Source: Pseudomonas syringae (lineage in GTDB: Bacteria; Pseudomonadota; Gammaproteobacteria; Pseudomonadales; Pseudomonadaceae). From it: DNA of 64,000 nucleotides. Positions 1 to 64,000 of this stretch are shown here, piece by piece. The stretch is taken from the NCBI RefSeq assembly GCF_001698815.1, contig NZ_LGSI01000020.1:71483-135482 (forward strand). Direction: 5' to 3'. Within the stretch, counting starts at the first letter, position 1. Every line of letters starts with the position of its first letter. The notes under the pieces are model-generated. The model was given only the letters and a program-made list of their open reading frames with translations, ran no database searches and was not told the origin of the DNA. A program made the translations under genes and the position numbers.

Positions 1-582
1 GCGTAACAGCTGCGCTGCCGGGTGCTGCAACCCCTCGCGCGGTGGCAAGCGGCCCATGTGATCAATCACCAACGGCGTGGGCAGGCTGGCGATCAGTTGC
101 TGGTGCGCGACCAACTGATCAGCCGCAGCGTGCAACTGAATGTGCCAGCCCAGTTCGGCGATGCGCGCCGCCAGCGGCGCGAGGGTTTCCCAACTGGCGA
201 CGGCATTGCGGCTGTTCCACACACTGAAACGCAGCCCGCGAACGCCGCCACGGTCAAGACGTTCCAGTTCGGCGTCACTGATGTCGGTCGAGACCACGGC
301 AATGCCGCGCGCCTGGCCGTTGCTGCGTGCAATCGCGTCCAGCAGGCAGGCATTGTCGAAGCCGTAATGTTTGGCCTGGACAATCACCGCGCGGCTGCAC
401 CCCAGATGCCGCTGCAAAACGCCGTAATCCTCCCAGCGCATATTCGCCGGAGTCCGCGTGCCGGCAATGGCGGGCGAAAAGCGCGCATCGAGGATGTGCA
501 GATGGGCATCGCACGCATTCGTCGGCAGCACGGGCTTTGGGCGCTCGATGCACGACGAGTGAGGCACTGCGGATACGCTCAT
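1..582 (-). CDS. Amidohydrolase family 2 (TIM-barrel) protein, 3' end beyond window
   Basis: The first 194 codons are present, from ATG at 580-582 leftwards off the window edge. The translation carries a metal-binding DAHLHILD motif near residue 30, an IQLH strand near residue 150 and VIDHMGR near residue 180. This is the pattern of amidohydrolase-2 hydrolases and lactonases such as 2-pyrone-4,6-dicarboxylate lactonase or D-galactarolactone isomerase relatives. It starts 16 bp after the stop of the 2-hydroxycarboxylate transporter, so it is probably the third gene of an operon with the lyase and transporter. In that setting it may open a lactone or hydrolyse an ester to give the hydroxy acid that is then activated and cleaved; this role is inferred. 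The C-terminal catalytic Asp region is not visible. Confidence 0.8.
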   Translation of the reverse strand, partial: MSVSAVPHSSCIERPKPVLPTNACDAHLHILDARFSPAIAGTRTPANMRWEDYGVLQRHLGCSRAVIVQAKHYGFDNACLLDAIARSNGQARGIAVVSTDISDAELERLDRGGVRGLRFSVWNSRNAVASWETLAPLAARIAELGWHIQLHAAADQLVAHQQLIASLPTPLVIDHMGRLPPREGLQHPAAQLLR

Positions 583-598
583 CAGGCTCGCTCCAGGG

Positions 599-1948
599 TC
601 AGGCGACAGGCAGCTGCGAGAACAGCAGCAATGCCAGCATGACAGTAATGGCGCCACCGATGCGCGTGGATATCTGCGCGAAGGGCAACAGTTGCATGCG
701 GTTGGCTGCGGTCAGGATCGCGATATCGCCGGTTCCGCCAAGCCCGCTGTGGCAGCCGTTGACGATGCCGACCTCGATTGGATACATGCCCAATTTCCGC
801 GCCATCACGCAACCGGTCAACACCAGTACGCCGATTGTGGTGACGATGGTCAGCAAATTGCCGACGTGGAACGCCGAGCTCAACTCGCTCCAATGCGTCA
901 CGGCAATGGAATTGGCGAACAGCAGCGGGTAGGTCACGCAGGTGGTGAAGAATTTGAACAGGGTGCGCGCGCCGCTTTCCAGGCGTGCCGGAATGGCTTT
1001 GAGCAGTTTCAGTAATACCGCCAGAAACAGCATGCACACCGGTCCGGGAAGGCCGAACAAGGCGTGCATCATCACCCCCGCCAGATACAGCCCGATAGCG
1101 CACATGCCGGCGGCAATCACGTCATTGACCAGCTCACCGCTGTCCGGCGTCGATTTCTCCGTAGCTGTGGGTTGATCGTCAGCAGGCTTTTCGCCCAGTT
1201 GCAGGCGGCCGTTGCCGGTCAGTTGCGGGTAGCGCTTGCCGATCATGTCGAGCAAGCCGCAAATCATGATTGCCGTAAGGTTGCCGAGCAGAATCACCGG
1301 CAGCAGTTGCGCCAGAATGCGCCCCGAGTCGACGCCCATGACCTCGCCATAACCGACTGATAACGGAATGGCACCTTCGCCCAGCCCGCCACCCATCACC
1401 GGGATGATCACGAAAAACAACACCTGGCGCAGCGGCATGCCACACGCGACACCCACCGCTGCGCCCGCCGCCAGCGCCAATACCGAACCCACCACCAGCG
1501 GCAGGAAGATTTTCGCGAAGCCCTTGATGATCAGCTCGCGGTCCATGGTGAAAATGCTGCCGACCACCACGGCCGAAACGAACAAGTAAATGAAATTGCT
1601 GGCTTTGGTGAAATCCGTCACCGGCTTGATCAGGTCAGCGGGAACCCAGCCGAGGCTGACCAGGTAGGAGGGCAGAAACGCGGAGACGATGGCCGCGCCG
1701 CCCATTTTACCGAGCAGCGGAATGCGCTTGCCGATCTCCGCGCAGGTTGCGCCGCCCATGCCGATCACGGCGATCATCATGGGCAGATCGGCTTTCAACT
1801 CGTGGGTGAGAATCAGACCCGCGATCAACAAGGCCAACGGAATGTAAATAATCAAGGGAATAAACCCGATACGCGTTTCCAGCCAGAACGCGGCGGTGTT
1901 GGCCGGCGAACGTGCGATTGGCGTAGCGAGTGGTTCGGCGTTGTGCAT
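599..1948 (-). CDS. 2-hydroxycarboxylate transporter (2HCT/CitS-MaeN family)
   Basis: A 449-residue polytopic membrane protein. The family takes up citrate, malate or related 2-hydroxycarboxylates with Na+ or H+. Family marks include two glycine-rich re-entrant loops: GGGLGEGAIP about mid-protein and SGLGGTGD near the C-terminus. There are about eleven hydrophobic segments. I chose ATG at 1946-1948 because AAGAGGTGG precedes it by a few bases; an in-frame start further upstream has no such site. It lies between the CitE-like lyase (72 bp upstream) and the amidohydrolase (16 bp downstream), all leftward, so it probably imports the substrate of that pathway. The exact substrate cannot be read from sequence. 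Confidence 0.9.
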   Translation of the reverse strand: MHNAEPLATPIARSPANTAAFWLETRIGFIPLIIYIPLALLIAGLILTHELKADLPMMIAVIGMGGATCAEIGKRIPLLGKMGGAAIVSAFLPSYLVSLGWVPADLIKPVTDFTKASNFIYLFVSAVVVGSIFTMDRELIIKGFAKIFLPLVVGSVLALAAGAAVGVACGMPLRQVLFFVIIPVMGGGLGEGAIPLSVGYGEVMGVDSGRILAQLLPVILLGNLTAIMICGLLDMIGKRYPQLTGNGRLQLGEKPADDQPTATEKSTPDSGELVNDVIAAGMCAIGLYLAGVMMHALFGLPGPVCMLFLAVLLKLLKAIPARLESGARTLFKFFTTCVTYPLLFANSIAVTHWSELSSAFHVGNLLTIVTTIGVLVLTGCVMARKLGMYPIEVGIVNGCHSGLGGTGDIAILTAANRMQLLPFAQISTRIGGAITVMLALLLFSQLPVA

Positions 1949-2020
1949 AGCCACCTCTTTATTGTTGTTTTCGACGCAGCATCGAAACGGCTGCGTTCTG
2001 GTCATCTGCTGCGTTAGTTG

Positions 2021-2881
2021 TTACTGGGTCAGGCCTGAGCTGCGTGCCTGACTGAGCAGTGCCCGAGCGCTGCGCACGAACGGCCCGTCGACCATTTGGC
2101 CGTCCACCAGATACGCGCCGATGCCCGCGGCTTCGGCTTTTGCCGCCGCTTCGACGACGCGCTGCGCATGGGCGATCTGCTCGGCATCGGGTAGAAAGGC
2201 CTGGTTGGCGAGCTCGATCTGCGATGGATGAATACAGGACTTGCCGATATAGCCCAATTGCCGTGCAGTCTTGGCCTCAGCGGCAAAGCCCTCAGGATCA
2301 TTGACCCGGGCGAATGCCGAGTCGTAGGTCGCAACACCGGCTTCACCGGCTGCCAAACGCAAATTGAGGCGGATCTGATGCAGCGTCCATGGGTCTTTGC
2401 GGTCAATGCCCAACGGTTCCAGCAAATCAGCGAGGCCCAATTGCAGGCCGTTGACCCGAGGGCTGGCGGCGGCAATCGCCGCCGCATTGCGTAAACCCTT
2501 GGGCGACTCGATGGTGGCCAGGATCATGATCGGTTGAGCAATGCCGTGTTGCGCCTCCAGTTCATCGAGGCGCAGGGCGAGAGAGCGAATTTGTTCGGCG
2601 GATTCGACTTTCGGCAGATTGATCACCTGCATCGCAGTGCCAACCAGAGCAATCAGGTCGTTTTCATAATGCGGCGACGACTGATCGTTGACCCGTACCA
2701 CGAGGGTCTTGGTCGTCGGCTCAAGGGTGCGCAGAAAGTCCGCAAGCTGCTGGCGGGCGCTGTCTTTGGCGCTGGGGTCGACGGCGTCTTCCAGATCGAA
2801 GCTGATGGCGTCTGCCTTGGAAGCCAGGGCCTTGGCGAAGAGCTCGGGGCGCGACCCGGGCACGAAGAGTTTGCTGCGCAT
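2021..2881 (-). CDS. HpcH/HpaI-CitE family CoA-ester lyase (citryl/malyl/citramalyl-CoA lyase-like)
   Basis: 286 residues, normal for the CitE-like branch. MRSKLFVPGSRPE at the N-terminus, DLEDAV near residue 32, VVRVN near residue 61 (substrate Arg), ATIESPKG near residue 122 (metal Glu), GLADL near residue 150 (metal Asp) and KSCIHPSQ near residue 218 are the standard TIM-barrel lyase motifs. The family cleaves citryl-, citramalyl- or malyl-CoA in a Mg-dependent retro-Claisen reaction. GAGG lies 7 bp before the ATG. It is the first gene of the leftward operon and diverges from the LysR gene. A family III CoA-transferase lies just across that regulator, so a route of uptake, CoA transfer and C-C cleavage is likely. 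Which 2-hydroxy acid is used is inference. Confidence 0.88.
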   Translation of the reverse strand: MRSKLFVPGSRPELFAKALASKADAISFDLEDAVDPSAKDSARQQLADFLRTLEPTTKTLVVRVNDQSSPHYENDLIALVGTAMQVINLPKVESAEQIRSLALRLDELEAQHGIAQPIMILATIESPKGLRNAAAIAAASPRVNGLQLGLADLLEPLGIDRKDPWTLHQIRLNLRLAAGEAGVATYDSAFARVNDPEGFAAEAKTARQLGYIGKSCIHPSQIELANQAFLPDAEQIAHAQRVVEAAAKAEAAGIGAYLVDGQMVDGPFVRSARALLSQARSSGLTQ

Positions 2882-3005
2882 TGACGATCCTCGGTGTTTT
2901 TCTTATGGGCCACGGCAAGGAAGACGCGGCGGGATCTATATTGCAAATCGCAGGAAGATAACTAAAGTGCGTATTACTTGAATTAGAGTCCACAAAAAAT
3001 TCACT

Positions 3006-3893
3006 ATGGACACTCGTTACCTCGAAAGTTTCCTTCAGGTTGCGCGGCTGGGTTCCACCGCTGCGGCCGCTCGCGCACTCAACCTCACGCCCACCGCCGT
3101 CGCGCAACGCATCAAAGCGCTGGAACATGAGATCGGCGCCACGCTGCTGACGCGTGCCGGACGCAATATGCAGGCGACTGCGGCAGGTCTGGCGCTGATC
3201 GAGCCGGCGGGCGAGCTGGTGCGTCGCACGCGGGACTTGAGCGCCATCGCGGCGCTGGACGTGGTCGCCGGAGACTTGCGCATCGGTTGCATCTCCACGG
3301 CGCTGGCGTATCTGGTGCCACGGGTGCTGGCAACCTTGATCGAACGCCACAAACATCTGCGCACGCACCTTGAGCCTGCGGTGTCCACTGAGCTGTATCG
3401 CAAAGTGGTTGCGGGTGACATTGACGTCGGGCTCATGGTCCGGCCTGGCTTCGACCTTCCCAAGGAATTCACTTGGCGACCTCTGCACGACGAGCCGTTC
3501 ATGGTGCTGGCCCCGGCGCAACTGGTAGGTCGCGAGGCGCATCAAGTGCTGGCCAGCGAGCCGTTTATTCGTTACCACCGCAGATCCTGGGGTGGCCTGC
3601 TGGCGGATCGGTACTTGCTGGAAGCGGGGATTGCCCCCAGAGAACGTTTCGAAATCGATACCCTAGACGCAATCGCGGCCATGGTCGGCGGCGGCCTTGG
3701 GGTGTCGTTGGTACCGCGCTGGCAACCGCTGCACGCCAATCTGGATGCGCTGGCGCAGTTGCCTTTGCCCGGCACCGGCCTGCATCGTCCCATCGGGGTG
3801 CTGTGGAAGCGCAATTCGGCCAAGGTCAAGTTGATCGACGCGTTCTGCGAAGTGCTTTATGAACACCCGATAGCGGCCGGCAAACACGCATAA
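3006..3893 (+). CDS. LysR-family transcriptional regulator
   Basis: 295 residues with a classic winged helix (MDTRYLESFLQVARLGS, then AAARALNLTPTAVAQRIKALE within the first 40 residues) and a LysR effector domain. It is divergent from the lyase-transporter-amidohydrolase operon, with about 120 bp between the starts, and lies upstream of the CoA-transferase gene in the same direction. This is the usual arrangement for a LysR protein that controls the divergent catabolic operon and itself. The ribosome-binding site is weak, with only a GAG well upstream. The likely co-inducer is the 2-hydroxycarboxylate or its CoA-pathway precursor (inference). Confidence 0.9.
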   Translation: MDTRYLESFLQVARLGSTAAAARALNLTPTAVAQRIKALEHEIGATLLTRAGRNMQATAAGLALIEPAGELVRRTRDLSAIAALDVVAGDLRIGCISTALAYLVPRVLATLIERHKHLRTHLEPAVSTELYRKVVAGDIDVGLMVRPGFDLPKEFTWRPLHDEPFMVLAPAQLVGREAHQVLASEPFIRYHRRSWGGLLADRYLLEAGIAPRERFEIDTLDAIAAMVGGGLGVSLVPRWQPLHANLDALAQLPLPGTGLHRPIGVLWKRNSAKVKLIDAFCEVLYEHPIAAGKHA

Positions 3894-4042
3894 GGGTTCA
3901 GTTTTATTTCACTCTGAAGCCATTGAAAACTATTTTTAATCTCCTGTTGCGAAGCTCAGACTTTATTCCAATGCTGCGCCGATTAGCGATCCCGAGGGAC
4001 GCGTGGGCGCCATACGAATAAAAAGCACTGCGGAGATATTTC

Positions 4043-5257
4043 ATGAGTGAGCGCCCAATCCCTTCTTCACGCCTCGAACGCTCGGGCCCGGCGGGTCCTT
4101 TAAGCGGGATCAAGGTGCTGGACCTGAGCGCCTATATTGCCGGGCCTTACGGTTGTTCGCTGTTGGCCGACCAAGGCGCCGAGGTGATCAAGATCGAGCC
4201 GCCCAGCGGCGACAACCTGCGTAAGTACCCCTCGACCCTGGCCAGCGAAAGCCGCGCCTTCCTCGGCGTCAATCGCAGCAAGCTCGGCGTGGTGCTTGAC
4301 CTCAAGCGTCCGGAAGGGCTGCAGACCCTTTACGCGCTTGTGCGAGACGCCGACGTGCTGGTGCACAACTTTCGTCCCAGCGTTCCGGGTCGGCTGGGTA
4401 TCGGATACGAAACACTCAAGGCACTCAACCCCCGTCTGATCTACTGCGCCGTCACCGGTTATGGCGAAAGCGGCCCGCTGAAAGAAAAAGCCGGCTACGA
4501 CCAGGTGCTGCAAACCATGACCGGGATGTGCGCCGCTCAAGGTAAAACGGGCGGCGCGCCGGAAGTCCTTTACGGTTCGGTGGTGGATTACTACGCGGCG
4601 GCGTTGGTCGCGGGCGGGGTGTCATCGGCGTTGTTTGAACGGGAAAGAACCGGCGAAGGGCAGTACGTTGGCGTATCCCTGCTGCGCAGCGCCTTGACCA
4701 TGCAATCGGCGCGGCTGATCTGGGCGGAAGGTGAGCCCGCCGAGATTGATCGCGACATGCGTTCCGGCGGCATCACCGGTATTCACCCGACGCGGGAAGG
4801 GCACTTGTATCTGTCGGCCAATACCCCGCACTTCTGGCAAGCATTGTGCGAGAAGACCGGATTGCTCAATCTGCTGGACGAGCGTTACGACAGCGTGCGC
4901 AAGCGTGCCGAGCAGCACGCGGTCATCGTTCCGCAACTGCATGCGGCCCTGGCGGCGCGCAGCGCACTGGAATGGGAAGTCGTATTTGGCGACGCCGTAC
5001 CGTGCGCCGCGTCGCGCCGTATCGAAGACATGTTTGACCACCCGCAATGCGCGGCCGAAGACTTGATCGCCGACTACCAGCATCCAGTAGTCGGACATTA
5101 TCGCGGCTTCACTCGCCCGATCCGCTATGGCCGCACGCCTGGCCCGCAACCCTTCGCGGCGCCAGCGTTTGGCCAGGATTCTGACCAGGTGCTGCGCGCC
5201 CATGGTTTCACTGACGAACAAATCAGCGGTCTGCGCGATTGCGGAGCGCTGCTGTAA
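4043..5257 (+). CDS. CaiB/BaiF family III CoA-transferase
   Basis: 404 residues, full length for the family. It opens with GIKVLDLSAYIAGPY, then QGAEVIKIEPPSGD, NRSKLGVVLDLK and VLVHNFRPSV, the usual CaiB/BaiF blocks. The catalytic Asp expected in this family fits the AGYDQVLQTMTG segment near residue 155. CGGAGA lies about 8 bp before the ATG. Family members move CoA from succinyl- or acetyl-CoA to carboxylic acids. Beside a CitE-like lyase, the simplest reading is activation of a C4-C6 2-hydroxy acid such as citramalate or malate before cleavage. Formyl/oxalyl-CoA transferase chemistry cannot be excluded from sequence alone. Confidence 0.9.
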   Translation: MSERPIPSSRLERSGPAGPLSGIKVLDLSAYIAGPYGCSLLADQGAEVIKIEPPSGDNLRKYPSTLASESRAFLGVNRSKLGVVLDLKRPEGLQTLYALVRDADVLVHNFRPSVPGRLGIGYETLKALNPRLIYCAVTGYGESGPLKEKAGYDQVLQTMTGMCAAQGKTGGAPEVLYGSVVDYYAAALVAGGVSSALFERERTGEGQYVGVSLLRSALTMQSARLIWAEGEPAEIDRDMRSGGITGIHPTREGHLYLSANTPHFWQALCEKTGLLNLLDERYDSVRKRAEQHAVIVPQLHAALAARSALEWEVVFGDAVPCAASRRIEDMFDHPQCAAEDLIADYQHPVVGHYRGFTRPIRYGRTPGPQPFAAPAFGQDSDQVLRAHGFTDEQISGLRDCGALL

Positions 5258-5276
5258 AACGATCACCCTTGTAAAT

Positions 5277-5295
5277 CGGGCGCACTGAGCGCCCG
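5277..5295 (+). terminator. Short GC hairpin upstream of the leader ORF
   Basis: CGGGCGC-ACTGA-GCGCCCG forms a perfect 7-bp stem just after the CoA-transferase stop. No T-run follows. It could be a weak terminator or attenuator between the CoA-transferase and transporter genes, 40 bp ahead of a 20-codon ORF. Confidence 0.45.
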
Positions 5296-5334
5296 AGCAG
5301 CTATGTCCATAACAATCACAATAGGATTCACGTC

Positions 5335-5397
5335 ATGCCAATCAACCTGGTGCAATACCTGGGCTTGTCTCGCGTTGCGCGGAGGAAGCCCGAATGA
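5335..5397 (+). CDS. Putative 20-residue leader peptide overlapping the transporter start
   Basis: ATG at 5335 is preceded by an AGGA (about 8 bp spacing). It opens a 20-codon frame reading MPINLVQYLGLSRVARRKPE. Its TGA (5395-5397) overlaps the ATG (5394-5396) of the fatty-acid transporter as ATGA. The GGAGGAAG ribosome-binding site of the transporter lies inside this ORF. The arrangement is that of a translationally coupled leader or tiny operon gene. It has no recognisable family; it may be non-coding. Confidence 0.4.
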   Translation: MPINLVQYLGLSRVARRKPE

Positions 5398-6758
5398 CTG
5401 TAGCGCTCAGCAAACCTCGCAGCCTGCGCACGCGGCTGACCGACAATACGATTCGGGTGTTCGAACGCACCATCCCCGACCCCTTCGTACTGGCGGTTTT
5501 CCTCACTTTCGTGATCGCCCTGGCGGCGCTGATCTGGGGCCCGCAGGCTTCGGTCACCAACGTTTTGTCCGGCTGGTACAAAGGCTTCTTCAACATTTTT
5601 ACCTTCGCCTTGCAGATTACTTTGGTACTGGTGCTCGGGCATGCGTTGGCTCATGCGCCAGTGGTGCAGCGGTTTTTCACCCGGTTGATCAGCCTGGCCC
5701 GTACACCGGCACAGGCAGGCGCGCTGATATTCGTCAGTGTCGCGGTGACGTCCTTTTTCAACTGGGGTTTTGGCCTGGTGATGAGTGCGCTGCTGGCTCG
5801 GGAAATCGCCAAACGCATGCATGTGGATTTCGCCTGGATCGTCGCGGCAGGCTTCTCCGGCTGGGTGGTCTGGGCCGGCGGACTTTCCAGCTCTATCGTA
5901 CTGGCGCAATCGACGGCTGGTAGCCCGATGAACGTGGTGGAGAAAGTCACCGGTCAGGTGCTGAACCTGGGCGATATGGTGTTCGCACCGTTCAATCTGG
6001 TGCCCAATCTGGTGATGTTGCTGGTCATTCCGTTCGTCCTGGCTGTGCTGCGCCCGCGTGGCGATGACGTGATTGCACTGGACATCAGCAAACACCCGGA
6101 CCCGGTTATTGAACGTCCGCCTGAAGGCCCATGGACCTTCGCCCAGCGTCTGGAGTATTCATGGCTGGGCAGCGTGCTGATGGGGGGTGGCGGGATTGCG
6201 GTGATGGTTTTCGCCTACTTCGGGCAGTTGCAGTTCACCGGCGTCAACGCGGTGATTTTCGTGATGTTCACCGCCGGGATCCTGTTACATCGCTATCCAC
6301 TGGCCTACGCCAATGCGGTGAAGAATGCCGCCAGGCAGAGCGGATCGATGATGCTGCAATACCCGTTGTACGGGGGATTGATGGGCATCATGGAAGCCAC
6401 CGGTTTGCCAGGCGTGATCGCTAATTCGTTCGTGGCCATCTCCAACGAGCACACGCTGCCGTTCTGGAGCTACATCTGTTCGCTGGTGGTGACCTTCCTG
6501 ATTCCGAGCGGCGGCGGTCATTGGGCGGTGCAGGGGCCTTTCGTCATTCCTGCGGCTGTCACGCTGCATGCTTCGTTGCCGGGGACCACCATGGCGGTGG
6601 CCATGGGCGAGCAGGTCTCCAACATGCTGCAGCCATTCTGGGCCGCGCCAGTGGTGGCGATGGCCGGTGTCGGCGTGCAACGGGTACTGGGTTTTACCTT
6701 CGCGACGTTTCTGGTTGGGGCCTTTGTCTACGGCGCTTCGTTGCTACTTTTGTTGTAA
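5394..6758 (+). CDS. Short-chain fatty acid transporter, AtoE family
   Basis: 454 residues, highly hydrophobic, with about a dozen membrane segments. The N-terminal block TIRVFERTIPDPFVLAVFLT and the C-terminal block PSGGGHWAVQGPFV are typical of the AtoE/TIGR00366 carriers, which move acetoacetate, butyrate and similar short-chain acids. GGAGGAAG precedes the ATG. It follows the CoA-transferase on the same strand with a hairpin and a small ORF between, so it may be cotranscribed. Its presence with the 2HCT carrier gives the locus two carboxylate importers on the two sides of the LysR gene. Confidence 0.88.
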   Translation: MTVALSKPRSLRTRLTDNTIRVFERTIPDPFVLAVFLTFVIALAALIWGPQASVTNVLSGWYKGFFNIFTFALQITLVLVLGHALAHAPVVQRFFTRLISLARTPAQAGALIFVSVAVTSFFNWGFGLVMSALLAREIAKRMHVDFAWIVAAGFSGWVVWAGGLSSSIVLAQSTAGSPMNVVEKVTGQVLNLGDMVFAPFNLVPNLVMLLVIPFVLAVLRPRGDDVIALDISKHPDPVIERPPEGPWTFAQRLEYSWLGSVLMGGGGIAVMVFAYFGQLQFTGVNAVIFVMFTAGILLHRYPLAYANAVKNAARQSGSMMLQYPLYGGLMGIMEATGLPGVIANSFVAISNEHTLPFWSYICSLVVTFLIPSGGGHWAVQGPFVIPAAVTLHASLPGTTMAVAMGEQVSNMLQPFWAAPVVAMAGVGVQRVLGFTFATFLVGAFVYGASLLLLL

Positions 6759-6887
6759 CCAAACGACTCATGATGTTAAATGGCCATCAACTAAATATTG
6801 GCGCCAAAATTCCATCTATTTTTTCAAGATAGGTCTTACAGCGCCGATACTCTCAAAAACCACACTAACCAGGAGGGCATCTAGTTC

Positions 6888-8570
6888 ATGAAACTCACCG
6901 TCAAACACAAGTTGCTGTGCTTAGCCATTATCCCCGCTTTGTTGTTCGCATTGATCATCAGCGGCCTTGCGTCGTGGATGTTACAGAGCAGCGCCGATCA
7001 GGAAATGCGTGAGACCCGCGACAGTCTGGTCAAGCGCAATCGCGAAATCCTGAAGAACTACGTGGACATCGCTCTGACCACCATCAAGCCTTTGCATGAT
7101 GCGTCGGCGAATGGCGATATGGCTGCGCGGGACAAGGCGCTGGAAGTTCTGAAGCCGGTCAAGTTCGGGGATGAGGGTTACTTCTTCGGTTACGACGGCA
7201 AAGGCGTACGGACCTTCCGTGGCGACAGCACCGCAGGTGTAGGCAAGAGTTTCTGGGATACTAAGGATCCCGACGGTTCCTACCACTACCAGACCTTTGT
7301 GGAAGTGGCTAAAAACGGCAAGCACTATATTGATTACGCTGCGCCCAAACCTGGCCAGGAGACTGTTCAGGTTCCCAAGCTTGGCTACACGGTTTACCTG
7401 GAAAAGTGGGACATGGTGCTTGGCAGTGCCATCAATATGGATGACATCGACGCCGCCATGCTCGTGGAGCAGGCTGCGGTTACCGAGCGCACCCGAAATT
7501 TGCTGGGCAGCATCTTCCTTGTGACCCTGGTGTTGTTGCTGGTAACCGCCGCTGCGGGGATCTGGACCGCTAACGGTGTGGTACGTCCACTGCGCATGCT
7601 CAAGACCAACCTGGATGACATCGCGGCCGGTGATGGCGATCTCACTCATCGCCTGGTCATCACCAGCAGCGACGAGTTGGGCGATCTCGCCGCGTCGTTC
7701 AACCGTTTCGTCGACAAAATCCACGCCATGGTCCGTCAGGTGGCGCAGATGACCACCGAGCTGGACGGCCTCGTCGTTCAAGCAACCCAGCAGACCTTGC
7801 GCTCCGAGCAAGCGATGCAGCGCCAGCGCAACGAGACCGATCAGGTGGCAACCGCCATCAACGAAATGTCGTCCGCAGCCCAGGAAGTCGCAATGAGCGC
7901 CCAACGGGCCGCCGAAGCTGCCGCTGAGACCGATCAGCAAGGGCATGCCGCGCGCAAAGTGGTCGGCAACAACATTATTGGCATGAGCGCGTTGGTGTCC
8001 GACATTCGTATGAGTGGCACCAGCCTCGACAACCTGCAGCAAGACGTGCGGTCCATTGTTTCGGTGCTGGACGTGATTCGCTCCATCGCCGATCAGACCA
8101 ACCTGTTGGCGCTCAACGCCGCAATCGAAGCGGCACGCGCCGGTGAAGCCGGTCGCGGCTTTGCGGTAGTCGCTGATGAAGTGCGCGCGCTGGCCAGCCG
8201 TACCCAGCAGAGCACTCAGGAAATTCAGGGCATGATCACCCGCCTTGAGGCTGGCACCACGGCTTCGGTCGCCGCCATGCAGCGCTCAACCGAAGCTGGC
8301 GAGGGTGCCAATCAACAGACCAATGCGGTCGGCGCGTCACTGGATTCGATCTCGGGTTTGATCGGCACGATCAACGCGATGAACGCGCAAATCGCCAGCG
8401 CAGCGGAGGAGCAGACTTCGGTCGCCGAAGAGATCAACCGCAGCGTGCACCAGATCGCTGGCGCCGTGGAGAGCCTTGCCGACGAAACCGAGCAGAGCGC
8501 ACGCACCATGCGCGAAGTGTCATCGCTGGGCACTAACCTCGCCAGCCTGGTTCGCCAATTCAAGATCTAA
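6888..8570 (+). CDS. Methyl-accepting chemotaxis protein with single Cache (sCache_2) sensor
   Basis: 560 residues. A first membrane helix spans about residues 10-32. A periplasmic region of about 170 residues contains [13 protein letters not shown] and the [14 protein letters not shown] strand of sCache_2 domains. A second helix (about 205-227), a HAMP linker and a full MCP signalling domain with the hairpin tip [19 protein letters not shown] follow. Known sCache_2 receptors in Pseudomonas detect small carboxylates. Its position directly after a short-chain acid transporter (129 bp gap) suggests it senses the same compounds; that is inference from context. A GGAGG lies about 12 bp before the ATG. 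Confidence 0.9.
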
Positions 8571-8582
8571 TGAAACGTTTAA

Positions 8583-8687
8583 GTTGCCGCTTGCCTGGCA
8601 ACAGGCAGCGATAACTGTTTTAGTCATGACTGATTAGTTAGCTTGATCATGATTAGGCAGCAATCCAGTTGCCGCCCACGCGGCAAC
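8583..8687 (+). terminator. Two hairpins between the chemoreceptor and the dehydrogenase operon
   Basis: GTTGCC/GGCAAC pair at 8583-8602, and GTTGCCGC-CCAC-GCGGCAAC forms a perfect 8-bp stem at 8668-8687. Neither has a clear T-run. They may end chemoreceptor transcription or lie in the leader of the downstream operon. The two share the GTTGCCGC core. Confidence 0.4.
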
Positions 8688-8747
8688 CTATAAGAAAAAT
8701 CAGAAAGACCGAAGCACACCCGTGTTTAGATCCAGGAGTGAGTAGTA

Positions 8748-9491
8748 ATGTCTGATAACGATACCTCCCCCGGCCGTCGCGACTTCTTGCGTAAGTCGTT
8801 GACGCTGATCCCCGTTGTAACCCTGGCCAGTGCCGGCCTTCCCAGTTCCGCTTTCGCCCAGACTCCCGCGAGTGACGCTCAGTCAGGCGCGTCGTCGGCA
8901 GTCAAAACCAGCGATTACAAACCCACGTTTTTCACACCCGAAGAATGGGCATTCCTCTTTGCCGCCTGCGACCGGTTAATCCCGTCCGACCAGGTAGGTC
9001 CCGGCGCCGTCGAACTGGGCGTGCCGGAGTTTCTCGACCGCCACATGCAGACGCCCTACGCCAACGGTGGCATCTGGTACATGCAGGGCCCGTTTATCCA
9101 GGCAGCACCGGAATTCGGTTACCAGGGCCGTCTGACACTGCGCGAAACGTTGCGGGTCGGCATCAAGGCCGTTGACGCCAGTTGCAAGAAAACCTTTTCC
9201 GGCAAGACCTTCGCCCAGCTGACGACTGCCCAGCAGGAAGAGCTGCTGAAGAATGCCGAGAGTGGCAAGTTGGTGCTGGAGGACATTTCTTCGAAGTTGT
9301 TCTTCACCAACTTGCTCAATGAGGTGCGTAACGGCTACTTCGCCGACCCTTCACACGGCGGCAATAAAAACATGGGCGCGTGGAAGATGATCGGTTATCC
9401 CGGCATGCGTGCCGATTACATGGATTGGGTGACGGTGCGTGACAAGCCGTACCCGCTGCCCCCGGTCGATCTGGCCGGGCGGAGGGGTTGA
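8748..9491 (+). CDS. Gluconate 2-dehydrogenase subunit 3 family protein (Tat-exported small subunit)
   Basis: 247 residues. The start carries a twin-arginine signal, RRDFLRKS, followed by a hydrophobic stretch and SAFA cleavage-like site near residue 37. The mature part (FFTPEEWAFLFAACDRLIPSD, then WYMQGPF) is the small gamma subunit of membrane-bound gluconate/polyol dehydrogenases. This subunit lets the FAD subunit, which has no signal of its own, cross the membrane by the Tat route. The next two genes encode the FAD subunit (stop and start 2 bp apart) and a triheme cytochrome c, so all three form one complex. Confidence 0.92.
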   Translation: MSDNDTSPGRRDFLRKSLTLIPVVTLASAGLPSSAFAQTPASDAQSGASSAVKTSDYKPTFFTPEEWAFLFAACDRLIPSDQVGPGAVELGVPEFLDRHMQTPYANGGIWYMQGPFIQAAPEFGYQGRLTLRETLRVGIKAVDASCKKTFSGKTFAQLTTAQQEELLKNAESGKLVLEDISSKLFFTNLLNEVRNGYFADPSHGGNKNMGAWKMIGYPGMRADYMDWVTVRDKPYPLPPVDLAGRRG

Positions 9492-9493
9492 GC

Positions 9494-11269
9494 ATGGCAA
9501 GCGTTAAACCAAAAGTAGACGCAGTGATTGTCGGCATGGGCTGGACCGGGGCGATCATGGCCAAGGAACTCACCGATGCGGGGCTTACGGTCGTGGTGCT
9601 GGAGCGCGGTGCTGATCGTGACACGCAACCTGATTTTGCCTACCCGAAAGTCGTCGATGAACTCGAAGGTTCGGTGCATCGCCGCTACCTGCAAAGCCTG
9701 TCCCAGGAAACCGTCACCGCGCGGCATAACCTGACTTCCACCGCCGTTCCGTATCGGCAGATGGGCTCGTTCAAACCCGGCACCGGTGTGGGCGGCGCGG
9801 GCAGTCACTGGTCTGGCTGTCACTTCCGCGCGTTGCCGGAAGACTTCAAGCTGCGCAGCAATGTCGAACAGCGTTATGGCGCGAAATTCATTCCCAGCGA
9901 CATGACTATCCAGGATTTCCCGGTCACCTACGAAGACCTTGAACCGCACTTCGATCACTTTGAATACGTGTGCGGCACTTCCGGCAAGGCCGGTGTGATT
10001 CAAGGCGCCAAACAGCTGGGCGGCAACCCGTTTGAAGGCTCGCGCTCGCGTGAATTCCCGCTGGGCCCGAATCCTAATTATCTCGGCGCCGAAATGTTTT
10101 ACGGCGCGGCTCGCGAGATGGGCTGGGATCCGTATCCGATCCCGGCGTCCAACGCATCGGCACCTTACGTCAATCCGTATGGCTGCCAGATGGGCCCGTG
10201 CAACGCCTGCGGATTTTGCAGCGATTACGGTTGCCTGAACTACTCCAAGGCCAGCCCGAACATCAGCATTCTGCCAGTGCTGCGCCAGCGCAAGAACTTC
10301 GACTTGCGCACCAATGCGCAGGTCCTGAAAGTCAATCTCGACAGCGATGGCAAGAAGGCGACCGGCGTTACTTATCTGGATGCCCAGGGCAGTGAAGTCG
10401 AGCAGCAGGCCGATCTGGTCCTGCTCTGCGCATTTTCCCTGTTCAATGTGCATCTGATGCTGCTCTCGGGTATCGGCAAACCCTACGACCCGCAGACTGG
10501 TGAAGGCACCATCGGCCGCAACTACTCGTACCAGAACCTCAATCGTGTGGTGCTGTTTTTCGGCAAGGAAGTGCAAGCCAACCAGTTCATCGGTATCGGT
10601 GGCGCGGGCACGACCATGGACAATCTCAACGGCAACCAGCTCGACAATGCCAAGGCCGGTTTTGTCGGTGGCGGCATCATCTGGGCCCGTCAGCCCGGTG
10701 CCGGTCCGGTGCGCGGGATCAACGTACCGCCGGGCACCCCAGCCTGGGGCACACAGTGGAAACAGGCGGCCAGCGATGCGTTCCGTCACTCGTTCTACTT
10801 CGAAGTGCAGGGCGCGTGCATGTCGTACCGTCAGCATTACTTGAGTCTTGATCCGACCTACAAGGACGGCTTCGGGCGACCACTGCTGCGGATGAACTTC
10901 GACTGGCACGACAATGAAATCAAGGCCTCGCAATTCCTGGTAGGCAAGGCGCTGGAAATGTCGAAAATCCTCAACCCGACTGCCGTTGCTGGCGATGCGA
11001 AGAAACCGGGCGAGCATTACAACATCACCAAGTACCAGAGCACCCATACCTGTGGCGGCGCGATCATGGGCAGCGACCCGAAGACCTCGGCGCTGAACCG
11101 GTATCTGCAATCCTGGGACGTGCATAACGTGTTCGCCATCGGCGCCAATGCGTTTCCGCAAAACAACGGCTATAACCCGACCGGAATGGTGGGTGCGCTG
11201 GCGTACTGGTCTGCCAAGGCCATTCGCGAGCAGTACCTGAAAAACCCCGGCCCGCTGGTTCAGGCATAA
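9494..11269 (+). CDS. GMC-type FAD dehydrogenase large subunit (gluconate 2-dehydrogenase-like)
   Basis: 591 residues. The FAD dinucleotide motif GMGWTGAIMAKEL is near the N-terminus and VVLERG follows. GAGSHWSGCHFRALPEDF near residue 100 and the C-terminal THTCGGAIMG and NPTGMVGALAYWSA are GMC/gluconate-dehydrogenase blocks. A cysteine-rich stretch CNACGFCSDYGC near residue 236 could hold an Fe-S cluster as in FAD-glucose dehydrogenases. GGAGGGG lies 6 bp before the chosen ATG; a TTG two codons earlier is the alternative. The enzyme oxidises a sugar acid or polyol in the periplasm and passes electrons to the partner cytochrome. Gluconate is the best-known substrate, but this family also takes other substrates. 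Confidence 0.9.
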   Translation: MASVKPKVDAVIVGMGWTGAIMAKELTDAGLTVVVLERGADRDTQPDFAYPKVVDELEGSVHRRYLQSLSQETVTARHNLTSTAVPYRQMGSFKPGTGVGGAGSHWSGCHFRALPEDFKLRSNVEQRYGAKFIPSDMTIQDFPVTYEDLEPHFDHFEYVCGTSGKAGVIQGAKQLGGNPFEGSRSREFPLGPNPNYLGAEMFYGAAREMGWDPYPIPASNASAPYVNPYGCQMGPCNACGFCSDYGCLNYSKASPNISILPVLRQRKNFDLRTNAQVLKVNLDSDGKKATGVTYLDAQGSEVEQQADLVLLCAFSLFNVHLMLLSGIGKPYDPQTGEGTIGRNYSYQNLNRVVLFFGKEVQANQFIGIGGAGTTMDNLNGNQLDNAKAGFVGGGIIWARQPGAGPVRGINVPPGTPAWGTQWKQAASDAFRHSFYFEVQGACMSYRQHYLSLDPTYKDGFGRPLLRMNFDWHDNEIKASQFLVGKALEMSKILNPTAVAGDAKKPGEHYNITKYQSTHTCGGAIMGSDPKTSALNRYLQSWDVHNVFAIGANAFPQNNGYNPTGMVGALAYWSAKAIREQYLKNPGPLVQA

Positions 11270-11281
11270 GGAGCGAAACCC

Positions 11282-12643
11282 ATGAAAAAGTTTCTCCTGA
11301 GTCTGGTTGGACTGGGCGTAGTAGTGCTGGTCGTGTTGTTGGCGTTCGCGTTCTGGCCGACGCACACCCGTGCGCTGCAGGCCGCACCTGAAGCGCAGCA
11401 GGCGGCGTTGATCGAGAAGGGCCGTTACCTGGCTGATGCAGGCGATTGCACGGCTTGTCACACGGCCAAAGGTGGCCAGCCGTTCGCCGGTGGCCTACCG
11501 ATTGCCTCGCCGATCGGCACGCTGTACAGCAGCAATATCACGCCCGATAAGGCCTCCGGTATTGGCGCTTACTCGCTGGATGATTTTGACCGCGCGATTC
11601 GTCACGGCATTGCTGCCAATGGCGACAGTCTGTACCCGGCCATGCCTTATCCGGCCTACGCGAAGATCGGTGACGACGACTTGCGGGCGCTGTACGCGTA
11701 CTTCATGCACGGCGTCACAGCGGTCAATGCCGAGAACCGCGCCAACGATGTCGCGTGGCCATTGTCGATGCGCTGGCCGCTGGCGATCTGGCGCAAGGTG
11801 TTCGCACCGGAGCCCGATGCAGTGGCATTCAAGGCCGACGGCTACAAGGACACCCAGGTGGCACGCGGTGCCTATCTGGTTCAAGGCCTTGGGCATTGCG
11901 GCAGTTGCCACACGCCGCGCGCGTTGACCTTGCAGGAAAAGGCGCTGGATGAGTCAAGTCCGGTTTACCTGTCGGGCGGGCCGGTGATTGATGGCTGGCT
12001 GGCGGTCAACCTGCGTGGCAATCCGGCAGACGGCCTGGGCAGTTGGAGCGCCGAGGACATCGTCGCGACACTGCGCAGCGCACGCAGCTCGACCCATGCG
12101 GTATTGGGTGGCGCAATGGGTGATGTGGTGGTTCACAGCACCCAGCACCTCAACGATGGCGACCTGCAAGCGGTGGCCGCTTACCTGAAAACGCTGCCAG
12201 CCAGCGATCGTCAGGTATCGAATTTCAAGGCCGATCCAACTACCGCCAAAGCATTGGCTGCCGGGGAAGAGGCCAGTCGTGGCGCCGAGTTGTACGTCGA
12301 CAACTGCTCCGCCTGCCACCGCACCAACGGTCAAGGCTACGAGCGGGTCTTCCCGAAAATCGCCGGCAACTCATCGGTGCTTTCGGAGGATCCGGTGTCG
12401 ATGATTCGCCTGGTACTGGCAGGCAGCAAGTTGCCCGCTACCGCGACTGCACCTTCCGAACTGGGCATGCCCGGTTTCGCCTGGCGTATGTCGGACGAAG
12501 AGGTGGCGCAACTGCTGACCTTCATCCGCAGCAGTTGGGGCAATCAGGCGCCGGCGGTGAATGCCGCACAGGTCAAGCAACTGCGAGACACGCTGCCGAA
12601 GGAATCGCCAGCGGTGTCGCGCACGGACATCGCCAAGCCGTAA
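11282..12643 (+). CDS. Membrane-anchored triheme cytochrome c subunit of the dehydrogenase
   Basis: 453 residues. An N-terminal uncleaved-type signal/anchor helix covers about residues 5-27. Three heme c sites follow: CTACH near 57, CGSCH near 208 and CSACH near 343. This is the standard triheme subunit that takes electrons from gluconate/alcohol-type dehydrogenases to ubiquinone or terminal oxidase. It begins 12 bp after the FAD subunit with an AAGGAG site, clearly in the same operon. Confidence 0.93.
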   Translation: MKKFLLSLVGLGVVVLVVLLAFAFWPTHTRALQAAPEAQQAALIEKGRYLADAGDCTACHTAKGGQPFAGGLPIASPIGTLYSSNITPDKASGIGAYSLDDFDRAIRHGIAANGDSLYPAMPYPAYAKIGDDDLRALYAYFMHGVTAVNAENRANDVAWPLSMRWPLAIWRKVFAPEPDAVAFKADGYKDTQVARGAYLVQGLGHCGSCHTPRALTLQEKALDESSPVYLSGGPVIDGWLAVNLRGNPADGLGSWSAEDIVATLRSARSSTHAVLGGAMGDVVVHSTQHLNDGDLQAVAAYLKTLPASDRQVSNFKADPTTAKALAAGEEASRGAELYVDNCSACHRTNGQGYERVFPKIAGNSSVLSEDPVSMIRLVLAGSKLPATATAPSELGMPGFAWRMSDEEVAQLLTFIRSSWGNQAPAVNAAQVKQLRDTLPKESPAVSRTDIAKP

Positions 12644-12667
12644 GGTTGTAGCGGTAACCGACAGGCT

Positions 12668-12692
12668 GGGCCGACGTGCAATGCGTCGGCCC
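12668..12692 (+). terminator. Hairpin downstream of the cytochrome c gene
   Basis: GGGCCGACG and CGTCGGCCC form a perfect 9-bp stem around a 7-base loop, 24 bp after the operon's last stop. No strong T-run follows, so it may end transcription or stabilise the mRNA 3' end. Confidence 0.55.
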
Positions 12693-13233
12693 GGCCTCTG
12701 CCCATTAACCGAAACAAAGCCCTTCGCGAACCGCCTCTACCCGTTGGAGATTCTTTGGTCGTGTGGAAGTCCTTAAGTAGCTTTGGATTGCTATTCGCTC
12801 TGATTTTTTAGCAGAGTGAAGGCTACTCGCGCAGTTTGCGAGCCAGCATGACCGGGGCCTGAGTGGTGCTGAATCCGCCAGCTCTTTGCTCTTGGTAGAA
12901 CGGTTTCCAGGTCGCGGTACGAGGCTTGCTCGTGAATCTGGCACCTCGGTGGGCTAGACCTACCGAGTTATCGTTCTTCCCGGACAAGTCCGGTCCTACC
13001 GGGCCGATGCAAAACCGGTAGGAGGGGACTTGTCCCCGAGACGCCAGCCCACCTCAATCCACTTGCCCCGCCTTCATTGTCTGTGCCGACGCTTTGTTGG
13101 AGTGAGGCTTGCCCGCGAATCGTAGGTACGTCCGCCCTTATTTCGAAACCTAAACCAAGCCCTTCACGAACAAGTTCGTTTCTACGGACTATCTTCTCTG
13201 CTGCACGTCATCTTTCAATCCGAATTCATCGGT
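12693..13233. repeat. Gene-free region with REP-like inverted repeats
   Basis: No convincing coding frame is present. At 12982-13000 and 13017-13035 two arms (GGACAAGTCCGGTCCTACC and GGTAGGAGGGGACTTGTCC) pair at 17 of 19 positions around a short spacer. At 13097-13119 a single arm, TTGGAGTGAGGCTTGCCCGCG followed by AA, belongs to the same repeat family as the element near 28.2 kb. These look like Pseudomonas REP-type intergenic palindromes, partly eroded. The rest, up to the operator of the malic enzyme, holds nothing I can identify. Confidence 0.65.
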
Positions 13234-13253
13234 GTATATTGAATTCAAAATAC
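13234..13253 (+). promoter_or_regulatory. Palindromic operator upstream of malic enzyme (proposed GntR site)
   Basis: GTATATTGAATTCAAAATAC lies 22 bp before the malic enzyme start. It matches the perfect palindrome upstream of the aminotransferase operon (18490-18509) at 19 of 20 positions. The placement near the start fits repression by the FCD-type GntR protein encoded at 18.6 kb; this link is inference. Confidence 0.75.
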
Positions 13254-13275
13254 AAAAACGACGCAGGAGATTGAA

Positions 13276-14952
13276 ATGAGTGATTCCACCGATCAAGCCC
13301 TATTAGTCCCTTTTGTGGGTCCGACGTTGCTCGGTACGCCCTTGCTGAACAAGGGCACGGCGTTTACCCAGCACGAACGCGACACGTTGCATTTGCAAGG
13401 CCTGCTGCCGCAGCAGATTGAAACCATCGAGCAACAAGTCCAGCGCGCCTATCACCAGTTTCAGGGCTGTACGACCGATCTGGACAAACATGTCCTGCTG
13501 CGCTCGATTCAGGATTTCAATGAAACCCTGTTCTTCCGCCTGGTCGACGAGCATCTCGATGAAATGCTGCCGATTATCTACACGCCAACGGTGGGCAAGG
13601 CCTGCCAGGAATTCTCGCGGATCTATCGCAGCCATCGCGGCTTGTTCATCAGTATTGCCGACCGGGATCGCATCGACGAGATCCTCAACAATGTCACCAA
13701 AGACCATGTAAAAATCATCGTCGTCAGTGATTGCGAGCGCATTCTGGGGCTCGGCGATCAGGGCGTTGGCGGCATGGGCATTCCTATCGGCAAGTTGTCG
13801 TTGTATACGGCCTGCGGCGGGATCAGTCCGGCCTACACCTTGCCAGTGGTGCTGGATGTGGGCACCAATAATCCGGGTTTGCTGGCTGATCCGTTGTATT
13901 TCGGGCGCCGGGAACAGCGCATTCGCGGCGCTGAATATGATGCTTTCCTTCAGGCCTTTGTCGAGGGCGTTCAGCGTCGCTGGCCCGAGGCGATTCTGCA
14001 ATTCGAAGACTTTGCCCTGACCAATGCCATGCCGCTGTTGGCGCGTTATCGCGACCAGTTGTGTTGCTTCAATGACGACATTCAGGGCACCGCCGCTGTC
14101 ACCGTAGGCACATTGCTGGCAGCCTGTAAGGTCAAGGGCCAGCGCCTGTCAGACCAGACCGTTGCGTTTGTAGGAGCCGGCTCTGCCGGATGCGGGATTG
14201 CCGAGCAGATCATTGCGGCGATGCAACTGGAAGGCTTGAGCGACGCCCAGGCGCGCAGCCAGGTATTTCTGCTTAACAGCAAAGGCTTGCTGACCGATCG
14301 CCAGCCGGATCTCTACGATTTCCAGCAACGCCTGGCACATTCCAGCGAGTCTCTGGCGCAATGGGATTTCGACGCTGACTGGCCGTCGCTGCAGGACGTC
14401 GTGAGCAATGCGAAACCCACGGTTTTGATTGGCGTGTCAGGCAAAGCTGGTTTGTTCACCCAGCCGATCATCCAGACCATGCATGCGCATTGTGCGCAAC
14501 CGATCATCATGCCGTTGTCCAATCCGACTTCGCAGATCGAAGCCCATCCCAAAGACATCCTGCAATGGACCGACGGGCAGGCGCTGGTCGCTACCGGCAG
14601 CCCGTTTCTACCTATCGAGCTGTTTGGCAAAACCTTCCCCATCGCGCAGTGCAACAACTCCTACATCTTCCCCGGTATCGGCCTGGGCGCGATTGCCAGC
14701 AAGGCAACGCGTATCACCGACGGCATGCTCATGGCCTCGGCCCAGGCATTGGCCGACAGTGCCGGGGCGGGGCAGATGTTGCCGCCGTTGCGAGATGTCC
14801 AGGCGGTGAGCAAGCGTATCGCCCTGGCGGTCGGTTTGGCTGCGCAGCGCGATCTGGTCGCCGAGCCAGCGTCTGAACAAACGCTGCGGGACGCCATCGA
14901 CGAGCATTTCTGGTATCCGGTTTATCGGAACTACGAGCGTCGCCCGGAATAA
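13276..14952 (+). CDS. NAD-dependent malic enzyme (malate dehydrogenase, decarboxylating)
   Basis: 558 residues, the size of the SfcA/MaeA class. [11 protein letters not shown] near residue 95, the substrate/metal motif [14 protein letters not shown] near 265 and the Rossmann motif [15 protein letters not shown] near 300 are diagnostic. It converts malate to pyruvate and CO2 with NAD+ reduction. CAGGAG precedes the ATG. The gene is single, with the operator 22 bp upstream and a strong bidirectional terminator downstream. It faces the aminotransferase/MFS/hydratase genes that share its operator, suggesting that C4 acid made by that pathway is drained to pyruvate here. Confidence 0.95.
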
Positions 14953-14968
14953 ACACCGAGGCAGAAAA

Positions 14969-14996
14969 ATCCCGCCGGATTGGCGGGATTTTTTTT
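14969..14996 (+). terminator. Strong bidirectional rho-independent terminator
   Basis: ATCCCGCC-GGATT-GGCGGGAT is a perfect 8-bp stem followed by eight Ts. An A-run just before it gives the minus strand its own T-run. It separates the convergent malic enzyme and hydratase genes. Confidence 0.93.
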
Positions 14997-15030
14997 GCTC
15001 AGGAACTCAGCTCTCGCGTCTCATGTGCGG

Positions 15031-15795
15031 CTATACAAGCGTCAGTGAGATCGCCGGTAAGCCCTGAATCCGGCCTTGCACCTGCCCGGCACTTTCAGCG
15101 AAAAATATCCCGGTGTAAGAACCGGTGGTAACCACGAACTCCTTGGGGACGGTCAAACCCTGGCGGGTGTGATGGTTGACCAGCCACGGCAGTAAACGTC
15201 GCGGATCACCCGCTGGATTGGCGACCGCCGAAGGCACGATGCTGGCGCCGTTCAGCGTCAGCTCAAGGGTTGGATTAACGAAATCGAAGCTGTCTTCGTA
15301 AGGCACAAATTCGCCGACGATTAACGCGCCGTGATTGAGCAGGTCGGCCAGTTGCGTCAGCGGTTCGATTTTCGGCCAGGCGGCAAAACGACTGGAAACC
15401 AGTTCAATGGTCGCGGCCATTTCACCGATGCCTGCCATGACCTCATCGTCGCTGTAGGCCTCGTCGCGCGGAGTAAATGCGCGATTGAAACGGAAGGCGA
15501 CTTCCAGTTCCAGGCCCACCTGCGGGTAACCGGCGCGATCAAATTCGCTGGCCGAGGCGAACAGGCAGTTCTGTGGCAGCGGCGATCCCTGAATCGGACC
15601 GGTAAGGGATTTCGAGCCAATCTTCCAACCGCCGGGCTTCACGCCACGCAAACGGAGGATGTCCTGCTGGATCTGGTACGCAGCGTCCTTGTCAGTTGGC
15701 TGCAAATCAGCGTCGAACTCGCCCAATGGGCTGCGTTCTTGGTGTGCATCGACAAGCAATTGCGCCAGGCGCGAAGGTGAGGTTGCTGAGTTCAA
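15031..15795 (-). CDS. 2-keto-4-pentenoate hydratase / FAH-superfamily enzyme
   Basis: 254 residues of the MhpD-like branch. GWKIGSKSLTG near residue 56, LELEVAFRFNR near 95 (metal-binding acidic strand), VSSRFAAWPKI near 135 and VPKEFVVTTGSYTG near 222 match 2-hydroxypentadienoate hydratases and related decarboxylases. The start is probably TTG at 15795, preceded by GGAG about 7 bp away; no in-frame ATG fits. It is the last gene of the leftward run (aminotransferase, MFS, hydratase). No ring-cleavage gene is nearby, so the substrate is unlikely to come from classical meta-cleavage; a decarboxylase or lyase role on a keto-diacid is possible. Confidence 0.85.
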   Translation of the reverse strand: MNSATSPSRLAQLLVDAHQERSPLGEFDADLQPTDKDAAYQIQQDILRLRGVKPGGWKIGSKSLTGPIQGSPLPQNCLFASASEFDRAGYPQVGLELEVAFRFNRAFTPRDEAYSDDEVMAGIGEMAATIELVSSRFAAWPKIEPLTQLADLLNHGALIVGEFVPYEDSFDFVNPTLELTLNGASIVPSAVANPAGDPRRLLPWLVNHHTRQGLTVPKEFVVTTGSYTGIFFAESAGQVQGRIQGLPAISLTLV

Positions 15796-15850
15796 GGGGG
15801 CGCTCCATTTGTGTCCAGACCCCCGCCCGCAGGCGGAGGCTGGCTACCGG

Positions 15851-17149
15851 TTATTTGCTGATGATGGTCGAGGCTTGCGGATCGGGCGCTCGCGTGGTCG
15901 CAGGTTTCGCATACTCGAATTTGTTCTGCGGCTTCATGCGAAAGGACAGAATCACCCCAATCGCAAGTAGCACGATGCTGACCAGGAAGGGTAGCTGCCA
16001 GTTGCCGAATTTGTCGATCAACAATCCCGCTGCCACAGGGCTGACAATCGCGGCCATGGCCGAGCCAGTGTTCATCATGCCACTGGCCGTACCGCAATGA
16101 TCGGGCGCAATGTCCATCGGGATGGCCCACATTGGCCCGATCGTCATCTCGGAGAAGAAAAAGCCGATGGCCAGACACGCCAGGGACACATGCATGTCCT
16201 TGGTGAACATCAACGGGATCAGGGAAATCAGCGTCAGCGTCAGGCAGATGGCGACCATCTGGCTGCGGGCCTTGTTGAGGTCTTTGGTGCGGGTGTAGAT
16301 GCGATCACTGACGATGCCGCCCAGGGTATCGCCCACCACGCCGCCGAAGAACACCGTCGAGGAGAAGATCGCAGTGTTTTTCAGATCCAGGCCCATGTTC
16401 ATGAAGTACATCGGTACCCAGCTGAGCAGCAGCCACAACGTCCAGCCGTAGCAGAAATACACGATGGTCACGGGCGCCATGCGCTTGAACAATCGTCCCC
16501 AGGCCAGCGGAACAGTGCTTTTCACTTTAGGCGCCGGTAAAACCGCCAGCTCCTGTTGCGAAATGCGCGGATGGTCCTTTGGCAGTTCGGTGAAAACCAC
16601 GGCCCAGAGCATGACCCAGACAAAGCTGATCCCGGCGCACACGTAGAACGATTCCCGCCAGCCATAAGTCGCCATCACCGCGATCATCGCCGCTGGCGCC
16701 AACGCATTGCCAAGACGGGCGAACGCATGGGTGATGCCTTGGGCAAAGCCGCGTTTTTCCTTGGGTACCCAACGCGACATCGCCGCTGTGGCAGCGGGGA
16801 AGGTGGCACCTTCGCCAAGTCCCAGCAGCACCCGTGCCACGATAAGCGAGATAAAGCCGCCAGCCAGCCCGGTCAAGACGGTCGCACCGGCCCAGATCAG
16901 CCCGCAGACAATCAGCGTGCGCTTGGCGCCGAACCGGTCGCTGACCCAGCCGCCGATGATTTGAAAGACCAGATAGGGATAGGCAAACGCGGAGAAGACA
17001 ATGCCAATCTCCGTTTTGGTGAGGTTGAATTCCTTGCCGAAACCGACCGCCGCCGTACTGACGTTGACGCGGTCCAGATAGGTAATAAAGTACATGGCGC
17101 ACAGCATGAACAGCACCACCGTGGTGGGGCGCAGACGTAAAAACTTCAT
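15851..17149 (-). CDS. MFS transporter, anion:cation symporter (ACS) family
   Basis: 432 residues, 12 predicted membrane segments. FITYLDRVNVSTAA in helix 1, GWVSDRFGAKRT in the loop 2-3 and LGLGEGATFPA in helix 4 are typical of ACS-family carriers for sugar acids, phthalate, allantoate and other organic anions. GGAGA lies about 7 bp before the ATG. It is followed by the hydratase 55 bp on and preceded by the aminotransferase, so it likely imports the amino or organic acid processed by them. Confidence 0.9.
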   Translation of the reverse strand: MKFLRLRPTTVVLFMLCAMYFITYLDRVNVSTAAVGFGKEFNLTKTEIGIVFSAFAYPYLVFQIIGGWVSDRFGAKRTLIVCGLIWAGATVLTGLAGGFISLIVARVLLGLGEGATFPAATAAMSRWVPKEKRGFAQGITHAFARLGNALAPAAMIAVMATYGWRESFYVCAGISFVWVMLWAVVFTELPKDHPRISQQELAVLPAPKVKSTVPLAWGRLFKRMAPVTIVYFCYGWTLWLLLSWVPMYFMNMGLDLKNTAIFSSTVFFGGVVGDTLGGIVSDRIYTRTKDLNKARSQMVAICLTLTLISLIPLMFTKDMHVSLACLAIGFFFSEMTIGPMWAIPMDIAPDHCGTASGMMNTGSAMAAIVSPVAAGLLIDKFGNWQLPFLVSIVLLAIGVILSFRMKPQNKFEYAKPATTRAPDPQASTIISK

Positions 17150-17256
17150 GATCTATCTCCAGTTTCTTATTGTTATCGCTGACCAACGCGATGATTCGGG
17201 ATAGTTGAGTCACATCGAGGAGCTGCGATATTCGGGTGATCGCAGCTCCTTTCACA

Positions 17257-18468
17257 TCATTCGCGCCGCAACGGTACGGATTGCCCTCCCAGATAATCCA
17301 TGGCCGCCAATACACCACTGGATTGCAGCTTGATCCCGGCCATTTGCAGGCCCATTTCACAGCCGGTCAGGGTTGCCATCAGCATCAGATCATTGCAGTC
17401 ACCCAGGTGGCCGATCCGGAACATGCGGCCTTTCATCTTGCCCAGGCCCGTTCCCAGCGACATATCGAAGCGCTCGTAAATGATCTTGCGCACGGCATCG
17501 GCGTCGATGCCTTCTGGGGTCATCACTCCGGTCAGCACCGGACTGTATACCGCTGGATCGGCGCACTGGATTTCCAGGCCCCAGGCATTCACCGCGGTGC
17601 GGCAAGCGTGGGCCAGGCGGTTGTGGCGGATGAATACGTTTTCCAGGCCTTCCCCAAGGATCATGTCCAAGGCTTCGGACAAGCCATACAACAGGTTGGT
17701 GTTGGGGGTGTACGGCCAATAGCCGGTTTTGTTCATTTCGATGATGTCGTCCCAGGCCCAGAAGCTGCGGGGCAAGCCTGCGGTTTTGCTGGCTTCCAGC
17801 GCTTTGGGGGAGACCGCATTGAAGCTGATACCGGGAGGCAGCATCAGGCCTTTTTGCGAGCCGGACACGGTGACATCCACGCCCCATTCGTCATGGCGGT
17901 AGTCGACAGAACCGAGACCGGAAATGGTGTCCACCAACAGCAGCGCCGGGTGCCCGGCGGCGTCAATGGCCTTGCGCACCGAAGCGATATCGGAGGTAAC
18001 GCCGGTGCTGGTTTCGTTATGCACGACGCAGACTGCTTTGATGGCGTGACTGCTGTCCGCGCGCAAGTGTGTCTCGATCATTTGCGCGTCGACACCGCCG
18101 CGCCAGCCTTCGATGCCCGGATGCCCGATGAATTGTGGTTTGAGACCCAGGCTCAGGGCCATTTTTTGCCAGAGCGTCGCGAAATGGCCGGTTTCGAACA
18201 TCAGCACCTGATCGCCGGTGCTCAGCGTGTTGCACAGCGCAGCTTCCCAGGCGCCGGTACCAGACGCGGGGTAGATCACCACCGGATGACGAGTCTTGAA
18301 AATCTGTTTGATGCCGTCCAGCACCTTGAGACCCAGTTCGCCGAACTCCGGACCACGGTGGTCGATGGTGGGATAACTCATGGCGCGCAAAATGCGATCC
18401 GGGACCGGGCTCGGACCAGGAATTTGCAGGAAGTGACGGCCGGCGGGATGGTAATCAAGCTTCAGCAT
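17257..18468 (-). CDS. Class V aminotransferase, alanine/serine/ureidoglycine-glyoxylate type
   Basis: 403 residues. PGPSPVPDRILRAMSYPTIDHRG (shown here as a block near the N-terminus), ASGTGAWEAAL near 68, HNETSTGVTSDI near 150 and the PLP-lysine segment SGSQKGLMLPPG near 198 fit the AGXT/SgaA/PucG group. These use glyoxylate as amino acceptor or donor partner. The ATG at 18466-18468 has AAGGAG 6 bp upstream. Upstream is the perfect palindrome at 18490-18509. The true amino donor is not readable: alanine, serine, aspartate or ureidoglycine are all possible for this fold. Confidence 0.88.
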   Translation of the reverse strand: MLKLDYHPAGRHFLQIPGPSPVPDRILRAMSYPTIDHRGPEFGELGLKVLDGIKQIFKTRHPVVIYPASGTGAWEAALCNTLSTGDQVLMFETGHFATLWQKMALSLGLKPQFIGHPGIEGWRGGVDAQMIETHLRADSSHAIKAVCVVHNETSTGVTSDIASVRKAIDAAGHPALLLVDTISGLGSVDYRHDEWGVDVTVSGSQKGLMLPPGISFNAVSPKALEASKTAGLPRSFWAWDDIIEMNKTGYWPYTPNTNLLYGLSEALDMILGEGLENVFIRHNRLAHACRTAVNAWGLEIQCADPAVYSPVLTGVMTPEGIDADAVRKIIYERFDMSLGTGLGKMKGRMFRIGHLGDCNDLMLMATLTGCEMGLQMAGIKLQSSGVLAAMDYLGGQSVPLRRE

Positions 18469-18489
18469 GAGTGACTCCTTCTTGTTTTT

Positions 18490-18509
18490 GTATTTTGAAT
18501 TCAAAATAC
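18490..18509 (-). promoter_or_regulatory. Perfect 20-bp palindromic operator upstream of the aminotransferase operon
   Basis: GTATTTTGAATTCAAAATAC is its own reverse complement. It lies 21 bp before the aminotransferase start. A 19/20 copy precedes the malic enzyme gene and a 16/20 copy spans the start codon of the divergent GntR gene. This is proposed as the binding site of that regulator. Confidence 0.85.
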
Positions 18510-18612
18510 GTTAGCACGCCTTCCTGCTGTGTCAAACGTCATATTTGGGCTAATATTCGGCATTAGTTGGGCTGTTATCGAATAAGGCATCGCACTCAAG
18601 CGATGCAGATGA

Positions 18613-18632
18613 GGATTTTGCATGCAAAATAT
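18613..18632 (+). promoter_or_regulatory. Palindrome covering the GntR start codon (proposed autoregulatory site)
   Basis: The core ATTTTGCATGCAAAAT (18615-18630) is a perfect palindrome whose central ATG is the start codon of the GntR gene. Its TTTTG-N4-CAAAA frame is identical to that of the two operators at 13.2 and 18.5 kb. Binding here would block the gene's own start. Confidence 0.6.
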
Positions 18633-19347
18633 TGAGGGTCTGGTCGAGCTTGGCAGTCCCCGACCGATGGTCAAGGTCGAACGCCAACGCTTGCACGACA
18701 CGGTCGTGGAGCACCTGCGCAGCTTTATCACCGAGGGCGTGCTGGCACCCGGAAGGAAGCTCAACGAGCGCGAACTGTGCGAAACCCTTGGCATTTCCCG
18801 GACGCCGTTACGTGAGGCGCTCAAGGTGCTCGCGGTCGAAGGCCTTATCGAGATCAATCCGAACCGCGGTGCGAGCGTCGCGCGCATGTCGGAGCTGGAA
18901 ATTCGCGAAACTTTCGAGCTGATGAGCGGCATCGAAGCCTTCGCCGGTGAGCTGGCCTGTGAACGCATCACGCTACAAGAGCTTGATGAGATCAAGGCGC
19001 TGCACTATGCGATGGTGGTCAGCAAGAATCAGAATGACCTGCCGGGTTACTACCAGCGCAACCGGGCGATTCACGACCTGATCAACCTTGCGGCGCGCAA
19101 CTCGGCGCTGCGTCAGGTGTATCTGTCACTGAACCGGCGCATTCAGGCGTTGCGTTTTCTGTCCAACCAACAGGCGCCGAAGTGGGAAAGGGCGTTGCAC
19201 GATCACGAAGAAATGATCGAGGCCTTGCAGACGCGGGACGGCAAGCGCTTGAGCAGCATTCTGCGTCACCATCTCCTGGAAAAACGCGACGCGATCATGC
19301 TGATGGTGCGCGACGATTCCGAGCATCCGGATTCTATTCGCCGCTGA
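18622..19347 (+). CDS. GntR-family regulator with FCD effector domain
   Basis: 241 residues. The winged helix at about residues 18-85 includes GVLAPGRKLNERELCETLG and ISRTPLREALKVLAVEGLIE. The all-helical FCD domain follows, with LIEINPNRGASVARM at the junction and metal/ligand-type His residues in NRAIHDLINLA and RHHLLEKRD. GAGG lies 7 bp before the ATG. It is divergent from the aminotransferase operon, with a perfect palindrome between them. FCD regulators usually repress catabolic genes until an organic acid binds. Confidence 0.9.
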   Translation: MQNIEGLVELGSPRPMVKVERQRLHDTVVEHLRSFITEGVLAPGRKLNERELCETLGISRTPLREALKVLAVEGLIEINPNRGASVARMSELEIRETFELMSGIEAFAGELACERITLQELDEIKALHYAMVVSKNQNDLPGYYQRNRAIHDLINLAARNSALRQVYLSLNRRIQALRFLSNQQAPKWERALHDHEEMIEALQTRDGKRLSSILRHHLLEKRDAIMLMVRDDSEHPDSIRR

Positions 19348-19477
19348 CGTTCGGCGGATTTCATCTGGCCTGCGGGATAAATCATTTCAAATCATCAGAC
19401 AGTCATGGACTATAGGCGTCTTTTTCTCGCCCCCTCCCGTCAGGGGGGCGAGCGCAGGCCGCTCGAGGAGCCCATGA

Positions 19478-22400
19478 ATGAGCATCAAGATTGAGGCGCT
19501 GATCGCCCGCAAGATCGGCTTCGCCTCCCACCAGAATGCCGTGCCTCTGGTACGTGAACTGAGCCTCTGGAACCAGAGCGAACAACCTTTTGAAGACCTG
19601 GTGCTGAGCCTCGGCACCGACCCTGCTTTTGTCGAGACCCGGACCTGGAACATCGATCGCTTGAATCCCGGCGATCGTCTCAGCATCAACGAACGCGATA
19701 TCAAACTCAACGCGGGTTATCTGGCTGGCCTTACTGAAAGCCTTGGCGCGGAAGTTGTGCTGCGCTTGTCTCGGGGCGATGAACTGATCGCCGAACAACG
19801 CGTTGTGACTGAACTGCTGGCGCGCACGGAGTGGGGCGGCCTCAGCGCCATGCCTGAGTTGCTGGCCGCGTTCTGCATGCCCAATGATCCTGCGGTCGAC
19901 CGTGTGCTCAAAGCCGCTTCACAGGTATTGCGACGCGCCGGGAAGAAAGACGGCATCGACGGCTATGAAAGCAAGTCACGCACACGGACCTGGGAACTGA
20001 CGTCCGCGATCTGGTCCGCAGTCTGCAGTTTCAAGCTGAGCTACGCACTGCCGCCCGCCAGTTTCGAACAGCAAGGGCAGAGAATCCGGCCGCCGGGCAT
20101 GATCCTGGAAAACGGCGTGGCGACTTGCCTGGATACCGCGCTGCTGTTTGCCGCCGCGCTGGAACAGGCCGGGTTGAATGCCTTGCTGATCATGACTAAA
20201 GGCCACGCTTTCGCCGGTGTCTGGTTACAGCCTCAAGAGTTCTCGCAGCTATTGACCGATGAAGCCTCGGCGGTGCGCAAGCGCCTGGATCTGAAGGAGA
20301 TGGTGGTGTTCGAAACCACCCTGGCGACTCAGGCGCCGGTGCCAGGTTTCAGTCAGGCAGTTGCCGCCGCTGAGCGGCAACTGGACGATGAGCAATTCAT
20401 CATGGCCATTGACGTGCATCGCGCGCGGATGCAGAAGATTCGCCCGATTGCGTTGGCGCCGGACCCGAGCACGCCTGCTGCGGCGGATGACGCGCCACCG
20501 ACCGTCGAAAGCCTTGAGGAAGCGCCGCTACTGCCTGGTTTCGACGTAGAAATCAACGATAGCAGCGACGGACCCGCAGGCAAGCTGACGCTTTGGCAAC
20601 GCAAGCTTCTCGACCTCACCACCCGCAATCGCTTGCTGCACTTGCCGGAGAGTGCCAAAGGCGTGCGGCTTTTGTGTCCTGATCCGGCGGCTCTGGAAGA
20701 CCTGCTGTCCAGCGGCCAGCGCATTCGCGTGCTGGCCGTGCCGGACCTGAACAGCAGCGGCCGTGATACCGCACTCTATGAACAGCAGAATCATGAAAGT
20801 CTGGTCGATGAAGTTGCGCGTCAGGCGTTGGCCCGTGGCGAAGTGCTCGCCAGTCTGGAAAAACCCAAACTCGAAGCGACGTTGATTGATCTGTTCCGCA
20901 AGGCACGCAGCGATCTGGAGGAGGGCGGTGCGAACACTCTGTTCCTGGCAATCGGTTTTCTCAAGTGGAAGAAAAGTGTCGACGACCCGAAAACCTACTC
21001 TGCGCCGCTGATTCTGCTGCCCGTCAAACTCGAACGCAAAAGCGCCTTGTCGGGGGTAACCCTGAGCCTGCTGGACGAAGAGCCGCGCTTCAACCTGACG
21101 TTGTTGGAACTTCTGCGCCACGATTTCGAGCTGGTCATTCCGGGGCTGGACGGCGAGTTGCCGAGCGACGATAGCGGCATTGATGTCGCGGGCATCTGGA
21201 ATAAGGTGCGCCGCGCCGTACGCGATGTGCCAGGGTTCGAAGTCAGTACCGAACTGGTGCTCGGCACTTTCTCGTTTGCCAAGTACCTGATGTGGAAAGA
21301 CCTCAACGCCAACGCAGCGCAGTTGCTGCAAAGCCCGCTGGTCCGGCACTTGCTGGAGCGGGATTCAGGCGGCGAAGCGTTTGCCGGGTCCGATGAATTC
21401 CCGCGCCCCGAGCAACTCGACGCGACCGTCACACCGGCACAGTTGTTTACCCCGTTAGCGGCAGACTCGTCGCAGCTCTCGGCAGTGGTGGCTTCTGCGG
21501 GTAAACATAGTTTCGTGCTCGACGGGCCGCCCGGTACCGGAAAATCCCAGACCATTGCCAATATGATCGCCCACAACCTGGCACTCGGTCGTCGCGTGCT
21601 ATTCGTGGCGGAAAAGCGTGCAGCACTCGACGTGGTGTATCGCCGGTTGGCAGAGAAAGGCCTGGGCGAATTTTGCCTGGAGCTGCATTCAAGCAAGACG
21701 TCCAAGGTCGAAGTGCTCAAGCAACTGGACCGTGCCTGGGACGTACGCGACACCTTGAGCGCCGAGGATTGGCAGCGTGAAGCCGAGCGCGTGCAGACGC
21801 TGCGTTCGCGACTCAATCAACTGGTCGAGGTGTTGCATCGACGCTGGCCCAACGGCCTGTCGCTGCATCAGGCTATCGGTCGTGTCGTGCGCGACCATGG
21901 CCCCACGACGCCGCGTCTGGCGTGGTCGGCAGGCACTGCACACGATGCGGACGAGTACGCCTTGTTGCTGGACCTATCCCGCCGCCTGGGGCTCAACGGT
22001 GCCGCCGCTCGTGACCTGTCGGGCAAATTCGGTGTGCTGGGGCAGACGCAATGGTCGAACGCCTGGCAAGCGCAGATCGTCAGCGCCGCCCGCGAATTGC
22101 CCCAGGCGCTTGATGCACTGATCAGCGCTGCTGAAAGAATGCTGGCGTTGACGCACTTGTCGCTGCCGGTGACGGAAGTGGCGCAACTTGTGCAGCTTGA
22201 GGAACTGGTCAGTTTGCTCGTTGAGAGCCATGGCGTGAACCTGTCGTTCGCCTTCGCGCCGGATGCCATGATGCGAATCGAGGCTGCCCGGCACGCCTGC
22301 CAGCTGCTCGCTGATTACCGCGAACTGGAAGAGAGTCTGTCGCTGAACTACGCCGACGAAGCCTGTCGCCGGGTTCCGTTCGAGGCCCTGCGCAGGGACT

Positions 22401-24709
22401 GGCAAGAGGCTGAAGGCAAGTTCTGGTTCTTCGCCAGTCTCGCCAGGAAAAAGGTCGCCACGCAGCTGGCTTCGGTCGGTGGTGCTGCGGGTCTGCCGGA
22501 CGTTCCAGGTGATCTGCTGATCTTTGAACGGTTGCAGGCGCAGCTGCTGGAGTTGGACAATCTGGCCCCCGAATTGCAATCGATTCCCGGCTGGAACGGA
22601 CTTGCCAGCGACAGCTCGCGCACGCTCAAGGCCGTGGTGCTGGCCGAAAGTATGCGTGCCCGGCTCAGGGCGCTGGTTGAATCACCTGAACAGTTGATCG
22701 CCTTGCGCAGTGCCGTGGCACGGTTGGTGATCGAGGCCAATGAAATGCTGGGGGCGGGCGGTCAGATCGCTACGACACTGGTGACCTTGCAGCAGGCCTT
22801 GGCCCGCTACGATGACGCTGCTCAGTTATTTGCCGAACTGGCCGTGACCACGAGCGAAATGCTCCCTGGCGTTGCCGAGCTTCGTGCGACGTGTGCCGCT
22901 ATCCAGCAACAGGAAGGACAGCTCAAGGCGTGGTGCGACTGGTGTCGGGTCCGCGAGCAGGCGGGCGCAGCAGGTCTGGCACCTTTGGCTCAGGCACTGG
23001 AACGCGGCAACGTGCTGCCGTCGGCCTGCGAAGATACGTTTGTTACCGCGTATTCGCACTGGTTTGCCACGGTTGGCATCGACGGCGAGCCGTTGCTGAG
23101 AACCTTCGTTGCTGCCGAGCATATGAGCGACATCGCCACGTTCAACCGCTTGGACGACGAGCTGGCGAAGCTAACCGTGCGCTACATTCGCGCAAAACTG
23201 TGCGGCCTGATCCCGTCGAAGAACGACATTGCCAAGAACAGCGGCTTTGCCATCCTCAAGCATGAGCTACAGAAATCCCGGCGGCATAAACCGGTTCGCC
23301 AACTGGCCATCGAGATGGGCGATGCGCTGAACCGGCTGGCGCCGTGCATGCTCATGAGCCCGCTGTCGATTGCCCAGTTCCTGCCGGCCGATCAGCCGCC
23401 GTTCGACCTGGTGATCTTTGACGAGGCGTCGCAAATCGCGCCCTGGGACGCGATCGGCTCCATCGCGCGGGGCAAACAGGTGATCATTGCCGGTGACCCG
23501 CGCCAGATGCCGCCCACCAACTTTTTCAACCGGAGTGCAAATGCCGAGGACGACGACACGGCCGAAGACATGGAAAGCATTCTCGACGAATGCCTGGGTG
23601 CCGGTGTACCGAGTCACAGCCTCAGTTGGCATTATCGCAGTCGGCATGAAAGCCTGATCGCGTTTTCCAATCACCGGTATTACGACAGCAGCCTGATCAC
23701 CTTTCCGGCCGCTGAAACCCGGGCCAGCGCCGTCGAGTGGCGACGCGTCGAAGGTGTATATGCCAAGGGCAAGGGGCGTTGCAACCAGGCAGAAGCCGAG
23801 GCCATCGTCCATGAAACGGTCAAGCGTCTCACCGATCCGGCGTTCATTGCTGCGGGCTACTCAATCGGCATCATCACGCTGAACTCCGATCAGCAGAAGC
23901 TCATCAACGACTTGATGGATGCTGCCCGTCAGCAATACCCGCAGATCGAACCCTTCTTCCAGGACAGCCAGACTGAGCCGGTTGTGGTGAAGAACCTGGA
24001 AACCGTACAGGGCGACGAGCGCGATCTGATCATGCTCGGCATTGGCTACGGGCCTACCGAGCCGGGTGCGCCAGTGATGTCGATGAACTTCGGACCACTG
24101 AACAAGGACGGCGGCTGGCGTCGCCTGAACGTCGCCATTACCCGCTCGCGTCGCGAGATGCTGGTGTTTTCGTCGTTCGATCCTTCAATGATTGACCTCA
24201 ACCGTACCAACGCCCGCGCAGTGCGTGATCTCAAGCATTTCATCGAGTTCGCCCAGCGCGGCCCGAGGGCATTGGCCGAGGCGGTGCAGGGTTCGGTGGG
24301 CGGTTACGATTCGCCCTTTGAAGAAGCGGTGGCGCAAGGGTTGCGACGGATGGGCTGGCAAGTGGTGTCGCAGATTGGTGTGTCGCGTTTCCGTATTGAC
24401 CTGGGGATTGTGCATCCCGACCGTCCCGGCGATTACCTGGCGGGTGTCGAATGCGACGGCGCGACCTATCATAGCGCGGCAACCGCCCGTGACCGCGACA
24501 AGGTGCGTGGAGCGATACTGCGCGGTCTGGGCTGGGATTTGCTGCGGTTGTGGTCCACCGAATGGTGGGTCGACAAGGAAGGTGCTTTGCAACGCTTGCA
24601 TGCTGATTTGAACGATTTGCTGGAACAATCGAGAGATGTGCCAGTCGCGCAGCACGTTGATCTCCCCGATCCACTGGAGGTCAACGTGGAACCCGCTGAA
24701 ACGCCATGA
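19478..24709 (+). CDS. Giant DUF4011-type SF1 helicase with C-terminal endonuclease-like domain
   Basis: 1743 residues. A region with CLDTALLFAAALEQAG near 215 and GHAFAGVWL near 241 looks like a transglutaminase-fold Cys/His pair. KLTLWQRKLLDLTTRNRLLHL near 370 is the DUF4011 signature (given as a block). SF1 helicase motifs follow: Walker A GPPGTGKSQT near 682, Walker B IFDEASQI near 1312, AGDPRQMPPT, TVQGDERDLIMLG and LNVAITRSRREM. The C-terminus has RFRIDLGI and VECDGATYH (near 1657), a Vsr/DUF559/MTES_1575-like nuclease pattern. GAGGAG precedes the ATG. It stands alone between GntR and a TonB receptor. Such proteins occur in defence or DNA-repair settings; its actual role is unknown. Confidence 0.88.
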   Translation: MSIKIEALIARKIGFASHQNAVPLVRELSLWNQSEQPFEDLVLSLGTDPAFVETRTWNIDRLNPGDRLSINERDIKLNAGYLAGLTESLGAEVVLRLSRGDELIAEQRVVTELLARTEWGGLSAMPELLAAFCMPNDPAVDRVLKAASQVLRRAGKKDGIDGYESKSRTRTWELTSAIWSAVCSFKLSYALPPASFEQQGQRIRPPGMILENGVATCLDTALLFAAALEQAGLNALLIMTKGHAFAGVWLQPQEFSQLLTDEASAVRKRLDLKEMVVFETTLATQAPVPGFSQAVAAAERQLDDEQFIMAIDVHRARMQKIRPIALAPDPSTPAAADDAPPTVESLEEAPLLPGFDVEINDSSDGPAGKLTLWQRKLLDLTTRNRLLHLPESAKGVRLLCPDPAALEDLLSSGQRIRVLAVPDLNSSGRDTALYEQQNHESLVDEVARQALARGEVLASLEKPKLEATLIDLFRKARSDLEEGGANTLFLAIGFLKWKKSVDDPKTYSAPLILLPVKLERKSALSGVTLSLLDEEPRFNLTLLELLRHDFELVIPGLDGELPSDDSGIDVAGIWNKVRRAVRDVPGFEVSTELVLGTFSFAKYLMWKDLNANAAQLLQSPLVRHLLERDSGGEAFAGSDEFPRPEQLDATVTPAQLFTPLAADSSQLSAVVASAGKHSFVLDGPPGTGKSQTIANMIAHNLALGRRVLFVAEKRAALDVVYRRLAEKGLGEFCLELHSSKTSKVEVLKQLDRAWDVRDTLSAEDWQREAERVQTLRSRLNQLVEVLHRRWPNGLSLHQAIGRVVRDHGPTTPRLAWSAGTAHDADEYALLLDLSRRLGLNGAAARDLSGKFGVLGQTQWSNAWQAQIVSAARELPQALDALISAAERMLALTHLSLPVTEVAQLVQLEELVSLLVESHGVNLSFAFAPDAMMRIEAARHACQLLADYRELEESLSLNYADEACRRVPFEALRRDWQEAEGKFWFFASLARKKVATQLASVGGAAGLPDVPGDLLIFERLQAQLLELDNLAPELQSIPGWNGLASDSSRTLKAVVLAESMRARLRALVESPEQLIALRSAVARLVIEANEMLGAGGQIATTLVTLQQALARYDDAAQLFAELAVTTSEMLPGVAELRATCAAIQQQEGQLKAWCDWCRVREQAGAAGLAPLAQALERGNVLPSACEDTFVTAYSHWFATVGIDGEPLLRTFVAAEHMSDIATFNRLDDELAKLTVRYIRAKLCGLIPSKNDIAKNSGFAILKHELQKSRRHKPVRQLAIEMGDALNRLAPCMLMSPLSIAQFLPADQPPFDLVIFDEASQIAPWDAIGSIARGKQVIIAGDPRQMPPTNFFNRSANAEDDDTAEDMESILDECLGAGVPSHSLSWHYRSRHESLIAFSNHRYYDSSLITFPAAETRASAVEWRRVEGVYAKGKGRCNQAEAEAIVHETVKRLTDPAFIAAGYSIGIITLNSDQQKLINDLMDAARQQYPQIEPFFQDSQTEPVVVKNLETVQGDERDLIMLGIGYGPTEPGAPVMSMNFGPLNKDGGWRRLNVAITRSRREMLVFSSFDPSMIDLNRTNARAVRDLKHFIEFAQRGPRALAEAVQGSVGGYDSPFEEAVAQGLRRMGWQVVSQIGVSRFRIDLGIVHPDRPGDYLAGVECDGATYHSAATARDRDKVRGAILRGLGWDLLRLWSTEWWVDKEGALQRLHADLNDLLEQSRDVPVAQHVDLPDPLEVNVEPAETP

Positions 24710-24716
24710 TTTCCGT

Positions 24717-24764
24717 AGGACTGGCTTTAGCCGGGAGACCAATCTCCCGGCTAAAGCCGGTCCT
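24717..24764. terminator. Long inverted repeat between convergent genes
   Basis: Two 22-base arms, beginning AGGACTGGCTTTAGCCGGGA and TCTCCCGGCTAAAGCCGGTC, pair at 21 of 22 positions around a CCAA loop. It begins 8 bp after the helicase stop and ends 15 bp before the receptor's stop. It is probably a bidirectional terminator of a Pseudomonas repeat family. Confidence 0.8.
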
Positions 24765-24778
24765 GTGGATCGGGTGAA

Positions 24779-26977
24779 TCAGAAGTCGATGGTGCCCGAG
24801 AATTTCACCAGACGTGGCTCGCCCTGGGTCAGGTAACCGCCGTTGGCGGATGCCCAGTAGTTCTTGTCGGTGATATTTTCCACATTCACGCGCAAGGTCA
24901 GGTCTTTCTGTTCAACCCGCATCTTGTAACGTGCGCCTGCATCGAAGCGGTTCCAGGTCGGCAGACTCAGGTTGTTGGCCTGATCTGCGTACTGGCCGCC
25001 AGTGCGCAACATGCGAGCGTTAAGCGCTGCGCCTTCCAGGCCAGGGATATCCCAATCTGCACTTGCGTTTAGCTGGAAGGTCGGCACGCCAATCGCGTGG
25101 TTGCCGTCGTTGAGGCCGCCGGAGGTGTTTTTCAGTTCGGAGGTCATCCGCGTGCCGCCGGCCATCAAACGCAGGCCTTCGATCGGCTCGCCGAATACGC
25201 TCAACTCAATCCCTTTGTTGACCTGCTGACCGTCACGCACATACAAGCGGCTGGCGGCATCCACGAAGCCGTCGGTAGGCCGCTCGATGCGGAACACACC
25301 CAGATTGGCGCCGAAGGTCTGCATGTCCAGCTTGATGCCGGCTTCCAGTTGCTTGGTGCGACCCGGCGGGAAAGCTTCACCCAGGTTGGTGATGTTTGTG
25401 CCGGACGCTACAGGCCCTTTGGCCAGACCTTCGATACGGTTGGCGTACAGCGAAATGATATCGGTGGGCTTGTAGACAATGCCGTACACCGGCGTGGTGA
25501 TAGCCTCGTCGTAGATCGAGCTGCGGCTGCCGTCGTTGGCTGGGTTGGCCAAGCCGTTGGAGGTGCTGCCGTCGTACAGGTAGTTTTCCACGCGCAGTTG
25601 CTGGCGACGCACGCCATAGGTGAGCAACAGGCTGTCGTCGAACAGGCCAACGGTATCGGAAATCGCCAGGCTGCGATTGCGGGTTTTACCGGTGACGCCA
25701 GGATCGCCCATGTCGCCGCCGGTCAAGTAGCCGTCGGTAGGTTTGGCCAGTTTGTTCGCGTTGTAGATATTGGTATTGCCAACGGTAGGTCGATAAAAGG
25801 TGTAGGCGTTTTCCTGCTCGGTCCAGATGGTCGTGGCGCCAATTGCGATCTGATGGCTGATCGGGCCTGTCTGGAAGCGGCCATTCAGGCCGGTGCTGAA
25901 GCTGGTGTTGTCTTCATTGTGCGGAATTTCCGAGCCGCTGATGGTGGCGGTACCGGTGTTGCCCACCAGTGTCGGGGTGCCGTAAACCCCGGTTTCGCGG
26001 GTGTGCTTGACGCCACCGGCGAGGTAGGCGGTCCAGCTGTCGTTCAGGTCCCAGTCGCCGCGCATCATACCGAAGGTGTCTTCAGTCTCGGTGTAGGTCC
26101 AGCTCTGGCCGTAGTTGTGGCTGGCATCTGGAGCGGTCGGAATGCTGGTCGCAGTCCCGAGCTGCACGGTGTTGCGCAGGTGGTTGATGCGCTGCTTCTG
26201 ATAACCGAAGTCAGTGGATACGCGGAACTTGTCGCCGCGATAGTCGAGGCCAGCAACGAACAGCTTGGTGCGCTGATCCTGATCGTTGACCGCCGTTTCA
26301 CCTTCACGCTGGCTGAGGTTGACCCGCGCGCCGAAGCGGTTGTCATCACCGAAACGCTGGCCGAGGTCCAGATGCTCGCCGATACGACCGTCGGAGCTGA
26401 TGTCCTGGGTGTAGCGACGCGTCGGGACGTCACCGGCGCGCTTGGGTTGCAGGTTTACGCTACCGCCCAGGCCACTGCCGGTCGGGCTGACACCGTTGAT
26501 GAAGGCGTTCGGGCCTTTGAACACTTCGACGCGTTCGATGGCGTCGGTGGACAGAATCTGTCGTGGCAGGACACCGTACAGGCCGTTGTAGGAAATGTCA
26601 TCGCCATTAAGCGGCAGGCCGCGAATCACGAACACCTGAGCCTGGTTACCGAAGCCGTAGGACTGGCGTACCGAAGGATCGTTGAGCAGCACGTCGCCGA
26701 CGTCTTCGGCTTGCTGGTCTTCGATCAGCTTCGAGGTGTAACTGGTCATGGTAAACGGCACATTCATGTTGTCCTGGTTACCCAGTACACCCATTTTCCC
26801 GTCTCGTGCGACCTGCCCACCGGCAAAGGTTTCAGGCAACGTATTCGAGTTTGCCTTGACCGCTTCGGCGTTGACATCGGTAGCACCGAGCTCCACCGGA
26901 TCTGCGGCGTGGGCCATGAAGCTGACGGAGCAGCAGAGGGCGAGCAGGGTAGGGCGCGACGGAAATGCGAAGACCAT
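24779..26977 (-). CDS. TonB-dependent siderophore receptor (FcuA/ferrichrome type)
   Basis: 732 residues with the ATG at 26975-26977; a TTG 16 codons upstream is the alternative. A signal peptide ends at MAHA|ADP near residue 24. The plug domain has VFVIRGLPLNGDDISYNG and ERVEVFKGPNAFINGVSPTG. The barrel ends in the aromatic GTIDF. No STN domain precedes the plug, so it does not signal through a FecR protein. It imports ferric siderophores across the outer membrane; xenosiderophore use is likely but the ligand is unknown. It is single, convergent with the helicase gene. A weak Fur-like AT-rich stretch (about 27047-27085) lies upstream. Confidence 0.9.
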   Translation of the reverse strand: MVFAFPSRPTLLALCCSVSFMAHAADPVELGATDVNAEAVKANSNTLPETFAGGQVARDGKMGVLGNQDNMNVPFTMTSYTSKLIEDQQAEDVGDVLLNDPSVRQSYGFGNQAQVFVIRGLPLNGDDISYNGLYGVLPRQILSTDAIERVEVFKGPNAFINGVSPTGSGLGGSVNLQPKRAGDVPTRRYTQDISSDGRIGEHLDLGQRFGDDNRFGARVNLSQREGETAVNDQDQRTKLFVAGLDYRGDKFRVSTDFGYQKQRINHLRNTVQLGTATSIPTAPDASHNYGQSWTYTETEDTFGMMRGDWDLNDSWTAYLAGGVKHTRETGVYGTPTLVGNTGTATISGSEIPHNEDNTSFSTGLNGRFQTGPISHQIAIGATTIWTEQENAYTFYRPTVGNTNIYNANKLAKPTDGYLTGGDMGDPGVTGKTRNRSLAISDTVGLFDDSLLLTYGVRRQQLRVENYLYDGSTSNGLANPANDGSRSSIYDEAITTPVYGIVYKPTDIISLYANRIEGLAKGPVASGTNITNLGEAFPPGRTKQLEAGIKLDMQTFGANLGVFRIERPTDGFVDAASRLYVRDGQQVNKGIELSVFGEPIEGLRLMAGGTRMTSELKNTSGGLNDGNHAIGVPTFQLNASADWDIPGLEGAALNARMLRTGGQYADQANNLSLPTWNRFDAGARYKMRVEQKDLTLRVNVENITDKNYWASANGGYLTQGEPRLVKFSGTIDF

Positions 26978-27082
26978 GGGACGAATACCTGAGACGCGTG
27001 AGAATGGTAAAAGCCTCCCTGGCAATACGATTGATTCTTAGGCGCAAATACTATCAGGCGTAATTGCAAATTGTTATCAGTC

Positions 27083-27110
27083 AATAACGAAATTTTCACA
27101 TTTCGTTATT
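27083..27110. promoter_or_regulatory. 11-bp inverted repeat upstream of the TonB receptor
   Basis: AATAACGAAAT and ATTTCGTTATT pair perfectly around TTTCAC. It lies between the stop of the dehalogenase-like gene and the receptor start, both leftward. No T-run follows on the minus strand, so it may be an operator rather than a terminator. Confidence 0.45.
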
Positions 27111-27173
27111 GTTTGCTCGTTTTAGACGGGGACATCGAATGGGGGCATTGCTGACGCGACCGCTCGACTGCGC

Positions 27174-28049
27174 TTAACGAAGAAAAGGCAAGACTTCGCC
27201 GAGCAACAACTCTGGGGCTTCTTCGGCGATGTAATGCCCGGCTGGCAAGGCTTTGCCACGCACATCGGTTGCCACTTGCTGCCATTCCTTAAGCGGATCA
27301 AAGCAGCGACCGACAGTGCCTTCTGCGCCCCACATGACCAGCAGTGGCAGGTTCAGATGATGGTGGGCGGCGATGTCGGCGCGATGATGCTCAAGATCGA
27401 TGCTGGCGGCGGCGCGATAGTCTTCGCAGATACCTCGCGCCGCGCCCGGCAGTTGCAGGCAGCGCAAATACTCAGCAAACGCTTCATCGGTAAATGGTTT
27501 CAGGCCGGCACTGCGGCTGCCCATGACACTGCGCAAATAAAGCTCGGGATTGGCTTCGATCAGACTTTCTGGCAGCGGGGCCGGGCGTATCAGGAAGAAC
27601 CAGTGCCAATACGCACGGGCGAAAGCTTCGTTGGTCTGCGCGTACATCGACAGCGTCGGCGCGATATCCAGCAACACCATTCGCTGTACCGCCAAGGGAT
27701 GATCAAGCGCCAGGCGATGGGCGACCCGTGCACCACGGTCGTGGGCCAGAACCGAGAACTTGCTGAAGCCCAGCGCCTGCATCAGTTCGACGCCGTCCCG
27801 GGCCATTTCCCGTTTCGAGTAGTTGCTGTGATCGTCATTGGCGGCTGGTTTGCTGCTGTCGCCGTAACCGCGCAAGTCGGCGGCAACCACGGAGAATTCC
27901 AGGGCGAGTTGTTCGGCGATTTTATGCCAGATCACATGGGTTTGCGGATGCCCGTGCAGCAGCAACAGGCCGGGACCCGCGCCACCTTTGCGATAACTGA
28001 TCTCGACCCCGTTGACCTGGCGTGTGTCTTTGTGGAATCCGGTGAACAT
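27174..28049 (-). CDS. Alpha/beta hydrolase, fluoroacetate/haloacetate dehalogenase-like
   Basis: 291 residues. The nucleophile elbow is LAHDRGARVAHRLALDHP with Asp near 104 in place of the usual Ser, followed by the two Arg residues that bind the carboxylate in fluoroacetate dehalogenases. YWHWFFLIRPAPLPE near 148 supplies the His-Trp halide-binding pair, and AGHYIAEEAPE near the C-terminus holds the catalytic His. The oxyanion-region HGHPQTHVIWHKIA also matches. The family hydrolyses haloacetates to glycolate with release of halide; some members act as epoxide hydrolases. The gene is alone, upstream of the TonB receptor on the same strand. Confidence 0.85.
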   Translation of the reverse strand: MFTGFHKDTRQVNGVEISYRKGGAGPGLLLLHGHPQTHVIWHKIAEQLALEFSVVAADLRGYGDSSKPAANDDHSNYSKREMARDGVELMQALGFSKFSVLAHDRGARVAHRLALDHPLAVQRMVLLDIAPTLSMYAQTNEAFARAYWHWFFLIRPAPLPESLIEANPELYLRSVMGSRSAGLKPFTDEAFAEYLRCLQLPGAARGICEDYRAAASIDLEHHRADIAAHHHLNLPLLVMWGAEGTVGRCFDPLKEWQQVATDVRGKALPAGHYIAEEAPELLLGEVLPFLR

Positions 28050-28183
28050 GAAGTGACTCCCTTGGTGGTGACTCGCTCAACATTGTTTCGCGCGCCCCAG
28101 CTTATTGAATCCTTCCCTGCAATCAACAGCGCTTTGGTGATCGCGTCATCCACGCATCGTGGTTAATCGGCTGGAATACGATC

Positions 28184-28287
28184 CGTTGGAGCGAGCGGGC
28201 GGCGTTCCGACTTGCCCGCGAATCAGACGCCTCGGTGACCCAGCGCTACCGCGTCATCGTTCTTCGCGGGCAAGCCTCGCTCCAACG
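28184..28287. repeat. REP-type palindrome with a 15-bp insertion in one arm
   Basis: The right arm, TTCGCGGGCAAG-C-CTCGCTCCAACG (28263-28287), pairs with CGTTGGAGCGAG (28184-28195) and CTTGCCCGCGAA (28211-28222). The left arm is split by 15 extra bases. This is the common Pseudomonas 'GGAGCGAGGCTTGCCCGCGAA' repeat. It occupies most of the 330-bp gene-free stretch between the GST and the hydrolase; the rest shows nothing recognisable. Confidence 0.8.
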
Positions 28288-28379
28288 GGTGCCGGTGTTT
28301 GCTGCGCGACAGCACGGCGTCGAAGACGGGGCGGAACCTCCCACAGGAAACAACAGAATCGTTGCCTGGCTCGAAACCT

Positions 28380-29006
28380 TTATTTGGCGAACGCGTACTC
28401 GCCGCCCCGGCTGATCGCTTTTTTATAGGCCGGTCGCGCCTGAAACCTTTCTACCCAGGCCGCCAGATGCGGGTAGGGGCCAGTTTTGCCCTGCGCTTTG
28501 GCGAACTCGCCGATAAAGCTCATCTGGATGTCGGCACCGCTGAGTTCTTCGCCAACCAGATACGGCGTCAGGCCCAACGCGTTGTTCAGGTAGCCAAGAT
28601 AGTTATCCAGTTCCGAGTTGATGCGCGGCAGCAGCGGTGCGCCGGCATCGCCCAGGCGACCGACGTAGAGGTTAAGCATGAGCGGCAATATCGCCGAGCC
28701 TTCGGCAAAGTGCAGCCATTGAACGTATTCATCGTAGGTGGCGAACTCAGGGTCCGGTTGCAGCCTGCCGTGGCCATGACGGCGGATCAGATAGTCGACG
28801 ATGGCACCTGACTCGATCAGTACGTGGGGACCGTCCTCTATCACCGGGGACTTGCCCAGCGGGTTGATGGCCTTGAGTTCCGGCGGGGCGAGATTGGTTT
28901 TCGGATCACGCTGGTAGCGTTTGATCTCGTAGGGCAGGCCCAGCTCTTCGAGCAGCCAGAGGATGCGTTGCGAGCGGGAGTTGTTGAGGTGGTGGACGGT
29001 AATCAT
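28380..29006 (-). CDS. Glutathione S-transferase
   Basis: 208 residues from the ATG at 29004-29006, which has GGAGA 5 bp upstream; the open frame extends further upstream without a site. The thioredoxin-fold N-terminal domain carries HHLNNSRSQRILWLLEELG (Ser near 10 for glutathione), NPLGKSPVIEDG (cis-Pro) and LIESGAIVDYL. The helical C-terminal domain includes GEELSGADIQMSFIGE with the structural Asp. It conjugates or reduces electrophiles with glutathione. It is the next gene upstream of the dehalogenase-like gene on the same strand, but 330 bp apart with a REP element between. Confidence 0.93.
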   Translation of the reverse strand: MITVHHLNNSRSQRILWLLEELGLPYEIKRYQRDPKTNLAPPELKAINPLGKSPVIEDGPHVLIESGAIVDYLIRRHGHGRLQPDPEFATYDEYVQWLHFAEGSAILPLMLNLYVGRLGDAGAPLLPRINSELDNYLGYLNNALGLTPYLVGEELSGADIQMSFIGEFAKAQGKTGPYPHLAAWVERFQARPAYKKAISRGGEYAFAK

Positions 29007-29174
29007 GAGGTCTCCGGCGACAGGTTTGAAGTGTCTTAAGGAGACTACGCGAGTGGCGATGAGTGCCCGGTATTTTTTGACCGGTTTACGTAAGCGCCTG
29101 CAGCGGTAGGTGGCGTTGAGGGGATCAATGGGTAAAGATGGACCTTCAATTCGCAATGATCTGAAGGAACCAGC

Positions 29175-30422
29175 ATGCTTATTCGACGCTCACCCATCGC
29201 CGCCGCGCTCGCGTTTTCATTCTTGTCCTGTACCGCGTTCGCTAATGACCTGGCACCGGCTCAACTGCTGAAAAAAGCCGAGGCTGAACAAAAATCCTAT
29301 CTGGCCACCGTCAAACAGCTGGTGGACATTGATACCGGAACCGGCCAGGCGCCTGGCCTGAAAACCGTCAGCGCGGTGCTGGTCGAGCGGCTCAAGGCGT
29401 TGGGTGCTGAAGTCACCACGACACCTGCGAACCCGTCCGCTGGCGACAACATCGTCGGCACTCTCAAGGGTACTGGCAGCAAGAATTTTCTGCTGATGGT
29501 CCACTACGATACGGTGTTCGGGCCAGGCACAGCGGCGAAACGTCCGTTCAAACTCGACAGCGAACGCGCCTATGGTCCCGGTGTTGCTGACGCCAAAGGT
29601 GGCGTGGCGATGATTCTGCATTCGTTGCGGTTGCTGCAGGATGAGAAGTTCAAGGATTTCGGTACCCTCACGGTGCTGTTCAACCCCGATGAAGAAACCG
29701 GCTCCGCTGGTTCGAAAAAAATCATCGCTGAACTGGCCCGTCAGCACGACTACGTATTCTCGTTTGAGCCGCCAGACAGAGACGCAGTGACTGTCGCCAC
29801 CAACGGCATCAACGGTTTGATTCTCGACGTGAAGGGCAAGTCATCCCACGCCGGTTCCGCGCCTGAAGCCGGGCACAATGCGGCCATGGAGCTGGCGCAC
29901 CAGATGTTGCAGCTCAAGGATCTCGGCGATCCGGCCAAAGGCACCACGGTCAACTGGACGCTGATCAAGGGCGGCGAGAAGCGCAACATCATCCCGTCCA
30001 GCGCCTCGGCCGAGGCTGACATGCGTTACTCCGACCTGAGTGAAACCGACCGGGTACTCGCCGATGCCCAACGCATCGTGGCAAAAAAACTCATTGATGG
30101 CACTGAAGTGACGTTGCGCCTGGAAAAAGGCCGCCCACCATTGGCGAAAAATCCGGGCTCCGAGCAACTGGCAAAAACCGCACAGGCGCTTTATGGCGAA
30201 ATCGGTCACAACATTGAGCCTATCGCCATGCGTTTCGGCACCGATGCAGGCTATGCCTACGTACCGGACAGCGCCAAACCGGCCGTGCTTGAAACCATGG
30301 GCGTCGTCGGTGCCGGCCTGCACGCCGATGACGAATACATCGAGCTGTCGAGCATTGCTCCGAGGCTTTACCTGACCGTGGCGTTGATCACGCAGTTGTC
30401 TCAGGAAGATGCCGCGCCGTAA
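29175..30422 (+). CDS. Exported M20 metallopeptidase, carboxypeptidase G2 (glutamate carboxypeptidase) type
   Basis: 415 residues. A signal peptide ends at CTAFA|N near residue 23. Zinc ligands in CPG2 order are visible: H110 in LLMVHYDTV, D139 in GPGVADAKGG, E173/E174 in NPDEETGS, Glu in SFEPP near 198 and His near 386 in GLHADDEYI. The dimerisation insert with SSHAGSAPEAGHNA is present. The family removes C-terminal glutamate from folates and other N-acyl glutamates in the periplasm. GAAGGAA precedes the ATG. It is divergent from the GST gene. Confidence 0.92.
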   Translation: MLIRRSPIAAALAFSFLSCTAFANDLAPAQLLKKAEAEQKSYLATVKQLVDIDTGTGQAPGLKTVSAVLVERLKALGAEVTTTPANPSAGDNIVGTLKGTGSKNFLLMVHYDTVFGPGTAAKRPFKLDSERAYGPGVADAKGGVAMILHSLRLLQDEKFKDFGTLTVLFNPDEETGSAGSKKIIAELARQHDYVFSFEPPDRDAVTVATNGINGLILDVKGKSSHAGSAPEAGHNAAMELAHQMLQLKDLGDPAKGTTVNWTLIKGGEKRNIIPSSASAEADMRYSDLSETDRVLADAQRIVAKKLIDGTEVTLRLEKGRPPLAKNPGSEQLAKTAQALYGEIGHNIEPIAMRFGTDAGYAYVPDSAKPAVLETMGVVGAGLHADDEYIELSSIAPRLYLTVALITQLSQEDAAP

Positions 30423-30464
30423 TCAAGTCATTCGATCGCGGACGGCGAAAAATCAGGAGCCGTC

Positions 30465-30740
30465 TTAGCGATTTTCTCGCGTATGCCACAACCGCAGCAG
30501 ATAGATCGTCGAGCCCTGAATTTCGTAACGTAGCTCATAGCCCCCGATCAACAATCGCCGGACATCCCGGGACGCAAATTCCTCAAGGCGCTCACCCAGC
30601 CGTGGATTGTTGAGAAGCATCGTTGGTGTAGACGTCAGTTGTTGGACAGTACGGGCGGCGGCCGCGCGATTGACCAAGGCAAGAAATTCGTAAAGGCGGG
30701 CAAGATCGGAGAGTGCTTTGCTGGTCCACTTCAATTCCAT
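30465..30740 (-). CDS. ParE/RelE-family toxin
   Basis: 91 residues with the ParE pattern: WTSKALSDLARLYEFL at the start, NPRLGERLEEF in the middle and VRRLLIGGYELRYEI leading to LRLWHTRENR at the end. Members inhibit gyrase or cleave mRNA. Its ATG overlaps the antitoxin stop as TAATG, so the two are translationally coupled. Confidence 0.92.
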   Translation of the reverse strand: MELKWTSKALSDLARLYEFLALVNRAAAARTVQQLTSTPTMLLNNPRLGERLEEFASRDVRRLLIGGYELRYEIQGSTIYLLRLWHTRENR

Positions 30741-31012
30741 TACTTGGGCACCGGCAGGGGCGTGTCTGTAGCCAGGCTATCGGCCCATGCCTGAACCGAT
30801 TGATGATCAATAACACGTCCAGCATCAACATCGGCTAGCGCTTCCAGCGTCAAACGGCTGCGCTCTTCTTCTTGATCAATCCAGGCCGACAGGGCCTGTT
30901 TTACGATCCAGCCTTTGGAGCGTTCGAGGCGTAAAGCCAGCTCATCGACTTTTTCCGCCAAAGGCAATGGAACGTGCGCCGTGACCACGCGGGTGTCTGT
31001 ACTCTGGCCCAT
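30740..31012 (-). CDS. Ribbon-helix-helix antitoxin (ParD/CopG-like)
   Basis: 90 residues. The N-terminal strand VVTAHVPLPLAEKVDELA and helix ERSKGWIVKQALSAWID form the RHH DNA-binding fold. The acidic C-terminal half should bind the toxin. It precedes and overlaps the ParE-like gene. An inverted repeat 19 bp upstream of its start is the probable autoregulatory site. Confidence 0.92.
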   Translation of the reverse strand: MGQSTDTRVVTAHVPLPLAEKVDELALRLERSKGWIVKQALSAWIDQEEERSRLTLEALADVDAGRVIDHQSVQAWADSLATDTPLPVPK

Positions 31013-31030
31013 GACAAGTCCTCAACAGTT

Positions 31031-31057
31031 TGATTCAAAGTGATTGGAGTTGAATCA
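31031..31057 (-). promoter_or_regulatory. Inverted repeat operator of the toxin-antitoxin pair
   Basis: TGATTCAA and TTGAATCA form a perfect 8-bp inverted repeat with an 11-base spacer just upstream of the antitoxin start. Spacing of about 19 bp between half-site centres fits cooperative RHH binding. RHH antitoxins commonly repress their own promoter. Confidence 0.7.
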
Positions 31058-31211
31058 TAGTTGATGTGCCAGCTTGGTCAAGGGATTAAGGTCAACAGCA
31101 GTGGGCGCCATTATCCTGGGACTGGCGGCGGCCATGGCAGAATCGTTAGTGTAATAATTCCGTTACATACCGGGAGTAATTTGGCGCTTTCTCGCGGCTG
31201 GAAGAATAGTA

Positions 31212-33539
31212 GTGATTCGCCTGTTTTCTTCCTCGCTGGGCCTGTTGCGACTGCTCCTGGTGATGCTGTGCGCGGCCACACTTGTATTTCTGTGGGGGTT
31301 GTTTTTCCAGCAGAAAGCCACTTCCCATGACGAAGCGCTGGCAGCCAAGGCGGCCGAACATCTGAACCTGGCTACGATAGCTGCAGAAAACCTGCGTCAA
31401 CTGGTCGACCGCGCCCAGGCCATCGGCAAGGTTGCGCGAAGTGACATCGAAGACCGGGACCAACGCAGTTGGGGTTTGGTGCGCATGCTTGCCGAAGACC
31501 CGGTGCTCAAGCGCATGAGCCTGTACAGCCGCGATGGGCGTCTGCTTTCCGGCACTCATGTTGACGAGCCACAGCAACTGCCCGGGGATTGGCTGGCGCA
31601 ATTGCAGCACCACATTGATCGCAACGGCCTCAAACCCTTCCTGCCGGGGTTGCCCGACTCACAAAACGAATCCGCGCCGCCGAACTGGCGCCTGCCTTTC
31701 CTGTTGCCGTTGGCCGATCCTTCGATGCGGGAGCTCGACAGCATCCTTTTGGTGCAGCTGGATATCGGTTACCTGGCGGCACTCTTCGAACACATTGATC
31801 TGGGCCGCAGCGGCATGATGCGTTTGCTCGATAACGATGGCCATGAGCGGTTGCGGCTGACCAGCAGCGGCGTTGTGGTTTCCGGCGTGGCACTCAACCC
31901 GGAACTGTCGAGCAGTGGCGTTGAGTCTGGGGAAATCACCCAATACTCCGCTACCGCGCAATTCCAGAGCCTGTATCGCCGCACGTCACAGCGCGGCTTC
32001 AGTGTGATCGTCAGTCAACAGCGCGACGAAATCCTTGCCCCATCGCAACTCACCTATGAGCGGCAGCTCTGGCTGAATCTCTGTATGACGCTGTTCATTC
32101 TGGGCAGCCTGATCTGGACCCTGCGCGTGTTACACCGGCGCCAGGAAGCATTTGCGGAGTTGGAACAGGCCCAGCAAATCAATCAGGACTTGATAAGCCG
32201 GCTGGAGGAAGAGCACCGGCGCAGCAGTCATGCCGCAGCCACGGACCACTTGAGCGGTCTGCACAACCGGCGTCAGTTCATGGAGGTTGCGACACAGGTT
32301 TTGACGCAGCAGCGTGGCAAGCGGCAGTTGCTGGCCATTCTGTTCATCGATATGGACCGCTTCAAATCGATCAATGACTCCTTGGGACACCGGACCGGTG
32401 ATTTGCTGTTGCAGGCGATTGCCGGACGCATTAGTCGCTTGCTGGAGCCATGTGACGCAGCGGCGCGCTTCGGTGGCGACGAATTTGTCGTGCTGCTGGC
32501 CGGAGAACGAAGTGAGGAGCAGATCGACGCCTGGGCTCGAATGCTGGTGGACAAGCTTTCAGCGATTTACTCCCTCGAAGAGCATGAGCTCAGCACCAGT
32601 CCCAGTGTTGGCGTCAGCATTTGCCCGCGTGACGGCCAGGACGTCGAAGGCATGATCCGCTGCGCTGATGCGGCGATGTATTCGGCAAAAAGAGCGGGGC
32701 GCGGACAATATCGGTTTTTCGACCCGTCGCTCAACGTCGCGGACATCAAGGAGTTCACGCTGGAGCAGGCCTTTGCCGGGGCGCTGAGCGAGCGGCAGTT
32801 TCTGCTTCACTACCAGCCCCAGATCCGCCTGGACTCCATGCTCGTGGAAAGCTACGAAGCATTGGTGCGCTGGCAGCACCCTGACTTCGGATTGCTCTAT
32901 CCGGATCAATTTATCTCCCTGGCTGAGCGCAGCGGTTTCATCATTGCGCTCGGCTGGGAAGTGCTGCGCCTGGCGTGTGAGGATCTGGCGCGCTGGCAGG
33001 AACAGGGCAATCGCGCACGACTGGCAATCAATATCTCGGCGATACAGCTGCGCCAGGCCGACTTCAGCCGAAGGCTCCTCAGCGAACTTGACCACTACGA
33101 CATCGAGCCGCAGCAACTGGAGCTGGAAATTACCGAGACCTCGGTGCTGGATCATGAAGGGCAGGGCATCGAGCACCTTAAATCCCTGCGCGCCGCAGGT
33201 CTGGCTATCAGCCTGGACGACTTCGGTCAGGGTTACGCAGGTTTCGCCCACCTGCAATCGCTGCCGTTGACCAAGTTGAAGATCGATCGCGCGGTGATTG
33301 CGCCGTTGTCCAACAGCCCTGATGACAACCCCATCGTCGCCTCTACCATCATTCTGGCCAAACGCCTCGGGCTGGAGGTGGTCGCCGAAGGCGTGGAAAC
33401 CCGCGAGCAGGTCATTTGCCTGAAGCTGGCGGGCTGCGACATGGTTCAGGGTTATCACTTCAGTCGACCGCTGTCGTCGGCCCAGCTTCATGAATATCTC
33501 CCCTTTACCAACGCGATGGAAAAAGCATGCGCGCAGTAA
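31212..33539 (+). CDS. Membrane GGDEF-EAL protein (diguanylate cyclase/phosphodiesterase)
   Basis: 775 residues from a GTG start with GGAAGA upstream. A membrane helix covers about residues 10-30, a periplasmic sensor of about 240 residues follows, and a second helix lies near 282-302. The GGDEF domain has an intact RFGGDEFVVLL near 420; DHLSGLHNRRQFM opens it. The EAL domain has EALVRWQHP near 547, EITETSVLDH and DDFGQGYAGFAHL, so catalytic residues look intact. It can therefore make or break cyclic di-GMP. Its last codons overlap the start of a PhnD-like binding protein, suggesting a periplasmic ligand controls it. Confidence 0.93.
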   Translation: MIRLFSSSLGLLRLLLVMLCAATLVFLWGLFFQQKATSHDEALAAKAAEHLNLATIAAENLRQLVDRAQAIGKVARSDIEDRDQRSWGLVRMLAEDPVLKRMSLYSRDGRLLSGTHVDEPQQLPGDWLAQLQHHIDRNGLKPFLPGLPDSQNESAPPNWRLPFLLPLADPSMRELDSILLVQLDIGYLAALFEHIDLGRSGMMRLLDNDGHERLRLTSSGVVVSGVALNPELSSSGVESGEITQYSATAQFQSLYRRTSQRGFSVIVSQQRDEILAPSQLTYERQLWLNLCMTLFILGSLIWTLRVLHRRQEAFAELEQAQQINQDLISRLEEEHRRSSHAAATDHLSGLHNRRQFMEVATQVLTQQRGKRQLLAILFIDMDRFKSINDSLGHRTGDLLLQAIAGRISRLLEPCDAAARFGGDEFVVLLAGERSEEQIDAWARMLVDKLSAIYSLEEHELSTSPSVGVSICPRDGQDVEGMIRCADAAMYSAKRAGRGQYRFFDPSLNVADIKEFTLEQAFAGALSERQFLLHYQPQIRLDSMLVESYEALVRWQHPDFGLLYPDQFISLAERSGFIIALGWEVLRLACEDLARWQEQGNRARLAINISAIQLRQADFSRRLLSELDHYDIEPQQLELEITETSVLDHEGQGIEHLKSLRAAGLAISLDDFGQGYAGFAHLQSLPLTKLKIDRAVIAPLSNSPDDNPIVASTIILAKRLGLEVVAEGVETREQVICLKLAGCDMVQGYHFSRPLSSAQLHEYLPFTNAMEKACAQ

Positions 33540-34408
33540 TATTTTTGACTGTTCTGCTGATGACGATGCTGTCCAGCACCCTGGCTCATGCCGAGTGCAG
33601 TCAACAGAGTCTGCGCTTCGCAATCATCCCGAAGACCAACAAGACTGTAGAAGTGCTGGTGCTTGAGTATCAGCCGCTGCTGACGCGCCTGAGCACTGCG
33701 CTGGGAATTCCGGTGGAAATAGTCCCGGCCTCTTCCTATGAAAGCGTGATCGATGCAATTGTCTCCGGTGGCGTCGACATTGCCTGGCTTGGACCGGCGT
33801 CCTACATCCTCGCCCGCCAGCGCGACCCCCGTATTGAACCGTTCGCCAGCCTGACCATAAGCCCCGGCTATTTCACCCCGGCCGGGCATCACTATCAGTC
33901 ACTCTTGCTGAGTCGTCGCCAGGACGCCACTAGCCTTGAGGCATTGCGCGGCACTCAGGTCGCACTGAGCGATCCGGCGAGCACGTCAGGCAGTGTCGTG
34001 CCCAATGCCGAATTTTCGGCGCAAGCGGGGTTGCCGCTGACGCAGTTTTTCAGCTCTGTGGTGTATTCCGGTTCCCACGACAAGTCTCTGGATGCGCTCC
34101 TGGATGGCAGGGTGGACGCGGCATTTGTGGCAAGCGTGCGGGTTGACGCGTACCTGAACAGCGGGCGGATCACGCGTGACACGTTCAACGTGCTGTGGCG
34201 CTCGACTCCGATCTACTACGATCCTTATGTGTTCGGCGGTAGCCTGTGTCCATTGCTGAAAGAACGCATTCGCGCCGCGATGTTGAACGATCAGCAGGGC
34301 CTTGCCTCATTTCTGAAGGCTCAGGACGCTTCCGGTATTGTCCCGGCCAGCCATGCGGAATACGAGCCACTGCTGCAGCTGATGGGCAAAAAGCCAGTTG
34401 TGCCATGA
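33527..34408 (+). CDS. PhnD-like periplasmic substrate-binding protein
   Basis: 293 residues. The signal peptide ends at LAHA|EC near residue 22. SYESVIDAIVSGGVDIAWLGPASYILARQ and later SDPASTSGSVVPNAEF (blocks) match the phosphate/phosphonate PhnD/PtxB group. The gene overlaps the GGDEF-EAL gene by 13 bp and no ABC permease or ATPase is nearby. It is therefore more likely a periplasmic sensor subunit for the cyclic-di-GMP enzyme than a transport protein. The bound ligand cannot be predicted. Confidence 0.88.
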   Translation: MRAVIFLTVLLMTMLSSTLAHAECSQQSLRFAIIPKTNKTVEVLVLEYQPLLTRLSTALGIPVEIVPASSYESVIDAIVSGGVDIAWLGPASYILARQRDPRIEPFASLTISPGYFTPAGHHYQSLLLSRRQDATSLEALRGTQVALSDPASTSGSVVPNAEFSAQAGLPLTQFFSSVVYSGSHDKSLDALLDGRVDAAFVASVRVDAYLNSGRITRDTFNVLWRSTPIYYDPYVFGGSLCPLLKERIRAAMLNDQQGLASFLKAQDASGIVPASHAEYEPLLQLMGKKPVVP

Positions 34409-34522
34409 GTTCAGTCGTTCGCAGCGATCGGCTATCAGGCGATTGCCGACCACCTTTTTGTTTAGGAGTCTCTGCAGGTTTCACGATAATCTTTGCCACA
34501 CGTTCACTTGACCCGTTGACCG

Positions 34523-35719
34523 ATGACCAGATCTGAATTTTCTGTTGATATTGAAGCCGTCGGCTCTATTGAAGCCGTTCCGGTCATTTTGAGCATGGTC
34601 AAACACCTGACCGGGATGCGTTTCGCCGCTGTCGCCAGGGTCACTGAAAAAAACTGGGTGGCGTGTGCTGTCGATGATTCAATCAATTTTGGTTTGAAGC
34701 CCGGTGGCGAGCTGGTGCTGGAGTCGACCATCTGTCATGAAATTCGGCAACACCAAAGGCCTGTGATCTTCGGACACGCCAGCGCGCATCCCGTTTTTTC
34801 GTCACACCACACCCCCAAGCTGTATGGACTGGAAAGTTATATTTCCATCCCGATCATCAAGGCCAATGGCGACTTCTTCGGTACGTTATGTGCGATCGAT
34901 TCGGTACCGGCGAGTCTTGAAGAACCGGCTATCGTCAAGACCCTGACGCTGTTCGCCCAATTGATTGCGATGAGTCTCGATACCCAGAGCAACCTTGAGG
35001 CAACCCAGGCGGCGCTGGTCAACGCCAATGAAACGGGAATGCTGCGAGACCAGTTCATTGCTGTCCTGGGGCATGACTTGCGTACGCCCTTGAGTGCAAT
35101 CCGGATGAGCGCGGACCTGTTGGAAAGCAAAACAACGGAAAAGCGATCACTCAATCTGATTTCCGCCATCCGCAACAGCTCGGTACGCATGGGCGTCCTG
35201 ATCGAGAATGTCCTGGATTTCGCCCGTGGGCGGATGGGTGGCGGCATTCCCGTCAAGCGCCAACTGGTCGACGATCTGGGACATACGCTCAAGTTGACGC
35301 TGGATGAAGTACAAGCCTCGCACCCGCTTGCAATTCTGGATCATTCTCTGGACCTGCCGACGGGTGTCTACTGCGATGCGCTGCGTATCACGCAGCTCCT
35401 GTCAAACCTTCTGGGCAACGCAGTGACTCACGGGGCAAACGGGACACCTGTCGAGGTTCGGGCCTATTCGGAAAATGACGAGATCGTCCTGTCCGTGATC
35501 AATCAAGGGCCGCCGATTCCTACTCAACTGATGCCGTTGCTGTTCGAGCCGTTTACCCGTTCGGAAGCAGGACAGCGCGGGGAGGGGCTGGGCCTGGGGC
35601 TTTACATCGCCTCGCAGATTGTCAGCGCACACGGTGGCAGTCTCACCGTGACGTCGACTGTGGAGGCGGGAACAGCTTTTATTGCCCGACTCCCGGCGAA
35701 GATCAAATGGGTGGTTTAA
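34523..35719 (+). CDS. Soluble GAF-domain sensor histidine kinase
   Basis: 398 residues with no membrane segment. A GAF domain covers about residues 15-160 (ESTICHEIRQHQRPVIFGHA, LYGLESYISIPII). The phosphoacceptor helix has GHDLRTPLSAI near 188. ATP-binding motifs LSNLLGNAVTHG near 295 and GEGLGLGLYIASQIV near 352 complete a HisKA-HATPase core. No response regulator lies beside it on this strand. It follows the PhnD-like gene after 114 bp, and its ribosome-binding site is weak. It may relay a redox or small-molecule signal to a distant regulator. Confidence 0.9.
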   Translation: MTRSEFSVDIEAVGSIEAVPVILSMVKHLTGMRFAAVARVTEKNWVACAVDDSINFGLKPGGELVLESTICHEIRQHQRPVIFGHASAHPVFSSHHTPKLYGLESYISIPIIKANGDFFGTLCAIDSVPASLEEPAIVKTLTLFAQLIAMSLDTQSNLEATQAALVNANETGMLRDQFIAVLGHDLRTPLSAIRMSADLLESKTTEKRSLNLISAIRNSSVRMGVLIENVLDFARGRMGGGIPVKRQLVDDLGHTLKLTLDEVQASHPLAILDHSLDLPTGVYCDALRITQLLSNLLGNAVTHGANGTPVEVRAYSENDEIVLSVINQGPPIPTQLMPLLFEPFTRSEAGQRGEGLGLGLYIASQIVSAHGGSLTVTSTVEAGTAFIARLPAKIKWVV

Positions 35720-35726
35720 ACCTCCC

Positions 35727-35743
35727 CTGATCGAAACGATCAG
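35727..35743. terminator. Hairpin between convergent kinase genes
   Basis: CTGATCG-AAA-CGATCAG forms a 7-bp stem between the stops of two convergent histidine kinase genes. No long T-run is present on either strand. Confidence 0.45.
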
Positions 35744-37261
35744 CTATTTCCCCAGTGAATTCACATTCATCGAGCGCACCGCCCATTGCTCCGCCGTTTG
35801 CTGATCCACCGGCAGGGAGAAACGGAACGTCGCGCCGCGTCCGGGCACGTCGACCAACTGGATATCGCGGCCGTGCAGTTGCAGGATGCGATGCACAATG
35901 CGCAACCCCAGGCCACCATCGCGCCGTGAACCGCCGATGTTGAACGGCCGCAGGAACAGGCCTTCGCGCAGTTCAGCAGCAATGCCGGGGCCGGTGTCGC
36001 TGATCGTGACTTCTATTAAGGCGCCTTGCGGGCGCAGGCTGAGCTCGATTTCCCCACCTTCGGGCGTGTGGCGCAAGGCGTTGTCGAACAGGTTGGTCAG
36101 CACGCGCTCGATCAGCCCCAGGTCAGCGCAGGCGGCAGACACGTTGGGGGCGAAGGACGCCTTGAGTTCGACGCGCCGCGCCTCGGCCGTCAGTTCGAAT
36201 TTCTGGAAGATGTCCTGCACCAGATCAGTCAGCGGGAAACGCTCCAGCACCGGCTGCACGAAGCCGTGCTCCAGCCGCACCAGTTCCAGCAGCGATTGCG
36301 CCAGCCCGCCGACCTTGCGGCTCTGATCCAGCGCGATGCCCAGATAGCGGCGGCGATCAGCGGGGGACAATGTGGCGTCCTTGAGCGACAAGGTCTCCAG
36401 ATAGCCATGCAGTGAAGCCAGCGGCGTGCGCAAGTCGTGGGAGATGTTCGCAACCAATTCGCGGCGTTCCTGATCCTGGCGGGTCAACGAATTCCATTGA
36501 GCACTGAGGCGTTCCTGCATTTGCCGGAACGCGGCGTCGAGCATGGCAATTTCATCGTGGCTGGCTGCGTGTTCGGCGGGTGCTGTTGCCGGCGGAGCGA
36601 CTGGAGCGCCGTCGATATCGAACTGGCTGACGGTTTCGGTGAGGCGCCGCAACGGTCGGGTGATCAGGGCGAAAGCCGTAAGGCCTGCGATCAGGCACAA
36701 CAGCGCGACCAGTCCGATGGACAGCAGTGCGGTGTTGAGCGCCGCGCTGGTGGCACCGCGCTCGGCCAGACGATCGTGTTCTTCACTGAGCAGCACCACG
36801 TAGAGATAGCCAGCCGGCTTGCCATCCACGGTCAGCGGCGCCGCGCTGAACACCTTCCGCGCCTGGTCACTGCGCGGATCGTCACCGAGTATTGGCAAGG
36901 CATCGCCTTGAAGCAAACGATGGACGGGCGCCAGATCAATCCTGTCCCGACGTATGCGACCCTCGGGCGAAGCGCTGCCGACGACCCGCCCGTCAGTGTC
37001 GAGCAGATAGACTTCGACGCTGGGATTGACCAGCATCAGCTGATTGAACAGGTTGCGGACCGCGCCCGGCATCATGCCTTTGCTGTCCATCAGCACCGTA
37101 TCCCGGGCAATGTGTTGCGCCAGATCTCGCGACAGGCCTTGTACGACTTCCAGTTCATGCATCCGGTTGGCGCGCACCTGCATCCACGCTGACGTGCCGC
37201 AGCACACCAGCAGCAACACGGCGAACACCAACGACAGACGCTTGGTCAGGGTCAGCCTCAT
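35744..37261 (-). CDS. Membrane sensor histidine kinase of the Msr-linked two-component system
   Basis: 505 residues from the ATG at 37259-37261, which overlaps the TGA of the response regulator. Membrane helices at about residues 8-28 and 185-207 flank a periplasmic domain of about 155 residues. HAMP, HisKA (NISHDLRTPLASLHGYL near 285) and HATPase (LTNLFDNALRHTPEGG, then DTGPGI and GGLGLRIVHRI) follow. With the regulator it forms an EnvZ/OmpR-type pair, divergent from the exported methionine-sulfoxide repair genes. A role in sensing envelope oxidative or chlorine stress is inferred from that neighbourhood. Confidence 0.9.
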   Translation of the reverse strand: MRLTLTKRLSLVFAVLLLVCCGTSAWMQVRANRMHELEVVQGLSRDLAQHIARDTVLMDSKGMMPGAVRNLFNQLMLVNPSVEVYLLDTDGRVVGSASPEGRIRRDRIDLAPVHRLLQGDALPILGDDPRSDQARKVFSAAPLTVDGKPAGYLYVVLLSEEHDRLAERGATSAALNTALLSIGLVALLCLIAGLTAFALITRPLRRLTETVSQFDIDGAPVAPPATAPAEHAASHDEIAMLDAAFRQMQERLSAQWNSLTRQDQERRELVANISHDLRTPLASLHGYLETLSLKDATLSPADRRRYLGIALDQSRKVGGLAQSLLELVRLEHGFVQPVLERFPLTDLVQDIFQKFELTAEARRVELKASFAPNVSAACADLGLIERVLTNLFDNALRHTPEGGEIELSLRPQGALIEVTISDTGPGIAAELREGLFLRPFNIGGSRRDGGLGLRIVHRILQLHGRDIQLVDVPGRGATFRFSLPVDQQTAEQWAVRSMNVNSLGK

Positions 37262-37974
37262 GGCTGTTCCTCCGCGGCGGCAAATTTGTAGCCTCGGCCC
37301 CATACCGTAAGGATGCGCGCCGGTTGTGCCGGATCAGCTTCGATCTTCGCCCGCAGGCGATTGATGTGGGTATTGACCGTGTGTTCGTAGCCTTCGTGGC
37401 TGTAACCCCATACCGCGTTGAGCAGGTCCATGCGCGAGAACACCTTGCCGGGTTGGCGGGCGAAATAATACAACAGGTCGAACTCCCGAGGCGTGAGTTC
37501 CAGGCGACGACCATCGAGGGACACATCACGGGTGATCGGATCGATATTGAGCCCGCCGGTGATCAGGCTGCCGGCGTCCATCTTCAGGTTGCGAGCCATG
37601 GCGTCCACGCGCCTGAGCAGCGCTTTGACCCGCGCCACGAGTTCGAGCATGGAAAAGGGTTTGGCCAGGTAATCGTCGGCGCCCAGCTCCAGACCGAGAA
37701 TCCGATGCAGCTCGCTGGACCGCGCACTGGTGATGATGATCGGCGTGTAACGGGCCATGGCGCGGGCGCGGCGGCAGATTTCCAGGCCATCGACACCGGG
37801 CAGCATCAGGTCGAGGATCAGCGCGTCCCAATTGCCCTGCTGCAGCAGACGCATGCCTTCATCGCCATCGGCGCAGTGCACGACTTCAAACTGCTCATCG
37901 CGTAGATGCAGGCAAATAAGGTCGGCGATATGCACGTCGTCCTCGACCACGAGAACCCGTTTGGTCTGTTCCAT
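37258..37974 (-). CDS. OmpR/PhoB-family response regulator
   Basis: 238 residues from the ATG at 37972-37974; a TTG three codons earlier is less likely, since GAAGGA sits about 9 bp before the ATG. The receiver has VVEDD, the phosphoacceptor in LILDLMLPGVDG near 53 and KPF near 104. The winged-helix domain ends with YEHTVNTHINRLRAKIE and VWGRGYKF. It is upstream of and overlaps its kinase gene, and is divergent from the msrB-dipZ-msrA operon, its likely target. Confidence 0.93.
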   Translation of the reverse strand: MEQTKRVLVVEDDVHIADLICLHLRDEQFEVVHCADGDEGMRLLQQGNWDALILDLMLPGVDGLEICRRARAMARYTPIIITSARSSELHRILGLELGADDYLAKPFSMLELVARVKALLRRVDAMARNLKMDAGSLITGGLNIDPITRDVSLDGRRLELTPREFDLLYYFARQPGKVFSRMDLLNAVWGYSHEGYEHTVNTHINRLRAKIEADPAQPARILTVWGRGYKFAAAEEQP

Positions 37975-38125
37975 TCCGTTCAATCCTTCAACGCGATGGC
38001 GCCATTGTGCGGGTTTTCCGCGGCCCGAGTTATCACGAATTGTTTAACTTCACGTGAGGATTTGGCGATCACTGCGCGCCTAGGCTGTGTTGCATGCCAT
38101 CCACCTGGATGTTTCGGAGAAGATC

Positions 38126-38635
38126 ATGTTTTCACGGCGGCAGTTTCTGATAGTGAGCGGCGGGGCAGGCCTTGCAGCATTGGCGCTCGGCGTGTCGAGC
38201 CGGTTCCCGATGCTGATCGATGACGCCAGCGCAGCGCAGGTGTTCGAGGTAACGCACAGCGATGCGCAATGGCGCGCCTTGCTCAGCGCCGAGCAATATC
38301 AGGTGCTGCGCGAACAGGACACCGAGCGACCTTACAGCAGCCCGCTGAGCGACGAGCATCGTGACGGTGTTTTTGTCTGCGCCGGTTGCGATCTGCCGTT
38401 GTTTTCCTCGGCGACCAAATTCGACAGCCACACTGGTTGGCCGAGTTTCTGGCAGTCATTGGACAAGGCTGTGGCGGTTCAGACTGACCGGTCTTTCGGG
38501 GTATCACGCGATGAAGTGCATTGCTTGCGCTGCGGCGGCCATCTGGGCCATGTCTTCAGCGACGGCCCCAAACCCACCGGCTTGCGCTATTGCATGAACG
38601 GCGTGGCGATGAACTTCAAACCCCAGGCGGCATGA
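38126..38635 (+). CDS. msrB: Tat-exported methionine-R-sulfoxide reductase B
   Basis: 169 residues. The N-terminus MFSRRQFLIVSGGAGLAAL is a twin-arginine signal, unusual for MsrB. Zinc cysteines occur as CAGC near 94 and CLRC near 142; the catalytic Cys is in GLRYCMNGVAMNF. HTGWPSFW and GHVFSDGPKPTG are MsrB family blocks. CGGAGAAG precedes the ATG. The enzyme reduces R-methionine sulfoxide in exported proteins. It is the first gene of an operon with a DipZ-like electron carrier and an exported MsrA. Confidence 0.93.
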   Translation: MFSRRQFLIVSGGAGLAALALGVSSRFPMLIDDASAAQVFEVTHSDAQWRALLSAEQYQVLREQDTERPYSSPLSDEHRDGVFVCAGCDLPLFSSATKFDSHTGWPSFWQSLDKAVAVQTDRSFGVSRDEVHCLRCGGHLGHVFSDGPKPTGLRYCMNGVAMNFKPQAA

Positions 38636-38678
38636 CCGCTGATTTATTACTTTCAATTATTTGATGCAGGTCGAACTT

Positions 38679-40454
38679 ATGTGGCTTCTGATCCTTGCTT
38701 ATCTTGGCGGCGTGCTGACGATTGTCAGCCCATGCATTTTGCCGGTACTGCCGTTTGTCTTCGCCCGCACCGGGCAGCCGTTCATGAAAAGTGGCTTGCC
38801 GCTGTTGGCCGGTATGGCGCTGACCTTCGCTCTCGTTGCCACGCTGGCAGCGGTAGGCGGCGGTTGGGTGGTGCAGGTCAATCAATACGGGCGCTGGCTG
38901 GCGTTGCTGTTCGTCGCCTTGTTCGGCCTGACGCTGGTGTTGCCAAAGCTGGCCGAGCGTCTGACCCGGCCACTGGTGGCGGCCGGTGGTCGACTGTCGG
39001 AAGCCGCGGGCAATGATCCCCGGCCGCGTCCCGGTGCGTCGTTCCTGATTGGCGTCGCTACCGGCTTGCTCTGGGCACCTTGCGCCGGACCGATTCTGGG
39101 CCTGGTGCTGACCGGCGCGGCGCTGCAAGGCGCGAGTATCGGTACAACCCTGTTGTTGCTGGCTTACGCCGCAGGTGCCTGCACCTCACTCGCGGTTGCG
39201 TTGCTGCTGGGCGGCAAGGTTTTCGCGGCGATGAAGCGTTCCATCGGCGCTGGCGAATGGGTAAGGCGAGGCTTGGGCGTCGCCATGCTGGCTGGCGTGG
39301 CAGCGATTGCACTGGGGCTGGATACCGGAATTCTGGCCAAGGTATCGACGGCCTCAACCGGCGGTATCGAACAGGCGCTGGTTGGCCGGCTGGCCGGTAA
39401 ATCGCCGAGCAGCAGCGGGGCGATGATGGCGCAGAACCCAGCTAGCGGGAGCATGATGAAAGCCGCCAATCAGGCGTCGGACAGCTTGCCGATCGAGGGC
39501 AATCTGCCGTCGCTGGATGGCGCGGTACAGTGGCTCAACTCGCCACCACTGACTGCCCAGGCTTTGAAAGGCAAAGTCGTGCTGGTGGATTTCTGGACTT
39601 ACTCCTGCATCAACTGCCTGCGTTCGCTGCCTTATGTAAAAGCCTGGGCCGAGAAGTACCGCGATCAGGGTTTGGTGGTGATTGGCGTGCATGCGCCGGA
39701 ATTTGCCTTCGAACGCACTATCGGCAATGTCACCAAGGCGATGAAAGACCTGGGTATCAATTACCCGGTGGCCGTCGATAACGACTACACGATCTGGCGT
39801 GCTTTCAATAACCAGTACTGGCCGGCGCACTATTTCGCCGACGCTCAGGGGCGTATTCGTTACCACCATTTTGGCGAAGGCGATTACGCTGAGTCGGAAC
39901 GGGTCATCCAGCAATTGCTGCGTGAAGCGGGTGCCGCCAAGGTCGCCGACGGCCTGATCACTACCAACGCTCAGGGCGTGCAACAGGCGGCGGACATGAA
40001 CGACGTGCAATCCCCGGAAACCTACGTCGGTTACCAGCGCGCGGAGCAGTTCGTCCCTGCCAAAGGCCTGTTGCCGGACGCCGTGAAGACCTACAGCCCG
40101 GCGCCGCAACTGGCGCTCAATGACTGGAGTCTGGAAGGCAAATGGACCGTCGGCTCCGAGCAGGCCACTGCCGACGCCTCGGCGAGTCGCATTGTTTACC
40201 GCTTTCATGCGCGGGACCTGCATCTGGTACTCGGGCCTGGAGCCGATGGCAAACCGGTGCGCTTCAAGGTGCTGATCGACGGCAAAGCGCCCGGCGACGC
40301 CCACGGTAGCGACGTAGCCCCTGACGGCAGCGGCAGCGTGACAGAACAACGCTTGTATCAGCTGGTGCGCCAGCCCGGCAGCGTGCAGGACCGAACCTTC
40401 AGCATCGAATTTCTCGATCCGGGCGTGTCGGCGTATGCGTTTACTTTCGGTTGA
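38679..40454 (+). CDS. DipZ-like thiol-disulfide transmembrane carrier (CcdA + thioredoxin + C-terminal domain)
   Basis: 591 residues from ATG 38679 (AGG 8 bp upstream; an ATG five codons earlier is possible). The membrane part has SPCILPVLPFVFAR near 17 and LLWAPCAGPILG near 133, the paired Cys of CcdA/DsbD proteins. A periplasmic thioredoxin domain has FWTYSCINCLRSLPYV near 310. The C-terminal 150 residues, starting at ETYVGYQRAEQF, form the extra domain of DipZ. Such proteins carry electrons from cytosolic thioredoxin to the periplasm. Lying between msrB and msrA, it most likely regenerates both reductases. Confidence 0.9.
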   Translation: MWLLILAYLGGVLTIVSPCILPVLPFVFARTGQPFMKSGLPLLAGMALTFALVATLAAVGGGWVVQVNQYGRWLALLFVALFGLTLVLPKLAERLTRPLVAAGGRLSEAAGNDPRPRPGASFLIGVATGLLWAPCAGPILGLVLTGAALQGASIGTTLLLLAYAAGACTSLAVALLLGGKVFAAMKRSIGAGEWVRRGLGVAMLAGVAAIALGLDTGILAKVSTASTGGIEQALVGRLAGKSPSSSGAMMAQNPASGSMMKAANQASDSLPIEGNLPSLDGAVQWLNSPPLTAQALKGKVVLVDFWTYSCINCLRSLPYVKAWAEKYRDQGLVVIGVHAPEFAFERTIGNVTKAMKDLGINYPVAVDNDYTIWRAFNNQYWPAHYFADAQGRIRYHHFGEGDYAESERVIQQLLREAGAAKVADGLITTNAQGVQQAADMNDVQSPETYVGYQRAEQFVPAKGLLPDAVKTYSPAPQLALNDWSLEGKWTVGSEQATADASASRIVYRFHARDLHLVLGPGADGKPVRFKVLIDGKAPGDAHGSDVAPDGSGSVTEQRLYQLVRQPGSVQDRTFSIEFLDPGVSAYAFTFG

Positions 40455-40484
40455 TCATCATTCATTGATTCAGGAGTCGCGCTC

Positions 40485-41189
40485 ATGAAAACCCCATTTA
40501 CGTTGCGCCGGATTGTGTTGCAACTGGCTGCAGCTGGCTTTATCGGTCAATGCTCCGTAGCCGCCTTTGCCGGTGAAGAGGGGGTGCTCCTGGCCCCGCC
40601 AGCCGTTGACGAAATGACCCAGGCCCACAGTGAAACGGCAGTGTTTGCCGGTGGCTGCTTCTGGGGCGTGCAGGGCGTGTTCGAGCATGTCAGAGGCGTC
40701 AAGCAAGCCGTTTCCGGTTATGCCGGAGGGGCTGCCGACACCGCCCAATACGAGCGGGTCAGCGAGGGCGATACCGGCCATGCGGAATCCGTCGAAGTCA
40801 CCTTCGATCCTGCTCAAGTTAGCTATGGCACTTTGCTGCAAATCTACTTTTCGGTGGCCCACAACCCAACCGAGCTCAATCGCCAGGGCCCGGATCGCGG
40901 CACCCAATATCGCTCGGCACTGTTCACCAAAAGCAACGAACAGCAGCGTGTTGCCCAGGCTTACATCGCTCAGCTGGACGCCGCGCATTCGTTCAACAAG
41001 CCCATTGTGACCAAGCTGGAATCGTTCAATGGCTTCTACCCGGCCGAGGAGGAACATCAGGATTTCCTGACCCGCCATCCCATGCATCCGTACATCGTGA
41101 TTAACGATCTACCCAAAGTGGCGCAGTTGAAGCAGTTGTATCCTGATCGTTATCAGGATGAGCCCGTGCTGGTGAAGGCGGCAATGTAG
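40485..41189 (+). CDS. msrA: Exported methionine-S-sulfoxide reductase A
   Basis: 234 residues. A Sec signal ends at AAFA|GEE near residue 29. The catalytic FAGGCFWGVQGVFE motif is near 52, and VSGYAGG and EHQDFLTRHP complete the family pattern. It reduces the S-epimer of methionine sulfoxide, complementing MsrB. It begins 30 bp after the dipZ-like gene with CAGGAG upstream. Periplasmic MsrA is uncommon in Gammaproteobacteria, which usually rely on cytosolic MsrA or on MsrPQ. Confidence 0.93.
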   Translation: MKTPFTLRRIVLQLAAAGFIGQCSVAAFAGEEGVLLAPPAVDEMTQAHSETAVFAGGCFWGVQGVFEHVRGVKQAVSGYAGGAADTAQYERVSEGDTGHAESVEVTFDPAQVSYGTLLQIYFSVAHNPTELNRQGPDRGTQYRSALFTKSNEQQRVAQAYIAQLDAAHSFNKPIVTKLESFNGFYPAEEEHQDFLTRHPMHPYIVINDLPKVAQLKQLYPDRYQDEPVLVKAAM

Positions 41190-41274
41190 CCGGGGATCGG
41201 GCTGTCATTCGCTTGAACGATTGAGCCGCTATGCTGGTCAGCTTGTACTCAACGTCTATCTAGAGGTGATTGCA

Positions 41275-42342
41275 ATGGCCAAGACTTATAGCTACGCAGC
41301 GCAGAGTCCCAAAGATTCGCTCAAGCCGTTCACCTTCGAACGTCGCGCACCAGGCGCCGACGATGTGCAGATCGAGATTCTGTATTGCGGGGTGTGCCAT
41401 TCCGACCTGCACACCGTACGCAATGAGTGGCAGAACACCCTGTACCCCTCGGTTCCGGGCCATGAAATTGTCGGTCGCGTGACCGCAGTCGGCGGCAACG
41501 TCAGCAAGTTCAAGGTCGGCGACCTCGCTGGCGTAGGGTGCATGGTCGATAGTTGTCAGCACTGTGCGTCCTGCGCCGAAGGCGAAGAGCAATACTGCGA
41601 AAACGGCTTTACCGGTACCTACAATGGTCCGGTCTTCGGCGGCGAAAACACCTTTGGTGGTTACTCGGACAACATCGTGGTCAAGGAGAAATTTGTCCTG
41701 CGCATCGCTCATGACGATGCCGATCTGGCAGCCGTTGCACCGCTGCTGTGCGCCGGCATCACCACCTATTCGCCGCTGCACCACTGGAAAGTAGGGCCAG
41801 GCCAGAAGGTCGGCGTTGTAGGCCTCGGTGGTCTGGGGCACATGGCGGTCAAGATCGCTCACGCCATGGGCGCGCATGTGGTGCTGTTCACCACCTCGCC
41901 GAACAAGCGCGAAGACGGCCTGCGTCTGGGGGCCGATGAAGTCGTGGTGTCGAAGAATCCGGATGAAATGGCGAAGTTTGCCAACACCCTGGATTTCATT
42001 CTCAACACCGTGGCCGCACCGCATAATCTGGACGCCTTTCTCTCGCTGCTCAAGCGCGACGGCACCATGACCCTGGTCGGTGCGCCCGACAGCCCGCACC
42101 CGTCGCCAACCGTGTTCAACCTGATCTTCAAAAGGCGCAGCCTGGCCGGTTCGTTGATCGGTGGCATTCAGGAAACCCAGGACATGCTGGATTTCTGCGC
42201 CAAACACGGAATCGTTTCGGATATCGAGATGATCGACATCCAGAACATCAACGAAGCTTACGAGCGCATGCTCAAAGGCGACGTGAAGTACCGATTCGTG
42301 ATTGACATGAACAGCCTCAAGAATGAAGCCGAGGCGGCCTGA
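41275..42342 (+). CDS. Zinc-dependent alcohol dehydrogenase (YahK/cinnamyl-alcohol type)
   Basis: 355 residues from ATG 41275, which has GAGGTG upstream; the longer open frame lacks a site. Catalytic zinc ligands are in CGVCHSDLHTVRNEW and PGHEIVGRV; the structural zinc cysteines in CQHCASCAEGEEQYC; the nucleotide motif is GLGGLGHMAVKIAHAMG. It reduces aldehydes to alcohols with NADPH, with a broad range. It follows msrA after 85 bp and may help detoxify reactive aldehydes under the same stress, though cotranscription is unproven. Confidence 0.93.
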   Translation: MAKTYSYAAQSPKDSLKPFTFERRAPGADDVQIEILYCGVCHSDLHTVRNEWQNTLYPSVPGHEIVGRVTAVGGNVSKFKVGDLAGVGCMVDSCQHCASCAEGEEQYCENGFTGTYNGPVFGGENTFGGYSDNIVVKEKFVLRIAHDDADLAAVAPLLCAGITTYSPLHHWKVGPGQKVGVVGLGGLGHMAVKIAHAMGAHVVLFTTSPNKREDGLRLGADEVVVSKNPDEMAKFANTLDFILNTVAAPHNLDAFLSLLKRDGTMTLVGAPDSPHPSPTVFNLIFKRRSLAGSLIGGIQETQDMLDFCAKHGIVSDIEMIDIQNINEAYERMLKGDVKYRFVIDMNSLKNEAEAA

Positions 42343-42639
42343 TTCAAGCGCTTCGGGCTCGATTCCCCATTCGAGCCTGGGGCTGTGCAGCTTTGCCTGA
42401 GCTTTATCTCTCCTCGCCGTAAACACGGCTGCCTATGGTTAGACGATACGATCGCTGCAGTTGGTTTTTGCCTGCAGATGTTCACTATCATTTAAACACC
42501 AACTAAACAGTGACCGTTGACAGACGCGGCGGCCCGCAACGGATTGCTGCGCATTTACTGTCGGGAAATGGAGTACGCTACGCAGGCAACCGTCTACAGA
42601 TTCAAGGGTTTAGCCGTAAGCGGGTATGGAGGAATGGAT

Positions 42640-42957
42640 ATGCATGGGTATGGAATGGTGGGGGATTTACTCCATCTAGCCCTTTATTTAGTGAGCATCG
42701 GTTTCTGGATTTTGCTCTGGATAGTCTGCATCTTCAACGCGAAAGGCCGACTAAAAAAATTGTTGGGTCCTCACGCATTACTGATTTGTATAGCGCTATT
42801 TCCGGTATTGCCGGCAACTTTCGTGGGCGCAGCGTTGATTGCGTTCGGCCTCGAAGGCATTGTGTTGAGCATGTTTATTGCGGGTATCGGGCTGCCGCTG
42901 GCGGGCCTGCGTCTGGTTCAACGGTACGTACAGGCTGATTCGAATGGTCGCTTATAG
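42640..42957 (+). CDS. Small membrane protein of unknown function
   Basis: 105 residues from the ATG at 42640, which follows GGAGGA by 6 bp. A longer in-frame extension to 42517 exists but has no ribosome-binding site. Three hydrophobic segments (about 10-32, 42-70 and 72-92) fill nearly the whole chain. No family is recognised. The composition is more AT-rich than flanking genes and it precedes an orphan response regulator by 84 bp, so the two could be coexpressed. Confidence 0.6.
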   Translation: MHGYGMVGDLLHLALYLVSIGFWILLWIVCIFNAKGRLKKLLGPHALLICIALFPVLPATFVGAALIAFGLEGIVLSMFIAGIGLPLAGLRLVQRYVQADSNGRL

Positions 42958-43041
42958 TCAATTCGACAGTCAGACGTGTTTTGTCCCGTTTATCGACAGG
43001 GATGGGCAGGGCCGCATTTGAATAATAATGAAGAGGGATAT

Positions 43042-43716
43042 ATGCGAATACTTGTTATCGAAGATCACAAGGATATTCTCGCCAATATAATCGAATATTT
43101 CACGCTTAAAGGGTGTGAAGTTGTCGGCGCCCTGGACGGTTTGGCGGGACTGCATCTGGCAGTAACAGGCAACTACGATGCCATCATACTGGACCTTATG
43201 CTGCCCGGCATGGATGGTAATCTGGTGTGTAAAAACCTGCGAGAAAATACCAGGCAACATGTTCCCATCCTGATGCTTACAGCCCGGGATGAATTGAGTG
43301 ATCGGCTGGCCGGGTTCAAAGTGGGTGCGGATGACTACATCGTCAAGCCGTTCGCTCTATCCGAACTATTTGCTCGCGTCGAAGCGGTCGCCCGCCGCTC
43401 AACGGGGTTAAGTAATCGCATGCTTCAAGTCCACGATTTGACCTACGATCTGGACTCTCTCGAAGTCTGTCGTGGCGGCAAATTGCTCAAGCTGAACCCG
43501 ACCAATCTGGTATTTCTCGAATTGCTGATGCGCAAAAGTCCGTTGGTGGTAAAGCGAAAGGAACTTGAAGAAGCAATCTGGGGTACCAATACTCCGGATA
43601 CCGATAGTTTGCGCAGTAATATCTACCTGTTGCGCAAGGCGATCGATAAGTCTTTTGACACGCCGCTGCTGCACACCCATCACGGCGTGGGCTACAAGTT
43701 GTACTGCCCTTACTGA
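43042..43716 (+). CDS. Orphan OmpR-family response regulator
   Basis: 224 residues from ATG 43042, with GAAGAGGG upstream. The receiver has VIEDHKDI, LDLMLPGMDG near 54 (phosphoacceptor) and VKPFALSEL near 104. The C-terminal winged helix has TDSLRSNIYLLRKAID and HHGVGYKL. No histidine kinase gene adjoins it. The gene is lighter in GC than its neighbours, hinting at acquisition. Nearby kinase genes at 34.5 and 35.7 kb are possible but unproven partners. Confidence 0.9.
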   Translation: MRILVIEDHKDILANIIEYFTLKGCEVVGALDGLAGLHLAVTGNYDAIILDLMLPGMDGNLVCKNLRENTRQHVPILMLTARDELSDRLAGFKVGADDYIVKPFALSELFARVEAVARRSTGLSNRMLQVHDLTYDLDSLEVCRGGKLLKLNPTNLVFLELLMRKSPLVVKRKELEEAIWGTNTPDTDSLRSNIYLLRKAIDKSFDTPLLHTHHGVGYKLYCPY

Positions 43717-44033
43717 GCGCAAGGAAAACGGCCGCTTTCCTTGCGAAGGTGGCCTGCGTGGACATGCATCTGCATCAGCGATCTCGCCAAACCGGGCCTG
43801 CTTGTGCAGATAAATGTATGGTGATTCTGCGATGAGCGCCTTGCTCAGTGGGTTAATTGATTGCTAAATGTATCCTCCAGTCGAGCAAGCATAACCAGGC
43901 GCCCGAGTTTGCTGCCGTCATTGCAATTGATGATTTCACCTCATAACTCTATGCAGTCTGGACCATATAGTTACGTTTAAGAGGCTAGGATACCGTCGGG
44001 CCTTCGTTTGTTTATCGAGCCCAGGTGTCAAAC
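43717..44033. other. Gene-free stretch with one hairpin
   Basis: CGCAAGGAAA (43718-43727) and TTTCCTTGCG (43736-43745) form a perfect 10-bp stem directly after the response regulator stop, a plausible terminator without T-run. The rest, up to the CMD lipoprotein start, is relatively AT-rich and probably holds that gene's promoter; no gene is seen. Confidence 0.55.
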
Positions 44034-44813
44034 ATGAAACTAGCCGGAGCCGCGCTCGCCACTTTATTTTTTGCCGCTTGTGCCGAGGGCAATCAGGGCG
44101 GTGGCAAACCTGATCCCAAGCCTTCGCCCGATGTTCTTGCGGTCACGCCGCAGTTGTATCAGTACACCACTGAACTGCTGTTTGGCGAAGTCTGGAAGCG
44201 CCAGGAGCTGGCACCCCGCGATCGTAGCCTGATCACCCTCGCAGCGCTGGTGAGTGCCGGGCAAACCGCGCAGATGACCGGACATCTCAATCTCGGCCTG
44301 GACAATGGCCTCAAGCCCAGCGAAATCAGCGCCCTGATTACTCACCTGGCGTTTTATGCGGGCTGGCCCAACGCGATGTCGGCAGTCGGCGTGGCAAAAA
44401 AAGTCTTTACTGAACGAGGCATACCGACCGAGCAGATCGTCCCGCCACCCACCGAGCCGTTGACGCTTGATCCCGCCAGCGAGGTCAAGCGCAAGGCGGC
44501 TGTCGAGGCCGCGACCGGGGAGGTGGCGCCTGCGCTCGGGCGCTACACCAACGAAGTGTTGTTCGCCAAGCTATGGCGACAGACCGATCTGACGGCTCGC
44601 GACCGCAGCTTGATTACGGTAGCCGCGCTCGTTACTCAAGGGCAGGCCGCCCAATTGCCATTCCACTTGAACCGAGCGATGGACAACGGTCTGACCGAAA
44701 GCCAGGCCGCCGAGGTAGTGACCCACCTGGCGTTTTACGTCGGGTGGCCAAAGGCGGTGTTGGCAGTGCCGGTATTGAAAACCGTGCTTGAGTCGCGCCG
44801 CAGTCAAGGCTGA
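44034..44813 (+). CDS. Predicted lipoprotein with two carboxymuconolactone-decarboxylase (CMD) domains
   Basis: 259 residues from ATG 44034 (AGG 8 bp upstream). The start MKLAGAALATLFFAAC ends in a lipobox-like cysteine. Two repeats follow, each with ARDRSLIT or PRDRSLIT, then GLDNGL/AMDNGL and VTHLAFYVGWPKA or ITHLAFYAGWPNA. These are CMD domains lacking the CxxC of AhpD. Cytosolic CMD proteins decarboxylate or act as thiol peroxidases; an exported tandem form is of unknown activity. It lies 43 bp upstream of paoA and is probably cotranscribed. Confidence 0.85.
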   Translation: MKLAGAALATLFFAACAEGNQGGGKPDPKPSPDVLAVTPQLYQYTTELLFGEVWKRQELAPRDRSLITLAALVSAGQTAQMTGHLNLGLDNGLKPSEISALITHLAFYAGWPNAMSAVGVAKKVFTERGIPTEQIVPPPTEPLTLDPASEVKRKAAVEAATGEVAPALGRYTNEVLFAKLWRQTDLTARDRSLITVAALVTQGQAAQLPFHLNRAMDNGLTESQAAEVVTHLAFYVGWPKAVLAVPVLKTVLESRRSQG

Positions 44814-44856
44814 ACCCGGCTCGCTGAACTTGATATTTCCGCTCATGGTGATCCTG

Positions 44857-45540
44857 ATGACAGACCCAAAAACACTGCAGCAGACAGTGCCTGAAGTAGA
44901 TGCTCCGCTTGTCGAGGCAAGGCCTACGCGTCGCAGTTTTCTCAAGTTCGGAGCGTCGGGCATCGCCGCTGCGACCCTTTCAACCTGGATACCGGAAAGT
45001 GTGGTGGCCGCGCAGGGCGCGCCGCTGGCCGTGATTGAAGACCCGGACACACCAGGCGTTGGTGAACAGCGCATCCGCCTGATGGTCAACGGCCAGACGC
45101 ACACGCTCAATGTACCCGCCAGCGCCATCCTGCTTGATGTGCTGCGCGACCGCTTGCAGCTGACCGGCACCAAGAAGGGCTGTGATCACGGGCAATGTGG
45201 CGCCTGCACGTTGTTGGTGGACGGTGTGGCGATCAATTCATGCCTGTCCATCGCTGTGCAGCACGACGGCCAAAGCATCACCACCATCGAAGGCCTCGCC
45301 CAGGGTGACGAGCTGCATCCGGTGCAGGAAGCTTTTTGGGATCATGACGCTTACCAGTGCGGATATTGCACCCCTGGGCAGATCATGAGCGCCGTAGCGA
45401 TTCTCAATGACCCGAATATGCCCACTGATGATGCCAGTGTGCGCGAGGCCATGAGCGGCAATATCTGCCGTTGTGGTGCTTACAAGAACATCCTGGCGGC
45501 GGTGCAGTCCGCGCGCTCGAAAATGCGAGGGACAGTCTGA
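44857..45540 (+). CDS. paoA: Tat-exported 2Fe-2S subunit of a PaoABC-type aldehyde oxidoreductase
   Basis: 227 residues from ATG 44857; an in-frame ATG four codons earlier is possible. A twin-arginine signal TRRSFLKFGASG is at about residue 27. The first 2Fe-2S site is GCDHGQCGACTLLVDG near 110 and the second is CGYCTPGQIM with CRCGAYKN near 200. In PaoABC the small subunit works with an FAD/4Fe-4S subunit and a molybdenum subunit. Here the FAD subunit is cut short and the molybdenum subunit gene is absent, so this protein is probably without its partners. Confidence 0.9.
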   Translation: MTDPKTLQQTVPEVDAPLVEARPTRRSFLKFGASGIAAATLSTWIPESVVAAQGAPLAVIEDPDTPGVGEQRIRLMVNGQTHTLNVPASAILLDVLRDRLQLTGTKKGCDHGQCGACTLLVDGVAINSCLSIAVQHDGQSITTIEGLAQGDELHPVQEAFWDHDAYQCGYCTPGQIMSAVAILNDPNMPTDDASVREAMSGNICRCGAYKNILAAVQSARSKMRGTV

Positions 45541-46187
45541 TGCGTACGTTCGATTATGCACGGGCCGATTCGCCCGCACAGGCCGTGAACATCAGCTCCG
45601 GCCAGGGACAGCGTTTCTATCTGGCCGGGGGCACCACGTTGCTGGATCTGGTCAAGCTGGACGTCATGCAGCCGGATCAACTGGTGGACATCAATCGCCT
45701 GTCGCTCAAGCAGATCGAGGCCTTGCCGGACGGTCGCCTGCGCATTGGTGCGCTGGTCAGCAATACCGACCTGGCCCGTCATCCGCTGGTTCGCGAACGG
45801 TATCCGGTGCTCTCCCAGGAGCTGCTTGCCGGTGCCACCACTCAGCTACGCAACAAGGCCACCACGGCGGGTAATGTCATGCAGCGTGTGCGTTGCAACT
45901 ATTACCGTGACGGCATTTCACCTTGCAACAAACGCCAGCCGGGTTCGGGTTGCGCGGCCATCGGTGGTTTGAATCGGAGTGTTCACGCGGTATTGGGCAC
46001 CAGTAATCATTGCATCGCCACCCATCCTTCGGATATGTGCGTTGCCATGGCGGCGATTGGCGCGCAGGTGACCCGGTCTGTTCGAAAACTCAGCCTTCCT
46101 CGTCGCGCAACACATGATGCAGAAAGTCGTGACCGGCAAGGCCGCCGCGCCGATGCCCAATCGCGTGTCGGCCTGGGCCATTTATGA
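45540..46187 (+). pseudogene. paoB: Truncated FAD/4Fe-4S subunit (paoB 5' part) fused to foreign sequence
   Basis: The ATG overlaps the paoA stop (TGATG). About 178 codons are good PaoB: FYLAGGTTLLDLVKLDV (FAD loop), LLAGATTQLRNKATTAGNV and the extra 4Fe-4S loop RDGISPCNKRQPGSGC. After HCIATHPSDMCVAMAAIG, near 46075, homology stops. The frame runs on for about 36 meaningless codons that are an out-of-frame reading of a CoA-transferase gene. The protein lacks the C-terminal domain and the following molybdenum subunit is missing, so the oxidoreductase is inactive here. Confidence 0.85.
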
Positions 46188-46677
46188 CGTGTTCACGACG
46201 GCCGATGACGAGCAGGTGTTTCTGGGCGTGGTAAGCGACGGTCAATGGCAAAGCTTCTGCAAGGCCTTTGACTTCAGCGACTGGGCTGTCGACCCCACTC
46301 TGGTGCAAAACAACCAGCGGGTGCAGGCCCGTGATCAGATCCTGCCGTTTGTCAGCCAGCGTCTCGGTGGCATGAGCAAGGTTGAGGTCATGGCGCGCTG
46401 CGAAGCGGCAGGGCTGCCATTCTCGCCGATCCAGCGCCCGGAGGATCTGTTCGAAGACCGCCACTTGAATGCCTCGGGTGGCATGGCAGCGCTGACGCTG
46501 CCGGATGGCGAAAACGTAAAGGTGCCCATGTTGCCCTTCGAAATGGATGGCCAGCGTTTCGGCACACGTCTGAACGTTCCCGAACTCGGCAGCCATTCCA
46601 GTGAGCTGCTGACCCAGATGGGTTATTCCGACGAGGAGATTCAAGCGCTATACGATGCTGGTGTGGTTGAGGGCTGA
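46078..46677 (+). pseudogene. 3' fragment of a CaiB/BaiF CoA-transferase
   Basis: Starting at LFENSAFLVAQHMMQ, in a frame different from paoB, 199 codons of a family III CoA-transferase continue to a natural stop. ISAWAIYDVF-like RVSAWAIYDVFTTAD, GLPFSPIQRPEDLFED and LPFEMDGQR blocks identify it. The first half of the gene, including the CoA-binding N-terminal motifs, is absent. Translation could begin at the ATG at 46114 but the product would lack the active site. It is the right flank of a deletion that removed paoB 3', paoC and the transferase 5' part. Confidence 0.83.
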
Positions 46678-46755
46678 GGCCCATACGCGACATTCAACGG
46701 GTGATCAGGCAGGTGATCGTCCGACGGCAGAACGGCCCGCTTCGTTGTCGCTTCA

Positions 46756-47034
46756 TTATCTTTTGCACTTGGCCAACACCACTTCGCAGGTACTGGGCGT
46801 ACCACCGGATCGCCCGGCATAGCGCTTGCAATTATCCAGGGATTTTTTGCGCGCCATATTCAAAGTAGAGCCCCAGGCCAGGCCACCTGTGCCCGCCGTG
46901 GGCAAGGCTTTTGCGTAGCAGTTCGAACCCTGGGTCGGCGTGGTACCTGAGCATCCCGCGATCAGCGCCAGGTTGATGGCGAGCAAGCAGGGTAGGGCCC
47001 ATGACGAACAGCGGCGCTTGGTGATACCAATCAT
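46756..47034 (-). CDS. Small predicted lipoprotein with conserved cysteines
   Basis: 92 residues. LALIAGC near residue 28 is a lipobox. The mature part (about 65 residues) has three further Cys in CYAKAL, NCKRYAG and TCEVVLAKC, a pattern reminiscent of DUF4189-like small exported proteins. AGGAA lies upstream of the ATG. It is leftward, convergent with the CoA-transferase fragment. Function unknown. Confidence 0.65.
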   Translation of the reverse strand: MIGITKRRCSSWALPCLLAINLALIAGCSGTTPTQGSNCYAKALPTAGTGGLAWGSTLNMARKKSLDNCKRYAGRSGGTPSTCEVVLAKCKR

Positions 47035-47345
47035 TCCATTTCCTGTGCATCAAGAGGCCGAAGCGTTTTTAGGGCCGTGTTATGCAGGTTAGACCGAGTT
47101 GTGCCGCCAAGGCGATTGCTAAAAGCTGCGCGGCTATTTTGCGCCTCAAACAGTGGGCTTCGATTACGTCTGCTTTGAAAATGCTCTGATTCAGAGAGTT
47201 TCTGGATAGAGGCACCGGGTCCCGGGGCGACCATCAGGCAACTGAAACATTTTCAAATACTTCACTTCAATAATGGTTGTACGACGTCGTACCTACTGTG
47301 TTGGACTGCGCCGGTTCCTACAAAAAAAATAACGGAGATCCACAC
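47035..47345. other. Gene-free region with a 14-bp palindrome upstream of the NRAMP-like gene
   Basis: GTACGACGTCGTAC at 47279-47292 is a perfect palindrome, 53 bp before the transporter start, and may be an operator. The remaining sequence between the divergent lipoprotein and transporter genes shows no gene; it presumably holds both promoters. Confidence 0.6.
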
Positions 47346-48647
47346 ATGCCGAGCACTCCTTCCGCTGAAGCGCAGGTTGCTGCGCCTTCGCAAAGTCCCA
47401 TCACACGAGTACTTAAACTTCTAGGTCCCGGAATCATCGCCGTTCTTTCCTGGCTGGGCGCGGGTGACTTGATCACTTCGTCGGTGGCAGGGGCGAATTA
47501 CGGATACGCAATGATGTGGGTGTTGGCAGTATCTCTGCTCTTGAGATATTTGATCGTCAACATCATCGCGCGCTTCCAGCTCTGCAATAACCAGGGCATG
47601 ACGATCCTGCAAGGTTATGCCCAGCTGAACCCGTTTTTCGGCTGGTTCTTGCTGGTGTATGCATTGCTCATGGGGCATTTGATGAATGCCTACATGATCA
47701 AGGGCGCTGGCGAAGCCCTGGCCATGCTATTGAAGGTTGATTACCCACTGTTGTGTTCTGTAGCCGTAGTGCTGGCGGTCTGGATGCTGGTCGGTCGTAA
47801 TATTTACTCGATGATCGAAGGCGTCATGAAGGTGCTGCTGGCGATCATGACGTTGGCGTTCATCGCTCTGGCGGTGATGTCCGGACCGGATGTCATCGGC
47901 ATTGTCAAAGGCACGATCGGTTTCAGCATTCCCCCGGATGAAGGTGTGCATGGCGCGCTGCTGGTCGCCGTTTCGGTTATCGGTGCGGTTGCCGGCTCGG
48001 TCGCCAACTTTGTTCACCCGTATGTCATGCGGCAGAAGGGCTGGACCGGACCCGAACATAAGCGTGTTCAGCGTAACGATCTACTGTTCGCAGTATTTAT
48101 CGGCATCATCATTAACCTGGCGATCTGGATCGTGGGCGCGGAAATCCTGCGGCCGAACGGGATTGAAGTTAAAACCTTGAGCGACCTGGGCAAGGCTCTG
48201 GAAATCGTCTTCGGCCCGATTGGCTGGTATGTATTCTTCATCGGTGTATTTGCGACGCTGTTTGCCAGTATCTCCGGCAAGACCACCGCTTTCCCGATGC
48301 TGATCACCGACGCCTTCCAGCATGTCAGCCCGAAACGCCGCGAACGTTACGGTAAGGAATTCCATCATGACCCGATGCACAAGTGGTTCATGCTGTTCAT
48401 TCTCGTAACCCCGTTGGTTTGGTCCCTTCCAGGCATGCCGGATTTTGTGACACTGACCATTGGCGTCAGTGCCTTGAACATTATCGGGCTGCCGGTTATT
48501 TCGCTGGGCTTGCTGATCATGTCCAACCAGAAATCGCTGCTGGACAAGAAGTACCGCAACAACCTGTTTGAGAACATCGCTTTACTGTTCGCGACAGGTC
48601 TTGCGCTGTGGGTCGCGTTCCAGTTAGGTGTTGATCTGTTCACCTGA
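47346..48647 (+). CDS. NRAMP-like transporter with altered metal-site motifs
   Basis: 433 residues from ATG 47346, with CGGAGA upstream. About 11 membrane helices. The N-terminal LGPGIIAVLSWLGAGD and GANYGYAMMWV align with NRAMP helix 1, but the canonical DPGN is replaced by GAGD. The helix 6 MPHN-type motif appears as SVANFVHPYVMRQ, without the metal-selecting Met. It therefore belongs to a divergent NRAMP branch whose substrate may not be Mn or Fe; Mg, other cations or small organic solutes are possible. It stands alone, with a palindrome upstream. Confidence 0.8.
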   Translation: MPSTPSAEAQVAAPSQSPITRVLKLLGPGIIAVLSWLGAGDLITSSVAGANYGYAMMWVLAVSLLLRYLIVNIIARFQLCNNQGMTILQGYAQLNPFFGWFLLVYALLMGHLMNAYMIKGAGEALAMLLKVDYPLLCSVAVVLAVWMLVGRNIYSMIEGVMKVLLAIMTLAFIALAVMSGPDVIGIVKGTIGFSIPPDEGVHGALLVAVSVIGAVAGSVANFVHPYVMRQKGWTGPEHKRVQRNDLLFAVFIGIIINLAIWIVGAEILRPNGIEVKTLSDLGKALEIVFGPIGWYVFFIGVFATLFASISGKTTAFPMLITDAFQHVSPKRRERYGKEFHHDPMHKWFMLFILVTPLVWSLPGMPDFVTLTIGVSALNIIGLPVISLGLLIMSNQKSLLDKKYRNNLFENIALLFATGLALWVAFQLGVDLFT

Positions 48648-48664
48648 TCGATCATTCAGTCGTT

Positions 48665-48705
48665 CGCCGGTCGCAACGGACAACACCTGTTCGTTGCGGC
48701 TGGCG
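48665..48705. terminator. Hairpin between the convergent NRAMP-like and receptor genes
   Basis: CGCCGGTCGCAACG and CGTTGCGGCTGGCG pair at 12 of 14 positions around a 13-base loop, 17 bp after the transporter stop. It is probably a bidirectional terminator. Confidence 0.55.
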
Positions 48706-48747
48706 CGGTTCTGGCATTTGAAACGCGAACGGGTCAGCGTTAAATGT

Positions 48748-51177
48748 TCAGAAGTCCCAGCGGGTAGTGAGCATGAAGTTGCGCGGTTCGCCGTACGCCG
48801 CAGAATTGTAGAAACCAATGTTGGTGTAGTAAGACTTATCAAAGATGTTATTGGCGTTCAGCGTTGTCGAGAGATTGTCACTGAACTGATAACGGGCCAT
48901 TGCGTCCACCAGCCAATAGGCTTTCTGTGAAAATTCCTCGTAGCGGCCATGCGGGGAGTTGTAGATGTCCTGCCACGCAACGCTCTGCCAGCGCGTGCCA
49001 CCGCCGATGGTGAGCCTGTCGAGACTGCCTTTCAGCTTGTAAGAGGTATACAGGCTGATTTGATCTTCGGGCTCGAAGGTGGAGATTTTGATGTCGTTAT
49101 CGTCACGCACGATCTTGTGCGTGTAGCCGGCCTGCAACTGCCAGCCAGGCGAAAGCTCACCGGACATTTCGACTTCATAGCCCTTGGTGACGGCTTTGGT
49201 GCCTTTGAACGCATAGTTGGAAGGGGTGGGCTGACGATTGTTGTAGTCATCGTCGGACACCGAACGATTGTCTTCACGAATCTCGAAGTAGGCGGCGCTG
49301 GCGTTCAATCGCTTGTCGAAGAACTCGGCCTTGATGCCAAGTTCATAGTTCTGGCCTTCGTCCGGATCAAGGATTTTGTTGTCACGGTCGCGGTTGTAGT
49401 TTTCCTGCGGCATGAAAATGTCCGTGTAGCTGGCGTACACCGAATAGGTGTCGTTCAGGTCATAGACCGCGCCGACGTAAGGCACGAAGCGCCCGGTTTC
49501 CTTGTAGGACGGGGTGATACCGGTCAGCTGGTAGTTGACTACGCGCCCGCCGAGCAACACCTTCAAGTCGTCGGTGATGTTCAGGCGTGTGGTGACGTAG
49601 GCACCTGTCTGGCGGACGGTGTCGTCGATCCATTGCGTCTGCGAGCCCCAATCAGGTTCGCGGAAGTTGCCGTGCCAATTGTTGAAATCGACGACATTGG
49701 GGCCGTAGGTGGTGTAGTCCCAGAAACCTTTGCCTTTCCAGGTGGAAGTGGCAATGGAGCCGCCCAATACCAGTTCGTGCTCCCGACCCAGCAGACTGAA
49801 CGGTCCGGTGACGTACAGGTCGGCCGAGTCGCTGACGGTTTCGCCGGTGTATTTGCCGGGTGTGATGGATGAAGTGCCATCGGCGTTTGGCGTGCTGCCC
49901 TGAATGGACCCCATGAGGGCGTGGTAACCATTGATCTTGTGATCCAGCTGCAGTTTGCCGACCCAACCGTTATCGAAGTTGTGCTCGAGCATGGCGAATA
50001 CGGTGCGCGTGTATTGCTCCCAGCTGCTCCAGTCGGCACCGTTGTTGAACGATCGCGAGACGTGATTGCGATCACCGTTGGCATCAATCAGCGGGAAACT
50101 TCCCGACCACGTGGACGCCTTGGGCAGGCTGTCCTGGTAGTCGCCGCCGACCGTAAGCATGGTGTCCGGCGACAGGTCGAATTCCATGATCCCGTAGTAC
50201 ACCGGGCTCTTGCGCGAATAGCGGTCCATGAACGAGTTCTTGTCCTGATAGGCGGCGACGGCGCGGCCGCGTACATTGCCGGTTTCGGTCAGGGGACCAC
50301 TCACTTCCAGCTCACTGCGATAGTTGTCCCAGGAACCGACACCCAGGCTGGCATGCCCCTGAAACTCGGCGGTGGGCTTCTTGCGCACCAGGTTGATGGT
50401 GGCGCCGAGCGATCCGGCGCCCGTCAACAGCCCGGTCGCGCCCTTGAGCACCTCGACGCGGTCGTAAATGGCCATGTCGCTCAGGGTATTGCCTGCGGAA
50501 TACGCCACGTTGCGGGATGTGGACGGAATACCGTCGTACTGGAAGTTATTGATCGAAAAACCGCGGGCGTAGTAGTTGCTGCGCTCGGTGTCGAACGCCG
50601 ACACCGTGATACCCGGTGTATGGCGCATCACATCGTCGACAGTGTTCAGACCGAAGTCATTCATGTGCTGACGCGTGACGACGGTGATCGATTGCGGTGT
50701 CTCGCGCGGAGAAAGGACCAGGCGTGTCGAGGTGGCGATGGTGCCCGGCGTATAGGATCCAGATCCCTCGGTGATGGTCCCCAGTTCGTTGGAGATGATA
50801 TCCGTGCGGCCCAGTTCTATTGCCGAGGTCTGAGAGTTTCCGGGGCGCAGGGAATAGCGTCCGTCACTCTCCTGGATCGCCCGCAAGCCTGAACCCGCCA
50901 GCAAACGCTCAAGGCCTTCGCTCATTGCGTATTTTCCGTTCAGCCCGGTAGAACTCAGTCCTCGTGTGAGTGCCGGATCAAACGACAAGACAACGCCTGC
51001 CTCGGCTGCAAAGCGGGTCAGGGCCGTCCCCAGGTCGCCCGCGCCGATGTGGTACTCGCGCACGCTGCCCTCGTTGGCATAAGCCGATAATGAAGTGCCG
51101 ATCCCCAGCAACGTAGAGCAAAGCAGGGCGCCGCGAAGACTCGCTGTGAGGCGGCCGGTCTTGAAGGGTATTTTCAT
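48748..51177 (-). CDS. TonB-dependent siderophore receptor with STN signalling domain (FpvA-like)
   Basis: 809 residues from the ATG at 51175-51177. A signal peptide ends near SAYA|NEG (residue 35). The STN domain follows: REYHIGAGDLGTALTRFA and GLERLLAGSGL. The plug has TRLVLSPRETPQSITVVT, NNFQYDGIPS and DRVEVLKGATGLL. The barrel ends in TTRWDF. The STN domain marks receptors that switch on their own gene through FecR and an ECF sigma factor, both encoded just upstream in the same direction. It likely takes up a pyoverdine or other ferric siderophore. Confidence 0.93.
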   Translation of the reverse strand: MKIPFKTGRLTASLRGALLCSTLLGIGTSLSAYANEGSVREYHIGAGDLGTALTRFAAEAGVVLSFDPALTRGLSSTGLNGKYAMSEGLERLLAGSGLRAIQESDGRYSLRPGNSQTSAIELGRTDIISNELGTITEGSGSYTPGTIATSTRLVLSPRETPQSITVVTRQHMNDFGLNTVDDVMRHTPGITVSAFDTERSNYYARGFSINNFQYDGIPSTSRNVAYSAGNTLSDMAIYDRVEVLKGATGLLTGAGSLGATINLVRKKPTAEFQGHASLGVGSWDNYRSELEVSGPLTETGNVRGRAVAAYQDKNSFMDRYSRKSPVYYGIMEFDLSPDTMLTVGGDYQDSLPKASTWSGSFPLIDANGDRNHVSRSFNNGADWSSWEQYTRTVFAMLEHNFDNGWVGKLQLDHKINGYHALMGSIQGSTPNADGTSSITPGKYTGETVSDSADLYVTGPFSLLGREHELVLGGSIATSTWKGKGFWDYTTYGPNVVDFNNWHGNFREPDWGSQTQWIDDTVRQTGAYVTTRLNITDDLKVLLGGRVVNYQLTGITPSYKETGRFVPYVGAVYDLNDTYSVYASYTDIFMPQENYNRDRDNKILDPDEGQNYELGIKAEFFDKRLNASAAYFEIREDNRSVSDDDYNNRQPTPSNYAFKGTKAVTKGYEVEMSGELSPGWQLQAGYTHKIVRDDNDIKISTFEPEDQISLYTSYKLKGSLDRLTIGGGTRWQSVAWQDIYNSPHGRYEEFSQKAYWLVDAMARYQFSDNLSTTLNANNIFDKSYYTNIGFYNSAAYGEPRNFMLTTRWDF

Positions 51178-51277
51178 CTCTGGATGTCTCGTCGTCTTGA
51201 TTGGCGGGTGGGCTATGTACCCCATTGCTCAATGAGTCGAACGAGAATGAGAAAACCTATCATCCACAGCGTTTTTT

Positions 51278-52237
51278 TTAACGCGGCAAGACGGTTACCC
51301 AGTAGCGGGTCTTTTCTTCTATCCGCACGGGCAAGCTCGTGGTCAGCGCCTGCAAGGCCTGATCAGTGTCGTTCAAGGCAAAGGCCCCGCTGATGCGCAG
51401 GCTGGCAATGGCAGGATCACAGCGCAGCCAGCCCGAGCGGTAGCGGCCCAGTTCCGCGAGAAAGCTGTCGAGACGTTGCTCGTTGGCGACCAGCACGCCC
51501 TTGCTCCAGGCATCCTGACCCGGTGTCACGGGGGAGGGGGATTGCGCCTGGCGGCTGTCGAACGCGCACTGCATCCCGGCCTCCACTACCAGCGGCGAGC
51601 CGGCGAGCGGAGTAATGCGAACCTGATGCTCGAATACCGCAACGCGTGCACCGCCGTCGTCCCTGCGCACCGAGAATCGTGTGCCGAGCGCCTGGACGAT
51701 ACCTTGCGGGGTTTGCACGAAAAACGGTCGGCCAGCAGGATCCGGGGCGGTGGTGACCAGAATCTCGCCTTCGCGCAGCACCAGTCGGCGGCTGTCGGCG
51801 TCGTACGCGACATCCACCGCGCTTGCGGTGTTGAGCTGCAGTTGGGTGCCATCCGCCAATACGATTCTGCGTTGTTCGCCGGTCGCCGTACGATAATCCG
51901 CGGTCCAGCCCGCGGTGTGCGCTTGTCGATATCCGCCATAGCTGAGCATGCCGCCACCGACCGCCAGGACCAGGCCTTTGAGTAACGTGCGGCGACCGCT
52001 TTGTTCCGGTTGATCGGCCAGGCTGAATGCGCGTCCCGTCACGCCCGTTGGTAGACCGTGCAGGCGCTGCTGCAATTGCTGCGCCTGTTCCCAGGCCCAG
52101 CGGTTTTCTGCGCAGCTGGCCAGCCATTCGCCCCAGGCACCTTGATCCGCACAGGTAACATCCTCGCTTTGCAGCTTGGTGAACCAGTGTGCGGCTTGCT
52201 GAAGCGCCACTCGCTGCTGAGGGTTCAGGGTGGTCAT
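51278..52237 (-). CDS. FecR-family anti-sigma regulator
   Basis: 319 residues from the ATG at 52235-52237. The cytosolic N-terminal DUF4880 region has AAHWFTKLQSEDV and WLASCAENRWAWE. A single membrane segment near residues 85-105 carries RRTLLKGLVLAVGGG. The periplasmic FecR domain has DYRTATGEQRRIVLADGT and LNTASAVDVAYD. It senses the receptor's STN domain and frees the ECF sigma factor. It follows the sigma gene by 5 bp and precedes the receptor by 100 bp. Confidence 0.93.
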   Translation of the reverse strand: MTTLNPQQRVALQQAAHWFTKLQSEDVTCADQGAWGEWLASCAENRWAWEQAQQLQQRLHGLPTGVTGRAFSLADQPEQSGRRTLLKGLVLAVGGGMLSYGGYRQAHTAGWTADYRTATGEQRRIVLADGTQLQLNTASAVDVAYDADSRRLVLREGEILVTTAPDPAGRPFFVQTPQGIVQALGTRFSVRRDDGGARVAVFEHQVRITPLAGSPLVVEAGMQCAFDSRQAQSPSPVTPGQDAWSKGVLVANEQRLDSFLAELGRYRSGWLRCDPAIASLRISGAFALNDTDQALQALTTSLPVRIEEKTRYWVTVLPR

Positions 52238-52242
52238 CGTGA

Positions 52243-52770
52243 TCAGCGCTCCACGCCCAGGCTGTAGAGCATGCAATGCTGCGTCGCTTTGGCGATGTAG
52301 CGGTTGATGGTCACGACGGAGACGCCCAATTGGGCAGCAATGGCCTTGTAGTTCATGCCATCGGGCTGGGAAAGTAGAAACGCGCGCCGAACATTGGCGC
52401 CCAGCCCCGCGAGCATTGCATCCAGTTCATAAAGGCTTTCGAGCAGAATTGCTCTGGATTCTTCGCTGATGGTCACGGCTTCCGGTTGTTCGGCCAGGGC
52501 CTGCAACCAGGCCCGCTCAAGGCGAGCGCGGCGGAAATGATCAATCATCAGCCTGCGGGCGATAGTCGCCAGATAGCCCTTTGGCTCACGCACGGCTTCA
52601 AGCTGGGCAGCGGCATCCTTGGCGGTCAGCACCCGGATGAAAACGTCCTGCACCAGATCGGCAGCCAGATCACGGCACTCGACGCGCGGGCGTAACCAGC
52701 CAAATAGCCAGCGATGATGATCGCGATAAAAAACGCTGACCTGCTGTTTGAAAGGGGAAGGGGTGGGCAT
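52243..52770 (-). CDS. FecI-like ECF sigma factor
   Basis: 175 residues. Region 2 has DLAADLVQDVFIRVL near 33 and YLATIARRLMIDHFRR near 66; region 4 has FLLSQPDGMNYKAIAAQLGVSVVTINRYIAKA near 130 (block). This is the iron-starvation sigma class. A Fur-like box overlaps the upstream region, so it should be made when iron is low, and then drives the receptor gene. The ribosome-binding site is poor. Confidence 0.93.
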   Translation of the reverse strand: MPTPSPFKQQVSVFYRDHHRWLFGWLRPRVECRDLAADLVQDVFIRVLTAKDAAAQLEAVREPKGYLATIARRLMIDHFRRARLERAWLQALAEQPEAVTISEESRAILLESLYELDAMLAGLGANVRRAFLLSQPDGMNYKAIAAQLGVSVVTINRYIAKATQHCMLYSLGVER

Positions 52771-52795
52771 AGGGGCAAATCAATAATGCAATTAG

Positions 52796-52813
52796 GATTG
52801 ATTATCATTCTAT
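52796..52813 (-). promoter_or_regulatory. Fur-like box between the sigma factor and MFS genes
   Basis: On the minus strand the region reads AGAATGATAATCAATC, which contains AATGATAATCA from the Fur consensus GATAATGATAATCATTATC. It lies about 26 bp before the sigma gene start. It may also act on the divergent MFS gene about 200 bp away. Confidence 0.7.
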
Positions 52814-53007
52814 GGTTGGCGGTGTTTGTTCTGCAAGCCTGTAGCGAGCGCCTTGCCGGGATTCATCGTGATTCAGCGTCTTCACAGGCGCAATCCACCG
52901 CCGCTCATGCATTGGCAGACCTTTAGACGTATCCTTCGCGCGGCGTATCGGGCTCGCGGTTCGTCGATACGATCCTCACCCTCTACCCACGCCAACAGGA
53001 GTTTTGC

Positions 53008-54237
53008 GTGCAAAAGGATTACCTGGCGTTTTTCACTTCCTTGTTCCTGTCGCGGCTGGCGGATCAGATTCTGTTGTTCATCGTGCCATTGGTTGTATTT
53101 CAGACCACCAATAGCGCCGCCTGGGCCGGTTTGGCGTTCTTCGTCGAATCGCTGCCGCGCTTTCTGGCGTTTCCGGTCTGCGGCGCGCTGTGCGACAGGT
53201 TCTCCCCGATCAGAATCCTGCACATCAGCCAGGTGTATCGAGCGCTGATCTGTGTGCTGGCGGTGATTCTGCACGCTGTTTTTGGCGGTATTTTCTGGCT
53301 TGTCGCGCTTTCGGCCTTGTGCGGTGTGTTGACCACTCAGGGCATCATGGCCCGTGAAGTTCTGTTGCCGCATATCTTCCAGCGCTACAGCTACACCAAG
53401 ACCCTGTCGTACTCGCAGATCGCCGACCAGACTGGCTTGGTGCTCGGTCCTCTGGTTGCCGCTCTGCTACTGGAAGTCTGGGCGTGGTATTGGGTAGTTT
53501 TGTGCAGCGCGGGCCTGTTTTTGCTGGCAGATCTGGCCATGCTGGTGTGGCAGCGCAACTGCCGATTCACCCTGGAAATCCACCCGCAGCACGGCGATAT
53601 CTGGTGGCGTCCGTTCAAGATCGCGGTCGGGCACATCTTCAAGCTGACGGAGCTGAAAAAAATCATCACCCTGGCCGTGGGGGTGAACCTGATCGTGGGT
53701 GTCACGGCGGCGACTTCCGCAGCGATGATCATTGGCGAATTTGCCGCCGACAAGGCCACTTACGCAGGCCTGCAGATGGCGGGCGCGGTGACCACAATCC
53801 TGATTCTGTTGTTCCTCGCGCGATGGATTCTGCCGTTGCGGGTCCTGGGCAGCGTTGCATACGTGATGATTGCCGTGGGGGCGTTTATCAGTGCCTTGAG
53901 TCCCAACCTGGGGGGCTATGTGTTGGGCTTCCTGCTGATTGTGGGCTTCGACAAAATGTTCAACGTCTACATGCGCAGCATTCGCCAGCGGGTGATTCCC
54001 GCCCAGGATTTCGGCAAGACGGTCGGCGTTATCACGTTGCTTAACAATCTGTCGCAGCCGCTGGCGGGACTGCTGGTCGCAGTGCTGGCGGCCACGTTGG
54101 GTACGCCGCGGGTGATTCTGATTCTCGCCGCGCTGACTGCATTGCTGGGTGCGATGGCGTTACTGCTGTTCTCAGGCAAGACGGTTCCCTTGCAGGTCGG
54201 CGAGCTGAACGCGGACTCAGCCATCAAAGATCGATAA
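53008..54237 (+). CDS. MFS transporter, probably siderophore-related exporter
   Basis: 409 residues from a GTG start with AGGAG 6 bp upstream. Twelve membrane segments are predicted. SRLADQILLFIVPLVVFQ in helix 1 and CGALCDRFSPIRIL after helix 2 place it near the EntS/MFS_3-like exporters. It diverges from the FecI/FecR/receptor operon across a Fur-like site. Export of a siderophore or a recycled precursor is a reasonable guess from context; the substrate is not known. Confidence 0.82.
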   Translation: MQKDYLAFFTSLFLSRLADQILLFIVPLVVFQTTNSAAWAGLAFFVESLPRFLAFPVCGALCDRFSPIRILHISQVYRALICVLAVILHAVFGGIFWLVALSALCGVLTTQGIMAREVLLPHIFQRYSYTKTLSYSQIADQTGLVLGPLVAALLLEVWAWYWVVLCSAGLFLLADLAMLVWQRNCRFTLEIHPQHGDIWWRPFKIAVGHIFKLTELKKIITLAVGVNLIVGVTAATSAAMIIGEFAADKATYAGLQMAGAVTTILILLFLARWILPLRVLGSVAYVMIAVGAFISALSPNLGGYVLGFLLIVGFDKMFNVYMRSIRQRVIPAQDFGKTVGVITLLNNLSQPLAGLLVAVLAATLGTPRVILILAALTALLGAMALLLFSGKTVPLQVGELNADSAIKDR

Positions 54238-54269
54238 CGCAGCGTCAAAAACGGGTCGAGTCGATCACC

Positions 54270-55706
54270 TCATCTCTTCAGCAGAACGCTGTCGCCGGCA
54301 TTCGCGGGCAGCCGCACGACATCGACCAACCCCAGAAGCCCCAAGGCGGCGATGCCCAGAAACGCAACGCGAAAGTCGAACGTCTGAGCGTAGATTTCCC
54401 CACCTCGCAGGGACATGGAGATACGCAGCAGCAATGCGGCCACTGTCACGCCGATTCCCATCGCCAGTTGGAAGAACATGCTGAACAGTGCAGAGGCTTC
54501 ACTCATACGACTTTTTTCTACATCGGCGAAGCCGATAGAGTTGTAGCAGGTGAACTGCATTGATCGGGACAGCCCGCCAACAAACAGGATGACAGCAATC
54601 AGCCAGAATGGTGTGGTAGCCGTGAAGCACGCACACGCCGCTATGGACATGACGCCGATGATCCCGTTGAGCAACAGCACCCGACGAAAACCATAGCGCT
54701 GCATGATGGCGGTAGTGAACGGCTTCATTGCCAGGTTGCCGGCGAAGACGGCCAGCACCAGGGTTCCGGCTTCAACGGGAGATAGACCAAAGGCAATCTG
54801 AAACAGCAGCGGGAGCAGGAAGGGTAAGGCGCTGATCGCCATCCTGAACATCGATCCGCCGAAGACGCTGACCCTGAAGGTCTGGATGGACAGAGTGTCG
54901 AGCGCAAGGAGTGGGTTCGCGTGGGTACGACAGTGATGTATTGCCAGAGCGGCAACCGCCATTCCAAACGCCAGAACTCCCGCTCCAACCCATAACCCAC
55001 TGCCGCTATGACCGCCGAGCCACTCCAGCCCCCCAAGAATCGTTGCGCAGGCGCCTGACAGCAGCACGAATCCTCTGCCGTCAAACTTGCGCACATTTTC
55101 CTCTTTGCCTGCGGGCACCAGCCATAGCGCGGCAATCAAGGCCAGCAGTCCCAGGGGCAAATTGAGATAGAAAATCCATGGCCAGTCGAAATGGGTGACG
55201 ATCAAACCACCCGCTACCGGCCCGAGAATCGGCGCGACAAGGCCGGGCCAGGTAATCACCGCGATCATCTTGACCAGGTCTTTCTTGTCTGTATTGCGCA
55301 GCACCGCAAGACGTCCAACCGGCACCATTAACGCCCCGCCAATGCCTTGCAGCACGCGGGATGCGACGAAGGCCTCGAAGCTTGTACTCATGGCGCAAAG
55401 CAGCGACGCGAACGTAAATGTCACGATGGCTGCGGTGAAGACTCGGCGGGCGCCAAACCGATCCGCCACCCAGCCTGACAGGGGTATGAAGATTGCGACA
55501 GCGAGCAGGTACGCCGTAATCCCGACATTCATGTCGACTGGGCTCACATCAAAATCAGCCGCCATTTTCGGCAGCGCGGTCGCAATGACAGTGGCGTCCA
55601 GATTCTCCATGAAGAACGTGACTGCGACGACAATGGCGATGAATCGGGTCTGCAAGCTGATGCCCGCTCCGACGTTCGCCGTTGACTCTTGAACCGGAGG
55701 AATCAC
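54270..55706 (-). CDS. DHA2-family (EmrB/QacA) multidrug efflux MFS transporter
   Basis: 478 residues with 14 predicted membrane segments. FMENLDATVIATALPKMA in helix 1, GWVADRFGARRVF in the loop 2-3, SRVLQGIGGALMVPVGR in helix 4 and LGPVAGGLIVTHFDWPWIFYLN in helix 5 (block) are DHA2 signatures. It exports drugs or toxic organics with H+ exchange. A LysR remnant lies just upstream in the opposite direction, suggesting that its regulator has been lost. Confidence 0.92.
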   Translation of the reverse strand: MIPPVQESTANVGAGISLQTRFIAIVVAVTFFMENLDATVIATALPKMAADFDVSPVDMNVGITAYLLAVAIFIPLSGWVADRFGARRVFTAAIVTFTFASLLCAMSTSFEAFVASRVLQGIGGALMVPVGRLAVLRNTDKKDLVKMIAVITWPGLVAPILGPVAGGLIVTHFDWPWIFYLNLPLGLLALIAALWLVPAGKEENVRKFDGRGFVLLSGACATILGGLEWLGGHSGSGLWVGAGVLAFGMAVAALAIHHCRTHANPLLALDTLSIQTFRVSVFGGSMFRMAISALPFLLPLLFQIAFGLSPVEAGTLVLAVFAGNLAMKPFTTAIMQRYGFRRVLLLNGIIGVMSIAACACFTATTPFWLIAVILFVGGLSRSMQFTCYNSIGFADVEKSRMSEASALFSMFFQLAMGIGVTVAALLLRISMSLRGGEIYAQTFDFRVAFLGIAALGLLGLVDVVRLPANAGDSVLLKR

Positions 55707-55815
55707 CGTCGACGTCCTTTAAAGCGCTGAGAGAGATGGCTGTTCTTTTAGCAGAGAGCGGGCCTTGCTGCGACCACTAACCGGCCAGGCCCGATCAATC
55801 CATTGGGGTTAGTGG

Positions 55816-56184
55816 TTGAGACTTGAGCTGGTGGATAGCTTTACCGGCGAACTGGCGATGCTGCGGCACGAGAAGTTCGTCTTTCTCCAGGACCCGGCCG
55901 GCATCGGTCTGACCTCACATACGCTTCAGGCCTGTCGGCAAAATCTACTGCATCCCGAGAACATCATGCATGTGCCTTCGTTGATGAGCATCCCGGGATT
56001 GGTGGCGGCGGGTGTCGGTTTAAGCATCGTGCCTGGGGCGATGACCCGATTGACCATGCCTGGGGTGCGGTTCACACCGCTGACCCAGGCGGGAATGGTC
56101 AGTGAGCTGTCGCTGATTTCGCGCATCGATGAGCGCTCCAGTGCAGTGCTTCACTTCATCGACGAGGCTCATGGTTGGGGTTAG
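55816..56184 (+). pseudogene. LysR-family regulator remnant (C-terminal effector domain only)
   Basis: About 120 codons at the C-terminal end of a LysR effector domain: HEKFVFLQDPAGIGLTSHT, VAAGVGLSIVPGAMTRL and TPLTQAGMVSEL. The first 170 or so residues, with the DNA-binding helix, are missing and no start codon with ribosome-binding site is seen. The region before it (55707-55815) has no homologous reading frame. It is divergent from the DHA2 efflux gene, the usual place for its regulator. Confidence 0.8.
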
Positions 56185-56226
56185 AAAATCATCCAGCTTT
56201 TTTTAGCTACGACGTTGCCGCCGGCC

Positions 56227-57867
56227 TCACAGTCGGAAGCGGCCGACCAGCGTATTGAATGAAATTGCCAGGTTGGAAAGCTCCTGGGTCGAGGCGTTGG
56301 TCTGATGGGCGCCAGCCGCTGTCTGGGTTGATAGATCCTGGATGTTGACCAGATTGCGATCAACTTCCCGGGCGACGTTGGCCTGCTCTTCGGAGGCTGT
56401 GGCGATGACCAGGTTGCGATCGTTGATCTGCGAAATGCCTTCGGCAATCAGCTCCAGCGCCTCGCCTGTGGCCAAGGCCAGCGATTGGGTATCGGTTACC
56501 AGCGACTGGCTTTTGCCCATGGCGCTTACCGCTTGGTCCGCACTGGCTTGCACGCTGTTGATCATCCCTTCGATCTCACCAGTCGAGGCTTGAGTACGGG
56601 CTGCCAGGGCACGAACTTCATCGGCTACCACGGCAAAGCCACGCCCCTGTTCGCCCGCCCTTGCGGCTTCGATGGCGGCGTTCAGTGCCAGCAGGTTGGT
56701 TTGTTCGGCGATCCCGCGGATCACGTCCAACACTTTGCCGATGTCGCGCACCTGGACGGCGAGATCCTTGACCATGTCGGTGGATGCGGCAATTTCAGTG
56801 GTTGCGCTGTTGATCGCGGCGACAGCGCTGCGGGCCTGGTCGCGACCATTGCTGGCTTGCTCGCTGGTGGTTCTGGACGCTTCGGAAGTGGAGACGGCAT
56901 TGCGTGCGACTTCTTCGACGGCCGAGGTCATTTCCGTGACGGCGGTTGCCGCCTGCTGGATCTCGTCGTTCTGGCGGACCAGACCACGGCTGCCATTGTC
57001 AGTGACGGCGGTCAGCTCCTCTGCAGCCGACGCCAGTTGGTCCGATGCGCTGGCGATCTGTTGAATCGTGTTTTTCAGGCTGCTCTGCATGTCCGCCAGA
57101 GCCGTCAACAACTGGCCCGCCTCATCGCGGCCGGTACTGATGATGTGCTGGGTCAGATCACCCTCGGCAATGCTGCGAGCGCTCGCGACGGCATTGGCAA
57201 TGGGGCGGCTGATCAGGCGGCTGATAAACAGTCCGAGCAGGATTGCGGCGATGAATGCCACTGCGATGCCGACATACAGCGAAGTCTTCGATGATGACTC
57301 CAACCGGCTTGCATCTTCAGCGCCTTCACCCACTTGCCGGTCGTTGGAATCGACCATCACGGTCAGTTCGTCCATGACCGTGCGATAAGTCTTTTGCAGG
57401 TCGCCCAGAAGCAGAACGCGGCCATTCTCCAGATCGCCGGCCTGCATCAGGCTGACGAACTTTTGTACCATCGCCTGATAAACGGGCCAGTCTTTTTGCA
57501 TTTTGTCGCCGGCGGCACGTTCGTCGTCGGCAAGCGGGGTTTTTCGGTAGTCGGCGAATGCTTTCTCGCTGGCCAGCTGGTTGGCATTCATCGATGCAAT
57601 GAATTCATCTTTCACGCTTTGCGGCAAACCTGCGGCAGTGGCCAGGTACAACCTGTACAGATCGCGGCTTTGTCCGACCGCCTTGGTTTTGGTTTGCGCG
57701 GTGTTGGAGACAGAGACCAGATTGTTGGTGAACACCTGTTTCAGGTTCTCTGAAAGCCTGGAAACTCCCTGGCTGCCCAGGACGCCGACGCCCAGAGTAA
57801 TGAATGCGCACAGCACAAAGGCCGTGATCAGTTTGGTCGAGAGTTTTGCGTCATTGATCCAGCTCAT
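56227..57867 (-). CDS. Methyl-accepting chemotaxis protein with four-helix-bundle sensor
   Basis: 546 residues from the ATG at 57865-57867, with AGGA upstream. A first membrane helix is at about 12-32, a periplasmic four-helix-bundle domain of about 155 residues follows, and a second helix is near 190-212. HAMP and a complete signalling domain with [19 protein letters not shown] complete it. Ligands of such 4HB receptors include organic acids and amino acids; none can be inferred here. The gene is single, convergent with the LysR remnant. Confidence 0.92.
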
Positions 57868-58076
57868 CGGGCATCCTGCTGACATATTTAGGGGAGAGGA
57901 AACTGAGCTGTCTCTCGACGAGAGGCGGCTAGTTGCCAATTTCTCTATCGGCCATACTGTCAATGACTTTAGTGTTGCTGGAAATGTTTGACGCTTGTGA
58001 TGGCTCTGGAATGGGCCTTTTGGGGCGGTTGCCGCGCAGGCTGTGTATCACTCATTCACTTGGAGGATCGCTGGAA

Positions 58077-58847
58077 ATGACAGTTGTGCATAAGGCTGCT
58101 CAGGTAGGTTTCTCAAAAGAAGCGAGTACCTATACCCAAGGGCGCCCGGACTATCCAGGCGAAATACATTCATGGCTGAGAGATACCTTGGGTATCAGCC
58201 CTGGCTCAACGGTTATTGATTTAGGCGCCGGTACCGGGAAGCTCACGCGTCTGCTGGACTCAATGGAAATTGAGGTCATTGCCGTCGAGCCGGTCGAAGC
58301 CATGCGAACCGAGTTTGCCAAACACCTGCCGGATACCAGGATTCTGCCGGGAACGGCTGAAGCTATTCCACTCGAGGCTGGCGCGGCGCAGGCGTTGGTA
58401 TGTGCCCAGGCGTTCCACTGGTTTGCCAATGAAACGGCGCTCAGCGAGATTCATCGAGTGCTTAAACCGGGTGGCCGGCTCGGACTGATCTGGAATGTGC
58501 GTGATGAGTCGGTGGACTGGGTGGCAGCCATCACCAAAATCATCACTCCCTACGAAGGCGATACCCCTCGTTTTCATACCGGAAACTGGCGACTGCCGTT
58601 CAAGGGGCGCTATTTCTCGGCGCCCGAACTGACCTGCTTCAATTACACCCATACCGGCCCGCCCGAAGCCGTCATCCTGGATCGTTTTCTGTCGGTGAGT
58701 TTTATCGCAGCCCTGCCTTCTGCAGATAAAGAGGCGGTGGCTGATCAGTTGCGGACGTTGATCCGCACTCATCCAGCACTGCGCGGGCGTGAAACCATTG
58801 AGTTCCCTTACCAAACCCAGGCTTATCTCTGTCGTCGGCTGGACTGA
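58077..58847 (+). CDS. Class I SAM-dependent methyltransferase
   Basis: 256 residues from ATG 58077, with GGAGG about 10 bp upstream. FSKEASTYTQGRPDYP near the N-terminus, the SAM motif VIDLGAGTGKLTRLL near 42, and VCAQAFHWFANE and RVLKPGGRLGLIWN are the Methyltransf_11 / trans-aconitate-methyltransferase-like pattern. The small-molecule substrate is unknown. It is divergent from the chemoreceptor and convergent with the TetR gene. Confidence 0.9.
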   Translation: MTVVHKAAQVGFSKEASTYTQGRPDYPGEIHSWLRDTLGISPGSTVIDLGAGTGKLTRLLDSMEIEVIAVEPVEAMRTEFAKHLPDTRILPGTAEAIPLEAGAAQALVCAQAFHWFANETALSEIHRVLKPGGRLGLIWNVRDESVDWVAAITKIITPYEGDTPRFHTGNWRLPFKGRYFSAPELTCFNYTHTGPPEAVILDRFLSVSFIAALPSADKEAVADQLRTLIRTHPALRGRETIEFPYQTQAYLCRRLD

Positions 58848-58880
58848 ATCAACTCGTTTCGAGGAGCAAAGCCTTGCCGT

Positions 58881-59459
58881 TCAAGCGGCGGTCTCCAGCC
58901 GTCGCTGTACCATCCGGGTCAGGCGTTCGCCTACCTGCTCGACCCCCTTGTTTTGCGCCACCACCTGGGCGCCTTCCATCAACAGGGTAAGTTCTTCGGC
59001 AATCTGCTCCGGCTCGTTCAGTTCCAGCTGAGTGCAAAGGGCGACTAGCCGACGAAACTGCCGCTGTTTATGGGTTTGAATCAGCTTCCGGGCCGGGTGC
59101 TCAGCGTCTGGCAGTTCGGCCAGTGCATTGGTGAACGGGCAACCGCGATACCCTGCGCGATCCAGGTCTTGAACGATGAAATCGAGAAAACCCAGCAGCT
59201 GCTCGCGAGGGGATTCGGGATGTTGCAAAGCCAGTCTGTCGAGCACATCGCTGTAGCTTTCGGTCAATCGTTCGAGCCATTCCAGAACCAGCGAATCCTT
59301 GTTTTCGAAATGGCGATATACCGTCATTTTCGTCGATGTTGCGCGCGCCGCGATGGCGTCCACGCTGACGCGGGTGATGCCTTGTTCCATGAACAAAGCC
59401 TGCGCAGCTTCAACAATTCGCTCGCGAGGCGGCAACTGGGGTGTCCGTTCCGGACGCAT
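58881..59459 (-). CDS. TetR-family regulator
   Basis: 192 residues. The helix-turn-helix region has RERIVEAAQALFMEQG, VSVDAIAARA and TKMTVYRHFENKDSLV in the first 60 residues. The C-terminal effector region (GYRGCPFTNALAELPD) is of the TetR/QacR type used by amidase and efflux regulators. It diverges from the amidase gene, with several GTATCG/CGATAC repeats between the starts. It probably represses both. Confidence 0.92.
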   Translation of the reverse strand: MRPERTPQLPPRERIVEAAQALFMEQGITRVSVDAIAARATSTKMTVYRHFENKDSLVLEWLERLTESYSDVLDRLALQHPESPREQLLGFLDFIVQDLDRAGYRGCPFTNALAELPDAEHPARKLIQTHKQRQFRRLVALCTQLELNEPEQIAEELTLLMEGAQVVAQNKGVEQVGERLTRMVQRRLETAA

Positions 59460-59479
59460 GGATAAACTCCGCTTGACAG

Positions 59480-59537
59480 CGATACTGGTAAGTATCGCAT
59501 GATACTTAACGGTATCGTTCGATACCGAATAGTATCG
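59480..59537. promoter_or_regulatory. Cluster of GTATCG inverted repeats between TetR and amidase genes
   Basis: Three overlapping or adjacent palindromes occur: CGATACTGGTAAGTATCG (59480-59497), GGTATCGTTCGATACC (59511-59526) and CGATACCGAATAGTATCG (59520-59537). They cover the whole divergent promoter region. They are the likely operators of the TetR protein. Confidence 0.85.
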
Positions 59538-59560
59538 ATCATACCTATCTGGAGAAAATC

Positions 59561-60971
59561 ATGCACCTGTCCGAATACTCCGTCCAAGATGCGACGGGTC
59601 TGGCACAACTGATCCGCGACAAGCGGGTCAGCGCCGAAGAGGTTCGTTCTACGGCTTTGCAGGCTATTGAAACACTCAATCCGCAGGTCAACGCGCTGGT
59701 GGAAATCCGGTGCGTTTCATGGCGTGCCGGTCCTGATCAAGGATCTGGGTATCACCGCTGCCGGACGTCGCAATGAATTGGGCAGTGCCTTGGCACTCGA
59801 CTGTACCGCGCCAGCCGACTCGGAGCTGATGAGCCGTTTGCGCCTTGCCGGGCTGTTGCCGCTGGGCCGAACCACCACACCGGAGTTCGCGGCGAGCACC
59901 ACCACCGAAAGTCGGCTGTGTGGACCTACACGCAATCCTTGGGATACCGGTCGCAGCGCCGGGGGTTCCAGTGGCGGCTCGGGAGCGGCAGTCGCGGCAG
60001 GGATGGTGCCGGTAGCCCACGCCACGGATGGCGGCGGCTCGATCCGTGTGCCGGCGTCCATGTGTGGCCTGTTCGGCTTGAAGCCCAGTCGCGGGCGGGT
60101 GCCAATGGGGCCGGATGTCGATGAAGTGTGGAGCGGCCTTGCCGTTCATGGCGTGCTGACGCGCTCGGTGCGTGACAGTGCTGCATTGCTCGACGCCATC
60201 CATGGCTACGCACCAGGTGACCCGTTCCGCATTCCGTCCCCGGAAACCACTTTCCTGGAGCAATCCCGGCGTCAGCCCGGTGCATTGCGCATCGGCTTGC
60301 AGACTCGCCCGCTGGACGGTCAAGCGCTGCATCCTGCGGTAGAGGCCGCCTTGATGCAGACGGTGCGCAATCTTGAGCTGCTGGGCCACCGGGTCGAAGA
60401 AGTGCAGCCGGACATCGGCCTGAGTTGGGATGCGTTTGTCGAGCTCAATGGACGCTTCTGGTCCTCAAATATGGCCGCCTGGATCGATGCCATTGCCGCC
60501 GCGACGGGGCGCAGTATCGACTCCGAATACCTGGAGCCGGCGACGCTGGCGCTCTATCGGCTAGGGAAGACGTTGCGTGCCACCGAACTATTGGGCGCAT
60601 TGTTCGAACGCAATATCGTTGCCCGAAAAATGGGCGGTTTTTTCGAACATTACGACCTGCTGCTGTCGCCGACCTTGCCGGGGCTGGCGCCGCTGATCGG
60701 TACCTACAATGCCGGGCAGGAGCATCTCGACGGGCGTGGCTGGATGAACCAGGTGTTCAATCAGTCACCCTTCACCGCGCTGGCAAACGTTGTCGGCGCT
60801 CCGGCGATGTCGGTGCCATTGGCCCACGACCCGCAGAGCGGATTGCCCATTGGCATGCAGTTCATGGGCAAGTTCGGCGCTGAAGGCCTATTGCTGGGCT
60901 TGGCCGGGCAGTTGGAGCGCGAGTTGCCTTGGGCAGATCGGCATCCAGTCGTTTGGGCCGGTAACCTCTGA
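59561..60971 (+). pseudogene. Amidase-signature enzyme, frame-disrupted
   Basis: The frame from ATG 59561 gives a normal amidase start (ATGLAQLIRDKRVSAEEV to NPQVNALVEI, about 49 codons). It then leaves homology near 59706. A second frame takes over at about 59710 with GAFHGVPVLIKDLGI, then GRSAGGSSGGSGAAVAAG, HATDGGGSIRVPAS and the rest to 60971. The region that should join them (about 20-25 residues) is missing and the frames differ, so a small deletion is the best explanation. The Ser-cisSer-Lys triad lies wholly in the second frame. The full gene would be about 460 residues. Confidence 0.85.
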
Positions 60972-61067
60972 CAGGTTTGCCAGGCCTGAGAGCGGCGATT
61001 GCATAATGATCGGCGCTCCAGCAGACGCTTTTCCCCGGCTATCACACCGTGGGCGTGGGCCGCTTGT

Positions 61068-61946
61068 TCATTTGCGACGCACACGCGGTGCGATGCCGGT
61101 GAGCTGTTCGCGCATGCACGCCCAGGCGGTATGGAGGTTGTTGCGTAACGCTACGGCGTCGACGGCCATGATTCGCACTGAAATCCCACAATCGTTGGGC
61201 AATGCACTTATCCCTAAATAACTGTCGGGCAGGGCGGTCAAGGCATTGCGCAGGGTGGCTTTCAGTTGCTCGACGGGCAAGCCCTGACCGACAAACATGA
61301 AGGTCGCCAGCGCCTGGTAGCGATCACTGACGCCCGGTAATTGTCGCAACATGTCCTGCCCACACAGCGCGAGGCGATCTCCGGCCAACAGCCGACCAGA
61401 TGGGCAGCGCACTTCCAGGTCCGCGTGGTAGAAGTCGAAGATGCCGTTGTTGTCCTGCGGAGCGTGCAGACAAAATGCATCACAGAGCATCACTCTGGCC
61501 CCGGGATGCAACGTCACCTTCACCTGACTGTGCAGTTTGGCCTGGGGGAACAGGATCGTCGCCATCGGCAGGTACTCCAGCAACGCTCCGTTTTCAGCAG
61601 TGAGAGTGACGGTCTGCCGCGCCGATTGCTCAAGCATGCTGTGGGCGACGGTCGCCGCCCCGGTGCTGACATGGACCTGGCTGTCCGGCCCGGCATGCAA
61701 CTGCACCTGCAAATCCTCCCCGGCAAAAATTCCGCCTGAGCATGACTGCAAATAGACGGCCGCCATGCCGTGCGGATCATCCGGCAGTTTCAGGGTTCGG
61801 CCCAAGTGAAAGGGATAACCCACGTGCTGCGCGCTGATATAGCTGGCCCCGGACGGTGCTGTGCTGAAGGCAATCCGCGCCTGTAAGCGCGACGGCTCCT
61901 GAGGCGGAACAATCAAGGGTCGAAACAGCTCCTGCGGCGCGTTCAT
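61068..61946 (-). CDS. ureD: Urease accessory protein UreD
   Basis: 292 residues. [21 protein letters not shown] near 70 (block), then [17 protein letters not shown] and [13 protein letters not shown] are UreD/UreH features. UreD is part of the UreDFG complex that delivers nickel to the urease active site. Its start overlaps the end of ureG (ATGA), so they are coupled. It is the last gene of the leftward cluster. Confidence 0.88.
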
Positions 61947-62602
61947 GGTTGGTCAAACAACACGGCGCGGCTGATGGCTTCGACCACTGCATCGACCCCA
62001 TCACCGGTGGAGCAGTTGGTGAACAGGACGGGTCGTCCGTTGCGGGCTTCGGCGGATTCGCGACGCATGCGCGGCAGATCAACACCCACATACGGCGCCA
62101 GATCATATTTGTTGACCACCAGCAGATCACAGCTCAACACCCCCGGCCCCCGTTTACGCGGGATATCATCGCCTCCCGCCACATCGATGACGAAGATCCA
62201 GTAGTCCACCAGATCCAGTGAGAAGGTCGAAGCCAGGTTGTCGCCGCCGGACTCGATCAGGATCAGGTCCAGGTTGGCGAAGCGTGCTTCCAGCTCGTCG
62301 GCCATTTGCAGGTTCAACGTCGGGTCTTCGCGGATCGCGGTGTGCGGGCAGGCGCCGGTTTCCACTGCGCAAACCCGCTGCGGGTCGATAAGGCCGCTTC
62401 GGCGCACGCGTTCGGCGTCTTCACGGGTGGCCAGATCGTTGGTGATGATCGCCAACTCAGTGCCCCGAGAGAGAAAGCGTGGGATCAGTTGTTCCAGCAG
62501 GCGGGTCTTGCCTGACCCGACCGGTCCACCGATTCCGACCCGCGCGGCGCCGGGATGGGGCTGTGGTACTGAGAGGGGCATTGCGGTCGCAGGTATGCTC
62601 AT
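61943..62602 (-). CDS. ureG: Urease accessory GTPase UreG
   Basis: 219 residues from the ATG at 62600-62602, with AGGA upstream. The P-loop [13 protein letters not shown] is near 26. [13 protein letters not shown] near 80 holds the Ni/Zn Cys-Pro-His motif. [12 protein letters not shown] and [15 protein letters not shown] are UreG signatures. It hydrolyses GTP to drive nickel insertion. It lies 24 bp after ureC, directly, where many clusters have ureE or ureF. Confidence 0.94.
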
Positions 62603-62626
62603 GTCGGAGTCCTCGGGCAACTGGGT

Positions 62627-64000
62627 TCAGCGCAGCATGTAGCGCTGGGCCAGGGGTACTTCGCTGACGGGCTCGCAGGTCAGGCACTCGCCATCGGCGT
62701 ACACATCAAAGGTCTGCGGGTCGACGCGGATGTCCGGGCAGGCATCGTTGTGCAACATGTCGGATTTACGCAGCGTTCGGGTGCCGAAGGCCGGCAGCAA
62801 GGCTTTCTTCAGGCCCAGCTTTGCAGCCGTGTCGGCCTCCACGGCCAGACGGTTGACGAAATTCACCGACAACGCTTGCTTGGCCTCGCCGAATGCACCC
62901 CATTGCGGGCGTATGATCAGCGGCTCGCAGGTGTACAACGAGGCTGCGGAGTCGCCCATCACGCCATGCACGATGAAGCCACCTTTGACCACCAGCTCCG
63001 GTTTGATGCCGAAGAACGCCGGGCGCCACAGCACCAGATCGGCGATCTTGCCCGGTTCCAGTGAACCAATGTAGCTGTCGATGCCGAACACCCTGGCGGC
63101 GTTGATGGTGTATTTGGCGATGTAGCGCTTGATGCGTTCGTTGTCGCCAAGGGCAGTGCTTTCTTCCGGCAGGCGACCGCGTTGATCTTTCATCTTTGAC
63201 GCCAGTTGCCAGGTGCGACAGATCACCTCATTGATGCGGCCCATGCCTTGGCTGTCGGAACCGAGAATGGAAATCGCGCCGGTGTCGTGAAGAATATCTT
63301 CGGCGGCAATCGTCTGCGGACGCACCCGTGATTCGGCGAAGGCGACGTCTTCCGGGACGTCCGGATTGAGGTGGTGGCAGACCATGATCATGTCCAGGTG
63401 TTCATCGAAGGTGTTGACGGTGTAGGGGTTGGTCGGGTTGGTGGAGGAGGGGATGCAGTTGGATTTGCCCGCCACACTGATGATGTCGGGAGCATGGCCA
63501 CCGCCCGCGCCCTCGGTGTGGTACATGTGGATGGTTCGGTCGCCGATGGCGGCCAGGGTGTCTTCGAGGAAACCCGATTCATTGAGCGTGTCGGTGTGCA
63601 GTTGGACCTGGAAGTCGTACTCGTCCGCGACTTTCAGGCAAGTGTCGATCACTGCGGGCATGGCGCCCCAGTCTTCATGAATCTTCAGGCCCAGGCAGCC
63701 GCCGCGCAGTTGGCCGAGCAACGATTCAGGCTTGCTGGAGTTGCCGCGTCCCAGAAAACCGAAGTTGATCGGCCAGGCTTCAGCGGCCTGCAGCATCTTG
63801 CCGACATTCCATTCACCGCCGCAGTCGATGCCCACGGTGATCGGGCCGAGTGAACCGCCGATCAGTGTGGTCAGGCCCGCTGCCAGGGCGTGGTCGCACA
63901 GCTGAGCGGAATCAAAATGCACATGCACGTCAATACCGCCGGGGGTGACGATGAGGCCTTCGGCGTCGCGCACGGTAGTCGCCACGCCACAGATCAACTG
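62627..64000 (-). CDS. ureC: Urease alpha subunit UreC, divergent type, N-terminus beyond window
   Basis: The C-terminal 457 or so codons are present; about 110 residues lie outside the window. Active-site residues are kept: His pair in VDIHVHF, the carbamylated Lys in GLKIHEDWG, His in VQLHTDT and [13 protein letters not shown], the flap Cys-His in VCHHL and Asp in LGSDSQGMG. However the region [18 protein letters not shown] replaces the canonical TNATTCTPG-containing loop. The C-terminus is AQRYMLR. It hydrolyses urea to ammonia and carbamate if nickel is loaded. Confidence 0.9.

Follow-up and report, generated by a model that had tools for sequence, protein, structure and literature searches.

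The window, the whole 64,000-nucleotide stretch of Pseudomonas syringae DNA that was analysed, carries a five-gene locus arranged as two divergent units. Pfam identifies the products as a kinase, an OmpR-type regulator, MsrB, DipZ and MsrA, and the complete set thus lies where the first-pass annotation had placed it. On the minus strand, a 505-residue sensor histidine kinase of the OrhK group (35744..37261) combines a periplasmic PDC/PAS-like sensor domain with HAMP, HisKA and HATPase_c domains. Its ATG, after refinement from the sequence, overlaps the stop codon of the gene for an OrhR-group response regulator (37258..37974; Response_reg and Trans_reg_C). The refined start of the regulator is ATG 37974, with TTG 37983 also open. 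The plus strand begins with an MsrB that possesses a twin-arginine leader (38126..38635; SelR, 163 bits) and a refined start at ATG 38126 (MFSRRQFLIVSGGAG). It is followed by a DipZ-type protein (38664..40454) made up of a CcdA/DsbD membrane domain, a CINC thioredoxin domain and a Thioredoxin_10 domain, whose refined start is ATG 38664 or 38679, TTG 38661 being open too. The last gene (40485..41189; PMSR, 193 bits) encodes an exported MsrA with a single cysteine in its mature part (GCFWG). Between the divergent units sits a 40-bp block containing TCACG-N15-CGTGA (38029..38068, plus strand), proposed as an OrhR-type operator.

Conservation of this layout goes far beyond chance: of 44 Pseudomonas loci encoding a long DipZ, 38 have the five genes together. 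Outside the genus the same holds for 7 of 36 DipZ loci; loci left out of the phylum search were the second of G082, those of G473, G553, G573, G683, G701, G703 and G731, and the third of G659. Named syntenic cases come from Burkholderia multivorans, Cupriavidus necator, Pseudomonas costantinii (all five genes, L215) and a Stenotrophomonas MAG. Non-conservation of the divergent two-component system had been named as evidence against its link with the operon; instead, the two genes are neighbours in 40 of the 44 Pseudomonas loci. Eleven named loci encode a regulator with 54% identity or more (L214-L222, L224, L226); in six of them msr or yedZY genes adjoin it, and in five (L216, L217, L219, L220, L222) neither was recognised alongside. 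Chance adjacency of the kinase pair was rejected on the grounds of synteny, of the operator in the divergent loci and of the set of genes that the operator precedes.

The regulator is 59.7% identical to OrhR of E. coli CFT073 and the kinase 42% identical to OrhK, each over 97%. In a tree of 61 rows, some of whose outgroup branches were flagged as long, the regulator falls inside a 28-row OrhR group (support 99/98), apart from the other sampled OmpR-type regulators. Judged by this kinship, the two-component system belongs with OrhK/OrhR of uropathogenic E. coli. The system is not private to the operon, and the dedicated sensor of the first-pass annotation is not supported. The regulator matches in E. 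coli comprise 368 records, of which one was fetched together with one plasmid record. Assignment to the HprR or CopR type was rejected, as the regulator scores under the cut-offs of both the HprR model (152 bits against 353) and the heavy-metal regulator model (162 bits against 279). The literature matches listed, which are open-licence papers, include no description of this operon or of OrhKR in Pseudomonas.

The operator proposed for OrhR is TCACA-N15-TGTGA, upstream of its target (PMC8550376). The arms in the window (38033-38057) have this geometry and the site aligns with that of CFT073. An operator is present in all 46 divergent loci, with 26 to 39 of 40 positions agreeing with the seed; in L111 the second arm is not CGTGA. 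A scan of 149 Pseudomonas genomes with a 30-bp pattern, which matches the window at 38033-38062, returned 72 copies, and the reversed control pattern returned 0. Of these copies, 71 lie upstream of msrB, dipZ, msrA, or a unit of yedZ-yedY or the methionine-rich MxKDx peptide, the remaining one being cut by a contig end. Of these 71, 21 are unlinked to the regulator, and in three genomes (G022, G050 and G085) the module is divided over three loci with an operator at each piece. The shared operator makes it very likely that the conserved pair controls msrB-dipZ-msrA. In the window genome the scan found no second operator. A regulon extending to this genome's YedZ-YedY-like pair was rejected: the best match nearby has 9 mismatches in 30, within the range of mononucleotide-shuffled 4-kb stretches searched with the same pattern (7 to 10).

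Both repair enzymes exceed the cut-offs of their family models (MsrB, TIGR00357, 164.5 bits against 113.05; MsrA, TIGR00401, 170.4 against 108.1). A twin arginine stands within the first 15 residues of all 40 Pseudomonas MsrBs, in agreement with the exported, twin-arginine MsrB that had been described. Such export would entail loading of its zinc site in the cytosol, as the first-pass annotation proposed. Export of MsrA also stands, and its Sec label is unsettled, given that the window leader holds LRR and that RR occurs within the first 20 residues of 24 of 42 Pseudomonas MsrA leaders. The cysteines of the window MsrB are four presumed zinc ligands and the catalytic one, with no resolving cysteine. 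The position before GWPS is Thr, not Cys, in 55 of 55 MsrBs (43 + 12), and MsrA has no cysteine after the catalytic one in 55 of 55; neither enzyme thus belongs to the two-Cys (resolving-Cys) subclass. Other Msr copies in the same genome are Cys-rich, unlike these one-Cys enzymes.

DipZ unites three domains in a single chain and has two membrane cysteines and a CxxC, all conserved. Pfam reports Redoxin/AhpC-TSA and Thioredoxin_10 (174 bits), and DsbD_TM at 25.6 bits, just below its cut-off of 27.1; the soluble part matches the solved M. tuberculosis DipZ (2hyx) at 4.6e-64. The operon does, as had been claimed, combine exported MsrB and MsrA with a CcdA-thioredoxin relay protein. Because both Msr enzymes lack a resolving cysteine, DipZ is the probable direct reductant of their sulfenic acids. 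DipZ might instead serve the periplasm as a reductant in general, with the Msr enzymes normally reduced by DsbD partners or by a second CcdA-Trx protein. This would fit the five Pseudomonas operons that have lost dipZ (L203-L207), genome G026, which has msrB and msrA and no DipZ match at E 1e-20, and a short CcdA-Trx paralog found in about 51 of 149 genomes (about a third; 11 loci fetched, L077-L085, L090 and L092). The paralog is present in all five genomes with a dipZ-less operon, in two pieces in G037. In almost every module, however, dipZ is flanked by msrB and msrA, and where a module has been divided the gene retains an operator of its own; we consider the general role unlikely.

A second alternative is that the two-component system mainly senses metal (copper) or other envelope stress, methionine repair being one downstream response. 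In the kinase, Met76 of the ectodomain is kept in 63 of 63 rows, and Cys20, in membrane helix 1, in 62 of them (505-residue numbering); either residue might have a redox role. No solved structure matches the ectodomain profile at an E-value below 0.13. A fold search gives a PDC/PAS-like arrangement, a general type that names no ligand, and the Foldseek matches include the CusS sensor domain; the nearest broad class is the OmpR-type regulators of metal systems. Against a metal sensor stand the score under the heavy-metal model, the reported signal of OrhK/OrhR, which is H2O2 (PMC8550376), and the genes at the operator: at the 71 evaluable sites in the 149 Pseudomonas genomes these belong to methionine-sulfoxide repair and MxKDx, with no metal gene among them. 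Primary metal sensing is improbable.

The operon itself has thiol enzymes only and no molybdopterin catalytic subunit; msrP (487 bits, cut-off 207) and msrQ (299 bits, cut-off 130) are carried elsewhere in the genome, which also has a YedZ-YedY-like pair next to a CopR-type regulator. Copies of the proposed OrhR-type operator lie upstream of yedZ-yedY-MxKDx operons in relatives. The peptide model TIGR02953 has no match in the window genome, and its cut-off is exceeded in 23 of 149 Pseudomonas genomes; of the 23 MxKDx genes, two are without the operator and one has only a 4-mismatch copy. G022 has mrpX and msrA in a single operon that lacks yedZY. The first-pass reading, that thiol repair replaces MsrPQ here under a private sensor, fits a complete operon in a genome with no second operator or MxKDx gene found, but is very improbable: the replacement is contradicted by msrPQ in the same genome, the contrast with the molybdenum route fails since relatives place the molybdenum pair under the same operator, and the regulator group is common to E. 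coli, Rahnella and Burkholderia.

We propose, with a probability of about 0.75 for the reading as a whole, signal and electron pathway included, that the operon belongs to an OrhK/OrhR-type regulon shielding envelope methionines, as its thiol branch. The probable task of the gene set is to sense oxidants and to repair, outside the cytoplasm, methionines that have been oxidised. This proposal draws on gene content, synteny, regulator kinship, the conservation of the operator and the genes it precedes, and the missing resolving cysteines; the signal, activation in this species, electron flow and substrates are inferred. An envelope oxidant, for which hypochlorite is one candidate, would be sensed by the periplasmic PDC-like domain of the kinase, leading to phosphorylation of the regulator. 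The regulator would bind the operator between the divergent units and activate msrB-dipZ-msrA, and probably also its own unit. Between them, the Tat-exported MsrB and the exported MsrA would reduce both epimers (R and S) of methionine sulfoxide, each enzyme forming a sulfenic acid on its one catalytic cysteine that the CINC domain of DipZ would then reduce. Electrons would pass from cytosolic thioredoxin through the CcdA domain to the CINC domain. In many relatives, the same operator would add a YedZ-YedY-like molybdenum pair and the MxKDx peptide as a sacrificial sink.

In E. coli, HprSR-MsrPQ places periplasmic methionine-sulfoxide repair by a molybdenum enzyme under two-component control; the window regulator is of another family and thiol enzymes take the place of the molybdenum enzyme. 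Neisseria PilB brings cytosolic electrons via CcdA/DsbD and a Trx-fold to an extracytoplasmic Msr, and is grouped with pathways of intramolecular disulfide chemistry and fused enzymes. CcdA-Etrx-SpMsrAB2 of S. pneumoniae is described as delivering cytosolic electrons via CcdA and a Trx-fold to extracytoplasmic Msr (PMC3914529), by intramolecular disulfide chemistry in fused enzymes, whereas both window enzymes lack a resolving cysteine. The S. gordonii operon (two-component system, CcdA1, thioredoxin-like lipoprotein and MsrAB), whose reductive relay is reported as demonstrated biochemically (PMC7034828), likewise gathers these functions in one unit with an extracytoplasmic Msr, but is Gram-positive, with fused MsrAB and separate CcdA and Trx.

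With OrhK/OrhR itself the window shares an orthologous regulator and kinase, the divergent layout, the operator (PMC8550376) and, as predicted here from layout and gene families, control of periplasmic methionine-sulfoxide repair. The target differs: in CFT073 it is reported as c3566-c3568, a YedZ/YedY-like pair with a methionine-rich peptide, co-transcribed with haemolysin genes (PMC8550376), and here it is msrB-dipZ-msrA. The hypochlorite-scavenging systems YedYZ-MrpX and BcrXQP, described as regulated by ECF sigma/anti-sigma pairs (PMC4623255, PMC8315932), resemble the relatives in which an MxKDx peptide and a YedZY-like pair stand under the same operator, unlike the window genome with no MxKDx match. 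Two perchlorate islands are reported to hold msrA and msrB predicted to be exported (PMC4623255).

More tentatively, at slightly under even odds, OrhK/OrhR may be the widespread switch of a two-fuel envelope methionine shield. One operator would drive (i) a thiol branch, with cytosol-fed DipZ directly reducing the sulfenic acids of one-Cys MsrA and MsrB; (ii) a membrane-fed YedZY molybdenum branch; and (iii) a sacrificial methionine-rich peptide recharged by both. Lineages would have kept different subsets, in G022 the thiol enzyme would recharge the peptide, and the link to haemolysin genes in uropathogenic E. coli would have arisen when an older repair switch was captured late. The results extend a regulator reported from a pathogenicity island of E. 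coli to a wide range of environmental bacteria, together with a precise and testable operator, and would bring three known defences (thiol Msr, molybdenum Msr and methionine-rich scavenger) under a single switch. Naturally occurring differences in gene content offer ready means of testing which enzyme recharges the peptide and what reduces one-Cys Msr in an oxidising compartment.

The five genes that the first-pass annotation placed here are borne out by Pfam and NCBIfam matches. The sensor kinase (35744-37261 in its best reading, its ATG overlapping the stop of the regulator gene) and the OmpR-type regulator (start at 37974, alternative TTG at 37983) lie on the minus strand. Divergent from them, MsrB starts at 38126 with the N-terminus MFSRRQFL, DipZ ends at 40454 and MsrA occupies 40485-41189. 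The host genome measures 6.6 Mb (G000, contig C43). On the plus strand, genes for a GGDEF-EAL-like protein, a PhnD-like substrate-binding protein and a GAF histidine kinase stand in a row adjoining the operon (31212-35719); they were not retained beside the module in the Pseudomonas loci fetched.

DipZ was matched in 91 of 149 Pseudomonas genomes (E 1e-20 or better), and 44 places outside the window with a long-form-like DipZ (L033-L076; one split, one truncated) formed the Pseudomonas sample. The proposed synteny was found on checking: the complete set occurs together in 38 of these loci, and in 40 the kinase gene adjoins that of the regulator. Exceptions to the full set include a locus starting at a contig end (L055) and three with dipZ on its own (L065-L067). 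Two modules are decaying and retain regulator, kinase and operator: one is without msrB (L062, in G120), the other has a truncated dipZ and only a remnant of msrB (L076, in G089). DipZ searches at E 1e-60 matched 7/274 genomes in the class and 38/398 in the phylum, from which 36 other-genus loci were taken. Seven hold all five genes (L111, L112, L120, L125-L127, L131), four have msrB, dipZ and msrA without this regulator (L130, L132, L134, L137), five have dipZ with a single msr gene, and in 19 the remaining module genes were not recognised beside dipZ; in L114, regulator, kinase, msrB and dipZ share one strand. Named records with all five are Burkholderia multivorans, Cupriavidus necator, Pseudomonas costantinii and a Stenotrophomonas maltophilia MAG.

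A two-component system dedicated to this operon had been proposed. This is not upheld, as by its sequence the regulator belongs to the known OrhK/OrhR group. In uropathogenic E. coli CFT073, OrhK/OrhR is reported to activate c3566-c3568, a YedZ/YedY-like pair plus a methionine-rich peptide, upon H2O2; EMSA showed OrhR binding to a promoter fragment of 260 nt, and the inverted repeat TCACA-N15-TGTGA was proposed as its site (PMC8550376). Against the CFT073 stretch (L208), the window regulator is 59.7% identical to OrhR and the kinase 42.2% identical to OrhK, each over 97%; of the regulators in the named loci examined, the one from Pseudomonas sp. GM48 comes nearest to the window's (93%). In a midpoint-rooted tree of 61 regulators, with some long outgroup branches, a 28-row group (99/98) unites the window regulator with OrhR, the regulators of other modules, an E. 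coli plasmid copy and those of Rahnella, Burkholderia and Cupriavidus. Outside this group fall the window's other regulator (43039-43716) and the regulators that neighbour a short paralog of DipZ. On the opposing side, among 11 named loci with regulators of 54% identity or higher, five had no recognised msr or yedZY neighbour. A conjugative IncF plasmid from river-water E. coli also carries an OrhKR-like pair (L209:3195-7195), together with genes resembling yedZ-yedY and one small hypothetical gene, IS26 and erm(B) being a few kb away; its regulator is present in 94 plasmid records, of which 53 are Escherichia.

Each of the 46 divergent loci (39 from Pseudomonas, seven from elsewhere) has, in the stretch separating the regulator from msrB, a block of 40 bp (38029-38068 in the window) that agrees with the seed at 26-39 positions. 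Within it lies TCACG-N15-CGTGA, whose layout is the one put forward for OrhR, and the block of CFT073 can be aligned with it over its full length; the second arm of the predicted operator is imperfect in L111. With up to three mismatches allowed, the window genome shows a single site; the reversed pattern gives no hit there. At up to two mismatches, 72 sites were found in 51 of 149 Pseudomonas genomes (reversed-pattern control, 0), and all were classified by adjoining genes. Between the regulator and module genes lie 39 sites (msrB-dipZ), five (msrB-msrA) and one (dipZ-msrA); one is in a decayed module, four separate the regulator from units with an MxKDx peptide, a methionine-rich peptide, and msrA or msrB (yedZY in three), and one, beside the regulator, is cut by a contig end. 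Unlinked sites precede a yedZ-yedY-MxKDx operon (16), a lone dipZ (three) or a lone msrB (two). The search pattern in part presupposes the 51 regulator-adjacent sites, but not the 21 unlinked ones. Three genomes (G022, G050, G085) have the module scattered over three loci with an operator at every piece, that of msrB in G022 at three mismatches. The one-strand module L114 has two copies, before msrB (two mismatches) and, on the other strand, before the regulator (three mismatches).

An MxKDx protein exceeds the TIGR02953 cut-off in 23 of 149 Pseudomonas genomes, with three further below it. All 23 fall within the 51 operator genomes (3e-13 assuming independent genomes, which they are not), and in 20 the operator is directly upstream of the MxKDx gene. 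G120 has a four-mismatch copy there; G118 and G078 have no operator upstream of this gene.

The MsrB leader carries a twin arginine in 40/40 Pseudomonas and 13/15 other sequences, as do 24 of 42 Pseudomonas MsrA leaders. In L120 and L125-L127, LGAC comes after the MsrB twin arginine, a pattern seen in lipoproteins exported through Tat. Beyond the leader, all 40 Pseudomonas MsrBs have five Cys, a number that would fit four zinc ligands and the catalytic Cys; some other-genus MsrBs have additional Cys elsewhere. In MsrB, a Cys just ahead of GWPS acts as the resolving residue, and one-Cys Msr enzymes can be reduced directly by thioredoxins. Thr takes this position in 55/55 module MsrBs, and the other MsrB of the window genome has Cys (GCGWPSF). 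No Cys follows the catalytic one in any of 55 module MsrAs; both other MsrAs of the window genome carry C-terminal Cys.

DipZ keeps one membrane Cys at each of two positions (71/74 rows, three gaps) and the CINC Cys in 74 and 73 of 74 rows. The simplest chain would run from cytosolic thioredoxin through the CcdA domain and CINC to the sulfenic acid of MsrA or MsrB. Five operons have lost dipZ (L203-L207), and G026 gave no match among the Pseudomonas genomes searched with DipZ (E 1e-20); this gene content argues against DipZ as the exclusive reductant. The five genomes all match the second CcdA-Trx protein, a shorter paralog of DipZ (~405 aa), G037 in two pieces. This paralog occurs in about a third of the Pseudomonas genomes searched, and 10 of the 11 paralog loci fetched (L077-L085, L090, L092) have a different OmpR-type regulator nearby, 36-39% identical to the window's.

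The kinase ectodomain, predicted from nine sequences (pLDDT 76, pTM 0.75), is similar to sensor domains of the PDC/PAS type, with Z 9.0 for sporulation kinase D, Z 9.0 for CitA (over 117 residues, rmsd 3.4) and Z 8.7 for DctB. Foldseek with this model returned nothing below 0.001. The likeness is one of overall arrangement and does not point to any ligand. An ectodomain Met of the kinase (35744-37261) is conserved in 63/63 rows, and a Cys of its first membrane helix in 62/63; both are possible redox-sensing residues.

Known relatives exist for every part: OrhKR, the S. gordonii TCS-CcdA-Trx-MsrAB operon (PMC7034828), the CcdA-Etrx-MsrAB2 relay (PMC3914529), and YedYZ-MrpX and the msrA/msrB with predicted export in perchlorate islands (PMC4623255, PMC8315932). 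In the portions of the literature searched, we found no description of the combination, of a single operator shared by thiol, molybdenum and peptide genes, or of two exported Msr enzymes that are both strictly one-Cys. Thiol repair had been suggested to stand in for MsrPQ, which the window genome contradicts. It holds canonical msrPQ (L146:510-2269) and a separate YedZ-YedY-like pair by a CopR/SilR-type regulator (L147:935-3963; 336 bits, cut-off 279), the latter with neither OrhR operator nor MxKDx gene. The thiol route is therefore additional to the molybdenum route, not a replacement for it.
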